A DNA stretch of 64,000 bases. Origin: Sipunculus nudus. Lineage: Eukaryota > Annelida > Sipuncula > Golfingiida > Sipunculidae. The notes beneath the pieces were generated by a model, which saw nothing but the letters and a program-made list of their open reading frames with translations, ran no database searches and had not been told where the DNA came from. The DNA is taken from NCBI GenBank assembly GCA_026874595.1, contig CM049316.1, positions 10,160,839-10,224,838 of the forward strand, given 5' to 3'. The position numbers and the translations under genes are program-made. Below are positions 1 through 64,000 of the stretch, in pieces (the first letter of the stretch is position 1; every line of letters starts with the position of its first letter).

Positions 1-2406
1 CGACAAGATGTGTTAATGTTGTTTTACGAAAGAATTAAATCAAATGTGAAAAAGATTAATATTGACAGAACATTTTATTCCTGAAATATAATACCCAGAA
101 CAAATCCACAGAGGGAGCATGAGTAAAACCTAACAATTGTGTAACTGAAGATATCGACCGATTTCTTTTTTACCCTCTCGAACTACTTATTCACAAATCA
201 GGGGTTTATAATTCAGTAGAGGCTTTATTTAGCATTAACTTTCTTACTATTTTCTGACCGGCAAAATACACTTTAGTTAAACATTATCAGCTGAAGGCAG
301 CATTTTCGCTCTAAAATCTAATACTGTGACCTATAACTTCTTTCCAGCATTCCGAAGAAACCAAAGTTGACAATGATTGATCATTTGTGAATGAAATGAA
401 CGAATGTAGTAAATGATATGATATCCGAGTTTCTTAAATATGGTTGCCTCAATGACAAAGAATATATCAATCCAGCTGGGGGCAGTAAAGAACAGTAACA
501 GTCAGACGTGTAATCACGCAGGAGGCTGACAATATTCTTGACTCCAATAGCCGCCCTTCGTGTCCATACAGTGCGTCAGAATAAACCGTAAAATATAACA
601 CCCGTTGGAATAATCATTGAATAAACCCCCCGAGAGTCTTCAAACGGAATCACACAGGACATCAATCACAGATTTTGGGACCCTTCAACCGCACCTAGAA
701 AAGGTTAACTCCTAGAAGATATAAGTTTTGTGATGACAACCAGTACTTTATCTTACTTGCTTAAATTACTTATACCTCGATAATACAAGGTTATAATGTT
801 TTTTTTCAGTTTCATTATCAAGTTAGGTATTTAAACAGGCATCGTATATTTCTAGTTCCGTATGACTTCTGCCAGGTGCATTAAGTATACGCCATCTAAA
901 CAGACCCACGTTTATTTAGCCTTGAGTAAAAGAAAGGAGATAGAGCAGAGAAGAAGTTAGGAATAAGGCAGAGTGTCACCAGAAGACTGTGACTTAGTTA
1001 TTATATTGCATTTTCTCGTAAGGAGTATAACCAGATAATTGCTTTGATGATTTACTGTACATTTATATCTAGTATCATGTTTAGATATTAGCGTGAGAAC
1101 TTTGGTGAGAGAGCACAGGTGTCTCATTTGATGTTAATTTCAGTACAGTTTAATTCTGTGGGTCTCGTCTCTGTTTGGCGGTCCCTGTAGTAACAATTGT
1201 TTGATGTAGACTTCAAAGGATGTGTATATGTTCAGTTTGGTTTTCTCTAGGTTTTGTCTCTGGACTCGTGTCCATATCAAACTTCATGTAATAAATGGCC
1301 GTCGGCATATTAGGAAGTGGTGATTGGCCAGACGACTCTGGACTTGTGACATCAGCATGCATATATCTGCCGTCCAATGGTAGGTCTGCGTGCATCAGTA
1401 TTTAGACAGCTGAGAGATGATGTCAAAAGCATAGATTGTCAGTGTCCGAGGAAGGCCACGGTGATTTGTGTATGATGTGATATGTATGGAGCGTCTCTCC
1501 AGAGAAGCGTACGTGTAAGTTTTCCTTAATATATTGATTTGTTTTTGTTAACTCATGACTTATTCATCTTTTGGAATGTACGTATGGATGAGGGTCAGCC
1601 AGTTGATTTGACAGTTAAAAGAACCTGGTTGTTCACATCTCTAGTGGTTGGGCACCGAGAATTAAAAATGTCTTTTTAATTTCATCATATATTAGGGGAG
1701 ATTTTATTGGCCGCCATTACTAAGAGATGCTTCAAGGACAAGCTATGATATTCATTTCGAGGCCGTATAGAACTAGTAAAGGTATATAGTGAAACATATG
1801 GGTCCCGCCTGGAAAATCGGAAACAGTTTAACTGAGCGAATTTTAGGAAATGTTTTGGGTATGGAAAGAAGGGGATTCTTAAATTGTCACAATTTCCCAC
1901 CATCCTCCATACACAACCTATATACACTAGCAGTACGATTGCTAACTATGGTAAAAAAGGAGAAACACTTAATAACGGGGCTTGTTCCTCAGTTCGATAG
2001 CATTAACTTCAAATTTTTAAACAGTCGTTGTTGTATTCATTTTTTACAGAAAGTGGATTATATCGTTTTTTAGCTTTTATCGCAATTTTATCTTGATACA
2101 ATGATTCGGTCAATCAAAGGATCTACTTTAGTTCTAATAGGACGAGAGACGGTAGTCCGTGGAGACCCATTTAATTAGTTTGAATCTTTGTTCTTTTGCT
2201 TATCACAAAGTAGTACCACGCAGTTTCCCCGCATTGTATGGATTTATTCCACTTCTCATGACAAATAACTGCCATTTTCATTACACGCAGAGAGCCCTTT
2301 ATGATTCCCTTGAGACCTGTATAAATTGGACATTTTTACGTTTAATACTGATATGCTGATACAGAGTCCAAGGATATTTTTCAGGGCAAATAGGTGTTTG
2401 TTATGT
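1..2406. other. Gene-free left flank
   Basis: AT-rich sequence with only short chance frames (longest about 94 codons, none with recognisable features). No repeat array or RNA gene found by eye. Confidence 0.6.
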
Positions 2407-2410
2407 CTAC
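2407..2410. repeat. Target-site duplication CTAC, left copy
   Basis: CTAC lies directly before the first base of the left LTR and recurs at 8964-8967 directly after the right LTR. A 4-bp duplication is within the usual 4-6 bp range for gypsy-type integrases. It shows that the two LTRs belong to one insertion event. Confidence 0.8.
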
Positions 2411-2566
2411 TGTTACGGAACCTAATATAAATAGATCACGTATGCGTGATGAACACAAATTTTGTAATGGAGATAGAAAAATCAGATTCTGTAACACTAG
2501 GCAGCGTGAAATGTCTAGGGGAATGAATAAAGAAGTCAGTGGTTTTTTGTTAACAAATAACTATAA

Positions 2567-2572
2567 TTTATT
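2567..2572 (-). promoter_or_regulatory. LTR polyadenylation signal AATAAA
   Basis: TTTATT on the plus strand, AATAAA on the minus strand. It is conserved in all three LTR copies of the window, about 350 bp downstream of the TATA box, as expected for the R region of the element's RNA. Confidence 0.6.
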
Positions 2573-2927
2573 CTTAAAACAACCCTAACAATACTATACA
2601 CTAAATCAATACAATTATACAGTAAAACAGCGGTATAGCAACAAGTCAATACAATCACACAGAAAATAATGTGCACAGTACCTGGTTTCCAACACCATCA
2701 CAACGATAAGTCCTTTAAATGTAAATTCTCGGAGAATGACAGTCCAGTGTAAAGCTCTTGCAACAATCCAGAAAGTAAACTGAAGTCCAAATGCATAAAC
2801 TCCAGGAGAAAGTCTTTGAAAATCTATAATTGCCGCATTTGTCGGATAAGGTCCTAGAAACTCACACAACTCTTGCGTCCGCTGGAAAATCTTCTCTGCT
2901 CTCTGCCTGGTTCTAAAACACAGCCCC

Positions 2928-2935
2928 CTTATATA
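2928..2935 (-). promoter_or_regulatory. TATA box of the LTR promoter
   Basis: The minus strand reads TATATAAG followed by GGGGGCTGTGTTTTA. The same TATA/G-run/CTGTGTTTTA arrangement is present in the solo LTR at 26.56 kb, so it is a conserved family core promoter. It lies inside the 163-bp segment missing from the 5' LTR. Confidence 0.75.
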
Positions 2936-3221
2936 CCTTCACACCCCAAGCCGAGAATTTTCCATTTCTCGAACAGTCCATAAGATCTTGCACAACACAG
3001 TAAGTACGCGAATCGGGAATTCTCTAGAAAAACAGCGCTGTGTGTACCTCCACACACCAGGCTCATCACGTGACCTCGGCCAGGCGTGAAAACCCAAGGC
3101 TAAACATGACAACGAGAGTTCAACCAGTACGGATTAAACATAGAATGTAATACGCGGCCAGACACGAGTGCCACAACAGGAGTTACGCCCGTGTCACATA
3201 ATAAAAAGAGCACCTGTAAAA

Positions 3222-3232
3222 CTCCCCCCTAT
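3222..3232 (-). other. Polypurine tract
   Basis: The minus strand reads ATAGGGGGGAG immediately before the inner end of the 3' LTR. This is the expected place and composition for the plus-strand DNA primer of reverse transcription. Confidence 0.85.
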
Positions 3233-3236
3233 AAGA

Positions 3237-3269
3237 AAAAAGAAAGTTTTCACGGAAAACTTTCTTTTT
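3237..3269. repeat. Perfect 15-bp hairpin beside the polypurine tract
   Basis: Left arm AAAAAGAAAGTTTTC (3237-3251), loop ACG, right arm GAAAACTTTCTTTTT (3255-3269); all 15 pairs match. In the element's RNA it sits between the end of pol and the polypurine tract. Its function is not known to me. The perfect pairing in an element whose genes are broken stands out. Confidence 0.85.
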
Positions 3270-3374
3270 GCGATCACAATCTCTTAATTTTTACAACATT
3301 ATCATCTCAAAATCATCTTATTTACAACATTACATAAACATCTTGTCTACAACATTTCATAAACATCACAATAA

Positions 3375-3895
3375 GCAATCAGCAAGTACATTGTCTTTCC
3401 CTTTAATGTGCAAGATATCAAGATTGTAATCCTAAAAGAACAAACTCCATCTCAACAATCTTTGATTTTTACACCTCAACTTGACAATGATAGGCCTGAC
3501 TGATGAAGTAACATAAACTTCAAAATGTTGCAACGCCTAAATCAAAGCCAAACATTCTTTTTAAATAGTGGAGTAGTTTTTTTCTGGTTCGCATTAAACT
3601 TTCTTGAGAAATAACAAATTGGATGATCTATGCTATCATTGCCTTCTTGTAACAACACAGCACCAGCAGCAGTATCAATAGCATCCACAGCTAACTTAAA
3701 AGGTACGGAAAAGTCTGGAGCTGCTAAAACTGATGAACTTTGCAGAATTGCTTTCAAATTCTGAAATGCACTTTCACACTGAACTTTCCATACAAACTTT
3801 TGTTTCTTCTTTGACGAATTAGTCAAAGGTTCAGCTACAGCAGCAAAATTTGGACAAGACTTCCTGTAGTACCCAACCATACCAAGAAAATGCAT
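3375..3895 (-). pseudogene. Retrotransposon RNase H domain, broken
   Basis: The domain removes the RNA strand during reverse transcription. An uninterrupted stretch at 3895-3542 starts with the RT-connection motif (HFLGMVGYYRK) and contains the RNase H start, LAVDAIDTAAGAVLLQE, with the first catalytic Asp at residue 71, followed by HPICYFSRKF. The frame is then lost at the place where the family has its conserved Glu. Remnants continue in other frames to about 3375, including RWSLF and LDILHIKGKDNVLADC, the usual RNase H end. A deletion appears to have removed the segment normally holding a later catalytic Asp (around 3480). Enzymatically dead. Confidence 0.85.
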
Positions 3896-3979
3896 TATTT
3901 GCTTTTTGTTCTCTGGTCTAGGAAATGCAGAAATAGCACTTATCTTAGCACCAACAGGTTTTACCTGACCCTGCCCTAC

Positions 3980-4627
3980 AATATGCCCTAAAAATGTTAC
4001 TTGTGCATGACAAAATCAGATTTCACTAAGTTGACGGTCAGACGTGCTTCACTGAGTATTTCGAAGATGTTTCTCCCAGGTGTCGCTGTACACGATGAGG
4101 TCATCAATATATGCGTCGCAGCCCTGAATGTCCTTGACAACCATATGGATGAGGCGCTGAATTGTGGCTGGCGAGTTCTTCATGCCAAACGGCATATCTT
4201 TGTACTGGTACAGTCCTTGCGGCGTCACAAATGCGGAGACTTCTGACGCTCGATCTGTCAGCGGAACTTGCCAGAATCCTTTTAGCAAGTCAAACTTGGA
4301 GACATATCTGGAGCTACCGACTCTATCAATACAATCATCGATCCTCGGATTCGGGAACGTGTCAGTCTTGGTGACAGAGTTCAGTTTTCGATAATCTGTG
4401 CACATACGGTAACTTCCATCAGGTTTTGGCACAGGAATACATGTTGAACTCCAGTTACTGTTACTAGGTTCAATAAAATCATTGTCCAGCAAATATTGAA
4501 TCTCGTCCTTGAGATACCTTTGCTTTTCTGGATTCAGTCTATATGGATGTTGCTTGACTGCTCTTGCCTCCCCAACATGGAAGTCATGGCACAACATATT
4601 AGTTCGCGTTGTAATGTCACTAAACAA
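3980..4627 (-). pseudogene. Retrotransposon reverse transcriptase, broken at its end
   Basis: RNA-dependent DNA polymerase of the element. The open stretch 4627-4049 keeps the core: PVPKPDGSYRMCTDYRKLN (residues 66-84), motif A VSKFDLLKGFW with Asp113, motif B FGMKNSPATIQ (147-157) and motif C AYIDDLIVYSD with the catalytic YIDD (173-176). Downstream, stop TGA and two frameshifts (near 4075 and 4005) separate the palm from the thumb/connection remnant, which is still readable in the other frames up to about 3900. The catalytic residues are intact although the gene is not. Unlike in standard gypsy elements, the integrase lies upstream. Confidence 0.93.
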
Positions 4628-4663
4628 ATGCTCATAATTCCGCAGCAGGTTCTTGAGGTCTTG

Positions 4664-5234
4664 TTATTGTTGTGCGGTAAGGTGTGACAGTTTGGCATCG
4701 AGGTTTTTAAATGGAACTGTACCACACTGAATGTCTACATCACACTTACAATCAGTATCTACTTTAACTGGGTCAGGGTCAGTTTTTACACAATTTACAG
4801 CAGTAACATTTTGTACAACATCTGAGGTGCTATTTCTGTCATAATATGGTTTCAACATGTTAACATGGCACAGTTATTTCTTCTTACGTCTATCTGGTGT
4901 CAACAGTATGTAATTTAAATCACTGACTTTCTTGTCAACCATGTAAGGACCAAATTCCTAGCTTACAGAGGTCTGCCAGAAATGGGAAGTAAGGCAAGGA
5001 CCTTTTCAAAGTCCTGCTTACAGTGTGCTTGTCATACCTTGTTTTCATTTTATTTTGTGCAGATTTTAGATTTGACTTTACAATCTCACAAGCATTGTGT
5101 AGTTTAGTGCGAAAGTCTGAGACATACTGCAGTAAACTAAGAGAATTAGGATTTTCACACAAAAGTTTTTCATTAAGAAGTTTCAATAGACCTCGAATGG
5201 AGTGTCCAAAAACTAGTTCAAAGGGACTCTTCAA
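4664..5234 (-). pseudogene. Integrase C-terminal region and IN-RT linker
   Basis: Continues the integrase. 5234-4935 carries the conserved KSPFELVFGHSIRGLLKLL motif that follows the catalytic core in this group, then a helical, Lys/Arg-rich stretch ending in NKMKTRYDKH. After another frame break, 4858-4664 begins with MLKPYYDR, the usual end of the chromatin/strand-binding module in gypsy integrases, followed by an acidic linker of unknown role that leads into RT. At least two indels separate these pieces. Confidence 0.75.
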
Positions 5235-5304
5235 AAACTCTTGAAAGGATTCTCTGACAGCAAACAGCTATAGGTGGATTCCTTCATCCCAGTCTTTCTG
5301 TGTG

Positions 5305-5544
5305 TCATAGCAATAAGTCCTGATCATGTTTTAATGTCTGGTGAAAACGCTCGCGGGCGCCCTGACTTTCTGGATGGTATGGCAAAGAGCTGTACTGTTT
5401 TATACCTAGCTCAAGCATAACTTGTTGGAATAAGCCAGACATAAAAATAGACCCTTGATCAGACTGGACGGATTTTGGTAATCCTAAAGTTGTAAAAAAC
5501 TTGGTCAGTGCTTTGACAACACTTTTGGCATTAATTTTGCGCAA
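5305..5544 (-). pseudogene. Integrase catalytic core, second half
   Basis: Contains the second and third residues of the D,D(35)E triad: Asp29 in VQSDQGSIF and Glu65 in QGARERFHQTLK, exactly 35 residues apart. The preceding part of the core lies in another frame (see 5555-6250); a frameshift near 5550 separates them. The frame ends again at 5305 in the run to the C-terminal domain. Confidence 0.9.
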
Positions 5545-5554
5545 TGGTATTGTC

Positions 5555-6250
5555 TCATGGAAACTTGTAGATGATTGTCAGCAAGTATTCATGTCCAGAT
5601 TTTGTTTTGGGCAGTGGCCCAACACAATCAACAATAATCCTACTGAATGGTTCCTCGAAAGCAGGAATAGGCTTAAGTGGGGCCTTAGGAGGATTCTGAT
5701 TGGGCTTGCCTACCATCTGGCATGTATGGCATGATTTACAATATTGTACAACATCTTTCCTGAGGTTAGGCCAATAGAAGTGTGTACTAACTTTCTGATA
5801 TGTCTTATTTATACCTAAATGGCCAGACAAAGAAGTCTCATGTGCCATGCTTAGAACTTCACTGCGAAAGCTTCTGGGCATTTCTATTTGATGTTTGATG
5901 GCCGACTCATCATCAGCGCAAACTGAGTTCTGTGACAGTTCATCTTTAGAATCTTCCCTGGGAAACAAACATGAAATATCAGGGTCCTTATGCTGTTCCG
6001 AGATTAGTTCTGACCTTGAGAATGCTGTATCCTGTACGGGCGAGTCGTTAGTGACTGCCAGAGTGTTGTTATCTGGACCATTATCCTCATGTGTGTTTTT
6101 CTTGGCCATAGATCTAGTTACAGCACATGAAGGATACAAACCAGGAATTTCCTGACTTTCCAGACCAGTGTCCTGATCTAGTGACCGTTTTTCTGTCACT
6201 ATTGGTACAGGCTGTACTTTATCACCTGCAAAATCATTGCCTAGTAGCAA
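5555..6250 (-). pseudogene. Protease-IN linker, integrase zinc domain and start of core
   Basis: One 231-residue open stretch. Residues 1-50 (LLGNDFAGDKV and a later AVTRSMAKK) form the conserved join after the protease. Residues 51-125 are an acidic, poorly conserved linker. Residues 137-177 form the integrase zinc-binding domain: His137, His144, Cys174, Cys177, with HLGINKTYQKVSTHFYWP between. Asp208 in IIVDCVGPLPKT is the first catalytic Asp. The stretch ends in a frameshift just before the second half of the core. The direct run from protease into integrase, without RT between, documents the unusual domain order. Confidence 0.93.
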
Positions 6251-6255
6251 CTTTA

Positions 6256-6500
6256 TTTCCCTTAAAGGGTTAAGTAGTTCTTCTGCCCACAGTAATATTC
6301 CCAGAAATCAAACCTGACTTTAAATGGATACTGTGAAGCGGAACTGAAGTGTGCCTGTCTGAAAACACACCATTTACATGTGCATGTGCACCAGCAAAGG
6401 ACCTAATAGAAAATGGCAAAGTGTTTGCTAACATGAGAGTCTGGCCTGAACCAGTGTCCCTCAAAATTCTAATAGGGGTAGAATCTGAAAAATCACTTTA
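6256..6500 (-). pseudogene. Retrotransposon aspartic protease
   Basis: Would cleave the Gag-Pol polyprotein. The active-site motif ILRDTGSGQTL lies at about 6464-6432, and the following residues (LPFSIRSFAGAHAHV, then HLKSGLISGNITVG) fit a retropepsin fold. The flap and the second conserved motif are not clear to me. The frame is broken at about 6265, where it should run into LLGNDFAG of the next segment. Confidence 0.8.
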
Positions 6501-6613
6501 AAGTGATACAAAACCATCATGTATGAATGGCTCAAATAACTCCATTTCAGAGTCAATAGAGGAATCTACTACCTCAACCTCATCAAACAAAGAACTGACA
6601 TTGAGAGTAACAG

Positions 6614-6910
6614 TCATAAACTCTGTTTCTCAATCATCTCATCTAAGGAATCTACATCCTTTTTATCATCAAACTCCTCATGGGAGTCAACAGAGGAATT
6701 TTCCTCAGCAGAAACAAACTTCTGTTTGTCATAAAAGGACCTGGCCTCATTTAAAATACTCTCGCAAGAGTCATAAAAGGACTTAGCCTTATCCAGAGAA
6801 TACTCCTCGCAGGAGTCTTGAAAGGACCTAGCCTTATTAAATTCCTCGCAGGAATCAACTGAGGTTTTTACCCCGCAAGCCACGGATTCTTCTTTGGACT
6901 CAGACGCCAC
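6614..6910 (-). repeat. Acidic Gag-protease spacer with internal tandem repeat
   Basis: About 98 residues rich in Glu, Asp, Ser and Lys, between the zinc knuckle and the protease. Three to four diverged copies of a unit of about 15 residues are visible, each with DSCEE near its start and KARSF or EARSF near its end. In DNA they appear as repeated CTCGCAGGAGTC and AAAGGACCTAGCC blocks spaced about 45 bases apart. No known domain is recognised. The stretch is open but joined to neither neighbour in a clean frame. Confidence 0.6.
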
Positions 6911-6989
6911 CTGGGTCCCCGTAGCACCAAACTCTCTATTAGAGTCAATAAAGGAGAGCCTGGCTCTTGTACCATGCTATGCATAGATT

Positions 6990-7284
6990 TTGAAACAAAG
7001 CCAGAAGGTTTGCTATTTGGTTTATTCGCAAGTTTCCAGCAGTCAGATATTAGATGACCCTCCTTCTTACAGATTTTCTTTGAAAATGACTGGTCTTTCT
7101 TGGACTTAGACACAGTGGACGTGGACTGAGATGTAGCAATGGACTTTGCTGAACTATCAGGACTACTAGTACTGGGTGACTGCGCTTTTATTTTCTTTTG
7201 ACCATACTTATTTACATTCTTGTTTGTGAATGACTGGTTTGATTTGCTAATAAAGGACATTTTTTTGTGTTGATGAATAATCAT
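6990..7284 (-). pseudogene. Gag nucleocapsid region with damaged zinc knuckle
   Basis: A Lys/Ser/Thr-rich basic segment followed by ICKKEGHLISDCWKL. Cys72, His77 and Cys82 of a CX2CX4HX4C knuckle are present, but the first Cys is replaced by Lys (residue 69). Such knuckles bind the genomic RNA during packaging; with one ligand missing this one should be impaired. It sits between the Gag capsid remnant and the acidic spacer. Confidence 0.75.
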
Positions 7285-7289
7285 CAGCT

Positions 7290-7700
7290 AATTGAGCAGC
7301 AATGTCAAGTGTTTCAGGACTTTGCTCATCGAGAAAAGTTTTAACATCTGCATTAATGCAGCGCTTAAACTCTTCAAGCAAAATCAACTGGCGCAAATTG
7401 TCATAATCTTTCATTACATTTTAGAACTAAACCAGCGGTCAAACAACCGCTCTTTTGTCCTAGCAAATTCGACGTAGGTCTGTTCTTTGCGCTTTTTCCA
7501 ATTTCTAAATTTCTGGCGGTAAGCCTTTGGAACTAACTCATAAACTTTCAGGATCAACCGTTTTACCAGGTCATAGTCAGCAGCAGCTTCTACTGAAAGC
7601 TCTGTATCAATTTCTGTGGCCTTGCCAGTCAGTACACTTTGTAACAACTTAGTCGAATTCTTAGGCCATTTTAAATTTTCAGCTACCTTCTCAAAGTGTA
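7290..7700 (-). pseudogene. Gag capsid-like domain (SCAN-like), frameshifted
   Basis: The open stretch 7647-7414 reads LVKRLILKVYELVPKAYRQKFRNWKK...YVEFARTKERLFDRWF, the helical signature of the gypsy Gag capsid, related to vertebrate SCAN domains. Capsid remnants continue in another frame towards 7290 (a FKRCINADVKTFLDEQSPET-like run). Frame breaks occur on both sides, near 7400 and in 7650-7830. Confidence 0.75.
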
Positions 7701-7834
7701 AGAAATATTTATCAACCTCTTTTTCTTGAAAAGGTGGGACAAGTCTAATGTGTTTAGTAACATCAAAACTGTGAGTTGGGGCAGCACTTGGACTACGTTT
7801 TACTTTAAGACTTTCTAACTCCAGTCGTTTTAAC

Positions 7835-8161
7835 TCAATTTCTTTTTTCTTTTTCTAGTCTGTCTCTTTCTATTTCTTTTTCTAGTCTTTCTCTTTCTAA
7901 CCGTTCTTCCCTCTCTTTTAATGCTAGCTCATGTTGCATTCCCAACTTTTTTAATTCTAATGTTTCAACTTCAGTCTCTTCAATTAAACCTTTGCTAATA
8001 AGATCTTGCATGATTTTAGCAATGATATCAGGCTCTCTCAAAGCTTTTTTCACACTTAGCCCCAAGTGTTGTCCCAAACGCAGCAACTGTTCTTTTGACA
8101 ACTGTTCAAGTTGATCAGGGTCGGGATCGTCCACAAATGTCTCAGGTTTGAAATCTGCCAT
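7835..8161 (-). pseudogene. Gag N-terminal part, truncated by frameshift
   Basis: Starts at ATG 8161, about 170 bases downstream of the inner end of the 5' LTR, with MADFKPETFVDDPDPDQLEQL. Residues 15-60 form a small helical domain (LSKEQLLRLGQHLGLSVKK). Residues 65-108 are a Glu/Arg/Leu-rich coiled coil with repeated RLE/KE. The stretch then runs into a stop at 7835 inside this repetitive purine-rich tract (TTTCTAGTCT repeats on the plus strand), a likely site for slippage. Confidence 0.8.
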
Positions 8162-8304
8162 GTTAAGATGTCAAAACAATAATAAAAAACCACTGAGATA
8201 ATTCCTGTAAACAATGTACTGTAAACAATATGTAATCTGGTAAACAATGTATGATAAAACAACGTGTCCAGGTCAAGGCCTAATAAATTTGAAAACTATT
8301 CAAC

Positions 8305-8323
8305 ATCCCGACTAGAGCCCCCA
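8305..8323 (-). other. Primer-binding site, tRNA-Pro-like
   Basis: Six bases inside the 5' LTR the minus strand reads TGGGGGCTCTAGTCGGGAT. The first nine bases (TGGGGGCTC) and the final GGGAT match the 3' end complement of eukaryotic tRNA-Pro; the middle is diverged. It would prime minus-strand DNA synthesis. Confidence 0.65.
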
Positions 8324-8329
8324 ATTTTA

Positions 8330-8963
8330 TGTTACGGAACCTAATATAAACATATCACGTATGCGTGATGAACACAAATTTTGTAATGGAGATTAAAAAA
8401 AATTAGATTCTGTAACACTAGGCATCGTGAAATGTCTAGGGGAATGAATAAAGAAGTCAGTGGTCAGTGTTAACAAATAACTATAATTTATTCTTAAAAC
8501 AACCCTAACAATACAATACACTAAATCAATACAATTATACAGTAAAACAGCGGTATAGCAACAAGTCAATACAATCACACAGAAAATAATGTGCACAGTA
8601 CCTGGTTTCCAACACCATCACAACGATAAGTCCTTTAAATGTAAACTCTCGGAGAATGACAGTCCAGTGTAAAGCTCTTGCAACAATCCAGAAAGTAAAC
8701 TGAAGTCCAAATGCATAAACTCCAGGAGAACAGTCCATAAGATCTTGCACAACACAGCAAGTACGCGTATCGGGAATTCTCTAGAAAAACAGCGCTGTGT
8801 GTATCTCTACATACCAGGCTCATCACGTGACCTCGACCAGGCGTGAAAACCCAAGGCTAAACATGACAACGAGAGTTCAAGCAGTACGGATTAAACATAG
8901 AATGAAATACGCGGCCAGACACGAGTGCCACAACAGGAGTTAATAAAAAGAGCACCTGTAACA
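8330..8963 (-). repeat. 5' LTR with internal deletion removing its promoter
   Basis: About 634 bp, bounded by TGTTACGG and CTGTAACA, which gives perfect 6-bp terminal inverted repeats (TGTTAC/GTAACA). Against the 3' LTR it lacks 163 bp (counterpart of 2811-2973) with GAA microhomology at the join, and a further 15 bp near its right end. The larger deletion removes the TATA box and start region, so this LTR should not drive transcription of the element. Confidence 0.93.
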
Positions 8964-8967
8964 CTAC
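8964..8967. repeat. Target-site duplication CTAC, right copy
   Basis: Matches 2407-2410 exactly and abuts the last base (CA) of the right LTR. Confidence 0.8.
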
Positions 8968-9784
8968 TGAATTTTCCGTGCGGTCATGTGACTAAAGGTT
9001 ATGATAATTCACGTATATAAAACGCATCATCAACGTTTATTAAGCACTTTGTATTAATTGATGAATATCTGGTCGAACGACAGAAGGAGATAAATAAATA
9101 ACTAGGATGTCCTGAGGGCGGAAATCAGTAACTTATATGAATGCATACTTAACTGTAAACCCATTAATCAATTTCATACTGAAGGCAGTGCAAGCCCTTT
9201 ACTTTGGCGACGAGTGATCTGTTTCTTAATATTTATTTAATCTAACCTTGTGTGGACGACATACGATAGTGTGTCAAATCTTAGGACTGCCCTCACTGTA
9301 CCCTTCTTGCCAGAAGAACGACGAAGCCGTCACTTAAAGTTGGAGCTTACCCTTCATTTTATTCCGTCATTAAATTAGATCTATGGCATATGGCGGCATT
9401 ATTCAGAATTAAGGTGCCGTGCTTGGTCGGGGTTCAAGATCAAGGTCAGAGAGATGTGAAAGAAAACAACAATACAAGCCAGGGAACAAAGCGACAGGGG
9501 ATATTCAATTATAATATCTTATTTGTGCATATTTCCTGAGTACCCGACTCAAATATATCACCATCATTTCAAATAATACCGACTACGTCTGGCATAAGGA
9601 GCCTCATAAGGAGTCACAGAGCTCATTTTCATTCAAGTTAGATACATTCACTCGATACTTGAATTCCAGTACTATTTCTTATTAGGAAAGGTATAGCGTC
9701 AAGGAATTCATCACCTTAAGATTATTTTTAATGTTTATTTTTGTTGGAGATAACCGCCCCAATTTTTTCATAATAACTTAAGTA

Positions 9785-10050
9785 TGTACATCTGCAGGAT
9801 GCCATTCTGGTTTCGTTCAGAGCGACAGGGCATTAGCACATGCGTCCTTTCATTTATTCTGGTGTTACCCAGGCCCGGTGACTACTGCGACTGTGGGCCC
9901 TTGATGTATTATTGTCCCCAATGCTGGGTAATAATCCTCGTTTGTTCTTAAAACACGGCCGTGGGGCACGGCGTCCCAATTAAGCCTGCAGAGCACTCAA
10001 CTCAGATTGGGACGAAAGTGAAAATCTCACCGAGTTGGCCAAGAATCAAA
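9785..10050. repeat. Dispersed family 'R10/40', copy 1
   Basis: Shares with 39.93-40.17 kb the ordered words GGGCATTAGCACAT/GGGCAATAGCACAT, GGTGACTAC/GGTGATTAC, AAAACACGGCC, TTAAGCCTGCAGAGC/TTAAGCCTGCGGAGC and GTGAAAATCTCACC. A third partial match at 14.99-15.04 kb keeps only the GACCGATCGTAAAAAAATCT end. Confidence 0.65.
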
Positions 10051-10134
10051 TCACGATCATCAACAATCTCAAAGTTTCAACCTCTTCGCCAATAAATCAA
10101 CCTTTTTTGGTGAGACAGTTAAGTCCGCTTCAAA

Positions 10135-10155
10135 CCCCCCCCCCCCCCCCCCCCC
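10135..10155. repeat. Poly-C run (21 C)
   Basis: Twenty-one consecutive C followed by GGGCCCC. The opposite strand is a G-run able to form quadruplex structures. Length is likely to be polymorphic or uncertain in assembly. Confidence 0.95.
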
Positions 10156-12348
10156 GGGCCCCTCTTGAAAGCGTCTTGACTTCAGATTAATTCATTATTT
10201 TGGTGGACTAAGTGACCCAAATTTTTATTTAAACCATCTTTCTGAAAGGCGCCATCTCGGACGAGCCCCCATATTTATATATTTATATACACATTCTGCA
10301 ATGTCCAAAACAGGAAACCCCGCACATTTAATACTAGGGCTGTGCGAATAAATAAGAATCCTTGTCAGTATCAACATCAAAGGTGAAAGCAATTTAATCT
10401 TAGGGAATGAGAAGTTAATTGATTGAAACTTAATCTGTTACGCTTGGAACTAATTATTTTTTCTGTACCGCAAATAGTGTAACCTTGATCTCTTTAGATA
10501 CTTTGGTATCAGAGAGCCTTCTTATTAGAGTGTCCATTACCCTTGTCAAGTTTTGCTCAGGAATAACGATTATTAAACAGCAAGCATCTCGGAATAGCAA
10601 GAATAATTTCTGCTCGATGTGTTCGTTCCTTGCGAGGAAATTTTGCGTTTGATCTCATATTACAAGCTCCATTACATGCGCCGCTGTGTTATAAAACCAG
10701 CCTTAATAGTTCACTTCCTTTGATAATTAATACCATTACACCCTCGGATTGCCACTCTCTTTGTAACAGAGGTCACGGCGTACAGATTTCCTGCTACGAC
10801 ACTTTTATATGAACATCTGCGTAAGGACGAGGTTTAATTGCAGCTGGTCCACTACTAGCACTGATGATTCTAATCACCAATATATTAATTTTTTTAATGT
10901 TAGATCTGCGTCTGCTGCTAAATGTTGTTTTCGATCAAAGAATATTTTCATGAGCCACGCAGAACCCTTTGATTTATATGTCGAATTGATTTTCAAAGCT
11001 GTAAAAACAGAAAATGACGAAATGAGGAAATTTCATAAAGTATCATGTAGCTGTTTTCAGCAACAACTTAATTCAGAGGATGTCACTTATACCATACCAC
11101 AACGTGGCAGCGCTAGCGTATGTTCTGGTGTTTTTAAAGAAACTTGATAATTGTTAACAATGTTATCCACAGCTGTTGAACTGCGAGTCACATCGCGACA
11201 TAAAACGTTGATTATATAACCATTAAGGCCGAGGTTGTTAGGTGCAATCATCTTCCCTGTGATGGATGCTATAGAGTTCTTGTTACTTTGAACAAGGAGG
11301 TTTGAGAAAAAAATGACAGAAGGGCATCACTATGTCTACTGATACTGGTACGGACTTGTCTGGGGAAGTACTCAGTTATTGATTTCTATTTTGTTTCTTT
11401 TGTTACCATGTTTATGATCAACCCACTCATTTCCTTTTAAAAACTCATTTTCCAAGTTTAAAAAGAACGTCTTGATACCGGGTAGTGGCTACAGACTGGG
11501 TTAAATCATTCAAGTTAAAAAACCCTCTTTTTCTGCCCAGAAATATCTAGAAAATCGAACAATACAGGCTCATTAATGAATATCAACGTGTCACGCACCG
11601 TTTTCTCTCTAATATGTCTGAGAGCTACGTGTAAATCCTACTCCCGACACATATGCCAGGATGCTGGACACCCTCTCTTTCTCAGATCCTGTATTATACG
11701 ATACTGAGCAGCAGTCAGAAGGTCTGAAATATCCGTGAAATAATTAAAACAAGGTCAGACAAATTAAGAATTGAAATTCAGGAGTAGACAGCAGATAAAA
11801 GTTAAAATTTATCATCCGAACGTTAGAGACTGGTATATGTGATTTATTGAGAGGTATCGCACGATGGAAAGCATCGATTTATGCCCATGTATCGTGTTCG
11901 ATTCATTGTCCCTCCATGGAATGTTTTGATTCTGTGTTCATCAGTAAATTACACTGAGCGGTGATGTGTTTGCCCCTTGAAACATGTAGCAGTATCTACT
12001 GAAAACATATACAAAAAACGTTCTATGTGCCATTTGAAGAGTTGATAGAATGACCACACAATGAAGTGTTAGAATGATCTGTACACTTTTGCCGTTTAAT
12101 GGTGATATGGTATAAGGATAATAAAAGACAATAGAATTTCTAATAATACACTTTGATGATACAATTTCTGACAACATCAACATGTTTTCACCTTAATCTT
12201 TCAATAAAAATGAACCTTAACTTATCCCCTAACGGTAATTATAAGCCCGCTGTGATTTAAACACAACTTAATGAACTAGTTTTGAGCGGACATAGACTAA
12301 AAAAACCACAGGATCCCCTGTTAACGCCCCCTTTGCCCAATCCAACAG

Positions 12349-12362
12349 CGGTGATATCACCG
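12349..12362. repeat. Perfect 14-bp palindrome
   Basis: CGGTGATATCACCG, self-complementary without a spacer. It could be a dimer-binding site. No neighbouring promoter is apparent. Confidence 0.8.
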
Positions 12363-13454
12363 TGTGGTCCCACTCCATGCAGCACCCACTCCAGCACCCG
12401 GTTTAAGGGGACTGGAGTAGTTCAAATAATAATGGCGACTTTTTTGTGTACAAACAATTAGGCTCTTAGAACTAACGGCAGTGTATAGGGCACCTGGGCA
12501 TTACATCAGTAAGTAAATTTTATTTAAAGTCGGGTACATGTTTTATACAGGTCATCAGTACTATCACAAAGTTTTTTTAAATGACCAAAGAGAACTAAAA
12601 GGAAACTCCTAAAAGGAAATTATCCTTTGTTGACATCGCCTTAAAAAGTTACTTGTACGATTCCAGAGGCTTCTCAAGTCTGGAACCTTACAAAACCTCT
12701 TCATAAGGGTCCAGCAGATTGAATCAGAATAAAGTGTCTTACGACGAGACACTGCATGGCGCTCCCAACAATCGGCCAACGGTGTTCGAGCGTTACAGAG
12801 CCTATAAACTAAAGGGCTAGGTTGAATTTGAATACCACGGTTTCTGCAAATTTTATCCGGAGACTTTAAATAATCGGAAAGGCATCAGGGATCTCTGATT
12901 TCTGGTATCAGAATGGCTCCAGCCCTACAGGGGCCATGAGTGGGTATGTCCTCGGACGGCCTGATAAGTACGGGTGTCTCTTCGGGAAGATCTGATGAGT
13001 GTCTAGTGAATCTCAACCAGTTTCTGGCTGGCTCAGGCTGACACCTGGTTGATGTGGGACTAATCGTATTTATGTAGCTCCCGCACCTGACGGAAGAGAA
13101 AGACTGCCGCCAGCCATGAAAGGTCATTGATGTATTGATTAAAGAGCCTAATATTCCGATATTTAATGTCTGTTGACTGAAGATTATCCCTCTATCATTC
13201 ATAAAAACAGGACAGAAAAAGCCGATCTCACAGGCTGTTCGTTTTGTTTATATCCATGTGTGCGTGTGTAAACTATGTGGGGGCCGCCAAAATAATAATA
13301 CACATTCGAGCAGAAAATCTTGCAGTAAGCCAGACGAACCAAATGTTTGCCAACTGCGCGTTTTGCAAATAATTACATTTCAAATACCGCTAATATGCAA
13401 GCACCAACCTTAAGTAACATGTTCTTTTATGATTTTCAATATTGGCGCATGTCC

Positions 13455-13640
13455 CCTGACTTACAGCTTGTAGATAAAGGAGCTCACACGTCGATCCGTT
13501 ACAGAGGCTTTATATGACTTCTTCAACAGAAATACCTACAGTTTATTAATACTCACGCAGAGGCGGCCAGAAATCACATAAATTCTACAGAAAAAGCAGA
13601 TGATTAGCTGGTTTTAAGGTAGTATTACGTGTTCTGAAAA
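13455..13640. repeat. Possible old dispersed repeat, copy 1
   Basis: Weak ordered similarity with 25.24-25.42 kb: TTGTAGATAAAGGAGCTCA/GTGTAGATAAAAAAGCTCA, GAGGCTTTA/GAGGTTTTA, ATTCTACAGAAAA/ATTCTGCAGAAAA, TAGCTGG/TAACTGG. Confidence 0.4.
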
Positions 13641-14617
13641 AAATGAATGTCGATACTTCATCCTCAACACAGTTCATTAAATAACTGGCTGACGGCTACG
13701 AGGGTCAGTTTATCTTAACCTTTAGCTATGAATAATAGAATCAAAGGAATCAGATGATTGGATGTGGCTTTTAGATGGAGAGGGGAAATCCAATGTTACT
13801 CTTAACAAGTACAGATCGGATAAAAATGATTTAAGTGCAATTAGACATAATCCTGTAATCGAATCAGTCATGGGAGACCTTGCTGACCTTAATGTCCTTA
13901 TGAGGATATATCTTGAGTGCCTTCGTTAATTCAAAAAGGTAGGTGGATACAACATCTCTGGTTGCAATATAAATTATTTTTTTCCTTAAACCAGCAGAAT
14001 TGAAGCACTGACCTTGGACAATTGTATCTGCTTAAGTCACAGGCGCCAACTTGCAGAATGCATACCAATTCGGTCCGTTCACTTCGATATAATTATATTC
14101 CGGACAGGATCACAAACGTGTTTTCTCTCTCCACGTCGGCCTTTGCGACCTTTATCTTCCCCTTTTGACCCATAGACCGATTTAGCCGGGTAAAGGGGCG
14201 GCAGCCCACACCTACGCAAAATGATTTTACTATGACATTGTTTCTCCTCATCGGGTCAACCTTTGTCTAGCACATGTTATGTTCACACAGTCGAATTTAT
14301 CGTGATTTATCTAAAATTGAACAGTAAAATACGTCCATACGTCCATGTATGCGCAACAAATGCAAAAAAAAATTAAAAAGAAAAACAGATAATAAAATTC
14401 GGTTACAATCCTGACTTATCTTATTTGTGAAGGCGGCGTGCGTGTCATGTACATGTATATGTTTTTCGCCACGGATTGCGTCCAGTTTAGGTTTTCCCCA
14501 CTTGTGTACAGGAGTATGCAAACGGTTCTAGAACGAAACATTGGCTGGTTTCCTACTAAGCCTCTTTATTTAACCTTCTGAATCATCAGACAGGCCTTTT
14601 CGATTACCGATTACAGT

Positions 14618-14675
14618 CAGGTGTTACCGGAACAGGTGTGTTGATGCATGCGACACCCACCTGGACAGACAGGTG
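14618..14675. promoter_or_regulatory. Cluster of four CAGGTG/CACCTG E-boxes
   Basis: CAGGTG at 14618, 14633 and 14670, and CACCTG at 14658, all inside 58 bp. Paired CAGGTG/CACCTG sites are typical targets of Snail/ZEB-type or E-protein factors. No gene is visible nearby, so an enhancer role is inference. Confidence 0.3.
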
Positions 14676-17600
14676 ACAAAATCCCGAGCCCGCGTGTGAC
14701 TGGCAAATATTACCATAAAATTGAGTCAAACCGAACTGCTTATATATCACTTGACATTATCGCTCGAAGATGAGAGCCCTGTTTATTTATGGAGTGTTTT
14801 ATATCTGGCATCGTCATAAAAAGTGTTGTAGTTTCGCTGAAATACACTTTAAAATGCCAAGGGCAAAAAAGCTCTGGTTGATTTTTGCGAAGGAATAATT
14901 TGACTTATCTTCATACATGACTGATTGGTATTCTAAGAAATTTGGCATACGAGTAGTCAAATTTCCCGGGAACAAATCTTAATTGTTCGCTGCTCGCGCA
15001 CCCTGGCTGGGGACCGATCGTAAAAAAATCTCACGATCTCCCGAAGTTTTTGCCATGTGCTCTTATCCTGGAAGCCGCTAATGGAATTGTTTCTCAACAA
15101 CTTCATCCACATATAGCCAACAATTGATGTTTACATATGTTTTCTGTGTAATGTAAATGATGTATAAAGGACATTTGAAAGTTTACGTTTAAGTTAGAAG
15201 AACATGACTGATAAAAAGGTATTTTAAAGCAGTTTAATATATACCCATGAAGAGTATGTTCTTTTAATAACATGAAAGTGTTTTAATTTTAAAAGAATAG
15301 TAGTTGATAATATTTATAAATGAAATACTCAGAATCAGTGATCACAATTTTATACATACTTTTTTTTCAGATTTATAGTTTTTTTATGCTTTAAATTCAC
15401 TTGAGTTGTACTCACAATTAATTTTAAAGTCTTGATTAAATTTTCATTTTTGATCAAGCATTTATACTGAATGCTGTCTCAGGTTATTCTAAAAGACATG
15501 TTATACATAGTCTTAAGATTACTTTGGATTCTGAAAGGCTCGCCTGATACGTGAAACTCTTTGTGAACGGTAACTAGATCTGGGCAAAGGGTATGCGTGC
15601 TGGAACTGTTGATGACATACGTGCGCCTCTAGAAAAATCCAAATCAACCTATTCCGCTATCACATGCAGCGTCTCCTCGGACCAGACAGACTGGTTTGAA
15701 GACGTTACAGTTCCCAAGTCGTATTTTCCACCTATACCTCACCTAGCGTCATCGGCCGACCACGTGACCTGAGGACATTATCTACCGCCCCTTATCTCAC
15801 GCTGTTTAAAATGTCTTGAGAAGTTTAGCAGACGGCTTCACGGCTGGGTGCGGGCTGAGTTCCGATTTTTGGGTGACAGCCCCGCCAGGGTATCTGATTT
15901 ACTGTAGCCGCGGGTTCATATATGCTTCAAATAGACCATTAAATGGCAACAGCTCAAAGTTGTTGCAGGAAAAGGTTCACCTCCTATCCTTGGCGGAATA
16001 TAATCCAGGTTAATATATATTAGATGTTACGGACCTTGTTCGATGAGCTGATGTAAATGGTATCAGGGGCGTCAATACAATATATATACCAATTCACAAT
16101 TTTTAACCAAACTTCCTGTAAGAGCCCGGAACGGTGTTAGCCATACCAATGCGACTGGCTAAGACAACAGGACGGCTGACTTGCGTAGTAAGCTGAGTTT
16201 CGTGCCTCGATTTGGCTTGCACAATGTCCGCTGGCTTAAACCGACCTGAAAACCTATTCATTTTTCGATGTTACAAAATATCCGTTTTATTTGAAAAAGT
16301 TATATTGAGTGTGACCCCTATACTTTAGGGATTTCAGGCTTGACCAGGAATTATAATGTGGAAAACTATCACCTTTGTCGGTAAGCATCAAAATCAACAA
16401 ATCTAACTTTGTATTATTCTGCATGTGTTTCGTGCATTTTTAATTGCAAAAATTATATCCTTTTGTATTACTTTGTTTTCAAGCCAATCTTACCTGCACA
16501 GAAATTGGCTCACTTCGGCTTATCCTGATAAAGTCGGCTCGGGTTGATCTTAACTCGGCTGGCGGTGGCGTAAAATGGCGTCTGCGCCAGGCTCCACTTC
16601 CTGCTGTGTACGCAACCATTTATCTTATCTTTTCTGCCAGTTCAAATGTGACCAGATTTTCCACTGGTACGACATAGCATCTTACAAATTTTAAAGCAAA
16701 TCAGTTTTACAGGGTCCACGTACCCAGGCGACGTTACAGCTTATATAAACTACAACATGAATGAAATAGGTGTTTCACAGCCCCCATAAACATTCAGCTT
16801 TACTAGTCACACCGAATCCTTATCTAAACACTCATGTTATCTAAAAATTGATGAAAATTAAGCGACTGTTTTCAGCCTTTTATTGTCTTAAGTGTTTAAT
16901 AAAGGCAGTGATTAACCTCAGAAAAAGTATGTGTTTAACCGGTGGAAAAAAGAGTTACGCTTTTGCACATATCGATAGTTCACCCTTAATACGTTACCAA
17001 GCTCACGATGATTACAGACAAGCAACAGAATTAAATTTTATACCCATAGTGATTTTTTTTTATATTTTTAGGCGTCCCTTGCCTGTAGCGTGATACCTCC
17101 TGCCTAACTCACGGTAACTTTGAAAATTAGTAATGAGATGGTGTTGAGATGGGTTTTTATCATGTGGCCTGATGCCTCTATAATGAAGATTAATGGTCTC
17201 CTGGTGCACTATTTTTATGTTTAAAGTCCTCGTGATGTGTCATTAATGAGAGACCGCTGAATGATTTACTGTCCGCTGGAAGGATGAAACACAGGCAAGT
17301 AACGGAAAGATACACAAACAAACTGATCAAAACCCCTAGACTCTAATCTTTCTACTCTTATAAGTGGTACTACATTTTTCGCGCTGACTTAAATTGTGCT
17401 AAAATTAGACGTCGCGTCTATTTACGGAAGTGGAACAGACGGTGTAATACTTTATGGCCAACGGGCATTGCAAGGTAAGAGAAATAGAGAAATGAACCAA
17501 TGATCATAAAACATCTAGATACGACCTGGAGCTGCAGCTATATCATCTGTGACACGATCAGGTAGATCTGGTGAATCATCGGTCTAATAAGCGAAGGACG

Positions 17601-17685
17601 ATTCAGACGAGGTTTCTTTAACCACGAGTGTATGGCTGCCATGTTGAAGATTGTGTAATATAAGAGCAAAGTAGAAGATATTATG

Positions 17686-17721
17686 TATTTAGCTATCCAT
17701 TAATATTTAGCTATCCAATTA
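17686..17721. repeat. 18-bp direct repeat, two units
   Basis: TATTTAGCTATCCA occurs at 17686 and again at 17704 with ATTAA/ATTAC after it. Confidence 0.85.
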
Positions 17722-18342
17722 CGATAATATACTTTAACTCTACATATATGCCTGTTATCTGGCATACATAGATTATGAAATTTCAGTAAAATTTATTACA
17801 ATTCAAACATGAGCAACATTTTCTAGATAAATCTAACATGGTTTGCTTTGAAAGTTGCTATGCATATTAGTCTAAGACAGTAATTTCCACTTAAACTTTA
17901 ACTTCATCTTGGGTACCTCTATCGGTTTTTTTAACTAACAAGTGTAAGTAATTTCATTGTTTTATCTCAGCAATCATATTTTATACATTAGTGTATCAGG
18001 TGATGTGCTTTAAGCAGAAAAAAAAAATATTCCTGTCATCCTGTTAAGTTTGAACGAAATTTTCAGTTAAGTTGGTAATATACAATTTTACGCAAAATGA
18101 GGGTCAGGTTCCATAGGTCACTTGTTCCTTCCCTGGTAGATTGCTTACCCCTGGTGGAAAGACAGGTGCTATCAGATATTTCGAAACAATAAATAAACCA
18201 GATGATTGATCTTGAAGAAATGAACCGGATAATCTTGCCGGGTTGGCGTAGAAATGATCCCTGTGATGGCTGGCTTATGTCAAATTAATTCGCTCTTCTT
18301 CATCAGTTTAAAAGAATATGCAAAAGAATTAAAAGTTTGACA

Positions 18343-18552
18343 AATTTCTATCTGTCATACTGTTATAATTCCTCAATAAACTGTACAAATTCCATTTTTA
18401 AATATATTCCTCATTACGCGTAATGCCGGTATTGAATGTGTTATAGTTAAAAATTTAATGAAACCCGTGTCGTATTCCTATCTGTCATAGTTTATTCCTC
18501 GAAAAAACACTATAATGCCAAATGTCTATTTGTTATGATTTATTCCTCAGCA
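18343..18552. repeat. Three diverged repeats of a CTATCTGTCATA...TTCCTC block
   Basis: TTCTATCTGTCATACTGTTA with AATTCCTCAA (18346), CCTATCTGTCATAGTTTATTCCTCG (18477) and GTCTATTTGTTATGATTTATTCCTC (18522). Irregular spacing suggests a decayed repeat, not an active satellite. Confidence 0.55.
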
Positions 18553-19264
18553 ATACTAAGATCAATTTCTATTTGTATATGGAATGTCTGCTTCTTCATG
18601 TCTTACTGATAATCCAGTTTTCTGCCACCTGGCACGTTATGGTAGGTATTACTATAAGTAAGAGCAGAGTCCGGAACAAATAATAAACCGTCTATAATGC
18701 ATATCACCATTTAATCGTTGTCGTTCTTGAAAACATAATTATTTCATTTTTATGTTCCATAAATCATGGACATGCTTATAAGTATCTGTCATATTTAACC
18801 TTACATATCGGCTTGATATTAGACTTTAAACAATATCATAAATGTCAGCTATGTACGGTCTGGTAAAATTGATTTGGTTCGGTAACTTTGTGATTGGATT
18901 GTGCAGTGAAGCTCGAAGACAAACTAGAAAATTACTTGTAAGGAGTATAAAATCAGAAAAGTCCGAAAGGTTTTCGGGCATTGCTATGTAAAATTGGGTA
19001 TAAATAATATGAAGCGTAACGTGAAGAGAAATGAACTGGGTAATATTACAGAATGACTTAATACTCTGTCAGTCATCTGAGTAAGAGGTATTAACTCCTG
19101 GAAGTGAAGCCGCCACAAATGGAATCAAGTTTGACGATGAAAGTATAAGCGTTCTGGACCGGTAGTTAATAACACTGGAGAATTGGGAGCATCATGGCAG
19201 ATATAAAAGTCCATGGATGGTTGACCACTGTTGGTGTCACTTACATCTATCTCTTGGTGTTATC

Positions 19265-19490
19265 TCCGCTATGGAGGTTATGTTTTCAGCCATGCCTTTT
19301 TATTTGTTTATCGTTTGATTGTTACGTTTGTCTGCCAACGGATTTACTGATCCGATTTCTATGAAACTTTATAGAGGGTGAGATATGGACATGGCGAGAT
19401 ACGTCATTTATTTTTATTTATTTTTCTGCAGATCCGATTTGATTAAGAAATTCTCTCACTTTGCGCAAGTATGGCCTCAAACGCAGGTAT
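19265..19490. repeat. Dispersed repeat with GGAGGTTATGTTTTC start
   Basis: TATGGAGGTTATGTTTTCAGCC, then TTTGTCTGCCAACGGATTTAC, ATGAAACTTTATAGAGGG and GCAGATCCGATTTGATTAAG. This order of words is familiar from a dispersed repeat found in many invertebrate genomes. A short direct repeat follows (GGCCTCAAACG at about 19471 and 19490). I cannot name the element. Confidence 0.5.
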
Positions 19491-20964
19491 GGCCTCAAAC
19501 GGATGCCATCTCTATTTCTTGTCTCCACACAATATTTCTCAAAATGGCATATGCGTCATAATACTGATTAAATTCGGAATTGTCTTCTAGATACAGAACA
19601 GTGGCCACATTTAGTGTAATTAGGCAGACCTGTGCTTAAAAGGAATACTTGTAATATCTTCACGTCGGGTGAGGTATGCGCTCTGTGAAGGACGATCAGA
19701 TGAATGGGAATGGAATTTTAAAGGTTAGGTAATGACTGTTGATGTTCCTATCGAATGAATGAGAACTAACGTACACTAGAAGAATAATGTTATTTGTAAG
19801 CCTTTAAGATTTCAGGCTTTCAGGCCTTTATATGCACGATTTCAGGAATATTCCAGGAGTCATAACTGGCGTACAAACAGAGTTAATTACCAATTTTTGC
19901 CTTTAAGACGCCAGCAAGTTTCGAGCGGACCTTCCTCTCGGTTATCCAGCGTCTTTACCAAACATAGGAGACATGATGGATACGTTCCTTGTCTCCCGAC
20001 TCTCAGCGGTCGTTGAAGGAGAGAAATATAAATACGTAGAGAAGATTTGATCGCTTTAATTGATCATATAACTAAAATACATTGATATTATCATGGCGAT
20101 CTCCAGATACATGTCTATCTGACCGTGGCGTGAGACATGTATATCATGATTTATCCGACAAGGAAGTGTACGATAAACAAGCCGTGCGTGAGACATGTCG
20201 GGGCCTGACCAGTCACATCATATCACGGGCCGTATGATTCATGCACTGGTCACAGGTTACCTGCGGCTAGTAATCCTGATACACACCCGACCTGCAGTGG
20301 AGGGATCAACGTAATATCAGTATGAAGCACTGGAGCTGACGGCATGATGACCGTTAAATTTAACATTACACGATCATCTCAAGGTCCGGCCTTGCTGCCA
20401 CGCACTTAGCGCAAGAAATATTGGAGATGCGAACAAGAAGTGACCGTAATCTACAGAAGGTGACACATAAATAACTCAAGGAAGAAGGCAGAGGAAATAG
20501 TGACATCAGAACAGTGACCTTCCTGTTAAGGCCACTGAGCAAAAAGTGAAGAATGTGCAAGGTTGTCGGAATCTAGATTTCACCGGGGATTGAGGGGTAT
20601 CATGCAAAAGAAAGTTAGGATAACCTAAAAAAAATAAAGTCCAATTTTCTGGAGACAAATTACTTTTTTTCAAATAAAAACTATGATAATGATCTATACC
20701 TTTAATATAAGATAAATAACCCAATTGAAACAGCTGGAAGTTTAGTTGAGGGGAAAAAACTACAACCCGAACAGGATCTTTAGCTCAGTAATCGGACTCC
20801 TCTCTCCGTAGATCCCAATTTGTCATGGTTGTTGACAAAAATTCTTGATGAGGCAGGTGGTTCTCTTATTGTCAGCCAGATGGATGAAGAGTTATCCTGA
20901 GCACTAGTCACTCCCAAAGGTTTGAAATTCGGGAAGATGTGTTATCTTCGAATCAAATATGTGT

Positions 20965-21085
20965 GTATTCGAGTATATAATGAGCGAGTGTGTACGAGTA
21001 TGTTACGAGTCAACTACGAGTATTCTACGACAGGTACCGAGTTGACTACGAGCTGCACGAGTTTCCTACGGCCGAGTCGAGTACC
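20965..21085. repeat. Degenerate TACGAGT repeat
   Basis: ACGAGT or a near variant recurs about ten times in 120 bp (GTACGAGTATGTTACGAGTC, CTACGAGTATTCTACGACAG, GAGTTGACTACGAG, GCACGAGTTTCCTACGG). The surrounding short frames are artefacts. Confidence 0.6.
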
Positions 21086-23944
21086 ACAGGTTTATTGCAA
21101 GCACAGATGCTTGAATCCCTAATTGGTAAAACTAGCTTATCCTACACGTTCATTATTTTGCACTTGAAGACCAGTTTAGCTTCATCGCAAATACGACATA
21201 TAATGAAGACTTGCTAAACTATTTTATTGTTAAAGATAAACCAATATCACACCCGTGACAGGAGTATATTTTATTCCACAAGCCATAGGAAGAACATGCC
21301 TATAAAGAGGTTCTAAATTAATCAACAAGACTTCGCAAATCAAGGTTTTTCTGACTTCTAACTGGTTGGTCCCATCCAAGAACATGGTCTAATTTTTCTT
21401 CTCCTTTTTTGAGGAGTTGTCGCGCATTCGCAAAGTCGGACCTCTGGTCACGCGGTCTTGTAATGGTAAACTGACACTTCTAACCCTAACAGCATGTTGA
21501 ACATGTTAATTGGAGAAAATAAATCCGTGTGCCGGGGTGGCTTTGTGGGGAAGGTTTTGTAGTCATTGGAAATTACATGATAACGTTAATACACATATTA
21601 TTTCATATATCAATGCCCCTTTAAGTCAATAAATAGTGTGGAAACCGACTCGGGTCTGGAAAAGGCCTATTTGATTTAACGTAATTACAAAAAAAAATCG
21701 AGTTCATAAAGAGATGACGCAAATTTTGCCCAGTTTGCAAAGAGTTGCTTTAGATCATTGCAAGTTGGCTAGTGAGTATTATAAGCAAGTCCAAAAAAGC
21801 CAGCATTGATGAATACTGATGAGTTATTAGGGGCTATCTTGAGTTGTTCCATGATTTTCTTGGAAGTTGCGATCAACAAGTTTGATACCAAGCTGGGCAG
21901 CCATAAATGCCTGCGATGGAGAGCTCCTTTATTTGCACACCAGTAGATTCAAAATGCACTCTAAATGATATCAAATGACTGATAAACGGGCATAACATCC
22001 CTTGAAAACTTCCAGAGATGATGTTGTCCAAACGCGTGGCTGCGAATCTTCACTGGTTTATTTTTCTTATCACAGGGTACCCCGTGTTTATACACCATGG
22101 GGCCTATTATGATTTTCTACGGGATTTGATACAAAATTTTGAAAGTATTTTCATAAGCACAGCATCATTATGGATGGTGCAAACGTGTTTATCGTGTTTG
22201 TTTGGATGATATAACCCAACATTACCATCATAATATCCTAATATATAAAAAATGAGAAATATTTATAATCTTTCATCCTATTTGGTTTTGCCAGGAGAGT
22301 AGTAAAGTTAGTAAAAAATAACGATCAGTTGTTAGGTGCAAGTACATTGAGAATAAAAAGAGTTCAACTGACAGTGTTATTTAAACCAGTGAAATTATTG
22401 GTAATTGCTATATCAATAAAGGTAAAACTGTTTTTTCTTTTATTTTGAAGACATCCTATTTGGTTTAGAAAGCATGCATTAGTCACCTCACTGCCCTGTT
22501 TGACGCCATGCCGTCAATGTCATTAAAACCTCCGCTGGATGGGAATAGACGGACATGCTGGAGATAAACGCACCGTCTGGCATTCTTAAGGTGTCGGGTG
22601 GTCACAAATGGAAACCAATTTAACAATGTGACAGCCGCTGATCATATTACGAGTATACAAAGGTACAATTACAAGGCCAGGCAACTTGCTTTGTTGTGTG
22701 GAGACGAGCTGGTCGCTCTAAACGAGATGGGAACCAGCTTATAATGACCTGTGTCTGGCGAAAAACGCTCTTCTAAAACTTAGAACACTCAGTCGGGAAG
22801 CTACAATACAGACCGAAAAAAATAACTGGTGTTCGGAAGCGTATAAGACTGCGTATTTTTTTTCAGATATTAAAATATAAACTCTTTGATGTTTGTTATC
22901 TGAATATCAATTCCATCGACCACAGAATGGAATCTTCCATATTTGTGAGAAGAATAAACTAAAAACGTCAATGGTATTTTATACGCAAGACATTGGAGGA
23001 TCTATTCTAGGCTACTTCTAATCAGCGGAATATTAAATTATTCAGAACAATCGGGAGGCAACCTTAGAAATAAATGACACTAAGGCTCCAAGATGTTAAA
23101 GTAATCAGCAGATTCATTATTATTTTGCATAAGCATTTTCTTGAAGCCTTTGGGATTCACTTAAAACAAAGGACAGCTGAAGCCGGGAATAACAAATTTA
23201 TCAAACCACATAAGTTCCAGTTAAACTTTCCCTGCAGTCCGTAGAGGGCTGTTGTGTGCCACCTGAAGTTACCTGTGTATAAGCACCTTCACTCCTCATC
23301 ATCGCTTATACACTGCAGTAATCTCACATCTCCTTCGTTCTAAACGCTGCTTTGTATAGCAACCAGGGCTGACACAGAGCAAAGAATTGTAGTCAGACCA
23401 ATGGGAGCGTGGTATCGCATTATGCATCTAGCCCCAAATTTAAACATGCGACACCTCCTCTTAAGGGTAAAGTAAGGTGTTGTGGGCAAAGTGCAAAAAA
23501 AAAAATTCTTCTCTCGTGCCCAGTGGCCCACGTCTAGTCGGCACTTGGTTAAGTCATTTTGACGTGCTAAGGAATTAAACCTTAATCGACATGAGGTGAA
23601 GTACAGTAGCCGCCGGGATTGTTCTAGTTTCCCTGCTTATCACGTTTAACTTATAGACTGGCAGTATATCTTTGGCTAAGTAATAACAACCATTACAATT
23701 CGGGCAGACATCCAGCCATTAGGTGATTTTAAACTTAAATACCTGTGTTGTTTTATATTTAGCCGTGACAACCCGACTCAGTAGGCCATCGGATAATTGT
23801 GCTGGTAAGCCTACTCGAGTCGTGATACAAGTAATATCGCGGAATGTATCGCAGTGGTCTTGCGTCAGGTTGCATTTATATTATGGTAAACGGCCCATTA
23901 TCTCAATATAATGCTAAGAATGATGAATTTACACAATAGTATAC

Positions 23945-24145
23945 ATGTCAGCTCACAACCCAAACTAAAACACCGGCTCCATGGACACGGGTCATTTCCT
24001 GTATCGCCAGCAAGCTGCCTGCGTCCTGTAACCCGTGCTAGCCTTACTTGTGTTCATGAGGTCATAAATTAAACAAACATGCCAAGTTGTTTACCAATGT
24101 GCTGGGTTAAAACGGAACTTTTCTCTCTCATGTATTGTATTATTA
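23945..24145. repeat. Dispersed family 'R24/43', copy 1
   Basis: Shares with 42.74-42.93 kb: CTATGG(T)AACGAGTCAT-like segment (here CCATGGACACGGGTCAT), TCCTGTATCGC, GTGTTCATGAGGTCA/GTATTCATATGGTCA and TGCTGGGTTAAAACGGAA/TGCTGGGTTTAAACGGAA in the same order and orientation. Confidence 0.7.
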
Positions 24146-25239
24146 GAAAGTACACAAAACATGCAAACGATTGGTATAGTTTATGTTGATTGACGTAATG
24201 CCAGAGGGTCGATATGACGCTATTATATATTATATGTGCGAAAAATCCTGCAGTCTTTTGTTAATCAACATATTCTTTATATCACATCTACATTCATTTG
24301 CTTTTAAGGGATAGTTAACACCACAGTTTGGACTAGCTTATCTCCTATTAAAAAAACAGAATTGTGTGCTTTTACAGATCGGTGCAAAATGGCACATTCC
24401 GTGTGAATATGAGACAAGCTACTTAAAAGACACGCGCCTATATTGAGAATATGGAGAGTTAAAAAAGCGTATATACAGATTTCATTTCCCCATGAACTAT
24501 TCGTTCATACTTCCACAACGGTCTTCGCGTAACCTGACAAAGTTGTATGAAGTAAATGACGGAAGAATGCTGTTTTAAGAGACAACAACACAATCTCGAA
24601 CTCATCAGTTCGAAACCTGACCTGCCCTTGTTGCTATTTAAATTTTCTTCATACGTTGGAAAATTAACTGAAAATAGAATAAAAGTAAAGTAATGTGGTC
24701 ATAGTCTGATACCGGGGGAGTTGGCAACAAATAAGGCCCCAATTATATATGATAGGTGCTAGACGGATATTTGTTCTAAATCTGCCTGCCGCTCACGACA
24801 AGTACCCGTTCACTCCTCGGTATAGAAGGCAAATCCTTGTGCAAGAGACTTTGGCCAGTAGTCAAGGAGACTGAAAATGACTCGAGCCCATTAACTTGCG
24901 GTCACAGGTTCAGCGCCGTAACCTTTACGCCAATAAGGTCCATGTGGAGCTCATTTAAAGGGGCATATTTCGAAATCTCACGCCTACGAACAAAAAGATA
25001 CTCCCTTGAACTTTTTTTTATAAAAATAGGTAAGAAAACAGCGCTCCACAAACACAATGTTCGTGGTCCGCAAAATAATCGTAACACATTATACAAATGC
25101 ATCTGACGGTCAAGTCAGACCAACCAGAGCCAGAGTTATGAAAAAAGCGTGATGCAACTAGTGATCTTGCAAATTCAGTACACATGTAAGAAACCACCTT
25201 AGGTGACGTGATTGAAAACATTGGCAACGCGTACTATAT

Positions 25240-25420
25240 TTATCAACAGCGTGTAGATAAAAAAGCTCATACATTCGTCATAGAGGTTTTACATAAGAAC
25301 GTTTCTGAACGGAAAAAAATATGAATATGTACACAGAGAAAGCAGCCATAGATACCATGCATTCTGCAGAAAAGGTAAGTGAATAACTGGCTTAAAGCTG
25401 ATTGGAATATTTACTATGGC
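25240..25420. repeat. Possible old dispersed repeat, copy 2
   Basis: Partner of 13455-13640. Strongly diverged; an alignment would be needed to fix its limits. Confidence 0.4.
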
Positions 25421-26022
25421 CAACTTTAGAATGATATGTTAGTACTGCTTACCCACAGAAAATGTATTTTTTTTAACAGTATCTTTGTTGACATTTCATT
25501 TAAAAAACTATGACACTACTAGTTTGCATCTGCCCAATCCTCAACAAAGATGTCATTCAAAGCGGCTCACTCATTTAAGGGATAAAAACCTCGAATATAG
25601 AGTTATTTTCACGAAATCGGGTAACAAGTTAAAGCACCATTTGTGTACCGAATGCAGAGAACTTGTTTTATCTTTAAAGAGCCGCACTTTTGGTTATCAC
25701 ACAAACGTCAGTTTGAACCGCAAATGACACAGACCGCTCAATAGGGCACTATGTCACTGTGAAGATATAGGCCCCTTAACGGCCGCGATGGCCTTTAGAC
25801 AAGTCCTATTCATCTGGTTGATGGACAGTGTATCTCATAAAGGTCAGTCGCAGTTAAAAGAAGAGAAAGTGGGAGGTTTAGTAGGGCCGTTTCGTCTGAG
25901 TGACACTTTACTGTCGTCAGCTATTGTTTAAAACTAAAAGCCTTCCTGACGTGATGTGGACGTCTCCGTTTCTAGCTGGTTATATATCTCATGTACATGT
26001 AGGACACCTGTGCAAAACATGT

Positions 26023-26850
26023 TGTTACGGAACTTATATCAACAGATCACGTATGTGTGATGAACATAAATTTTGTAATGGAAAAAAATCAGATTCTGTA
26101 ACACTTAGCAGCGTGAAATGTCTAGGGAAATGAATGAAGAAGTCAGTGGATTTTTGTTAACAAATAACTATAATTTATTCTTAAAACAACCCTAACATTA
26201 CAATACAATGACACAGTATAACAGCAGTATAACAGCAAATCAATACAATCACACAGTAAAAAAACAAACTGCACAGTACCTGGATACCACCACTGTCACA
26301 GCGATAAGTCCTTTAAAATGTGGAGGCAGTTCACAAAAATTCTCTCGGAGAATAACAGTCTAATCAATGTAAAGCTCTAATTACAATCCCGAAAGTAAAC
26401 TGAAGACTAAATAAGATTCGTCACAACTTCAGAAGAAAATCTGAAGAAAATCTTTAATTACCGTACTTATCGGAATAGGTCCCACCAACTGACATACACG
26501 CTTCTGTGTCCGCTGAAATATTCTCTCACCTCTCTCTCTCGGCTTTAAAACACAGCCCCCTATTTATAACTTCTCACCTCCAGCCGAGAACCTTCCATTG
26601 CTCGAACAATCTAAAGAATCTAACACAGTACACACGTTCAAAGAACATACCAGAACAAACAACGCTGTGTATCTAGGGTTCAACCTATGCGGATTAAACC
26701 AAGCCTGCACCGTCCGGCCAGGCGAGGCCGCCACAACACGAGCTACGCGTGGCACACAAACAAAATGCCAACAACACATGGAACATCCGTGTGCACAATA
26801 AAACAAATCATCTGTAAGACCGCTGCACAAAATAAAAGGGGCACCATGTA
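26023..26850 (-). mobile_element. Solo LTR of the same retrotransposon family
   Basis: Begins TGTTACGG and follows the LTR at 2411-3221 along its whole length with more differences than the two LTRs of the full element show between themselves. No gag or pol sequence is attached. It keeps the TATA box and the AATAAA signal (about 26.17 kb). The right end is uncertain (26845-26851) because the expected GTAACA end is mutated; ATGT lies just outside on both sides and may be the target duplication. Best explained by recombination between the LTRs of an older copy. Confidence 0.9.
26561..26568 (-). promoter_or_regulatory. TATA box in the solo LTR
   Basis: The minus strand reads TATAAATA followed by GGGGGCTGTGTTTTA, matching the promoter block of the 3' LTR at 2.93 kb. 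If active, it would transcribe leftward into the flank below 26.02 kb. Confidence 0.55.
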
Positions 26851-26851
26851 T

Positions 26852-29800
26852 ATGTGGTTTTATTAACTTTTTTATCTCCAATTTAGTACTGTTAGCATAG
26901 TAATGAGTCTCTTCTGTCGAAACAAAATGTTATACATGTTAGGAAGAGGCATACAAATAAGTACACCTGCATAACCTTTGCTCTCTAATAACACGACAGT
27001 TTGCTGCTTTTTATCTTCCGTTGTTGCACCAAACCGCACACCTAAGCAAAAATACCTGTAATCTAATTTCCCAACCAAACGTTCTACTTCATCCTTTACT
27101 GTTACCGATCATTTTTATGCACTTTTATTTGCCTAGTCTCATCAAAACATGTAATTATACATGTCAAAGACTGAAAGTTCCAATCACACTTATAGCGGTA
27201 TTTTTTTCTCCCTTTTCCTCCCTTGTACCTGAATATTAATTCAGTTATCCCGAGCATAAACCTTGTGTTTTTATCAGGAGCTGTAAAAATACCAATTTAG
27301 AAAACTCTAGGTCCCACGTTTCTGCCCTGTTAAAAATTAATCCAATAGAACAACTGGAGTTTAAGTCTAATGTTTGAGTTAAAAGTTTTTTTTTTTAATT
27401 TAAATTCACTCTTGGGCTGAATTCCTCATCTGGTCATGAACATTGCAGAAAGCCTAATGTGGGAGAGTCTGACAATGTTTCTTTTCGATGTTCTCTCTTT
27501 TTAATCGGTTTAAGAATATATATATATAGATGTTATAATGTGAATACAGTTTAAAAACGTTATGTATAAGACATGCATTATCAGAATCGAGGGACATGAG
27601 ACCCCATCCAGCCGAACACATGCAGACAGGTATGAAGGTTTATCCTCCTTGCGGTGGTAATTACCTTGGAAAACACAAATGCTGACTACTTGTTACACGA
27701 GTGTTTACATGAACATACAAATATGCAAATATCGCTGGATGTACATGCTGACTATCTGATATTTTGAAAAAAATGGCGATCACTTGTAATGTGTTATTTT
27801 TACTCTTTTTGTGAATCTGATTTCATTTTTTTACTTAAAATAACAAGAGAGTAGACTACAGCTGATCAGAGGAAATGTCTCCATCCTTGTCATTTTGTTA
27901 ATCGTTTCGGAAACCTGCAATATTATTGACGGTATAGGGTGCCCGAACAGGAGAGAGTTCGCATTGGTAATTCTTACATAAATCGACAACAAAAGCAATA
28001 CGTAAGGAAGAAAAGTGATACTTTGGAAGTCTTGTGATGCTTTCAAGAGGGTTTTTATATCAAAGGGTGTTTTACTGAGACAATTAACAAAGATAGGAGG
28101 AAGTATTATTGTCAGTTAAACTGTTGAAATGTCCTATGATCTGAGAAACCCTAGAACGACCGGATCTGCTGTTAATTATTTCACTTTGCTTCACAAGACT
28201 TCAAAAGAATTCAAAGATTTAATAGACAGCTTAAGTGTTGAAATATTCTTTGATATTTGTTATACTACCGGTAAGAAAGATTTTTGTCACTTTCAGAAAA
28301 CTGATCCCAAAGCCTGGTGTTCACTTAAACTCCTTCTTTGTAGATGTGAAAACTGCATACAGGAATAATACTTATTCTACATAATATCCTCCTTTTAAAG
28401 GAACTGCTTATTAGTCTCATAAAAACATTTGAACCTATTGTCTATTGTCAGCACTGGTGTAAAAGTAAGGCAAGCATCATGACAACAATAGGCTTATAAA
28501 TTAATCTTTTAACCATCGGCCCAATATTTTCCCCATAGCAATTTTTTTTAAGTAAGAAGCAGTGGTAGAAATTGGTTGTAAATTAAGTTTCGATGATTGT
28601 AAAAGACCGATGATCTATTATTAATCGTTTTTTATGTAACTTCTTCATTATCAGGAAATCTAATGTCTAGAATAATGCCTAAAATGTAGTGGTAATGACC
28701 GGAATGTTGACATGGTTGATATTCGTTTCACAAGATTAAGTTTTAATGCTATTTGCTGTTTGTACCCGGTCTATCTTCATTTCCGTCAGAAATAGAATAT
28801 TGTATCTTGAGAATAGTATCTCTTTGAATGTGCATACATACTTTTTATGATCCATTATGCAAGCATGCATCCAGTTCAATTAATTATAAAAGAAACGATG
28901 AAAAATTGACATTATCCATTGATTGACACACCACTCATGTATATTGTGCCTGCATTAATCAGTCAAAAAGCGTATTTGACATTAAGTTCGTGAGAAAATG
29001 TCAGTAACCTGCAGGATATGACGACCCCTTGTCAGCTTAATGTTTAAGAACAGGAAATGCCTCGTCGATTCACTCCTACCCACACACGATACACTTAAAC
29101 AAAGAATAGACAGTTTGACGTAATAAGTCACCGAGATAGAAGTCTCTCCTATGAATATTCTTGACTCTCATTATACAGCCAACGATCACACCTGGCTGTA
29201 AAGAAACTCGACAAAGACTTTTATGGGTCCTTCTTAAATGTACATTTTGAATTAGATGTGATATTCAGCAACTACTTCTGGGCGTTAAAGACATGGATTT
29301 AGATCCCATTTTGCTGGTGCATCTAAATTTCGACAAACTTTTAATTTGTATTTCTCCAACCATCTCTGTTAAGAACTTCCGAATTAACAAGATTTGCGAA
29401 CTTTTCTGGAAACTAGTCGAGCTATAATAAACCTGCCTATATTAGGCTTACTTTAAGATGATGATCTGGTTATACAAAAAAAAGGTTTAAAGATTTAAAA
29501 GATAAAAGAAAAACAAGGGTATTGGGCGAGACATGAGAATTATTCATTTATGAAGAAAACTGTAAGGCGATAATGAGGGTATCTCGGTAGATGAAAATAG
29601 ATGGATGATGCAGGAAAAAACGATTTCTTCTAATTGAAAGAGAAAACAATCAAACAAAGAAGAGTCACTAAAATACAAATATGCGAAAAAGAATAGACTT
29701 TATTACGAAAAGGCAAGTGTTTATAAGACTTCAAACATGGACCGTTTGCTGTATAAAATCTGATTTAACAACAAAGGGCAGGGATTGTTTAGGGACGGGG

Positions 29801-31353
29801 AATGGTGAAAGTGGAATGGCCGATATCCAGTTTACAAAATTTCCTTTCCAATATTAAAAAAAAAAAAGAACTGACCTAGATACATGTATTTCTGTGCTCA
29901 TTAATGTATAAGTATGGTAAATAGTTTCAAACAGGACGCCACTGGGTGATTTCATCCAACCGTTGACTTTATTTAAACTTCGAGATAATTCAGCATTCAT
30001 TTTATTAATAAAGATATTATAACTATTGTCTGTATACTCAGGTTAAATTCCATCAAATATATCAGCGGTTTAACTAAAATTTCCAAAATTTCATTATCAA
30101 AGCTACAGGCCTCCTTGGTACTTGATTGACATCGTTACATGGGAGTACATGTACTTGATTCACTTTATACATCGTAGGGTGAGCGTTGATAGAATTACTA
30201 CCAATTCTGATATCGATTTGTGGAGCGAAAATGACATTATATATGCCACTGAAGTAATATGGCATGGGTGATCTCACCTACGTGTCCTCAAGTCGTCCGG
30301 AAGTTGGACCTCACACGAGTTTCCTGGGGCGACGGCACGTTAGCAAAAACGCCAACCATAACTTGTTATTTCAATCAGTTTTGGTCTAGTTGCTGGAATT
30401 TTCATAACACTGCACCTGCATATTTACACCGTTCATTATTACACTATTCCATGCATACTACACAATTACCTTACGTTGTCCACAGTTAATTAAAAAGTTA
30501 AGGTTTCAGGGAACGTTAGGATGTCTGTAAAAACAAATCATGACTATGATAAATAGATAAGTATAGATAAATATAGATCAATAATTTTATCAAATCCTGA
30601 CTTTTCGGCTTAGGGATCGCAGGGTGCGCGCGACCACCCATTTTCAACCTGAAATATTAACATATATAAAAATCACGCGAAATACCGAAAACGCCCGAAT
30701 ATATCTATCTAAAGTTCTCTAATGACCCTAGAAAGCGGAGAGAAGTTGTTTAGACTTGGGCTGAACTGAACGTTCTATGGCCTGTTCTGTTGAACTTTTA
30801 ATGAAGATAAATATCAAACAAGGAATTATGCATTCATCATAGTTAATATGCTTACCTTATTTTTAAGTTATTCAGATATTCTATACGGACCTTTGTTTTT
30901 TACCAGGCCCGAAGGAAACTTCCACAACAGCTGAATATAATAGTCTACGGGCAATAAATGATTAATTAATACTTTGGGGATTATTTTATTTTTAGGATGA
31001 ACAAAAGATTTTTGTTTATGGTTCTGTATGAATGACACATTTAAATTAACCCAAGACTCGTAATTTTGACAAGACAATGATTTAATCAAAACTACCAAAG
31101 GCTGTTCATGAAGTTTAGCTGATTGGGCTTCCTGGCAGGGGAAATTACCCCAATAACGGACGGTCATAAACAGACTAGGACTGGCCAGGAAAATGAAGCA
31201 TTAACAGAAAAGACGAATTCAGCAACATGGCTAAAGAAAAATACCATTATTGCTTAATTGCACGTGACATGACCATTTGTCTTCTAAATGTTGTTCTTAC
31301 TAGCCCTAAGGCCCGTTCTGTCTATCTGTCAGCCTATCGGTCTGCCTGCCTGT

Positions 31354-31396
<43 letters not shown>

Positions 31397-34140
31397 TTCT
31401 CCACACAAAGAAGCGTGAATATACTGATGTTCGAAAGATACGTTAATAAGTGTATTAGACATTGCTATGGCCGAAAGAAAGTAACAGACAGACAGAAAAT
31501 CAACTATTTCAGACAATTATATCATTCACTAGGACTATTGATAACGAGTACAGGAATAAATATTATTCTCAGGAACAGAGAGAGTGCACACGCAGAGAAT
31601 CAGTTGACCAATTCACACCCCGTATATAGACTTATTTTGCCCCGGAACTAATCAAATATATAAGCTGAGATGCACATCTAGATGCAGGGGGGATATTAAC
31701 AGTGGACTAGTAGTCGATGGGGTCGTAATATCAACAAAACCTTAATATTAGCGTTATACTCATATTTTCGACATGCGACTCGTAACACCGGGTTTTCGTG
31801 TGTACGCAAAATGGCGTTCACCATGAGCGTTTTCGGCAAGCTGGGAGAACTACACATAACAGGGTCCGCTGTATGAGCGCGTCTGGACTACCCCGCCTGA
31901 AACATAGTTTTGTGGATTTAATAAATGATGCACGCACAGTGGTAACTCTATAAATGCAGGAAAGAATTTTAAAAAATACATAAATACGTTTAATATTTGG
32001 GAGAGAATTTAAAAAAAAATAACTGGCAATGGTAAAACAAATGGTTTCTAAGGCAAATCAGACGTAAAATTTGACTTTAATTTTCATTAGAAATACCCGT
32101 TTTGAGCATCAGTCGCTCGTGAATTTCTGTCAAGAAAATAAGACGATACCATCTTCCATAAATTTTCGTTTTTTGAAGCGTTTTTTTTTCTGTTTGAAAA
32201 AAAAAACAGTTCTGTCATTATCTTGTCCCCTGATCATTTGAAGTTTTTGTTAATAATATGTAATAAAAATTGGCCTTATCGCACTAATTTCCAAACAAAG
32301 GTATCTAGGAATAAAGATTACATGATCATAAAAGTACAAAAACGGGTTCTTGTTGATGCGTATTAGAACAATAGGTAAATAAACAAGTTTATTGGTCGGC
32401 CTCTTATTTCCCGGTGTCTCGGACGGTTTATGTCTTGTGTTACAATTTAAGACGTTCTGTGCTATATCTTATATTACCAGTTTATATCTTCCTCCAGGCA
32501 ATTAGTATATTGCTTAAATGCACTGGGATGGAATGCATTAGGTAATTGTTGGAAAAAAAAATCATTACCGGGGAAGCTCTATTCTGCAGAACAATAAGCG
32601 TTAATCCACGATGAAAAAGAAAGAAGATTGTAATGATAAGAAAGCTTTCAGTTTTTTTTTCAGCAATATTTGCATTTCCAATAAATAAGGAATTGAAAAG
32701 AGAAGAAGAACTGGCCACATATGGTTATTAAGCTACGATTTGTGTACTCTTTACTGTGAAAGACACAGGTGATACTGGTTTTGAAAAAAAAACACACAAA
32801 TGATAATTTTCAAATTTCACGATGATTTTCATTTTCGAGTCTTTCAGTGCTCAATATTGCACACAGCTGTATTCTGGATTAAAAATTTACCATATTCACA
32901 AAAGAATATTTATTGAGTCATAGTCAGGAGCGGACACAAGATTTTAGAAAAGTGCGTGCATGTACAACCCCTGCCTCAGGTAAACAAGTATACCAGGAGT
33001 GATATTAGACATTGTACATAAATCTCGAATGCAGAATTATTGGAAAGAAATCCCCCGCTGTTTTTCTTTATCAAGTGTATATTATTCTATTCCTCATAAC
33101 CTAATCCGCAAATGAACGTCATTAGTACCGTGTATATTTAAAGGTACATAAACATTTGCAATAAAATGTGCACTATCTCACCATCAGCTCCCAGGACACA
33201 CTTGCTTGCTATCTCCAATTAAATTATTTTATACGTTGTTTTAGTACCATATGTGTGAGTAAACATAGTCACTGCATGACCAGAGGTACAATCAAGCACA
33301 TGGCAACTACAGGCAAACAAGGTGGAAATAAAATGAAAGAAAAAACACAGATTAACATCGGTTTGAAAATCTTTGTTTGTTAAGTCGTGCAGTACGGCCA
33401 CTGTAGTGGCATGGGCGCCGTGTATATATTCTGTACCCCTGATCGAGCCCGATGCAAACGCAGTCACAAACGGTTATAGAACGAACTATTGTTGGTTATC
33501 ATAATATTGTAAGGTGAAAATACAGTATTTCGATCTAAATGAAACAAACTTGGTATGTGAATAAGTCCATTGAAAATTGTCTGTAGGAAGGGAGTGTTCA
33601 GGTGTTGGAGCATATGCACTGGAAGAGAAGCTCCCTGCGCGAAACCCAACAGCGATGTAATTAAAAACAGTCCATCCCTGGAAGCTGTCATATTCCCAGC
33701 GCAGCCATACGGCAGCTAATCCATATAATGGACACGATAGCTTCCAATGTTATTAAAATGTCTCTCCAGTACATACCTTTAAACGATCCCATTTCGGTTC
33801 TGTCTGTAAGCCGTAATGCTGTTTCTTTGTCCGCGGGAGCCAGGCTACTTTGGCAGGACTGCGCACCGACTACGTATCCGTCATTCCAGGAACTTTAATA
33901 TGTAAAAATGATGAGTCTTTTCTCCTAGTCAATCCTTTGCTAAATGTACCCTAAAAGTCATACGCGCGCCAATGTATTTTTTTCTCTGTTTAATTTAAAA
34001 GTATTCTATCACACAGAGCTTTTAGATAGTGTTCTCGAAAAAGAAGATATGTGAACTAACTAGTTAATAGGCTTGCTTTATTTTAATTTTTTAAAGATTT
34101 TTTTTTACTTTTCCAATGTAATATATCCCATATGTTTTAG
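26852..34140. other. Gene-free interval
   Basis: No recognisable gene. It contains the CT microsatellite and a GATA-rich patch near 30.54-30.58 kb (GATAAATAGATAAGTATAGA). Only short chance frames. Confidence 0.55.
31359..31390. repeat. (CT)16 microsatellite
   Basis: An uninterrupted CT dinucleotide run, preceded by CTGCCTGCCTGTCT and followed by GTCTCTTTCT. GA/CT repeats can bind GAGA-type factors, but nothing else here suggests a promoter. Confidence 0.95.
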
Positions 34141-34149
34141 CGAAACTGT

Positions 34150-34245
34150 GAGCTTATGCGATAACGCAGCGTCCTCCGTCCGCCGTCGTCCGAACGTTAA
34201 CCCGTGCTGTCTCAAAAACCGTCGAAGCTAGGAGCGCCAATTTTT
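34150..34245. repeat. Dispersed GTCCGTC-type repeat fragment
   Basis: Contains CGTCCTCCGTCCGCCGTCGTCC followed by GTCTCAAAAACCGTCGAAGCTAG. The run of CCGTC words followed by a 'CAAAAACCG' segment resembles a dispersed repeat class common in mollusc genomes. Related fragments occur at 57.33-57.63 and 62.77-62.96 kb. Confidence 0.45.
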
Positions 34246-34332
34246 TTAAAGATTATATTTATTATATTTTTATATTCATTATTACTTATAGTTCATATAT
34301 TACGTATCTAGTTCATATATTATTACATAATA

Positions 34333-34337
<5 letters not shown>

Positions 34338-34371
<34 letters not shown>

Positions 34372-34457
34372 ATAATATTTTTCATATATAATCACGTATA
34401 TGAATATATATTACATATATAGTAATAAAAGTAAATATATAATGGGGAATATAATAT

Positions 34458-34520
<63 letters not shown>
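34338..34520. repeat. AT microsatellites in an AT-only block
   Basis: Two (TA)n runs (34338-34366 and 34461-34520, the latter 30 units) inside a stretch from about 34.24 to 34.56 kb that is nearly pure A/T with many ATATAT and TAATAT words. It is a possible cruciform or scaffold-attachment type sequence. It lies about 550 bp upstream of the minisatellite. Confidence 0.9.
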
Positions 34521-34522
<2 letters not shown>

Positions 34523-35015
34523 CTTCATACCCATCAACCGCTAACCCATTATATAATATAATCACCCTGTTCTCGAATTTCTGGATCCGCCACTAAGGGA
34601 GATGCCCCCAAGCCAAGCAGGGTGCCGAATAGAGATATCCGAGGAATCCAGACAACAACAGTACCACATCCGTTTGCAGACGCGACAACTCGGACCACGC
34701 AAATTTCAATAAAGAATTACCCCAGTTTTTCATTATCGTCAGATGTTGAATCCTGATACGAACCTGAATAATCACAGAATCAAACTTGCCGTGTTCTACA
34801 CACTTCATACTTCACTGACTCGGTTAACATTTTGTAGGATAATAGATACCCCTCCTCGCTCTCTATAAGGGGTCGCACCCATTGATGCCCAAATGATAAT
34901 TCACAGCCAGGGAGTAAGAAAGTGGGACCTGAGCACTCACTAGTTGGCGGGCCTGGAGGGTAGACCCCTATGGCCCGCAGGTTAGTCACTTAGGGGGTAG
35001 CTGGGGTCCCTACGT

Positions 35016-37787
35016 ATGTTTAAGGAAATGGAGATCGTTAAGAAAATGGTGAATGGAGTAGCCTGCAACACTTCAGTTGCAGTTATCTATACCACCTGTT
35101 TCAATCATTTAGGAGTTATCTATACCACCTGTTTCAATCATGTAGGAGTTATCTATACCACCTGTTCCAATCATTTAGGAGTTATCTATACCACCTGTTT
35201 CAATCATTTAGGAGTTATCTTTACCACCTGTTTCAATCATTTAGGAGTTATCTATACCACCTGTTCCAATCATTTAGGAGTTATCTATACCATCTGTTTC
35301 AATCATTTAGGAGTTATCTATACCACTTGTTTCAATCATTTAGGAGTTATCTATACCACCTGTTTCAATCATATAGGAGTTATCTATACCACCTGTTCCA
35401 ATCATTTAGGAGTTATCTATACCACCTGTTCCAATCATTTAGGAGTTATCTATACCACCTGTTCCAATCATTTAGGAGTTATCTATACCACCTGTTCCAA
35501 TCATTTAGGAGTTATCTATACCACCTGTTCCAATCATTTAGGAGTTATCTATACCACCTGTTTCAATCATATAGGAGTTATCTATACCACCTGTTCCAAT
35601 CATTTAGGAGTTATCTATACCACCTGTTCCAATCATTTAGGAGTTATCTATACCACCTGTTCCAATCATTTAGGAGTTATCTATACCACCTGTTCCAATC
35701 ATTTAGGAGTTATCTATACCACCTGTTTCAATCATATAGGAGTTATCTATACCACCTGTTTCAATCATTTAGGAGTTATCTATACCACCTGTTTCAATCA
35801 TTTAGGAGTTATCTATACCACCTGTTCCAATCATTTAGGAGTTATCTATACCACCTGTTCCAATCATTTAGGAGTTATCTTTACCACCTGTTTCAATCAT
35901 ATAGGAGTTATCTATACCACCTGTTTCAATCATTTAGGAGCTATCTATACCACCTGTTTCAATCATTTAGGAGTTATCTATACCACCTGTTCCAATCATT
36001 TAGGAGTTATCTATACCACCTGTTCCAATCATTTAGGAGTTATCTATACCACCTGTTTCAATCATATTGGAGTTATCTATACCACCTGTTTCAATCATTT
36101 AGGAGTTATCTATACCACCTGTTTCAATCATTTAGGAGTTATCTATACCACCTGTTCCAATCATTTAGGAGTTATCTATACCACCTGTTTCAATCATTTA
36201 GGAGTTATCTATACCACCTGTTCCAATCATTTAGGAGTTATCTATACCACCTGTTTCAATCATTTAGGAGTTATCTATACCACCTGTTCCAATCATTTAG
36301 GAGTTATCTATACCACCTGTTTCAATCATATAGGAGTTATCTATACCACCTGTTCCAATCATTTAGGAGTTATCTATACCACCTGTTTCAATCATTTAGG
36401 AGTTATCTATACCACCTGTTCCAATCATTTAGGAGTTATCTATACCACCTGTTCCAATCATTTAGGAGTTATCTATACCACCTGTTTCAATCATTTAGGA
36501 GTTATCTATACTACCTGTTCCAATCATTTAGGAGTTATCTATACCACCTGTTCCAATCATTTAGGAGTTATCTATACCACCTGTTCCAATCATTTAGGAG
36601 TTATCTATACCACCTGTTCCAATCATTTAGGAGTTATCTATACCACCTGTTTCAATCATATAGGAGTTATCTATACCACCTGTTCCAATCATTTAGGAGT
36701 TATCTATACCACCTGTTTCAATCATTTAGGAGTTATCTATACCACCTGTTCCAATCATTTAGGAGTTATCTATACCACCTGTTCCAATCATTTAGGAGTT
36801 ATCTATACCACCTGTTCCAATCATTTAGGAGTTATCTATACCACCTGTTCCAATCATTTAGGAGTTATCTATAACACCTGTTCCAATCATTTAGGAGTTA
36901 TCTTTACCACCTGTTCCAATCATTTAGGAGTTATCTATACCACCTGTTTCAATCATTTAGGAGTTATCTATACTACCTGTTCCAATCATTTAGGAGTTAT
37001 CTATACCACCTGTTCCAATCATTTAGGAGTTATCTATACCACCTGTTCCAATCATTTAGGAGTTATCTATACCACCTGTTCCAATCATTTAGGAGTTATC
37101 TATACCACCTGTTTCAATCATTTAGGAGTTATCTATACCACCTGTTCCAATCATTTAGGAGTTATCTATACCACCTGTTTCAATCATTTAGGAGTTATCT
37201 ATACCACCTGTTTCAATCATTTAGGAGTTATCTATACCACCTGTTCCAATCATTTAGGAGTTATCTATACCACCTGTTCCAATCATTTAGGAGTTATCTA
37301 TACCACCTGTTTCAATCATTTAGGAGTTATCTATACCACCTGTTCCAATCATTTAGGAGTTATCTATACCACCTGTTCCAATCATTTAGGAGTTATCTGT
37401 ACCACCTGTTTCAATCATTTAGGAGTTATCTATACCACCTGTTCCAATCATTTAGGAGTTATCTATACCACCTGTTTCAATCATGTAGGAGTTATCTATA
37501 CCACCTGTTCCAATCATTTAGGAGTTATCTATAACACCTGTTTCAATCATTTAGGAGTTATCTTTACCACCTGTTTCAATCATTTAGGAGTTATCTATAC
37601 CACCTGTTCCAATCATTTAGGAGTTATCTATACCATCTGTTTCAATCATTTAGGAGTTATCTATACCACTTGTTTCAATCATTTAGGAGTTATCTATACC
37701 ACCTGTTCCAATCATTTAGGAGTAATCTATACCACCTGTTCCAATCATTTAGGAGTTATCTATACCACCTGTTCCAAAATAATTTAG
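35016..37787 (+). other. 923-codon open frame through the minisatellite, probably non-coding
   Basis: Starts with 22 non-repeat residues (MFKEMEIVKKMVNGVACNTSVA) and then reads 82 copies of VIYTTC(F/S)NH(L/I/V)G before a 2-bp indel ends it. There is no signal peptide, known domain or splice context. Two of the three plus frames are open, and the second gives an FRSYLYHLFQS repeat. Most unit differences change the amino acid (F/S, L/I/V, Y/F, T/I, T/N), with few silent changes, the reverse of what protein selection produces. I therefore treat the frame as a by-product of a 33-bp unit lacking stops. Only expression data could overturn this. Confidence 0.85.
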
Positions 37788-38621
37788 GAGTTATCTATAA
37801 CACCTGTTTCAATCATTTAGGAGTTATCTTTACCACCTGTTTCAATCATTTAGGAGTAATCTATACCACCTGTTCCAATCATATAGGAGTTATCTATACC
37901 ACCTGTTTCAATCATTTAGGAGTTATCTATACCACCTGTTCCAATCATTTAGGAGTTATCTATACCACCTGTTTCAATCATTTAGGAGTTATCTATACCA
38001 CCTGTTCCAATCATTTAGGAGTTATCTGTACCACCTGTTTCAATCATTTAGGAGTTATCTATACCACCTGTTCCAATCATTTAGGAGTTATCTGTACCAC
38101 CTGTTTCAATCATTTAGGAGTTATCTATACCACCTGTATCAATCATTTAGGAGTTATCTGTAACACCTGTATCAATCATTTAGGAGTTATCTATACTACC
38201 TGTTTCAATCATTTAGGAGTTATCTATACCACCTGTTCCAATCATTTAGGAGTTATCTATACCACCTGTTTCAATCATATAGGAGTTATCTATACCACCT
38301 GTTTCAATCATTTAGGAGTTATCAATACCACCTGTTCCAATCATTTAGGAGTTAACTATACCACCTGTTTCAATCATTTAGGAGTTATCTATAACACCTG
38401 TTTCAATCATTTAGGAGTTATCTATACCACCTGTTTCAATCATTTAGGAGTTATCTATACCATCTGTTTCAATCATTTAGGAGTTATCTATACCACCTGT
38501 TTCAATCATTTAGGAGTTATATATACCCCCTGTTTCAATCATTAATGATTTAGGAGTTATCTTTACCACCTGTTTCAATCATTTAGGAGTTATCTTTACC
38601 ACCTGTTTCAATCATTTAGGA
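35082..38621 (+). repeat. 33-bp minisatellite, about 107 units
   Basis: A 3,540-bp tandem array with very low divergence between units. Each unit contains TTATCT, four bases, then CACCTG, then TTTCAATCA or TTCCAATCA, and ends TTTAGGA. Variation is concentrated at a few positions: TTC/TCC in the middle, TTA/ATA/GTA near the end, and rare changes elsewhere. Phase is kept except for a +2-bp insertion near 37,778 and a longer one near 38,545. Variant order shows higher-order structure: a five-unit pattern at about 35.73-36.17 kb, and a seven-unit block near the start that recurs exactly 71 units (2,343 bp) later. The units contain no CpG. Confidence 0.98.
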
Positions 38622-39924
38622 ATTGTATATACAACATGGTGGCTGTACTTCAATAATTATAGTTACGATTTTAAACAAACTCGTCATGTTTACCGATACC
38701 TTCTGACCAGGTTATAACGGGACTCATGAGAGCCTACCATGGTGTTCTTTGTAGCTCTGAATAGATCTTAGCAACACCCGATTTATATTAATGCGTGGTT
38801 TGTTACCTCGCAACAGAGTCATTTGTTCATGTGCATTTCAAACTTTCACAGTTACACAGGTGTGTAAAAAAAACCAATAGCTCTCGTGCCGTGAATAAGT
38901 CACTGCGGCTACGGCATTACCCGTTAATTCCTCACGGTTGGGGTTTCATGAGTTAACTTCCACCCTAGACACATACCAATAAATGGCCAAGGATCACCCG
39001 GGACAATAACATGGCCCTAATGACAATGGCATATCATTTGAGTAAAAATATACTTGGATGATTAATTTAACGTCAAAATATTCAGGGATTCTTCCTTGGG
39101 GAAAAATTAAATTATTTGAGACATTGCTTAATATTCAGAAAGCTTCATTAATTAAGTACAATTAGCGTCTGAGTTGCTACTGCTTGCAACAAAAGAAATC
39201 GCCTTTATGTTTTTTCTGTTTAGATTACTTACACACTCCTGAGGGTTGAAGTGTTTAAGATTCGACTTTGGGTTTAATAAATTTACCTATTGTCGTTTTT
39301 AACAATGTATGGTATTTTGCGGTCATAAAATGGAAATTATGATAATTTAATTGTCTCATGACGTCATTTGTGAAAACATAAAGACATTGGTTTGACAAAT
39401 AAATGATATAATGTCTTTCGTGGAAATTTAAATGTACCCAACTTCCAGAAACGCGTAGAAGCAAATTTCTATTAAAGAAAGTATATACGTGTAAGGTATG
39501 CATAGTCGTTTACGATGCGGTAACTTCTGGTACCTATACCGGGGTGAATGGTTACTGCCTCCGTGGTACATTCATTCTGGCGTTACCAAATGAAATATTT
39601 TAAGCGGTGAATATTTCTGCGCAGGTTAAATTACATGTATAAGATTTGATATACATGCAAGTACTGTCAGTATAGTATTTATTATGCCGTTTTTATAAGA
39701 CTGCCAGCAAGCAACATATCCCACGCATTTATCAAGGTACATTTATCATGAAGTCCCATAATGACTACATGAAAGCAACACGCTGCTTTAAGTTTTTTTT
39801 TAGAAATGGAATTCATCAGACTTTCGGGATTCGGATCTGCGAGCGATAAATAAAGGCCAGTTCCCCCTCCTTTACACCACCATGGCTAAAAGTCATACCT
39901 GTTAATGCTTCCTTAATTAAGTGT

Positions 39925-40175
39925 GTACATCTGCCATATCCATTTCGTTTTTTTCGGACTATGTGATAGGGCAATAGCACATACAGCACATACGTATCAT
40001 GATGTTGAGCAGATCCGGTGATTACAGCACCTGTAGACTCTGGGTGTGTAATCATCCCAATTACTATGTCTTATTACCAAATCCCCTCAAAGGTAAAACA
40101 CGGCCATCTTTATATTAAGCCTGCGGAGCGCTCACCCTTAGCGGGAGCCGACCGTGAAAAATCTCACCGCCGGGA
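39925..40175. repeat. Dispersed family 'R10/40', copy 2
   Basis: Partner of 9785-10050, same orientation. It ends GACCGTGAAAAATCTCACCG. A 70-codon plus frame inside is not convincing. Confidence 0.65.
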
Positions 40176-40631
40176 GCCACATTCTTCAAGCTTTGAGCCC
40201 TGGGCTCTCTCCATAGACCACAGGAGCTGACAGTTGTCTCCTTGTCACCGATCGATTGATTACAATATGTCGTATGTGCGGTGGAGTTGTATAATGACGC
40301 CTTGTCCCCACAGAACTCTTATCACTTTGTCAGAAGACAGTCTATTTTGAGCTTTCTTTATCCTTGGATTTTGGAGACATTTGACACATTTTTATGAAGT
40401 CCGATGGTGACTGATCGGTAAATAACTGTGTAGTTTCGCAACTTATTTCACAGTATTCTTTCTCATGTTATTCTGATGTCTCCATGCTACCATTTAACAA
40501 GCGCATAGACCACATTTGTTATTGGTTATATAGTTGTTGCCCTTTGAAAATCGTTCCCCCAAAGCAGGTATTTTAGAGACTATTCTTTCCCTTGTATTGA
40601 ACCCTTTCAAACCATTGAAGGTTTCAAACTG

Positions 40632-40674
40632 CCCCCCCCCCCCCCCCCCCACACACACACACCACCACCACTTC
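40632..40674. repeat. Compound repeat C(19)-(AC)6-(ACC)n
   Basis: Nineteen C, then an AC run, then ACC triplets. The same C-run followed by a CA-run occurs at 52845-52874, so the combination has arisen twice. Confidence 0.95.
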
Positions 40675-41254
40675 CATATGGCCTCATCTTTGTGTCTGGC
40701 TTTTACATTTAAGCCAGCAGGCAAGAAGGTAAAGAAACGTGTATAGAGTTGGTCAGCCCTTTGTCCCCGCGACACCGGATGTGGGATGATGGCCATGTCT
40801 TTCACACTGGGGTTTTGTATGACTTGGAATCCAGGGATCTTGTGTGTAATAAAATACCAATAAATCCCCGGATGAGAATGACCTTGCTAACACAGACAGC
40901 ATTACTCATACTCATTTTGACAGGTTTATTTTAGAAGAGATTCCCACCTATTCGTCTTTATTGCAGAGTTCTCCCCTCGTATAATCGTACCATATGTAAC
41001 AACTGGCTTTTCACGCTTCTTTGAACTGACATTTCATCCAAAGTTAGGTGTAAAGTGATGTTGGGCCGGTTTAACTGGATGATTAATCGATGATGAATAG
41101 TTCTTTGTGACATTGTCTAAGTGATGCGAGTCTTGAACAAAGCTCACATCTGATCCACTCATAATTGACCGTGACATCACTTTGAGAGTGGTTCGGGTGA
41201 AGGGCAACATGTCCACATTTTGAAATAGCTTTCCTTACAAGTTGACCCTTTCTG

Positions 41255-41359
41255 TCAAATAGTCAGGCACTGGAACTCATACAGTCACGGGAACTCATAC
41301 AGTCACGGGAATACATACAGCCACTGGAATAATACAGTCACGGGACCTCATACAAACAT
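41255..41359. repeat. 18-bp tandem repeat, about five units
   Basis: Units of the form AACTCATACAGTCACGGG at 41274-41309, followed by diverged units (ATACATACAGCCACTGG, AATAATACAGTCACGGG, ACCTCATACAAACATG). The first two full units are identical. Confidence 0.9.
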
Positions 41360-42739
41360 GTTTTAAAGGATTTAACCTATACAAATAATCGAATAATGAA
41401 CCATCCAGCGATCAAACGTAATGAAACATAAGGACTTATTATGTTTAACTAAAGTGTGAAAAGACAAAGTTGTTTTATTTAATGAGGTTGATCTTTGCTT
41501 CCGCCAGGAGGGCATACGTTCTCCCTCATTTGTGTGTGTGTGTTCACAACATAACCCCCACAATCATGATCAGATTCTCATGACATTCTCATAGTATTTC
41601 GGGGATGGTCCAATGAAAATTCTGACAGGGATTCGGCACATTATCCTAATTCAGGAACATCATCAAGGAATTTTCACAAATGTCACTTATGCATGAACAT
41701 GGGAATATCTCCCGAAAATGTGAATGCAAACACGGTTTTGGGAGCAGCCCACAAAAGGGACCCCCACCCCGAACACATAAACATGGCGGAGGTTTATATA
41801 TCTAGTTTTAAATTGGATTAATTCATTCGTGTGTACTTGTGTTTCATGTTACTTATAACTAAGTAAGATGAAAATTTTTAATGGAAGTTATTCTGAAACT
41901 GATAGTGTCGGGAATAAACGAACCCGGCAATACAGACAAATAAATGGGTCATCTCACGAGTCACTTTTAGTTTGTTGAACAGTGGCCGAGGCCCGTAGAA
42001 GAGACAAACACTGGTGAACAATAGATCGGTCCAGACAGCCCCGTGTGATCTAGGAGGCCGTGACTGGACAGCACGTGATTTAGCTGCGACTGATCTGTGA
42101 CGTCGGGTAGATATATACTGCCGTCGATTTGAGCTCCTGATAATCACATGGGAGAATTTTTGTGAGATAATCTTGTGTTTGCAACCCCGAAGGGAACTAG
42201 GTGGACAGCAGTATATTACAGGAGAAGGGGGGTCTTTGCCTCGCGGAATATTAGCATTAAAAAAAATGGAGTTCCAGCGTGCCAAAAACAGTCAGTAGTC
42301 TAGGATAGCCGTAATCTAGCTGTTTCGGCCTTTAAGATGGCACTATATTGTTTTGGGGCCATGTGCTTGTGTGTGTTTGTCTGTCTGTCGTGTACACTGA
42401 TTTAAAACCCGTACAGTACATCTTAACTGCTGACATTTCACAAAAACACCTTCATATCAGCTATAAGCGGTGACAGGTGGCCTGAACACCTGCTCATATT
42501 TATTATAATCAGTGAGAATCCGTTGACTAGGAATAAGCTACCAAATTTACCGCCAGATTTCAGAGCCTATGACCGTTCTACACACGTCATACAAGTCAAT
42601 TGACAAGTCATAAGGGGAAATGTATTGCAACGGTCAGCCATCCTGTTGCGTTGATACTGTGATAAACAGCCGATAATCCTAACATTAGGATACGACTGAT
42701 GAATTAACACTAAACAATACATATTTAAATCACAAAGCA

Positions 42740-42935
42740 AACTGAAAATCCGTTTCTATGGTAACGAGTCATATCCTGTATCGCGTACTGAGTGGCTGAC
42801 ATACATTAGTAACCAACGCAAACCATGCTTGTATTCATATGGTCAGAAACTCAACTAACATGCACAGGAATTTACTAATATGCTGGGTTTAAACGGAATT
42901 TTTCTTGCACGTGCCAGAACGTTACTATTCAAATA
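42740..42935. repeat. Dispersed family 'R24/43', copy 2
   Basis: Partner of 23945-24145. The similarity stops near 42,935, before the 62-codon frame at 42962. Confidence 0.7.
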
Positions 42936-45900
42936 AAGGCTTGTAAACCCATCAGTTTCTCGTGCATGTGCTCTTTCTTCAGTTTTTACTGCTGTGTACA
43001 GTTTACTTTGTATATTTAACCTGTGTTGATTCGGAACCTTCCCGTGCGAGCTTCATCATAATTCACGCAATAGCTGGCATGGCGGCCTCTCAGACGACCC
43101 AGGTCTGTTTGAGGATGAGCTTACAAAAAAGCTTTGCTGTACAATTCTAGGTCCATCTCCCCCTAGCCCTTATTGTACAAATGTGCTCCACTGTGTTATT
43201 TATAGGATAAGATACTTTCATGATTTGGAGATGTTCCGTTACACAAGGAATTAGGAAAACAGGAATCAGGAGCAAATCATGTGCTACACCTTCAAGTTTT
43301 GCTGCTTCACCTGAAAGTATACTCGTGTAATAAATGCAAGAGTGCCATATAAAAGCGCAAGCTCGGCTACCTTTACCTTAATGGTACAGTCAACGCTGCC
43401 GGAAACCCAAAACAAGCTGATGTGGTAATTTTCCAACCCCCCTCCCAATAAACCAACAATTTTTCCCTATATTACAATAGTGACTATGTTAATGGAACTT
43501 CGTCAACTCAGCAGATGAATAAAATTTTTTTCTGAAAAATATCACATATGTGAATAAAGAATGAGCGCCAGGGACATTTCATACAGAAAGATCAAGCTAA
43601 TGGGGTTTAAATATGGGCTGTTATTCCTGTTTAGCGTCACGTGTCTGTTTGTCTTTGAAAAAGGTGGTAGACTTTGTTGCCAGTATATCCTTGTTACACC
43701 CTGCATAACAATTCACACCCTACAACACCCAGAGGGATTGTTATCACTGCAGATGCGCCATATGGAAGAGGTGGGAGACGCCATTCTAAAAGACGTAATT
43801 TACTCACGCAGACTTTTTTAAATATACTTTGACACACTCTTTCTTCTTGTTGTTTGCGATGTCCACGGGAGAGTCTGTCCAGGCGGCACGACTTCCCGCT
43901 AAACATTTAATTACATGATCTCTGAGGTTCTCGTCGGCGTGTATTGGCTCAGCACGAGATCAGAAACTAGCCTCGACTTCAACTCCCAAATCACAACTCG
44001 GCCTGATCAAACGTGGAATTATTAACTGGTGGCCCTTAAAACTCTGAACGTCTGATGAGTTCGTTTTTGTAATGACTCAAAGCAGATTTCAGCTAGGTTA
44101 TCCCACCCTGATAAAAAACTCTTTACGTCTCAAGAAATATCAAATTGTCTTTAACAAAAAAGGAAAACCCGCCTTTGCCACATGAGCATAAGAAATGAGA
44201 AGGGAAGTAGTTTAATGTTAAAATTTGAAACTTCCTGCTCAAAAGAGGATAATGCATGTTATTGTAGAAATGTAGATGCTTTGAACGCAAACAGGGAACA
44301 AAAAGAACCTGCATGTACGTTTTGTCTTTAATCATAATACATATTGCATCTTGTGGTTGTGAATGTGTATATGGTAAATAAATGTTCAGCTTTTTGGTAC
44401 TCTTGCCATACCTGCGCTGCTGTTAGATAATATGGCAACAAAATGCTTTCAACTTGCTTCTGTTTTCGTGAAGTATTATAAAAGCCAAACATATTCCTCG
44501 TCATAGTATGTTGTTCTGTAAGACAGGTTTGGCATTGTGACGTCTGGGTTTTAGTGTGTATGGCAGCCCTCGTGATAAGTTTCAAGAAACAGGGAGAAAT
44601 AAACCTGTCAGGGTCCGATAAGGGCGCGGAGATGCGACATAAAAATACTCCAACCAAAGCGTCCGTTTAAAAATATATCTGCGGAGTGCGTTTGGTGGGA
44701 AAGGACGTGTTATGGCAATGAATAAACCAGAGTAACGCTTTTTTGGACCACGCCCAAATCCTCAAATACGATATGTAATGGCCTAATTGTATTATACAAT
44801 CAGCCAATTTTAGCCTATTACGTATAGCCCCTAAATATTCCAGAAGGTAACCGGAGAAGAAATGTCAGTTTCAAGTGTTAGGGATTACAGGTTAAATTAT
44901 ACTTAAACTACGTGTTGTGACAGTATCAGTCACGACGGCCAGTGACGACAATGAAAAGGTTTTAACTAAGGCAGGGGTTGCTGAAAGAGAGCAAATTCGA
45001 GCATAACGAAGGTCATCAGACAAGGCCCTCCAAGGAAATGTTTGAGGCGGTAAAAGGAGGTTCCCGGAGGTATCACTCAGCCGGCCCATGCAGGCCCACT
45101 TGGTCTTTTCTAAGGTTACTCCCGAAAAAAAACTGTATGATAGCGAACATCAAATGAGACTACCTAAATTTTTTTCAGGCATTTAACTGACCACTATATG
45201 AAAAACCAATACTTCCCCGTGCCCCGTTGAAAAAAAAGCAAAAATCGCATTTTAAAACAAAAAAAGGAGACTTCCACATTATTTACACATTTTGTTCGGA
45301 ACTTTCACCCGGCCCTGCCCCCTTTAGGCCCTTTGGGCCCCTGTACGATGTACTGACTGACCCCTTCTCTCATAGGGACTGAATCTGACTTCAAATGCTA
45401 GCTATCAGATGTGGTCAACGGAAATATGTTAATGCTGTCCGCCATACCTAGATGGCGCCCTAATGCAGGCGTAACTGGCTGTATCGAGTGACATCTGGAG
45501 AAGCGTGAGCTATATACAGATACTTTCCAAACCATTCCCAACACAGAGGATTTATCTATGAATGACACGTGCAAACATAGGTAGAAATTGTTTCGATCAG
45601 TAAGCCTTCACAAAGAAACTTGGGAATGGTAAAAAAAAGTAAATGAAGCAATTACAGAGTATATATTTATTCGAACATATGTAATAATCACAGGCTTTCG
45701 AGCTCGTGGGGGGTGGGGGCACTTTATGGCTCCTAGCGTTGGACAATGCAATTCATTTTAGTGAGAACGGTTGAAAATATACTTATTACTTTTTGTACTT
45801 TTTTAATCTCCAGTTTCTTGGTTTTCTCCGGACAAAAGAAGAAATAATGTCTCTGGGGTAGATCTTTGTATAAATTATTGCAGACGAAAGTGCAAAATAA

Positions 45901-46634
45901 CTTGACTGATGTTTTCATGTTCTGAAATATATTTTCCAACAATAATTCTCTAGAGTCTGGAAAGTTTATCTAAAATATTACATGCAAAGTCGGATGGCAG
46001 GATTGCGCCTGTTACTTTTGAAAACGCTCCAGAACCTATGTCGTCATTCATGCAGAAATTTGAGTGTCCTTCATGTGTTATATTTTACCAAATATTTCGA
46101 TCTACTTTGTGGGGTATTATCAGTGACGCAGCATTGAAATATAACCAGAAACTTATACACGTGCATGTGTGGTGATATTATGGATAAATCTGTGCCCATC
46201 AGCTGTAATTCACTCACAAACGAGTGCGCCTTTCGGGGGTTCCTCGGTAGTATGACCCAGTAATGGGGAAGTTCACACACCCAAGGCCCGCAGATACAGT
46301 AGTCACCGGGATATAAAATGAGACGGTTCGTGTGGTACTGCCATGTCACGTAGTCCGAAACCGGAATACAGTTCTGCAGATGTGCATATACTTAGAGATA
46401 ATCTAGCATTTAAAAAATGGAGGCGGTTACCTCCAACAAAAAAGTAGAGAAACGTCTGTTTCCAGAATTTTGGAAGATGCATGATTATACAATGTGACCC
46501 GCTAATGACACTTGTTATGGCCAGTTCAACATTATGCATATCAATCAACTGACCGAAATGAAGTTTAGCATGCTGTCATCACACGTGAGGACCAAAAAAT
46601 CGAGGGTCAGTGTGTGTATATGTGTTTCTAATGA

Positions 46635-46647
46635 CCCCCCCCCCCCC
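46635..46647. repeat. Poly-C run (13 C)
   Basis: Thirteen consecutive C after GTGTTTCTAATGA. No associated feature. Confidence 0.9.
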
Positions 46648-47801
46648 TCATAAATATTTGGCTTCCCCACCAAAGAGCGCACTAAACTCCTGTCACTTCA
46701 TGGAATTCAACCTTTGCGGTTCTTCATTCAAAGAGTTTTGTGTTTGTATGTCTTGTTAATTGTACAAGTGAATACAGAAAGCAGTTCGCAGCTTACTTAT
46801 TAACATGTTTTTAATATACTGTAGTGTAACGTATTCCCTGAATAAGAATATATTTAAAAAGATGAAGAATTTTATTTGACCAAAATTAAATAAATAGTTA
46901 ATGCAGGAGTCAATTATTAACAGAATATTAAAAATAAATTATTTGAGAGATTAACAGGGTGTGAGGTTCCGTCGCCCAGATGAGCAAAGAAAGTAGTATA
47001 TAAATCCGCCTGAAGGTGACAGCACCTGTAATGCCACCTGGAGGCAACGTGAAAAAGTAAAATCGGAATGATTGCACGTTTTGTGGGCGTTGGTTTACGG
47101 TCTGTTTCAAAGACAATAGGAAAAAAGTCTGGAGATGAGGGAGAAAAGCACTTTGTTAACGAAATAAAGACATGAATTCTGTTTTTATTTGAAAAACCCA
47201 TTAAGTCAATACATTTCATTCCATCACATTTTTCATGGTATATTTTCCGTTGTTTGCTGATGGCCACGCACGAAAGTAACAGCAATTTCTATATCATGGA
47301 TTTAAGGATGAGGTGAAGTTTTCTGACCGAATGTGAATACTATCAGCCTATGTTTCGACATGTTACATTCACTGAAATTTTGAAAACTCCCAATCACGCT
47401 CTCTACGCAAACGGTTATACGCACACTGCAGCCGCCCATATTTCCTTTGTGGCAACCGCTGCTGTGTATAACCCGGTTCTGGCCCCGGAGGGCCAAGAAG
47501 CCGGACAACGAAAGCGGATGTTGCATACTTATATTTGAAGTTAAATGCACTAGCAGTGCTCTTATTGCAACTCTTTGTCTGTGCAAGCCCTGGTTGTGGA
47601 ACCCCAAGAATCTTGCTAAACAAAGCAGCGATTAAAACAAAGGAGATCTGGGATGGCGTCAGGGTTATAAGCGCTACATGAGGATTGTAACCCCAATCAA
47701 AGTTTTACTTTAGCGGTGTTCATCCATTCTTGATCATTTCTCTCAAAGCCGCCAGTATATCCAGCAATTCAGAGAGTTAAATAATAAATACTATCACAGT
47801 A

Positions 47802-47804
<3 letters not shown>

Positions 47805-47850
<46 letters not shown>
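47805..47850. repeat. (AT)23 microsatellite
   Basis: A pure AT run lying within the 47-kb copy of the dispersed family shared with 59 kb. The 59-kb copy has no such run at this point, so it expanded after the copies separated or was lost there. Confidence 0.95.
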
Positions 47851-47852
<2 letters not shown>

Positions 47853-48149
47853 ATGGAATTAGTTGGATGATGTGTAAGGTACTGCTCTTATTCGTTTTCA
47901 AACCTGTCCAACACTTTTTACATTAAAAAAAATATTGTAACGAACATGAAATTTAAGTAAGATGTCCAACAACATGTAGATGTGACGATGCTACACATTG
48001 TAGGTTGCCTGGACATTTGCATAATTCGTGAGATCTCATTTGATTTGTACCACTTATGAACTTCTCGTATACACCTGCAGCAAAATGATTGACAGGTTAA
48101 CATTTGATCACATCGCGAACACAAAGATATTAAGGCTCAGCTTTGAGTA

Positions 48150-48260
48150 GCCTCTTCCACAGGCTCCGATTGAGCCTGTGGATGGAGAATAAAAGGCTTT
48201 CGCTGATTGGCCAGATTTACTCAATTTTCTCATTGGCCAATCCCGGGAAAGCCCCTGCTT
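48150..48260. repeat. Nested hairpin-rich insert
   Basis: Holds a perfect 10-bp-arm hairpin, CCACAGGCTC-CGATT-GAGCCTGTGG (48157-48181). A second inverted repeat follows (GATTGGCCA 48205-48213 with TGGCCAATC 48234-48242), extended imperfectly by GGCTTTC/GAAAGCC. Both CCAAT and ATTGG words are present. It is consistent with a small non-autonomous element inserted into the R47/59 repeat; CAGCT flanks both ends of the extra sequence. Confidence 0.55.
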
Positions 48261-48748
48261 GGCTCTGTCAATAAACAAGCGCACATGGTGCTGGCTGTCA
48301 GCTGACGAGTACTTCATCGGGATCTTTTTACCATCGGGCTTCATGATGAAGGAACAATAGACACTTATTGTAAATACAACTGCTAATTATTACGGAAGCA
48401 TAATGTCAGTTTTATGGGCAAAGGACACGAAGTGGGATATGCATACATGTCAAACCTAAGGCTATACAGAAGGTCGATGTGCCCCTCAGCTCAAAGCTTG
48501 TCGTCAGGGTAAGTCTTGATGTGTTTTTTTTCTGAAAACTGCCCATTGCCTGAGGTTTGTCAAAAATTTGTGGGACAACATTCTCCCAAAACCAAGCACT
48601 TAGAAAGAGCAAAATTTATCATATTTTACCCCAAATCATATTAGATTTCAAGCATAATCCTTTTTTTTATATTATACCTGTATATATTTTTTATAGTGTC
48701 ATGTTCTTTATAAATATATTCAACGGTTATTACTTTACTGGGCCTTAG

Positions 48749-48754
<6 letters not shown>

Positions 48755-48810
<56 letters not shown>
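48755..48810. repeat. (TA)28 microsatellite
   Basis: A pure TA run of 56 bases followed by GGCATGTATGTATG, at the left edge of the CpG-starved block. Confidence 0.95.
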
Positions 48811-48812
<2 letters not shown>

Positions 48813-51524
48813 CATGTATGTATGTATACCAGTATATATTCTGTTGGTTAATTGCCATGCTGCAACAGGATGAATGTATAATTTCATTATATGACCTGGT
48901 GCACATTCAGCACAAAGATTCATATATTTTAACTAATATGTCATACATTGTGTAATATACATTCCAAGTATCATGCCATAACCTTATAACAAATTATTCA
49001 AAATAAAAATATATATTTGTCATATAAATATGTGCAGTACTTCTGATTTATCAATGAAAAGAGGGCGTTTAATAGATAAATATCCTTGAATAAAAATGAA
49101 GACATGTTACTTTAAAAGACAAATGATGGAACTTGTTTGCAGCAAATAAAATTAATTGACAACGTTTGAGTTTGCCCAACTGTGTTTTATGAAGGGGGAG
49201 ACCTTTGTTTAAGGTTAAATTGGATTTTCAGTGGTTAAAAAAGTCAAACAGATGCCAGTTGTGACTTGTCCACTATGAATAACATTTTAACTCAGGGACA
49301 AGTCTGAGGACCAAAAGTATGAGTCATAGATATCTTAAAAGGATAATCTGTCTTAAATTTTAATGTGAAAAGATATGGCATTAATGCTTGCAGTTCAGTT
49401 ACATCTTTGTAAAAAATACCAGCTACCCTGTGTATTACTAGCTTGTGTGTATTTGATCATCTTGGATAGTTGGATATAGAGGTGTGCTCAGATATGGAAT
49501 GTTGCACTGCAGTTTAACATGTATAGGCATAATGTCATCGATTATAGGCTATAATGCTAAAGATTTATTAGCATGTGCTTGATAAAATTGCATTCACTGT
49601 TGCATCATTTCTGTTTATTATTTTTGGTCAGATATGTTTCTTGATGGGAAATGCAATATATTAGCAATGTTTATGATATATGTTCAGTATTAAAGATCAG
49701 TTGAGATTCAACCTAGTGTCAGTACCTTTCATTGCTTCCATTAACATTTGTCCACATGTTCTCTCTCACATATGACTATCAGTATATATAAGGGCTGCAT
49801 GTAACAATGCATCAAATAATTCACTGAATCAAAGCCAGTCAACCAGCATTGAAAGGCTCACTTAATTTAATTTATTGCATTCACAGTAATATCCATGTCT
49901 TTTTGATAGTTTTGATCTCTAGATGATACCTAAGGATATAAAATATACATATACATGGTGTAGTGGGGATTATTGTTTGAAAAGGAAAGTCACCTGACAC
50001 TCTATATTTGATTTATGGACAATAAGCAGTAGTACATTCAGGGTTGCTATTTGACCAAGGTAAAACCTATTTTACCCAATCCAGTGGGTAAAACCTGGGT
50101 TAAAAGTATTTTATCCAGGATTAACCATTATGTACTCCAGAGTTTTGCCCAGCATATTAAAAAATTTTTTTAAAGATTAGCTTCTTTTGAATTGATCAAA
50201 AGAAGTTAAGCACACATTTTGTGAACATAGGTAGCTAAGCCAAGTGGCTCTGACCACATCATCCCTGTCTAAAAGAAGCTATTTACACCCATTTGCAACT
50301 TGCACTTTAACTAATGTTGGGTTGCATGTACAAAGCACATCACTCTGAATAATAGAAATTAGTGGTAAAACCAAATCTGAGGAATACCTTGTTAAAACTG
50401 TTTAACTCAAACTGGGTTTTATTTTGCAACTGACATGCTCCCATATATAGCAGGGTACATCTCAACAGCTGATCACTATATTATGTTCAGCTGTAAATAA
50501 AGAACATGCTGTTGTACTACTAGTAATTCTGGGACTGGTGCAGTTTTAAAATTTAAAGTTTTAGATCCAGTAAGATACTGAAGAAACACCCTTATGTCCA
50601 TGACAAAATAAAGCCCACTGTCTCTATAGGGGTGTATGCTTAGGGGTAGATTGGATGAAAAATAGGTGAATACATGCTCCGTGTTAGTCTATGTGATTCA
50701 TATATTAAGGTATAGGTCTGCTGCATTAATAAATTACTTGCATTTTTGGAGGTGAAAGTTAAAGCAGAAACCTATAAACCTTGATTTGCACACTAATAAA
50801 TTTTCAATGTGGATTTCATGTGAAAAAAAAAATCAAATTCCTACTTAACCCACAACATGTGGAAATAAAAAGTCCTGTATTTTTGTAGGAAAAAAGCAAT
50901 TAAGATCACTTTACATAAAGGAGAAAATTGTTTAAGGACAGCATTTACATGGAGCCAATTACGTGTATATGACTGTAAATTTGAACGAGACCGAGGTCAA
51001 ATACTATGCATGCAGACACATAGACATATGATCATTCTATTCATGTCATGTGAATAACTACATTGTATTTAGATATCTATATAATGTTAATACATATAAC
51101 AAATCCTTAATAAAACATGGATACAAGCACAGATCTTCTTCTATGGTAAAATATATACTTATGAAAGTCCACAAGGTCCAACAAAAATACTAATTCAAAT
51201 CTAGGAAACAAAGTAAAGGAGATACCAATAATAAAGACCAGACTTGCTTAAAAACAAAAGTCCATACCAGGTCTATGTAACTTTACATTATATTTCACAC
51301 AAGTTTGTGCTTTAACCATAAAAACATAAGTTTTTTTTCTCAAATCAAGCACCTGATATAAAGTAATAAGTAGATAAGCTGACACATGCCAGGCTGTTGC
51401 CTTAGATCTGACTGCTTCAGTCTTGTGTAATTCTGTATTCTTTTGATATATACTGAAAAGTTGATCTTAAAGGAAAGATGATTTGCATTTCCTACCATGA
51501 GGGTTCATGGTCCAGTGATGTAGT

Positions 51525-52155
51525 TGAGTCCACCCCATCCAAGTCCAAGTGCAAGTCAGAGTCCAGGTCACTCGAGTCCAATTCCAAATCTGAGTCCTTT
51601 TGGTTTACGTCCAAGTCCACCTTCTTCAAGTCTGAGTCATTTGGTACATGCAGAGTCCAAGTTTGACACAAATTTTCTTATTAAAAGAACTTGGAAAAGG
51701 ATATTTGAGATAATCATGCAAATTTATTAATTTTCAAGTGTGCCTTATTTAAATGTTTAATTAGATTTAACTCCTGATACAGAGCTAAATCTTGGTATGT
51801 TTTGTCTTATTTTTTTATAATATTCAATTAGTAGGTAACCCATGTGCACAATCTGAACATAATATGTGAGTTTTCTTTTTTATTGGACTCAACAGTCAAA
51901 ATTAGGTCCCGAGGCCTGATAAAAGGGGGATCCAGGCCACAAAATGTTGTCTGAAACCCTGAAAAAAGGTTGCAGCATATGACCTCAGGACCCCCCTCAA
52001 TCCGCTTCTGCTTGAGATGGACTCTGGCTGATTTCTTGAGTTCTTATACATGCGAGTCTAAGTAGATGTCCAAGTTCAGGACCTTCGCGTCCAAGTCAGA
52101 GTCCTTAAAAAGTGAACTTGAGTCTGAACTAGAGTCCAAGTCCAGACTGGAATTC
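51525..52155. repeat. Degenerate (RAGTCC) hexamer repeat in two blocks
   Basis: Blocks 51525-51660 and 52045-52155 are built largely from AAGTCC, GAGTCC and AAGTCA words at 6-base spacing. Frames through the first block read alternating Ser/Lys/Glu, an effect of the repeat. This is cryptic simple sequence. Confidence 0.75.
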
Positions 52156-52844
52156 TACAACACTGCCATGTTCTGCCAGCAGATTTATTAAAATTCATTC
52201 AGAGTTTAAGACCTTTCATTCTGTAAGAGATGATATTAAAGTTCAAATGCATTACAGAACATAAATAGGATATGGTTATATTGTATGATTATCATGTCTT
52301 GTTAAAAATAGGGATATCAATAGAATGTATTCATGAAATGCTTGCAATGATAAAACAATGAAATAAATCTGGGAAAGTTTATTTATGAACTCAGCATGAC
52401 TATAACATAACAGGGTTTTCTCTGATTTAATGGGTTTTTTTAATTAACACATGCTATTTGTTGAACACAATGCTTATATATTGGGTCATACTGATTATTG
52501 CTGATTGCATGTATCTTTATATCAGAAGGTGGAAAAGCATATATACTATCTATGATTTAACTGCATTATTTTTATATTTTCAGTTAATGTATTGTTTTAA
52601 TGAATTTGTCTTTAAACATTAAAGGTAATCAGGATGTTACACATGTCACATTTAGCAGTAAAGGCACCACATTTGAATAATAATTTGTTGTTAAAATACA
52701 TAAAAATTTAATCCAGTGCAAAAATAAAAACAAAATGAAAATCATAATCAATATTTTGTTGTATCTAAATATCACATAATAATATATGTTCATTCGGCTC
52801 AAAACTTTGGCATTTTCTCACATGCCTACATTTGTGTAAAAACT

Positions 52845-52874
52845 CCCCCCCCCCCCCCCACACACACACACACG
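52845..52874. repeat. Compound repeat C(15)-(AC)7
   Basis: Fifteen C followed by ACACAC and GCGTAC. Its structure parallels the repeat at 40.63 kb. It lies at the right edge of the CpG-starved block. Confidence 0.95.
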
Positions 52875-53279
52875 CGTACACACCAACCAAAGAAAAGGGG
52901 GCGTGGCACCAAGAAAACTTTCTTGGAAGAAAAACTTTGGCAGTACAGGTTTAATGCTAGCCCACTGATTATATTGTACTATTTAAACAGTTTTATTTAT
53001 CAAAAGCAAATTATGGTCGTACTTTGATATTTTATTTATTGATTGATAACAGTCTGGCACACGAAGCATGCAGGCAAAACGTACACACATGGACTTGAGC
53101 GATATCAGGAAGTGCAACGTTTAATACAGTATGTCATCATGAATGCACATGTGGTACCCTTATGAGTGATACTTAGAAGCTGCAATAACCTGAGTATATG
53201 CCGTACGTCAATGACACAGCGTCAGTTATCCTAATTTGAGTGACTTTTGATAGCGAAAATGTGTTTCGTGCCCATGACT

Positions 53280-53480
53280 CGCTTGCAGCTGTGCCTGAAC
53301 GGAATCGCGTACCACGCATGCGCAGCTTGAACTCATCTGAATAGATTCGGGCGGAATCCCAGGCCCAAAATGGTCTCCGTTTACAGACCCACTGGGGGCT
53401 TGCGGAGCGCCACCGTGTGTCTGTGTCAGAGACTAAGCTTTGAGGAAAGGTATTTTATCTGGACCGAGCGCCATCTGTCG
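53280..53480. promoter_or_regulatory. CpG-dense stretch, candidate host promoter
   Basis: About 13 CpG in the first 150 bp or so, directly beside a block that has almost none. It contains CGCATGCGCA (53315-53324, one base from an NRF1 site) and CAAAATGG (53366-53373, a YY1-like start-codon context). From ATG 53370 a 48-codon frame begins MVSVYRPTGGLRSATV; a possible splice donor GAAAG-GTATTT lies at about 53450, but there the sequence enters a dispersed repeat. Promoter status is inferred from composition alone. Confidence 0.3.
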
Positions 53481-53515
53481 GAACAAGCTGAAAACACTGA
53501 CAATTGTAATATCTG
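53435..53515. repeat. Dispersed family 'R47/59', short copy
   Basis: AGCTTTGAGGAAAGGTATTTT, then GGACCGAGCGCCATCTGTCGG and CTGACAATT match 59.69-59.78 kb. Only this 3' part of the family is present. It adjoins the CpG-dense stretch. Confidence 0.7.
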
Positions 53516-53885
53516 AAATTAGCTGATAAACCCGGTATACAGGGCTTTTTGCAGGTGTTTGCGAGATACACTTACTGAGATGTGGAATGTTAGCTCATTT
53601 TTATTCTTAAAGTTAAAGGAAAATATAGGGTTTCAGTGGGATATTGTCTGAATAAGATATTTATAAAATTTTTTTTTTACCTTTATTTTGTGGCGCTGTG
53701 CACGTGGCAAGAAATTCATACCCCGGTAGGTCGAACTTGAAGACCTGGTCATTGATGATATTTACATTGCGAACCGGAATGAGACGCAAGGGCATTCAGG
53801 TTTTTGATGATATTTGACTGGAATCATCGTTTGACGTATAGAGATTGGGTTGATGTGAGGAACACATGAAAGATAATTTGGTACT

Positions 53886-54100
53886 ACTATAGAACGCGGG
53901 CTTCAGCTCATCAATCATAGGATATGCATGAAGTCATACTGCTGCATGATTTTGCCACTTATTTTTATCTGCCATTTACACTCCTCCATTACATAAATCC
54001 TAAACATCATTACATCCGTCCGTATAGATTCATAGTCATAACCTCGTCGAGACAGTGCTTGAGTGATCCTACAGTCGCTATGAAGCCCGCGTTCTGTAGT
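53886..54100. mobile_element. Small inverted-repeat element (MITE candidate)
   Basis: Left arm CTATAGAACGCGGGCTTCA (53887-53905) and right arm TGAAGCCCGCGTTCTGTAG (54081-54099) are inverted with one mismatch in 19, around 175 bp of unrelated, AT-rich sequence. The 84-codon plus frame overlaps the right arm and is probably chance. No clear target duplication. Confidence 0.5.
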
Positions 54101-54109
54101 GGCTCCGAT

Positions 54110-56060
54110 AATTTAAATGTACGTTGCAAGGAAACTGTGCCTGAAGGGAAAAAACCCAGAAATATGCATACCTCGTAAGTAGCAGAAGCGGACCCAATGG
54201 GACTCCGTGCAGAGGGTCCGTATCACATTTTCAGCCGCCGCAACCTTTTTTTCACCGTATCAGTAAAAAATCTGAGGTCTGAAACCCCCGCCTCCACTCC
54301 ATCCCACCCCACTCCTGTTCCTGAAATTAGGACATGGAAATAGGTTTAGTCATTAATCCTCCTGGGTTGAACTCTCCATTTCATAAAGCGAGAATCATGT
54401 GTTTTTCACTTTTACTGACCCCGCACGTGGGTGAGAGCCTGTGTCAAATCTAGAGCCAGACATGCTAAATCCCTCACTGAAAGCAAGCGGTATTCATATG
54501 AACAATAGTCCTTAATCGTGTGTTTTAGATTTAGATGATTTTATAAGAAATACTTAAGATAAGTGAACTGATCTTCCATACAATTAAAATCGATAAGACT
54601 CGTTTAAAACTCCTGTAAAGAAAGCACCTGCTGAATTCATGTATTTCTCTGTAGAAATTTGTTTGACCCGCGGGGCATTGTTAGTGTAGCCCTGTTTTTA
54701 ATGTTAATTGTTTTGCTTTTTTAATGCTTCTCCTTCATATTCAATTGATTACTGCATCCCTTACAAATTATGGATCCCCCAGTTCTTGAAAATGTATGCT
54801 TAAAAGGGTCAATTAACCCCATTTTTCTGAAAGGCAAAGGTTAATTATAAAAAATAGCCTTTTTATAGGCGGTCGACCATACAGAATGTATGTGTAATGA
54901 TGTTGTGGGTGTTTTCAGACCTTGAGTCATGCAATGGTTTGTTTTGTTGTTGAAATATTCCATACCTATGTTCACGAGCACTGATAGAACTAAAGTAAAT
55001 ACTTGGTCGATTTAGCCTGAGTTAAATTTATGCTATAGATGCATGAACACACGTGGCTGTCGGCGTATATCTTCATACCAAAATGCATATATCAACATCT
55101 TTTGTTTTCATGATATAATGATGTAGGCCCGGGGGGACGTACCTTTGTGAGACGTAAGCCAGTGACACTTACACACTGAGACGTACCCCATATAAGGCCT
55201 CCGAGAAGATTTTTTTGAGGCGGTACAAAAAGGATTCCGGGGCCCCTCTCCTTTCCTCTTTATTTAAACCCATTCATTTTTACATATTTGATCAACTATG
55301 TATTCGGTTTAAACCCGAAGCTGTCTGTTCTGTTGACGCGGTACTAAAGAATAGACTGTAACAGAATGATGCACTGAGGCGCTTAATTATTTTCTGCATT
55401 TAAGTCCATTTATATCCTCATGCATATACTTCACACGTGCATCATGATGAATTGAAAAAAGTCATATAGAGGTCTTATCAAAACACGAGAATTCACGACA
55501 TATTTCGTATTTAAAAGGGATGAGGGCAATTTTTACTATTGACATAATTTTTAGTTCACTCACTTTATTCACATCAAGATGACAATTAAAGCCTGATAAA
55601 TTTGTTCATTAAAAAAGAACCAGTTAAAATTGTAATCAAAACAAATTCAGTTGGCACATCGTAACGTCTAGGCAAGAAATGTACAAGAAGTTAGCCAAAC
55701 TGCAGCCTATATTTACAAATACTTCAAATTACCAAAATCAACTATTCTACAACATAAATGTGATATTCATGTTTGAATTATAATTAAAGAAAGGACAATA
55801 GAATGTATTTAAATAAAATATGGGAATAGACTTGCGGAAGCAAATGGTACGCTTCCAGCGGCCCTCCGGACGCTTTATGATGAAAGCAAATAAATATTAA
55901 TTTTTATATTTTCTTCCATGGATGTGTGTCGTACTAAATATCATGCAGCCTGTTATATTTGCCTGGCCATTTTGGTATACCAGTAACCAAATGGCTTATG
56001 CAATTTAAGACAAATGAGACTGCATCGTCAAACCTATTCTGGTGTCATTGGAAATATATA
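54110..56060. other. Gene-free interval
   Basis: AT-rich sequence without recognised genes or arrays. A 45-bp segment near 55.21 kb (TTTTTTTGAGGCGGTACAAA and flank) weakly resembles 45.03 kb. Confidence 0.5.
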
Positions 56061-56069
56061 AATATATAT

Positions 56070-56510
56070 TAGTGGTGTGCCGATTAGTCGATTAAATCAA
56101 TGATTGGTCGTTTTCTTTCAAAATCGATTAAATCAATTGCAATTTTGCATAATCGATTAAAAACGATCATTGTGCAAATGCAAAGAATCTAATCCTGTCA
56201 AAGATATACGAACACAAAGTGACGAACAGCATCAAAACGGAACCTTCCACAGCCAACAATCGTCCGACCAAAAGTCGACCTTAGATGCTAGCATGCTACC
56301 TTACATGCCGATGCATTTAAGGCTTCATTATGAATACCGATGTATATGTCAGACAGACTATTTACTGGGGTTCAATATTTTATGTACTATAGTATACAGC
56401 AGATTTCAAGGTAATAAATACAGTACATAAAATAATCGATTACTATTGATTATCGGTCGTTTTTATTGTTCAATCATCGATTATGATCTTTAAACCAATT
56501 CCTATCACTA
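56070..56510. mobile_element. MITE-like element, hAT-type ends, in an AT repeat
   Basis: About 441 bp. The left end TAGTGGTGTGCCGATTAGTC and the right end, read on the minus strand as TAGTGATAGGAATTGG, are imperfect inverted repeats with TAGTG in common. Many copies of the palindromic word AATCGATTA occur near both ends. The flanks are ATATATAT and TATATATA, so an 8-bp duplication in an AT microsatellite is possible but cannot be proven. The 86-codon internal frame has no transposase features. TAGTG/CAGTG ends with 8-bp duplications are typical of hAT elements. Confidence 0.5.
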
Positions 56511-56872
56511 TATATATATATATATAGGAATATATATAAATGTGTTCGTGTGTATCACCATTGATACATATTAATTTTACAAACGATTAAATCCTAGATT
56601 AACTTAGTTAATGATTCTTTTACAAGTTTTGTTTTACGACGTTTTTACGACAGTTTAATCTTCCCCTCTCGATTCATGTTTATCTGCTATTTTACTGCGC
56701 ATCTCATGAACAAGTCGTATCTGGATCTGGAACGCGTGATGGAGAGCAACAATAACTGTCCAGAGCTGTTCAAGAAGCACTTCCCAAACCACACCCTTCT
56801 ACGTTACTATGGACAACCATGTTTATTACCCAACTCACAAACTTCCAGTTGACTGCATATCTGGATAGACTT

Positions 56873-56879
56873 TATATAT

Positions 56880-56930
<51 letters not shown>
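56873..56930. repeat. (TA)n microsatellite, interrupted once
   Basis: A TA run with one phase slip near 56890. Short open frames reading YIYIYI across it are artefacts of the repeat. Confidence 0.95.
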
Positions 56931-56933
<3 letters not shown>

Positions 56934-57027
56934 AATTTGGTTTTGCTTATTTGACCAACCCTGGTGTAAGGCTTCTGAGGAGTTCTCAGTGACCCAATTG
57001 CAAGTCTCGCCAAATCTCGCAAATAAT

Positions 57028-57290
57028 CTCGTCAAACGAAAATATTTTCGAGAATTCGCTTAAGCATGCCCTAGAGGCCACTAGTTTACAGGAGCCGTTT
57101 TGAAACTTGCACATCTTATGTCTTACACTTATATCTAGAAAGTGATTTTTCTTTTTTCGAAATTGATTTTTTTTTAAATGGCAACTTAGGGGCGCTGTAC
57201 TAAAACACTGCAATATAACCTTTTTTATGCCATATCTTCAAAACTCTAATTCTTAACTACATAAACTATAGCTCATTTTGTTTCTCTATA
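57028..57290. repeat. Local duplicated repeat, copy A
   Basis: Shares with 57972-58235 the ordered words CTCGTCAAA, TGCCCTAGAGGCC/TGCCCTAGAAGCC, GTTTTGAAACT, ATCTAGAAAG, CATATCT-CAAAACT and CTATAGCTCATTTTG. The two copies are in direct orientation about 944 bp apart. A third, shorter remnant of the end lies at about 57700-57750. Part of the region lies close to the GTCCGTC-like segment. Confidence 0.8.
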
Positions 57291-57329
57291 CCTTCTCCAT
57301 AAGATTATTAAGTCATCTGTTATCTAAGA

Positions 57330-57630
57330 TGTGTCAATGTATCAGTATGTCTGTCTGTTTGTCTGTTGTTGTCAGCTTTGTCTGCTTGTTCTTTTGTCTG
57401 ACATATGTCATTCTTCAGGCCCCAACTTCTCAGCAATCGCTCTGAAAGTCATACAATTGATAGAAAGCCGACAATATGTTCTGTTTAACCGTCTGTCTGT
57501 CATTTCAACTTCCGGCAAGTGCTCGAACTTTCGTCGTCTAGTCTGTGTGTTTGTGTGTCTGTCGCCACTGTGCAGGTCACCATTTTCAACCAATCGCTCT
57601 TAAAGTTATGCAGTCGATAGACATCCTAGT
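57330..57630. repeat. Dispersed repeat with GTCTGTCTG words and internal direct repeat
   Basis: Lies between the two copies of the local duplication. It starts with several GTCTGT words and contains CAATCGCTCTGAAAGTCAT (57433) and a second version, CAATCGCTCTTAAAGTTAT, 157 bp later. The style matches dispersed mollusc-type repeats. The short frames on both strands are not convincing genes. Confidence 0.55.
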
Positions 57631-57971
57631 CCTAAAAGCCTATTTTTTTTGTCAAAGGTCAAGATCAAGGTAATCAAAAACCACAAAATCGTTTTCAATC
57701 ATATCTTCGTTCAAATTCACCATAGCTGCTATCTGTAGCTCATTTTATTCGTCGTTCCATGACCTGTTTTCAAATGTTTAGCGGCCTCAAATCTACTATA
57801 ACCATGGTTACGTATTTTGGGAGAAATATTCATGGTATTCGAAAATAATAGATCTAATCTTTCTAACTCTATCAGTTTCAAAGCTAGAGAGGTCTAGTTT
57901 CTTTGCATCAGGTAGCATTTAATGAGTACTACAAGATTTTTTTACAAGTCTGACAATATCTGGCACAGTAC

Positions 57972-58235
57972 CTCGTCAAAGAGATATTGCGAGATTTCAT
58001 TTAAGGGTGCCCTAGAAGCCAAAAGTTTGCAGGAATCGTTTTGAAACTGGTATATCTTATATTTTACACTAACATCTAGAAAGAGATTTTTTTCATTTTC
58101 AGAAAATGGCCTCGAGATGGCGCTGCAATAAAAAACACTACAACATATTATTTTTTGGTCATATCTCCAAAACTACAAATCTTATCTACTATAGCTCATT
58201 TTGATCCTCTGTAGTCTCTCCATGGTCGTCTATTT
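57972..58235. repeat. Local duplicated repeat, copy B
   Basis: Direct-orientation partner of 57028-57290. It contains CGAGATGGCGCTGC, a CTCF-like word that is altered in copy A (CTTAGGGGCGCTG). Confidence 0.8.
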
Positions 58236-59101
58236 TGCTTGTTATTTGTTTAATTTCTGCATGCGTCTTTGAGATTAGTGGAGATCGTTAGATTCAATGT
58301 ATCTGATCAGATGACAACTACAATGCATTTAAATTTTACCCTCAAACTTTTTTTCTCAAGAATACCCCTGGCATCGCGCGCGTAAACACACACACGCAGC
58401 TGAAAACATGGTTTTGTACACGAATATTTATATCTATAAAGTCAAACAAACAAACCCACTAGCGGATCCTAGTGGCCAATTCCAATGGCTCGACAGAACG
58501 GATAAAAGGTATACATGTTATCCCTGATGCATAAAACTGAATGATATCAATATGAAGAATGCAACTATTTTTGCTGTTAATGAAAATCGGAGATCCCTAT
58601 TCCACTGTGAATCAGCCCACTTTATATAGGAACCAGCGCAGCGACTTAACGATCACATTAGTGACGCCGGAGTGCTATCTACTACATGTGTTGGCACAGC
58701 GACTTTGCTTGTAGCAGGGAGAACTGATGGTCTTTTATAGTGTGCCGCATATAATGAGTGATGTTGAGTGATGTATAAATAGCCAAGCTGGATCTTTAGT
58801 ATACAGAGAATGCACAGCAAAGTCGGATCAGTCCGTGTGGGAATCCTGTCTTCTTCTTTTAGAAACAAATGTTACGATAACATTTTACTGAACTGTTCTT
58901 GATTTGAAGTGTGTCCTCTCAAAAGTAAAAGTGTAAATCCAGCAGTCCATCTACCTATGTTTTACCGGCCGATTTTATTTCGAATTTCGTCAAATCAATT
59001 ATATTTCGAGAAACTCGTTTGAAAAAAAATTGAAAAAAATCGGCGTGGGCAAAGTGTGAACATGGGAGAGACATTTGTAGGATTGTCGGACATCTTGCTG
59101 T

Positions 59102-59230
59102 TGTTTTGTCCTCTGTTTGATGGTGTTTTGTCCTCTGTTTGATGGTGTTTTGTCCTCTGTTTGATGGTGTTTTGTCCCATGTTTGATGGTGTTTTTTTCC
59201 TCTGTTCGATCGTGTTTTGTCCTCTGTTTT
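59102..59230. repeat. 22-bp tandem repeat, about six units
   Basis: The unit contains TGTTTTGTCCTCTG and TTTGATGG. The first three units are nearly identical and the last ones diverge. All three minus frames stay open across it and read QRTKHHQTEDKTPSN-like strings, a repeat artefact. It abuts the start of the dispersed-family copy at 59.23 kb. Confidence 0.95.
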
Positions 59231-59755
59231 GCTGATGGCCACACACGCAAGCAGAGCCATTAGCATATCATAGATCTCAGGATGAGGGGAAGTTGTATGA
59301 CCAAATGTCAATATTATCAACCTTCGTTTCACCATATTACATTCACTGGAATATCTATTAAAACCAACAACCCTCGCTTTACTTAACCGTTGAGTCAAAT
59401 ACTATCGCATTAGACCTATATGAATACGGGTTAATGGAATCATTCGGATTATGTGTGAGGTACTGTTTTTATTCGCTTTGAGTCCTGTCCAACATTTTTT
59501 CCATATAGACGAACATGAAATTTACATGAGATTTAAAGAGACATGGACAAGTGACGATATGCATACATTGCAGGTTGCATAATTAGTGAAATCTCCTTTG
59601 ATTTGTTCCACTTAGGAACTTCTTTTATGCATTTTAACAAAATGATTGACAAGTTAATATTTGATCACATCACGAACACAAACACATTCAGGCTCAGCTT
59701 TGATGAGAAGAACATGTATTTCATCGGAACCGAGCGCCATCTGTCGGAGCAGGGG
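59225..59755. repeat. Dispersed family 'R47/59', 59-kb copy
   Basis: Collinear with 47.24-48.14 kb: GCTGATGGCCACACACGC, AGGATGAGGGGAAGTT, CATATTACATTCACTGGA, TGTGTGAGGTACTG, CCTGTCCAACA, GAACATGAAATTTA, then AAAATGATTGACAAGTTAA and GCTCAGCTTTGA. The last 60 bp (ACCGAGCGCCATCTGTCGGA and flank) is also shared with 53.44-53.51 kb. Differences between copies change amino acids as often as not in every frame, so I read it as a non-coding repeat. Confidence 0.75.
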
Positions 59756-60728
59756 GAAATTACAAAACTGACAATTTTAATGGCACTGAACGCAAGATAC
59801 TTGTATATCTTAAATACAATACAATACACAAACATTTGATCGCTTTTCAAATAAATGTGCACAAGCGGGCCTTGATGGTGTTTACAGTTAGAAACTTGGT
59901 TTCATAGAAAATCAAAGTTTGTTCATTATGCCTCAACATTTACTGAGGGGATTGCATTAGGGGTTGAGCAGTTTAATTCAAATTTTGCTTGAGATTTTTA
60001 CAGGGGGGGAGGGGTTAGGTCAGAAAAAATGTAGAACATTCAAGGAAAAATTAATTCGTCTTTTTTTCCCTTCTTCCAGTTTCCCCGTGTAAGCGCTAGA
60101 TCTCCAAAATGGCATATTTTTCAAAACTGACCTATTGACAGATTTATATTCACAAGTGACAGATTGGCACCTAATATTTTACCCTGGCCTAATTTAAGAC
60201 CGTGTATTCCATAATAGTCTATTCACTATTACCGCTGAACTGCGAGCGATGGGGATAGCTTACCGAGATTACTCGACCATTGTTATTTACTCTGTGGACC
60301 TTCAAGGATGACGATACACAGGCATAGAATGAAAAGTGTCAGTTGGCGTAAGTGTTCATGATCTCCATATTCATTTATATCAGAAGGTTATATTACACTC
60401 ATACATGAAAGCACAGGACAGACTGGAAAACGCATCTCCTCTATTTCTAGGTCGCCGGTGAGTTAAAGATAATCCTTAGCATCTTGTTAAACCGATAAAA
60501 TCGAGGAGATCCTGGTAAATTGAATAACTGAATTCATATTTTTATTTATTACATCAGGATACCCATTGAATAACCAATAAAAAAAGTGGTCCGCAGAGGA
60601 CAAATGTTCCCGCACAAGTATAATTCAATGTCTTTAAATGCACATTATCACCTGTATACCCAACTGAAGTAAACTGATGTCATCTTCATCCACGCTGCCC
60701 TGTGGCCGTCGTCGGTTAATTTATTGTA

Positions 60729-60895
60729 CAGTGGAACCTCTCCTAGTGAGCACCTATATAAAGTGGGTATTTTTGGATCAGTCCTTTTTTTTTTTTTTTC
60801 TTTTTCTTCTCTTTATTATATTTCGCTCAAGTGGGCACCTCCATATTCTGTAAAGTGGGCAGTTTCAACAGCTAATCTTGGCCCTACACCAATTT
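60729..60895. repeat. Dispersed repeat with CAGTGGAACCTCTC start
   Basis: CAGTGGAACCTCTCCTAGTG is followed by several variants of AGTGGGCACCT (GTGAGCACCTA, AAGTGGGTA, AAGTGGGCACCTCC, AAGTGGGCAG) around a T-run. The motif is common at the ends of non-autonomous repeats in invertebrate genomes. I do not see the matching opposite end. Confidence 0.4.
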
Positions 60896-62289
60896 TCAAG
60901 GTCGAAATATTTCTAATTACAGCTTTTGTAAACCTTTTTTTCTTACGCTTTTTAACGTTTTTAGCATAATATTAATTATTGAAAATAATATTAGATATTA
61001 TAATAATATTATATTTAATTACAACATTTAAACAGTTGACCCAAATTTAGAGGTATATTTGTGCATAATTGCATAATGATTATTATAATCTACTTGACTA
61101 CTCAAGGCTTACTAATTAGATTAATATGCCTCCACCAGCTCAAGTCAGACTTCAGCCCAGAGTGGATGCTCCTGTGCTTATTAATTAATGTTTATTTGTT
61201 TGGCTACCAAAAGTGCCTCCTCGCCAGATTAATACTCTGTGATTAGGAGACACAGATAACTGCCCCCTGGCCCATCACAGGTGCATGCCCCTAGACCAGT
61301 ACAGTGTTTATTTAACGGTTGTTACACAATGATACATTCTGAACATTTGCCAGTCTCATTCATTGTCACTGTTCACTTGTGAACAAGTCAACCCAAAATC
61401 GAAAGAGAAAAAGATTTGACATTATAGTCCATGAGCCCAGAGCTCATTTACCACATATTGGTACCACCAAGGGTGGCAAACTTAAGTAGGTTTTTCTTAA
61501 AGGTCTATGTCTATAGATGATATTTTGGTATGATAACTGATCCAGAGTGGTAGCTTAGTCATAGTTATCCGCTATTGACTGTAGTGACCCTGTATGGAAA
61601 TTTAAACTTTTATCTGCATCAACCTTTCCACAGTATTTATTTGATACCTTCATGAATACAAAAGATTACAAAAGATAACAAATTTGGTCTCAATAGATAG
61701 GTAAGACCCAAAGGCATTCTAAAGGGGTGTCAGATGTGGCAGTTAAATGCATTTGTCATCAGTGGCAGAAACTAATATTTACTAATATTTACCTTAAAAC
61801 TGTCGAAAATTCGGAATTTTTATTCACTTAACCTACAATTGCTATTGCCTTTTATTCTTTGATTGAATAAGATGCCAGCTTGGTTTTCCTTGTCTATTTT
61901 AATTATTTTTGTTTGGACATTCACTTTAACAAACACTTTAGGCCAAATTAAACAAGGGTCCTATGGGTCACTGTGCTCAGCTGAAGTTGACCTTGAGGGT
62001 AAAAATGTAAAATAAAATCAGAAGGAGATAAGTCTGAGAGGAAGACTTAATATAGACCATGGTTGGTTGATATAACTTGTTTGTATTGATGAGTAAGAAA
62101 TTGTTGCAAATGATATTTTGTGACCTGACCATGTGATTCCTAATGTTGAAACTGAAGAATGTGAGCAGTTTGTGAATATGAGATAGATATTGTTACCATG
62201 ATCACTTGTTGGCTTTTTGATAAATTGTTGACATTTAGCAGTTTATTCATTTGTTCAATAAGATCTATTTCTTTTAAAATAAATTATTA

Positions 62290-62310
62290 AATATATATAT
62301 ATATATATAC
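62290..62310. repeat. Short (AT)10 microsatellite
   Basis: A pure AT run just upstream of the diverged tandem duplication at 62.35-62.72 kb. Confidence 0.85.
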
Positions 62311-62349
62311 TTTATTTTATAAAAGTAAACAGTTGCTATATAACTGATA

Positions 62350-62715
62350 TCCCCAGTCCACAGGTGTAAGGACTTCGTGGTTTTGGTGGCCGGTGGGGGG
62401 GGGGGGCTGATGGGGTTACAACATCTCTGTATATATACATACAGGATATTCACATAATTCACAGAGCTGATCACTTTATGTCCCATTCTTCTGAGGCAAG
62501 AATATATTTCAATTATATCTTTATGTTTTCTAATACTAATTAAAAAAAATAAACAATAAAATTAACACATTTGCAACAAAACTAATGTCACCATGCACAG
62601 ATGTAAGGAATCAATGGCAGGGAAGGGGAAATGGTGGGAATTACAACACCTCTGCATATACATACAGGACAAACAAAGCCGTATTTCCCATTCTGCTGAG
62701 GCAGGAAAACACTGA
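62350..62715. repeat. Diverged tandem duplication, two copies about 230 bp apart
   Basis: Copy 1 (about 62353-62500) and copy 2 (about 62583-62712) share CACAGGTGTAAGGA/CACAGATGTAAGGA, a G-rich segment, TTACAACATCTCTGTATA/TTACAACACCTCTGCATA, ACATACAGGA, CCCATTCT and CTGAGGCA in the same order. Copy 1 contains a run of 12 G. No known element is recognised. Confidence 0.75.
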
Positions 62716-62769
62716 AAAAATGTTCATTAGATCCTCATTTTTTATTACATCAGGTTTTACCCCTTGAAT

Positions 62770-62960
62770 TACAATTTAACCCCCGCTTCAGCGGAGTGTG
62801 GGGGGGGGGGGGTATAGTGATCAGCCTCGTCCGTCTCTCTGTCCGCCCGTCCATAAACAATTGTAATGCGATGCGATATCTCGAAAAGTTTTACCCAGAT
62901 CTACTTCTAATTATGGTAGAAGGTGCATCTTATGGGTCTCCAGAGCTGATAGGGTGATAA
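62770..62960. repeat. Dispersed GTCCGTC-type repeat copy
   Basis: CCCCCGCTTCAGCGGAGTGTG, a run of 13 G, then CTCGTCCGTCTCTCTGTCC and CGATATCTCGAAAAGTTTTA. This is the clearest of three loci of the class (others at 34.15 and 57.33 kb). Its CpG density stands out against the CpG-poor surroundings, which suggests later insertion. Confidence 0.5.
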
Positions 62961-63697
62961 GGTTTTTGTCACACTTGAATGATAATTGGATTTTTCATGA
63001 ATTTATTTATACAACATTTTTACATTTCATAACAAATTGATTCCTGATTAAACAAAGTTATATACCTAAAAAGAGTCTCTAGCTTAAAGAATTATCATAT
63101 TAAGTGAGTAAATATCTTTCCTGATATTTTACAAAGTGCTCTATTTTATAGGGCCCATGACTTAAAGAAATAACACAATATGTCTTAATTTATGGCATAT
63201 ATATTGGAAATATATAGGAAAATAGTTATGGTAAATATCAAGAAAAAACAGATAAGTTGATATTAGCTTGTCTAGAAGTGTAAAAAAAAATTTAATGGAA
63301 AATTTAGGTTTTTATCTTTATTTCTCGAAGGAACGAAACCTCAATGACCCAGTATTCGGCTTGACAGATTTTAGGGACATCTTACAGTATGCCGAATTTA
63401 AGACAATGGACAAAAATTATAGGTCAGATCACTTATAGCCAGCTGAGCTAAACTCTGTGTTTGGGCTAACATTGGTCCGCAAAAAAGTCATTTGGTATGG
63501 AGGAAAAAAGATTTGTTTAAAAGCAGGATCTGGAGTTTACTACACCGTTATTTAGCATATTTGAGGTTTATGTCATATCACATACATTCCTAGCATCACA
63601 TACCATTGATACATGCACAACAAGTTTCTTTGAATATATTTTGTGTTTTATTACAAGCTTAAAATCTTGTACTCAGGTTCAAAAAGTTTTAGTACTT

Positions 63698-63757
63698 GCT
63701 TTGTACATGTACGTGTCTTACATACTAGCTTTGTACATGTGCGCGTCTTACATACAT
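63698..63757. repeat. 30-bp direct repeat, two units
   Basis: GCTTTGTACATGTACGTGTC and GCTTTGTACATGTGCGCGTC, each followed by TTACATAC, 30 bp apart. Confidence 0.85.
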
Positions 63758-64000
63758 GTATTTAAAAGTAATCAAGCACTTTTCCAATAATGGTCAAGCA
63801 TGTTATCATGTAAGCATTATGCCTGATGAATATCATATTGCACAGGCTCGCATTAGGCCTGTAAGTCTTGTTCTGGATCTCACACCGATTTGCTGACGAT
63901 TTTATTTGTATGCCATTGTATGCCAGTACACACTATGCCAGTGCCAGAATTGTATGAATGACTACTGTTTAAGATTTCCTTTGCAAGTGAAAATCAGGAA

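Follow-up and report, generated by a model that had tools for sequence, protein, structure and literature searches.

The Gmr1 clade of Ty3/gypsy elements, with Gmr1 of Gadus morhua, is said to have been described by Butler in 2001 and by Goodwin and Poulter in 2002. A SCAN-like gag has been published for Gmr1 elements (PMC4131045, PMC3424704, PMC4592553), and the vertebrate SCAN zinc-finger family derives from the SCAN capsid (PMC3424704, PMC4592553). In frogs, SCAN is present in over half of Gmr elements and was found in no others (PMC4131045), and pufferfish Gmr elements measure 6.1-6.5 kb (PMC11117352). Gmr1-like elements GyRex4, Gychoro2, GyMaja1 and GyLiva4 were reported from decapods in 2013 (PMC3587641), and the Gmr1-like family LGF3 from an annelid in 2021 (PMC8220671); a mollusc survey does not include the Gmr1 clade in its listing (PMC6238403).

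The stretch analysed here, called the window, comprises 64,000 nucleotides of the genome of Sipunculus nudus. It contains a Ty3/gypsy LTR retrotransposon of 6.55 kb on the minus strand (2411-8963), which is very probably a degenerate insertion of the Gmr1 type. Its boundaries and terminal signals are as follows.

2407..2410, no strand: target site duplication CTAC, left copy (sequence)
2411..3221, minus: 3' LTR of 811 bp, with GTAAAA in place of GTAACA at its mutated inner end
3222..3230, minus: polypurine tract AGGGGGGAG, adjoining the 3' LTR
8305..8323, minus: tRNA-Pro-like primer binding site, separated by 6 nt from the LTR
8330..8963, minus: 5' LTR, 634 bp, two deletions (sequence comparison with the 3' LTR)
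8964..8967, no strand: target site duplication CTAC, right copy (sequence)
26023..26850, minus: second, diverged LTR of the window family, 77%, right end approximate

All hallmarks of an LTR retrotransposon (LTRs, target site duplication, primer binding site and polypurine tract) are thus present. The initial annotation had reported clear LTRs and a target duplication, and both are borne out: the element ends are exact (TGTTAC...GTAACA at 2411 and 8963), with CTAC on both sides. The tRNA fitting the primer binding site is presumably tRNA-Pro. The LTRs differ by 3.0%: of 632 aligned bases, 19 are substituted (K2P 0.031). The 5' LTR is without 163 bp and 15 bp relative to the 3' LTR. Since the 163-bp segment is present in the third LTR at 26023 (77% identical), it was most likely lost from the 5' LTR. 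The diverged LTR itself is probably a solo LTR.

The coding remains were searched with Pfam profiles as unjoined stop-to-stop pieces of the element; up to E 0.1 this search also returned the unrelated FRB_dom (0.049), COG3_C (0.036) and Secretin_N (0.023). All pieces lie on the minus strand.

7835..8170, minus: gag N-terminal piece (tblastn matches in other copies)
7414..7854, minus: gag, SCAN-like first half at its end (Pfam SCAN 0.0019, positions 2-37, under cut-off)
7247..7420, minus: SCAN-like capsid domain, second half (Pfam SCAN 8.1e-6, positions 42-88 of 90)
6868..7287, minus: gag zinc knuckle region (Pfam zf-CCHC_2 0.0019, under cut-off)
6614..6976, minus: putative linker, zinc knuckle to protease (no Pfam match)
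6270..6497, minus: protease with DTGS near 6457 (motif only)
5555..6307, minus: single ORF with protease tail (LLGND), integrase zinc domain and first D of the core (Pfam Integrase_H2C2 3.8e-24)
5305..5577, minus: integrase core, second D and E (Pfam rve 1.9e-7, just under cut-off)
4935..5267, minus: integrase C-terminal part (tblastn matches in other copies)
4664..4873, minus: last part of the integrase C-terminus (HVNMLKPYY), then linker to reverse transcriptase (RT), in the same frame as RT (no Pfam match)
4049..4663, minus: RT, YIDD near 4.1 kb (Pfam RVT_1 2.5e-26)
3542..4015, minus: RT connection and first half of RNase H (Pfam RT_RNaseH_2 1.9e-20)
3347..3536, minus: decayed RNase H C-terminus, recognised by eye (no Pfam match)

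The order is therefore gag, protease, integrase, RT, RNase H and LTR. From protease through integrase zinc domain, DD35E core and RT with YIDD to RNase H, all on one strand, it was read correctly in the initial annotation, as Pfam matches and motifs confirm. The integrase has 35 residues between second D and E, and its rve match, at 31.7 bits, falls short of the 32.6-bit cut-off; full matches are provided by other copies. The protease piece gave no match in the Pfam search and is called from DTGS near 6457 together with LLGND in the next ORF. Among solved structures, nothing convincingly resembles the gag piece; the top hit is heparanase at E 0.14. Many frame changes separate the coding pieces, RNase H is broken past its first half and its remains stop about 125 bp short of the 3' LTR. 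The window copy is an old, broken insertion; it is dead, and its proteins can no longer be made.

RT, RNase H and integrase of the window element are all of Ty3/gypsy type, and the integrase does not occupy the position downstream of RNase H that marks canonical gypsy elements. The same domain order is found in Ty1/copia, whose RT comes from a different sequence family, and a copia element misread as gypsy would account for it. Against this highly improbable reading stand the matches to RVT_1, RT_RNaseH_2 and Integrase_H2C2, the absence of RVT_2, which we take to be the copia-type RT family, and the finding that Ty3 RT is the best relative of the window RT among solved structures. The copia reading is refuted by these families and by Ty3, and the description of gypsy-like sequences in copia-like order, with integrase before RT, holds.

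In a copy with frame changes between its protease, integrase and RT pieces, it is also conceivable that the integrase was moved in this copy only, by rearrangement or nested insertion. Twenty other copies, chosen from 149 other matches listed, were fetched from the window's own genome (1.43 Gb). Integrase lies upstream of RT in all 20, and none has integrase downstream of RNase H within about 2.2 kb. Natural ORFs cross the junction: one of 565 aa in L012 joins the integrase C-terminus to RT, and a single one of 648 aa in L130, a member of a second lineage, carries integrase zinc domain, core, C-terminus and RT. The halves of the latter match Ty3 in reverse order (integrase at 1088-1457, RT at 582-763). 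A third, diverged lineage (L129/L131) has integrase first too, and in the three gypsy controls L126-L128, taken from the same genome, integrase follows RT. Because the order is common to the other copies, it is real and no local rearrangement; a change in a single copy, to which we gave next to no weight, is refuted by the 20 copies and the junction-crossing ORFs. As for the polypurine tract, the exact sequence GGGGGGAGT is also present in two of the 20 copies (L016, L021). Among solved structures, the integrase of L022 scores 120 bits against foamy-virus integrase and 109 bits against Ty3, a slight advantage for the former that counts against the Gmr1-type reading. Chance was rejected as an explanation.

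No named Gmr1 sequence turned up in the collections searched, and none is among the rows of the trees. The window family and L130 group together in the RT tree (9 rows, 100/98) and in the integrase tree (8 rows, 95/95), so that RT and integrase share one history in both small trees, and the falling of the two domains into different clades, named beforehand as evidence against the reading, is not seen. Viral contigs scanned with RT, integrase core, an integrase motif pattern and an RT alignment including Ty3 returned no relatives, nor did prokaryote genome contigs scanned with the integrase motif. Markers of host affinity were also searched for in the window's own genome. The mollusc haemocyanin family PF14830 returned no match, an outcome that does not establish its absence. 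COX1 returned 11 matches: nine are spread over the eight contigs C60-C62, C66, C72, C74, C75 and C89, one lies on C123, and one is a 51-aa fragment on C5. C123, 112 kb long and with a 489-aa frame that contains no standard stops, is read as bacterial. Among the best 80 of 589 matches, the COX1 closest to that of C61 comes from an Oligoflexia MAG (58% identity). A muscle myosin exon scores 194.1 bits against squid, 193.0 against cardiac myosin-6, 192.8 against scallop, 183.7 against tarantula and 177.3 against fly, which makes an arthropod host improbable but says little else; a second exon, from an unconventional myosin, was uninformative.

In the gag of the window copy, a frameshift splits a SCAN-like domain, a feature absent from the initial annotation. 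Both halves are below the Pfam cut-off (the second has 26 bits against 27), whereas the full domain is above it in other copies. In the same genome, SCAN exceeded the cut-off at all 150 places scored, among 2,198 candidates. Among the matches listed (150 SCAN places and 150 RTs), at least 10 of the 72 RTs with low Ty3 identity have a SCAN place 0.5-5 kb upstream, against 0 of the 78 with high identity.

Alternatively, the lineages could belong to a separate gypsy line in which integrase came to precede RT independently of Gmr1, so that the likeness is convergent. Several diverged integrase-first lineages (L130; L129/L131) in one genome agree with this, as do the separation of L131 from the other integrase-first rows in the integrase tree and the RT of L129, equally near to canonical rows (40-43% identity) and integrase-first rows (36-42%). 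Nevertheless, the integrase tree does not reject a single group of all integrase-first rows (p-AU 0.45), the RT tree favours one (90/92, not starred), the RT of L131 has an upstream SCAN place as well, and the restriction of SCAN to Gmr elements in frogs (PMC4131045) points the same way. We regard independent gain as unlikely. The Gmr1-type assignment, supported by the order shared by 20 of 20 copies and the SCAN-like gag, takes its name from domain order, SCAN gag and published descriptions.

By description, the window element shares with the Gmr1 clade gypsy-type domains in the order protease, integrase, RT and RNase H and a SCAN-like gag; its 6.55 kb compare with 6.1-6.5 kb in pufferfish (PMC11117352). 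Yeast Ty3 and the canonical L126-L128 have homologous RT and integrase (L126-L128 also RNase H), but their integrase follows RT and RNase H. The decapod elements and annelid LGF3, also compared by description, are likewise protostome Gmr1-like elements (PMC3587641, PMC8220671). GyRex4 was described from its RT/RNase H (PMC3587641), whereas complete copies with LTRs, target site duplication and primer binding site, and three lineages within a single genome, are found here.

Beyond the anatomy, order and decay observed, the working of relatives may be reconstructed from that anatomy and from known LTR elements. RNA would be transcribed from the LTR and packed in a gag shell with the SCAN-like capsid domain. 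tRNA-Pro would prime at the primer binding site, RT/RNase H would copy the RNA, using the purine tract to prime the plus strand, and integrase would insert the copy, giving the 4-bp target duplication. The oddity of the polyprotein would be integrase ahead of RT.

An invertebrate copy with Gmr1 order does add to the host range, less than the initial annotation suggested: the group and its protostome occurrence are already published (decapods, PMC3587641; annelid, PMC8220671), and field-wide the new member is a modest addition. It is possible, though we lean against it, that integrase-first gypsy elements of this lophotrochozoan host, SCAN-bearing in at least two cases and forming at least three diverged many-copy lineages, belong to an old, diversified bilaterian radiation and not to a small deuterostome clade, overlooked by surveys typing RT/RNase H only; L129/L131 might even represent a second origin of the order. 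Gmr1-type copies beside canonical gypsy elements in one genome would allow tests of the number of times integrase came to precede RT and of whether the SCAN capsid accompanies that order.

The window carries two features of one Ty3/gypsy-type LTR retrotransposon family:

2411-8963, minus strand: LTR-bounded element, LTR ends TGTTAC/GTAACA, CTAC on either flank
26023-26850 (right end approximate), minus strand, as the element: further LTR of the same family, 77% identical

Clear LTRs and a target duplication, as described in the initial annotation, are borne out by these ends and flanks and by the similarity of the LTR pair, with 19 differences over 632 aligned bases (K2P 0.031). The LTR alignment places two deletions in the 5' LTR relative to the 3' LTR. 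A 163-bp segment missing from the former is still present in the LTR at 26023, which apparently lacks an inner region; the segment was thus most likely lost by the 5' LTR itself. At the primer binding site position, TGGGGGCTCTAGTCGGGAT adjoins the 5' LTR with 6 nt between, and among 20 other copies, eight have an exact TGGGGGCTC match adjoining an LTR end. Three of these eight (L009, L011 and L028) read TGGGGGCTCGTCCGGGAT at the primer binding site, the sequence with which murine leukaemia virus binds tRNA-Pro. A purine tract, AGGGGGGAG, lies just before the 3' LTR.

Unjoined Pfam pieces follow each other in the element as one half of a SCAN domain, its other half in the next frame, zinc knuckle, integrase (IN) zinc domain, IN core, RVT_1 and RNase H; both SCAN halves, the zinc knuckle and the IN core score under the curated cut-offs. 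Protease (PR) is recognised by its DTGS and LLGND motifs only, the latter sharing one ORF with the IN zinc domain. Together, pieces and motifs match the order proposed initially: PR, IN zinc domain, IN core, reverse transcriptase (RT), RNase H. Only about 125 bp separate the RNase H remains from the 3' LTR. The reading frame shifts many times along the copy, which is dead. Since three unrelated families also match pieces of the copy at E <=0.1, the first SCAN half would be weak if taken alone; the SCAN claim is carried by the second half (8.1e-6) and by the whole domain in other copies.

Two tandem arrays lie elsewhere in the window. The first (35081-38632), a 33-bp unit repeated 107 times with 95% matches and free of indels, contains long open frames of 928, 610 and 336 aa since its unit length is divisible by three, and is probably a minisatellite, not a gene. 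The second (59095-59229; about 6 copies of a 22-bp unit) lies inside a 148-aa open frame without Pfam match.

The window is part of contig C11 of the host genome (G000, 1.43 Gb). When this genome was searched with the window RT, all 150 places scored among 7,666 first-look candidates matched, all but the window itself at 84-92% identity. Twenty of the 149 others, spread over the ranking but sampled more heavily near its top, were examined using the window's own pieces as domain queries: in 20/20, RT is preceded by IN pieces in the same orientation and none follows it within about 2.2 kb, PR precedes IN in 17 and RNase H lies downstream of RT in 19. One natural 565-aa ORF of copy L012 holds the IN C-terminal domain (137-180) and then RVT_1 (324-482). 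Rearrangement of the window copy alone, the alternative raised at the outset, is contradicted by this ORF and by the 20 copies examined, all integrase-first. In copy L022 one ORF unites IN zinc, core and C-terminal domains; among solved structures its IN scores highest against foamy-virus integrase (120 bits), with Ty3 next (109 bits). LTR matches flank ten of the 20 copies, with K2P of 0.023-0.068 in seven (at least 380 aligned columns) and 0.057-0.076 in three (69-199 columns). By script, two of the ten have a 4-bp target duplication with TG/CA ends (CATG, ACGT).

A search with Ty3 RT (150 scored among 7,066 candidates) gave 78 matches at >=45% identity to Ty3 (high class) and 72 at <=43% (low class). 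Six stretches were examined, L126-L129 expected to be canonical and L130 and L131 suspected to be integrase-first. High-class L126, L127 and L128 have the order RT, RNase H, IN, unlike the window family with its IN before RT. The other three are low class, and represent two more integrase-first gypsy lineages of this genome, both diverged. L130, a second lineage (57-61% identical to the window family in RT, 55-62% in IN), encodes IN zinc domain, core and C-terminus, then RT, within one 648-aa ORF, whose halves match Ty3 in opposite order: in Ty3, RT (582-763) precedes IN (1088-1457). L131, a third lineage with a SCAN place upstream, has IN zinc domain and core ahead of RT; the ORF after RT looks, by eye, like RNase H. 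L129, judged its kin by eye, starts with what resembles the IN C-terminus, and RT and RNase H come next in a single ORF; no IN-like ORF of at least 70 aa occurs in the following 1.5 kb. Its RT is 36-42% identical to the integrase-first and 40-43% to the canonical RTs compared.

Trees were built from few rows (RT 9, IN 8), no named Gmr1 element among them, the third lineage being represented by L129 for RT and L131 for IN, two separate copies treated as a single lineage. The initial annotation had weighed whether RT and IN belong to different gypsy clades; on these rows both trees recover the window family with L130 (RT 100/98, IN 95/95). All integrase-first rows group in the RT tree (90/92, not starred) and not in the best IN tree, where this grouping is not rejected (p-AU 0.45), the window and L127 each fill less than half of the columns, and Ty3 and L127 have long branches.

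SCAN (PF02023) scored above cut-off at all 150 places scored among 2,198 candidates in this genome, and at none in 14 control genomes, of which the eight named are prokaryotes. Among the matches listed, at least 10 of the 72 low-class RTs, L131 included, have a SCAN place 0.5-5 kb upstream in the same orientation, and 0 of the 78 high-class ones do, a zero that is not proof. In the accessible text of the sources, SCAN in frogs is confined to Gmr elements, occurring in over half of them (PMC4131045), and is traced to gag of a Gmr1-like element (PMC3424704, PMC4592553, PMC3406341).

The RT and SCAN matches listed fall on contigs C1-C17 (64-111 Mb where given). In comparisons of a muscle myosin exon from this genome, arthropod sequences have clearly lower scores, and one exon region of that gene occurs in several near copies, much like the alternative exons of muscle myosin in protostomes; a lophotrochozoan host is tentatively favoured. 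Separately, uninterrupted bacterial-looking COX1 genes (L039-L045) were observed on C60-C62, C66, C72, C74, C75, C89 and C123, of which C61, C62 and C89 measure 2.0-3.3 Mb. The best identity of the C61 gene among prokaryote genome matches listed is 58%; such contigs are perhaps bacterial partners of the host.

As far as the accessible portions of these papers go, four decapod elements were described as the first Gmr1-like ones in protostomes (PMC3587641), an annelid family, LGF3, was reported (PMC8220671), the Gmr1 clade was not found in the annelids of another study (PMC8556966), and a mollusc survey names 21 Gypsy clades, with Gmr1 absent from its table and mentioned once in the background (PMC6238403). 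No later report of Gmr1-like elements in molluscs was among the open-access matches listed, a literature outside which most subscription papers lie.

Beyond the parts, order, decay and kin observed for the window element, we infer that elements of its kind would be transcribed from the LTR and primed by tRNA-Pro, that their gag would form a shell with a SCAN-like capsid half, and that copying would be followed by insertion with a 4-bp duplication. The integrase-first order need not alter this reaction, because PR would release both enzymes.
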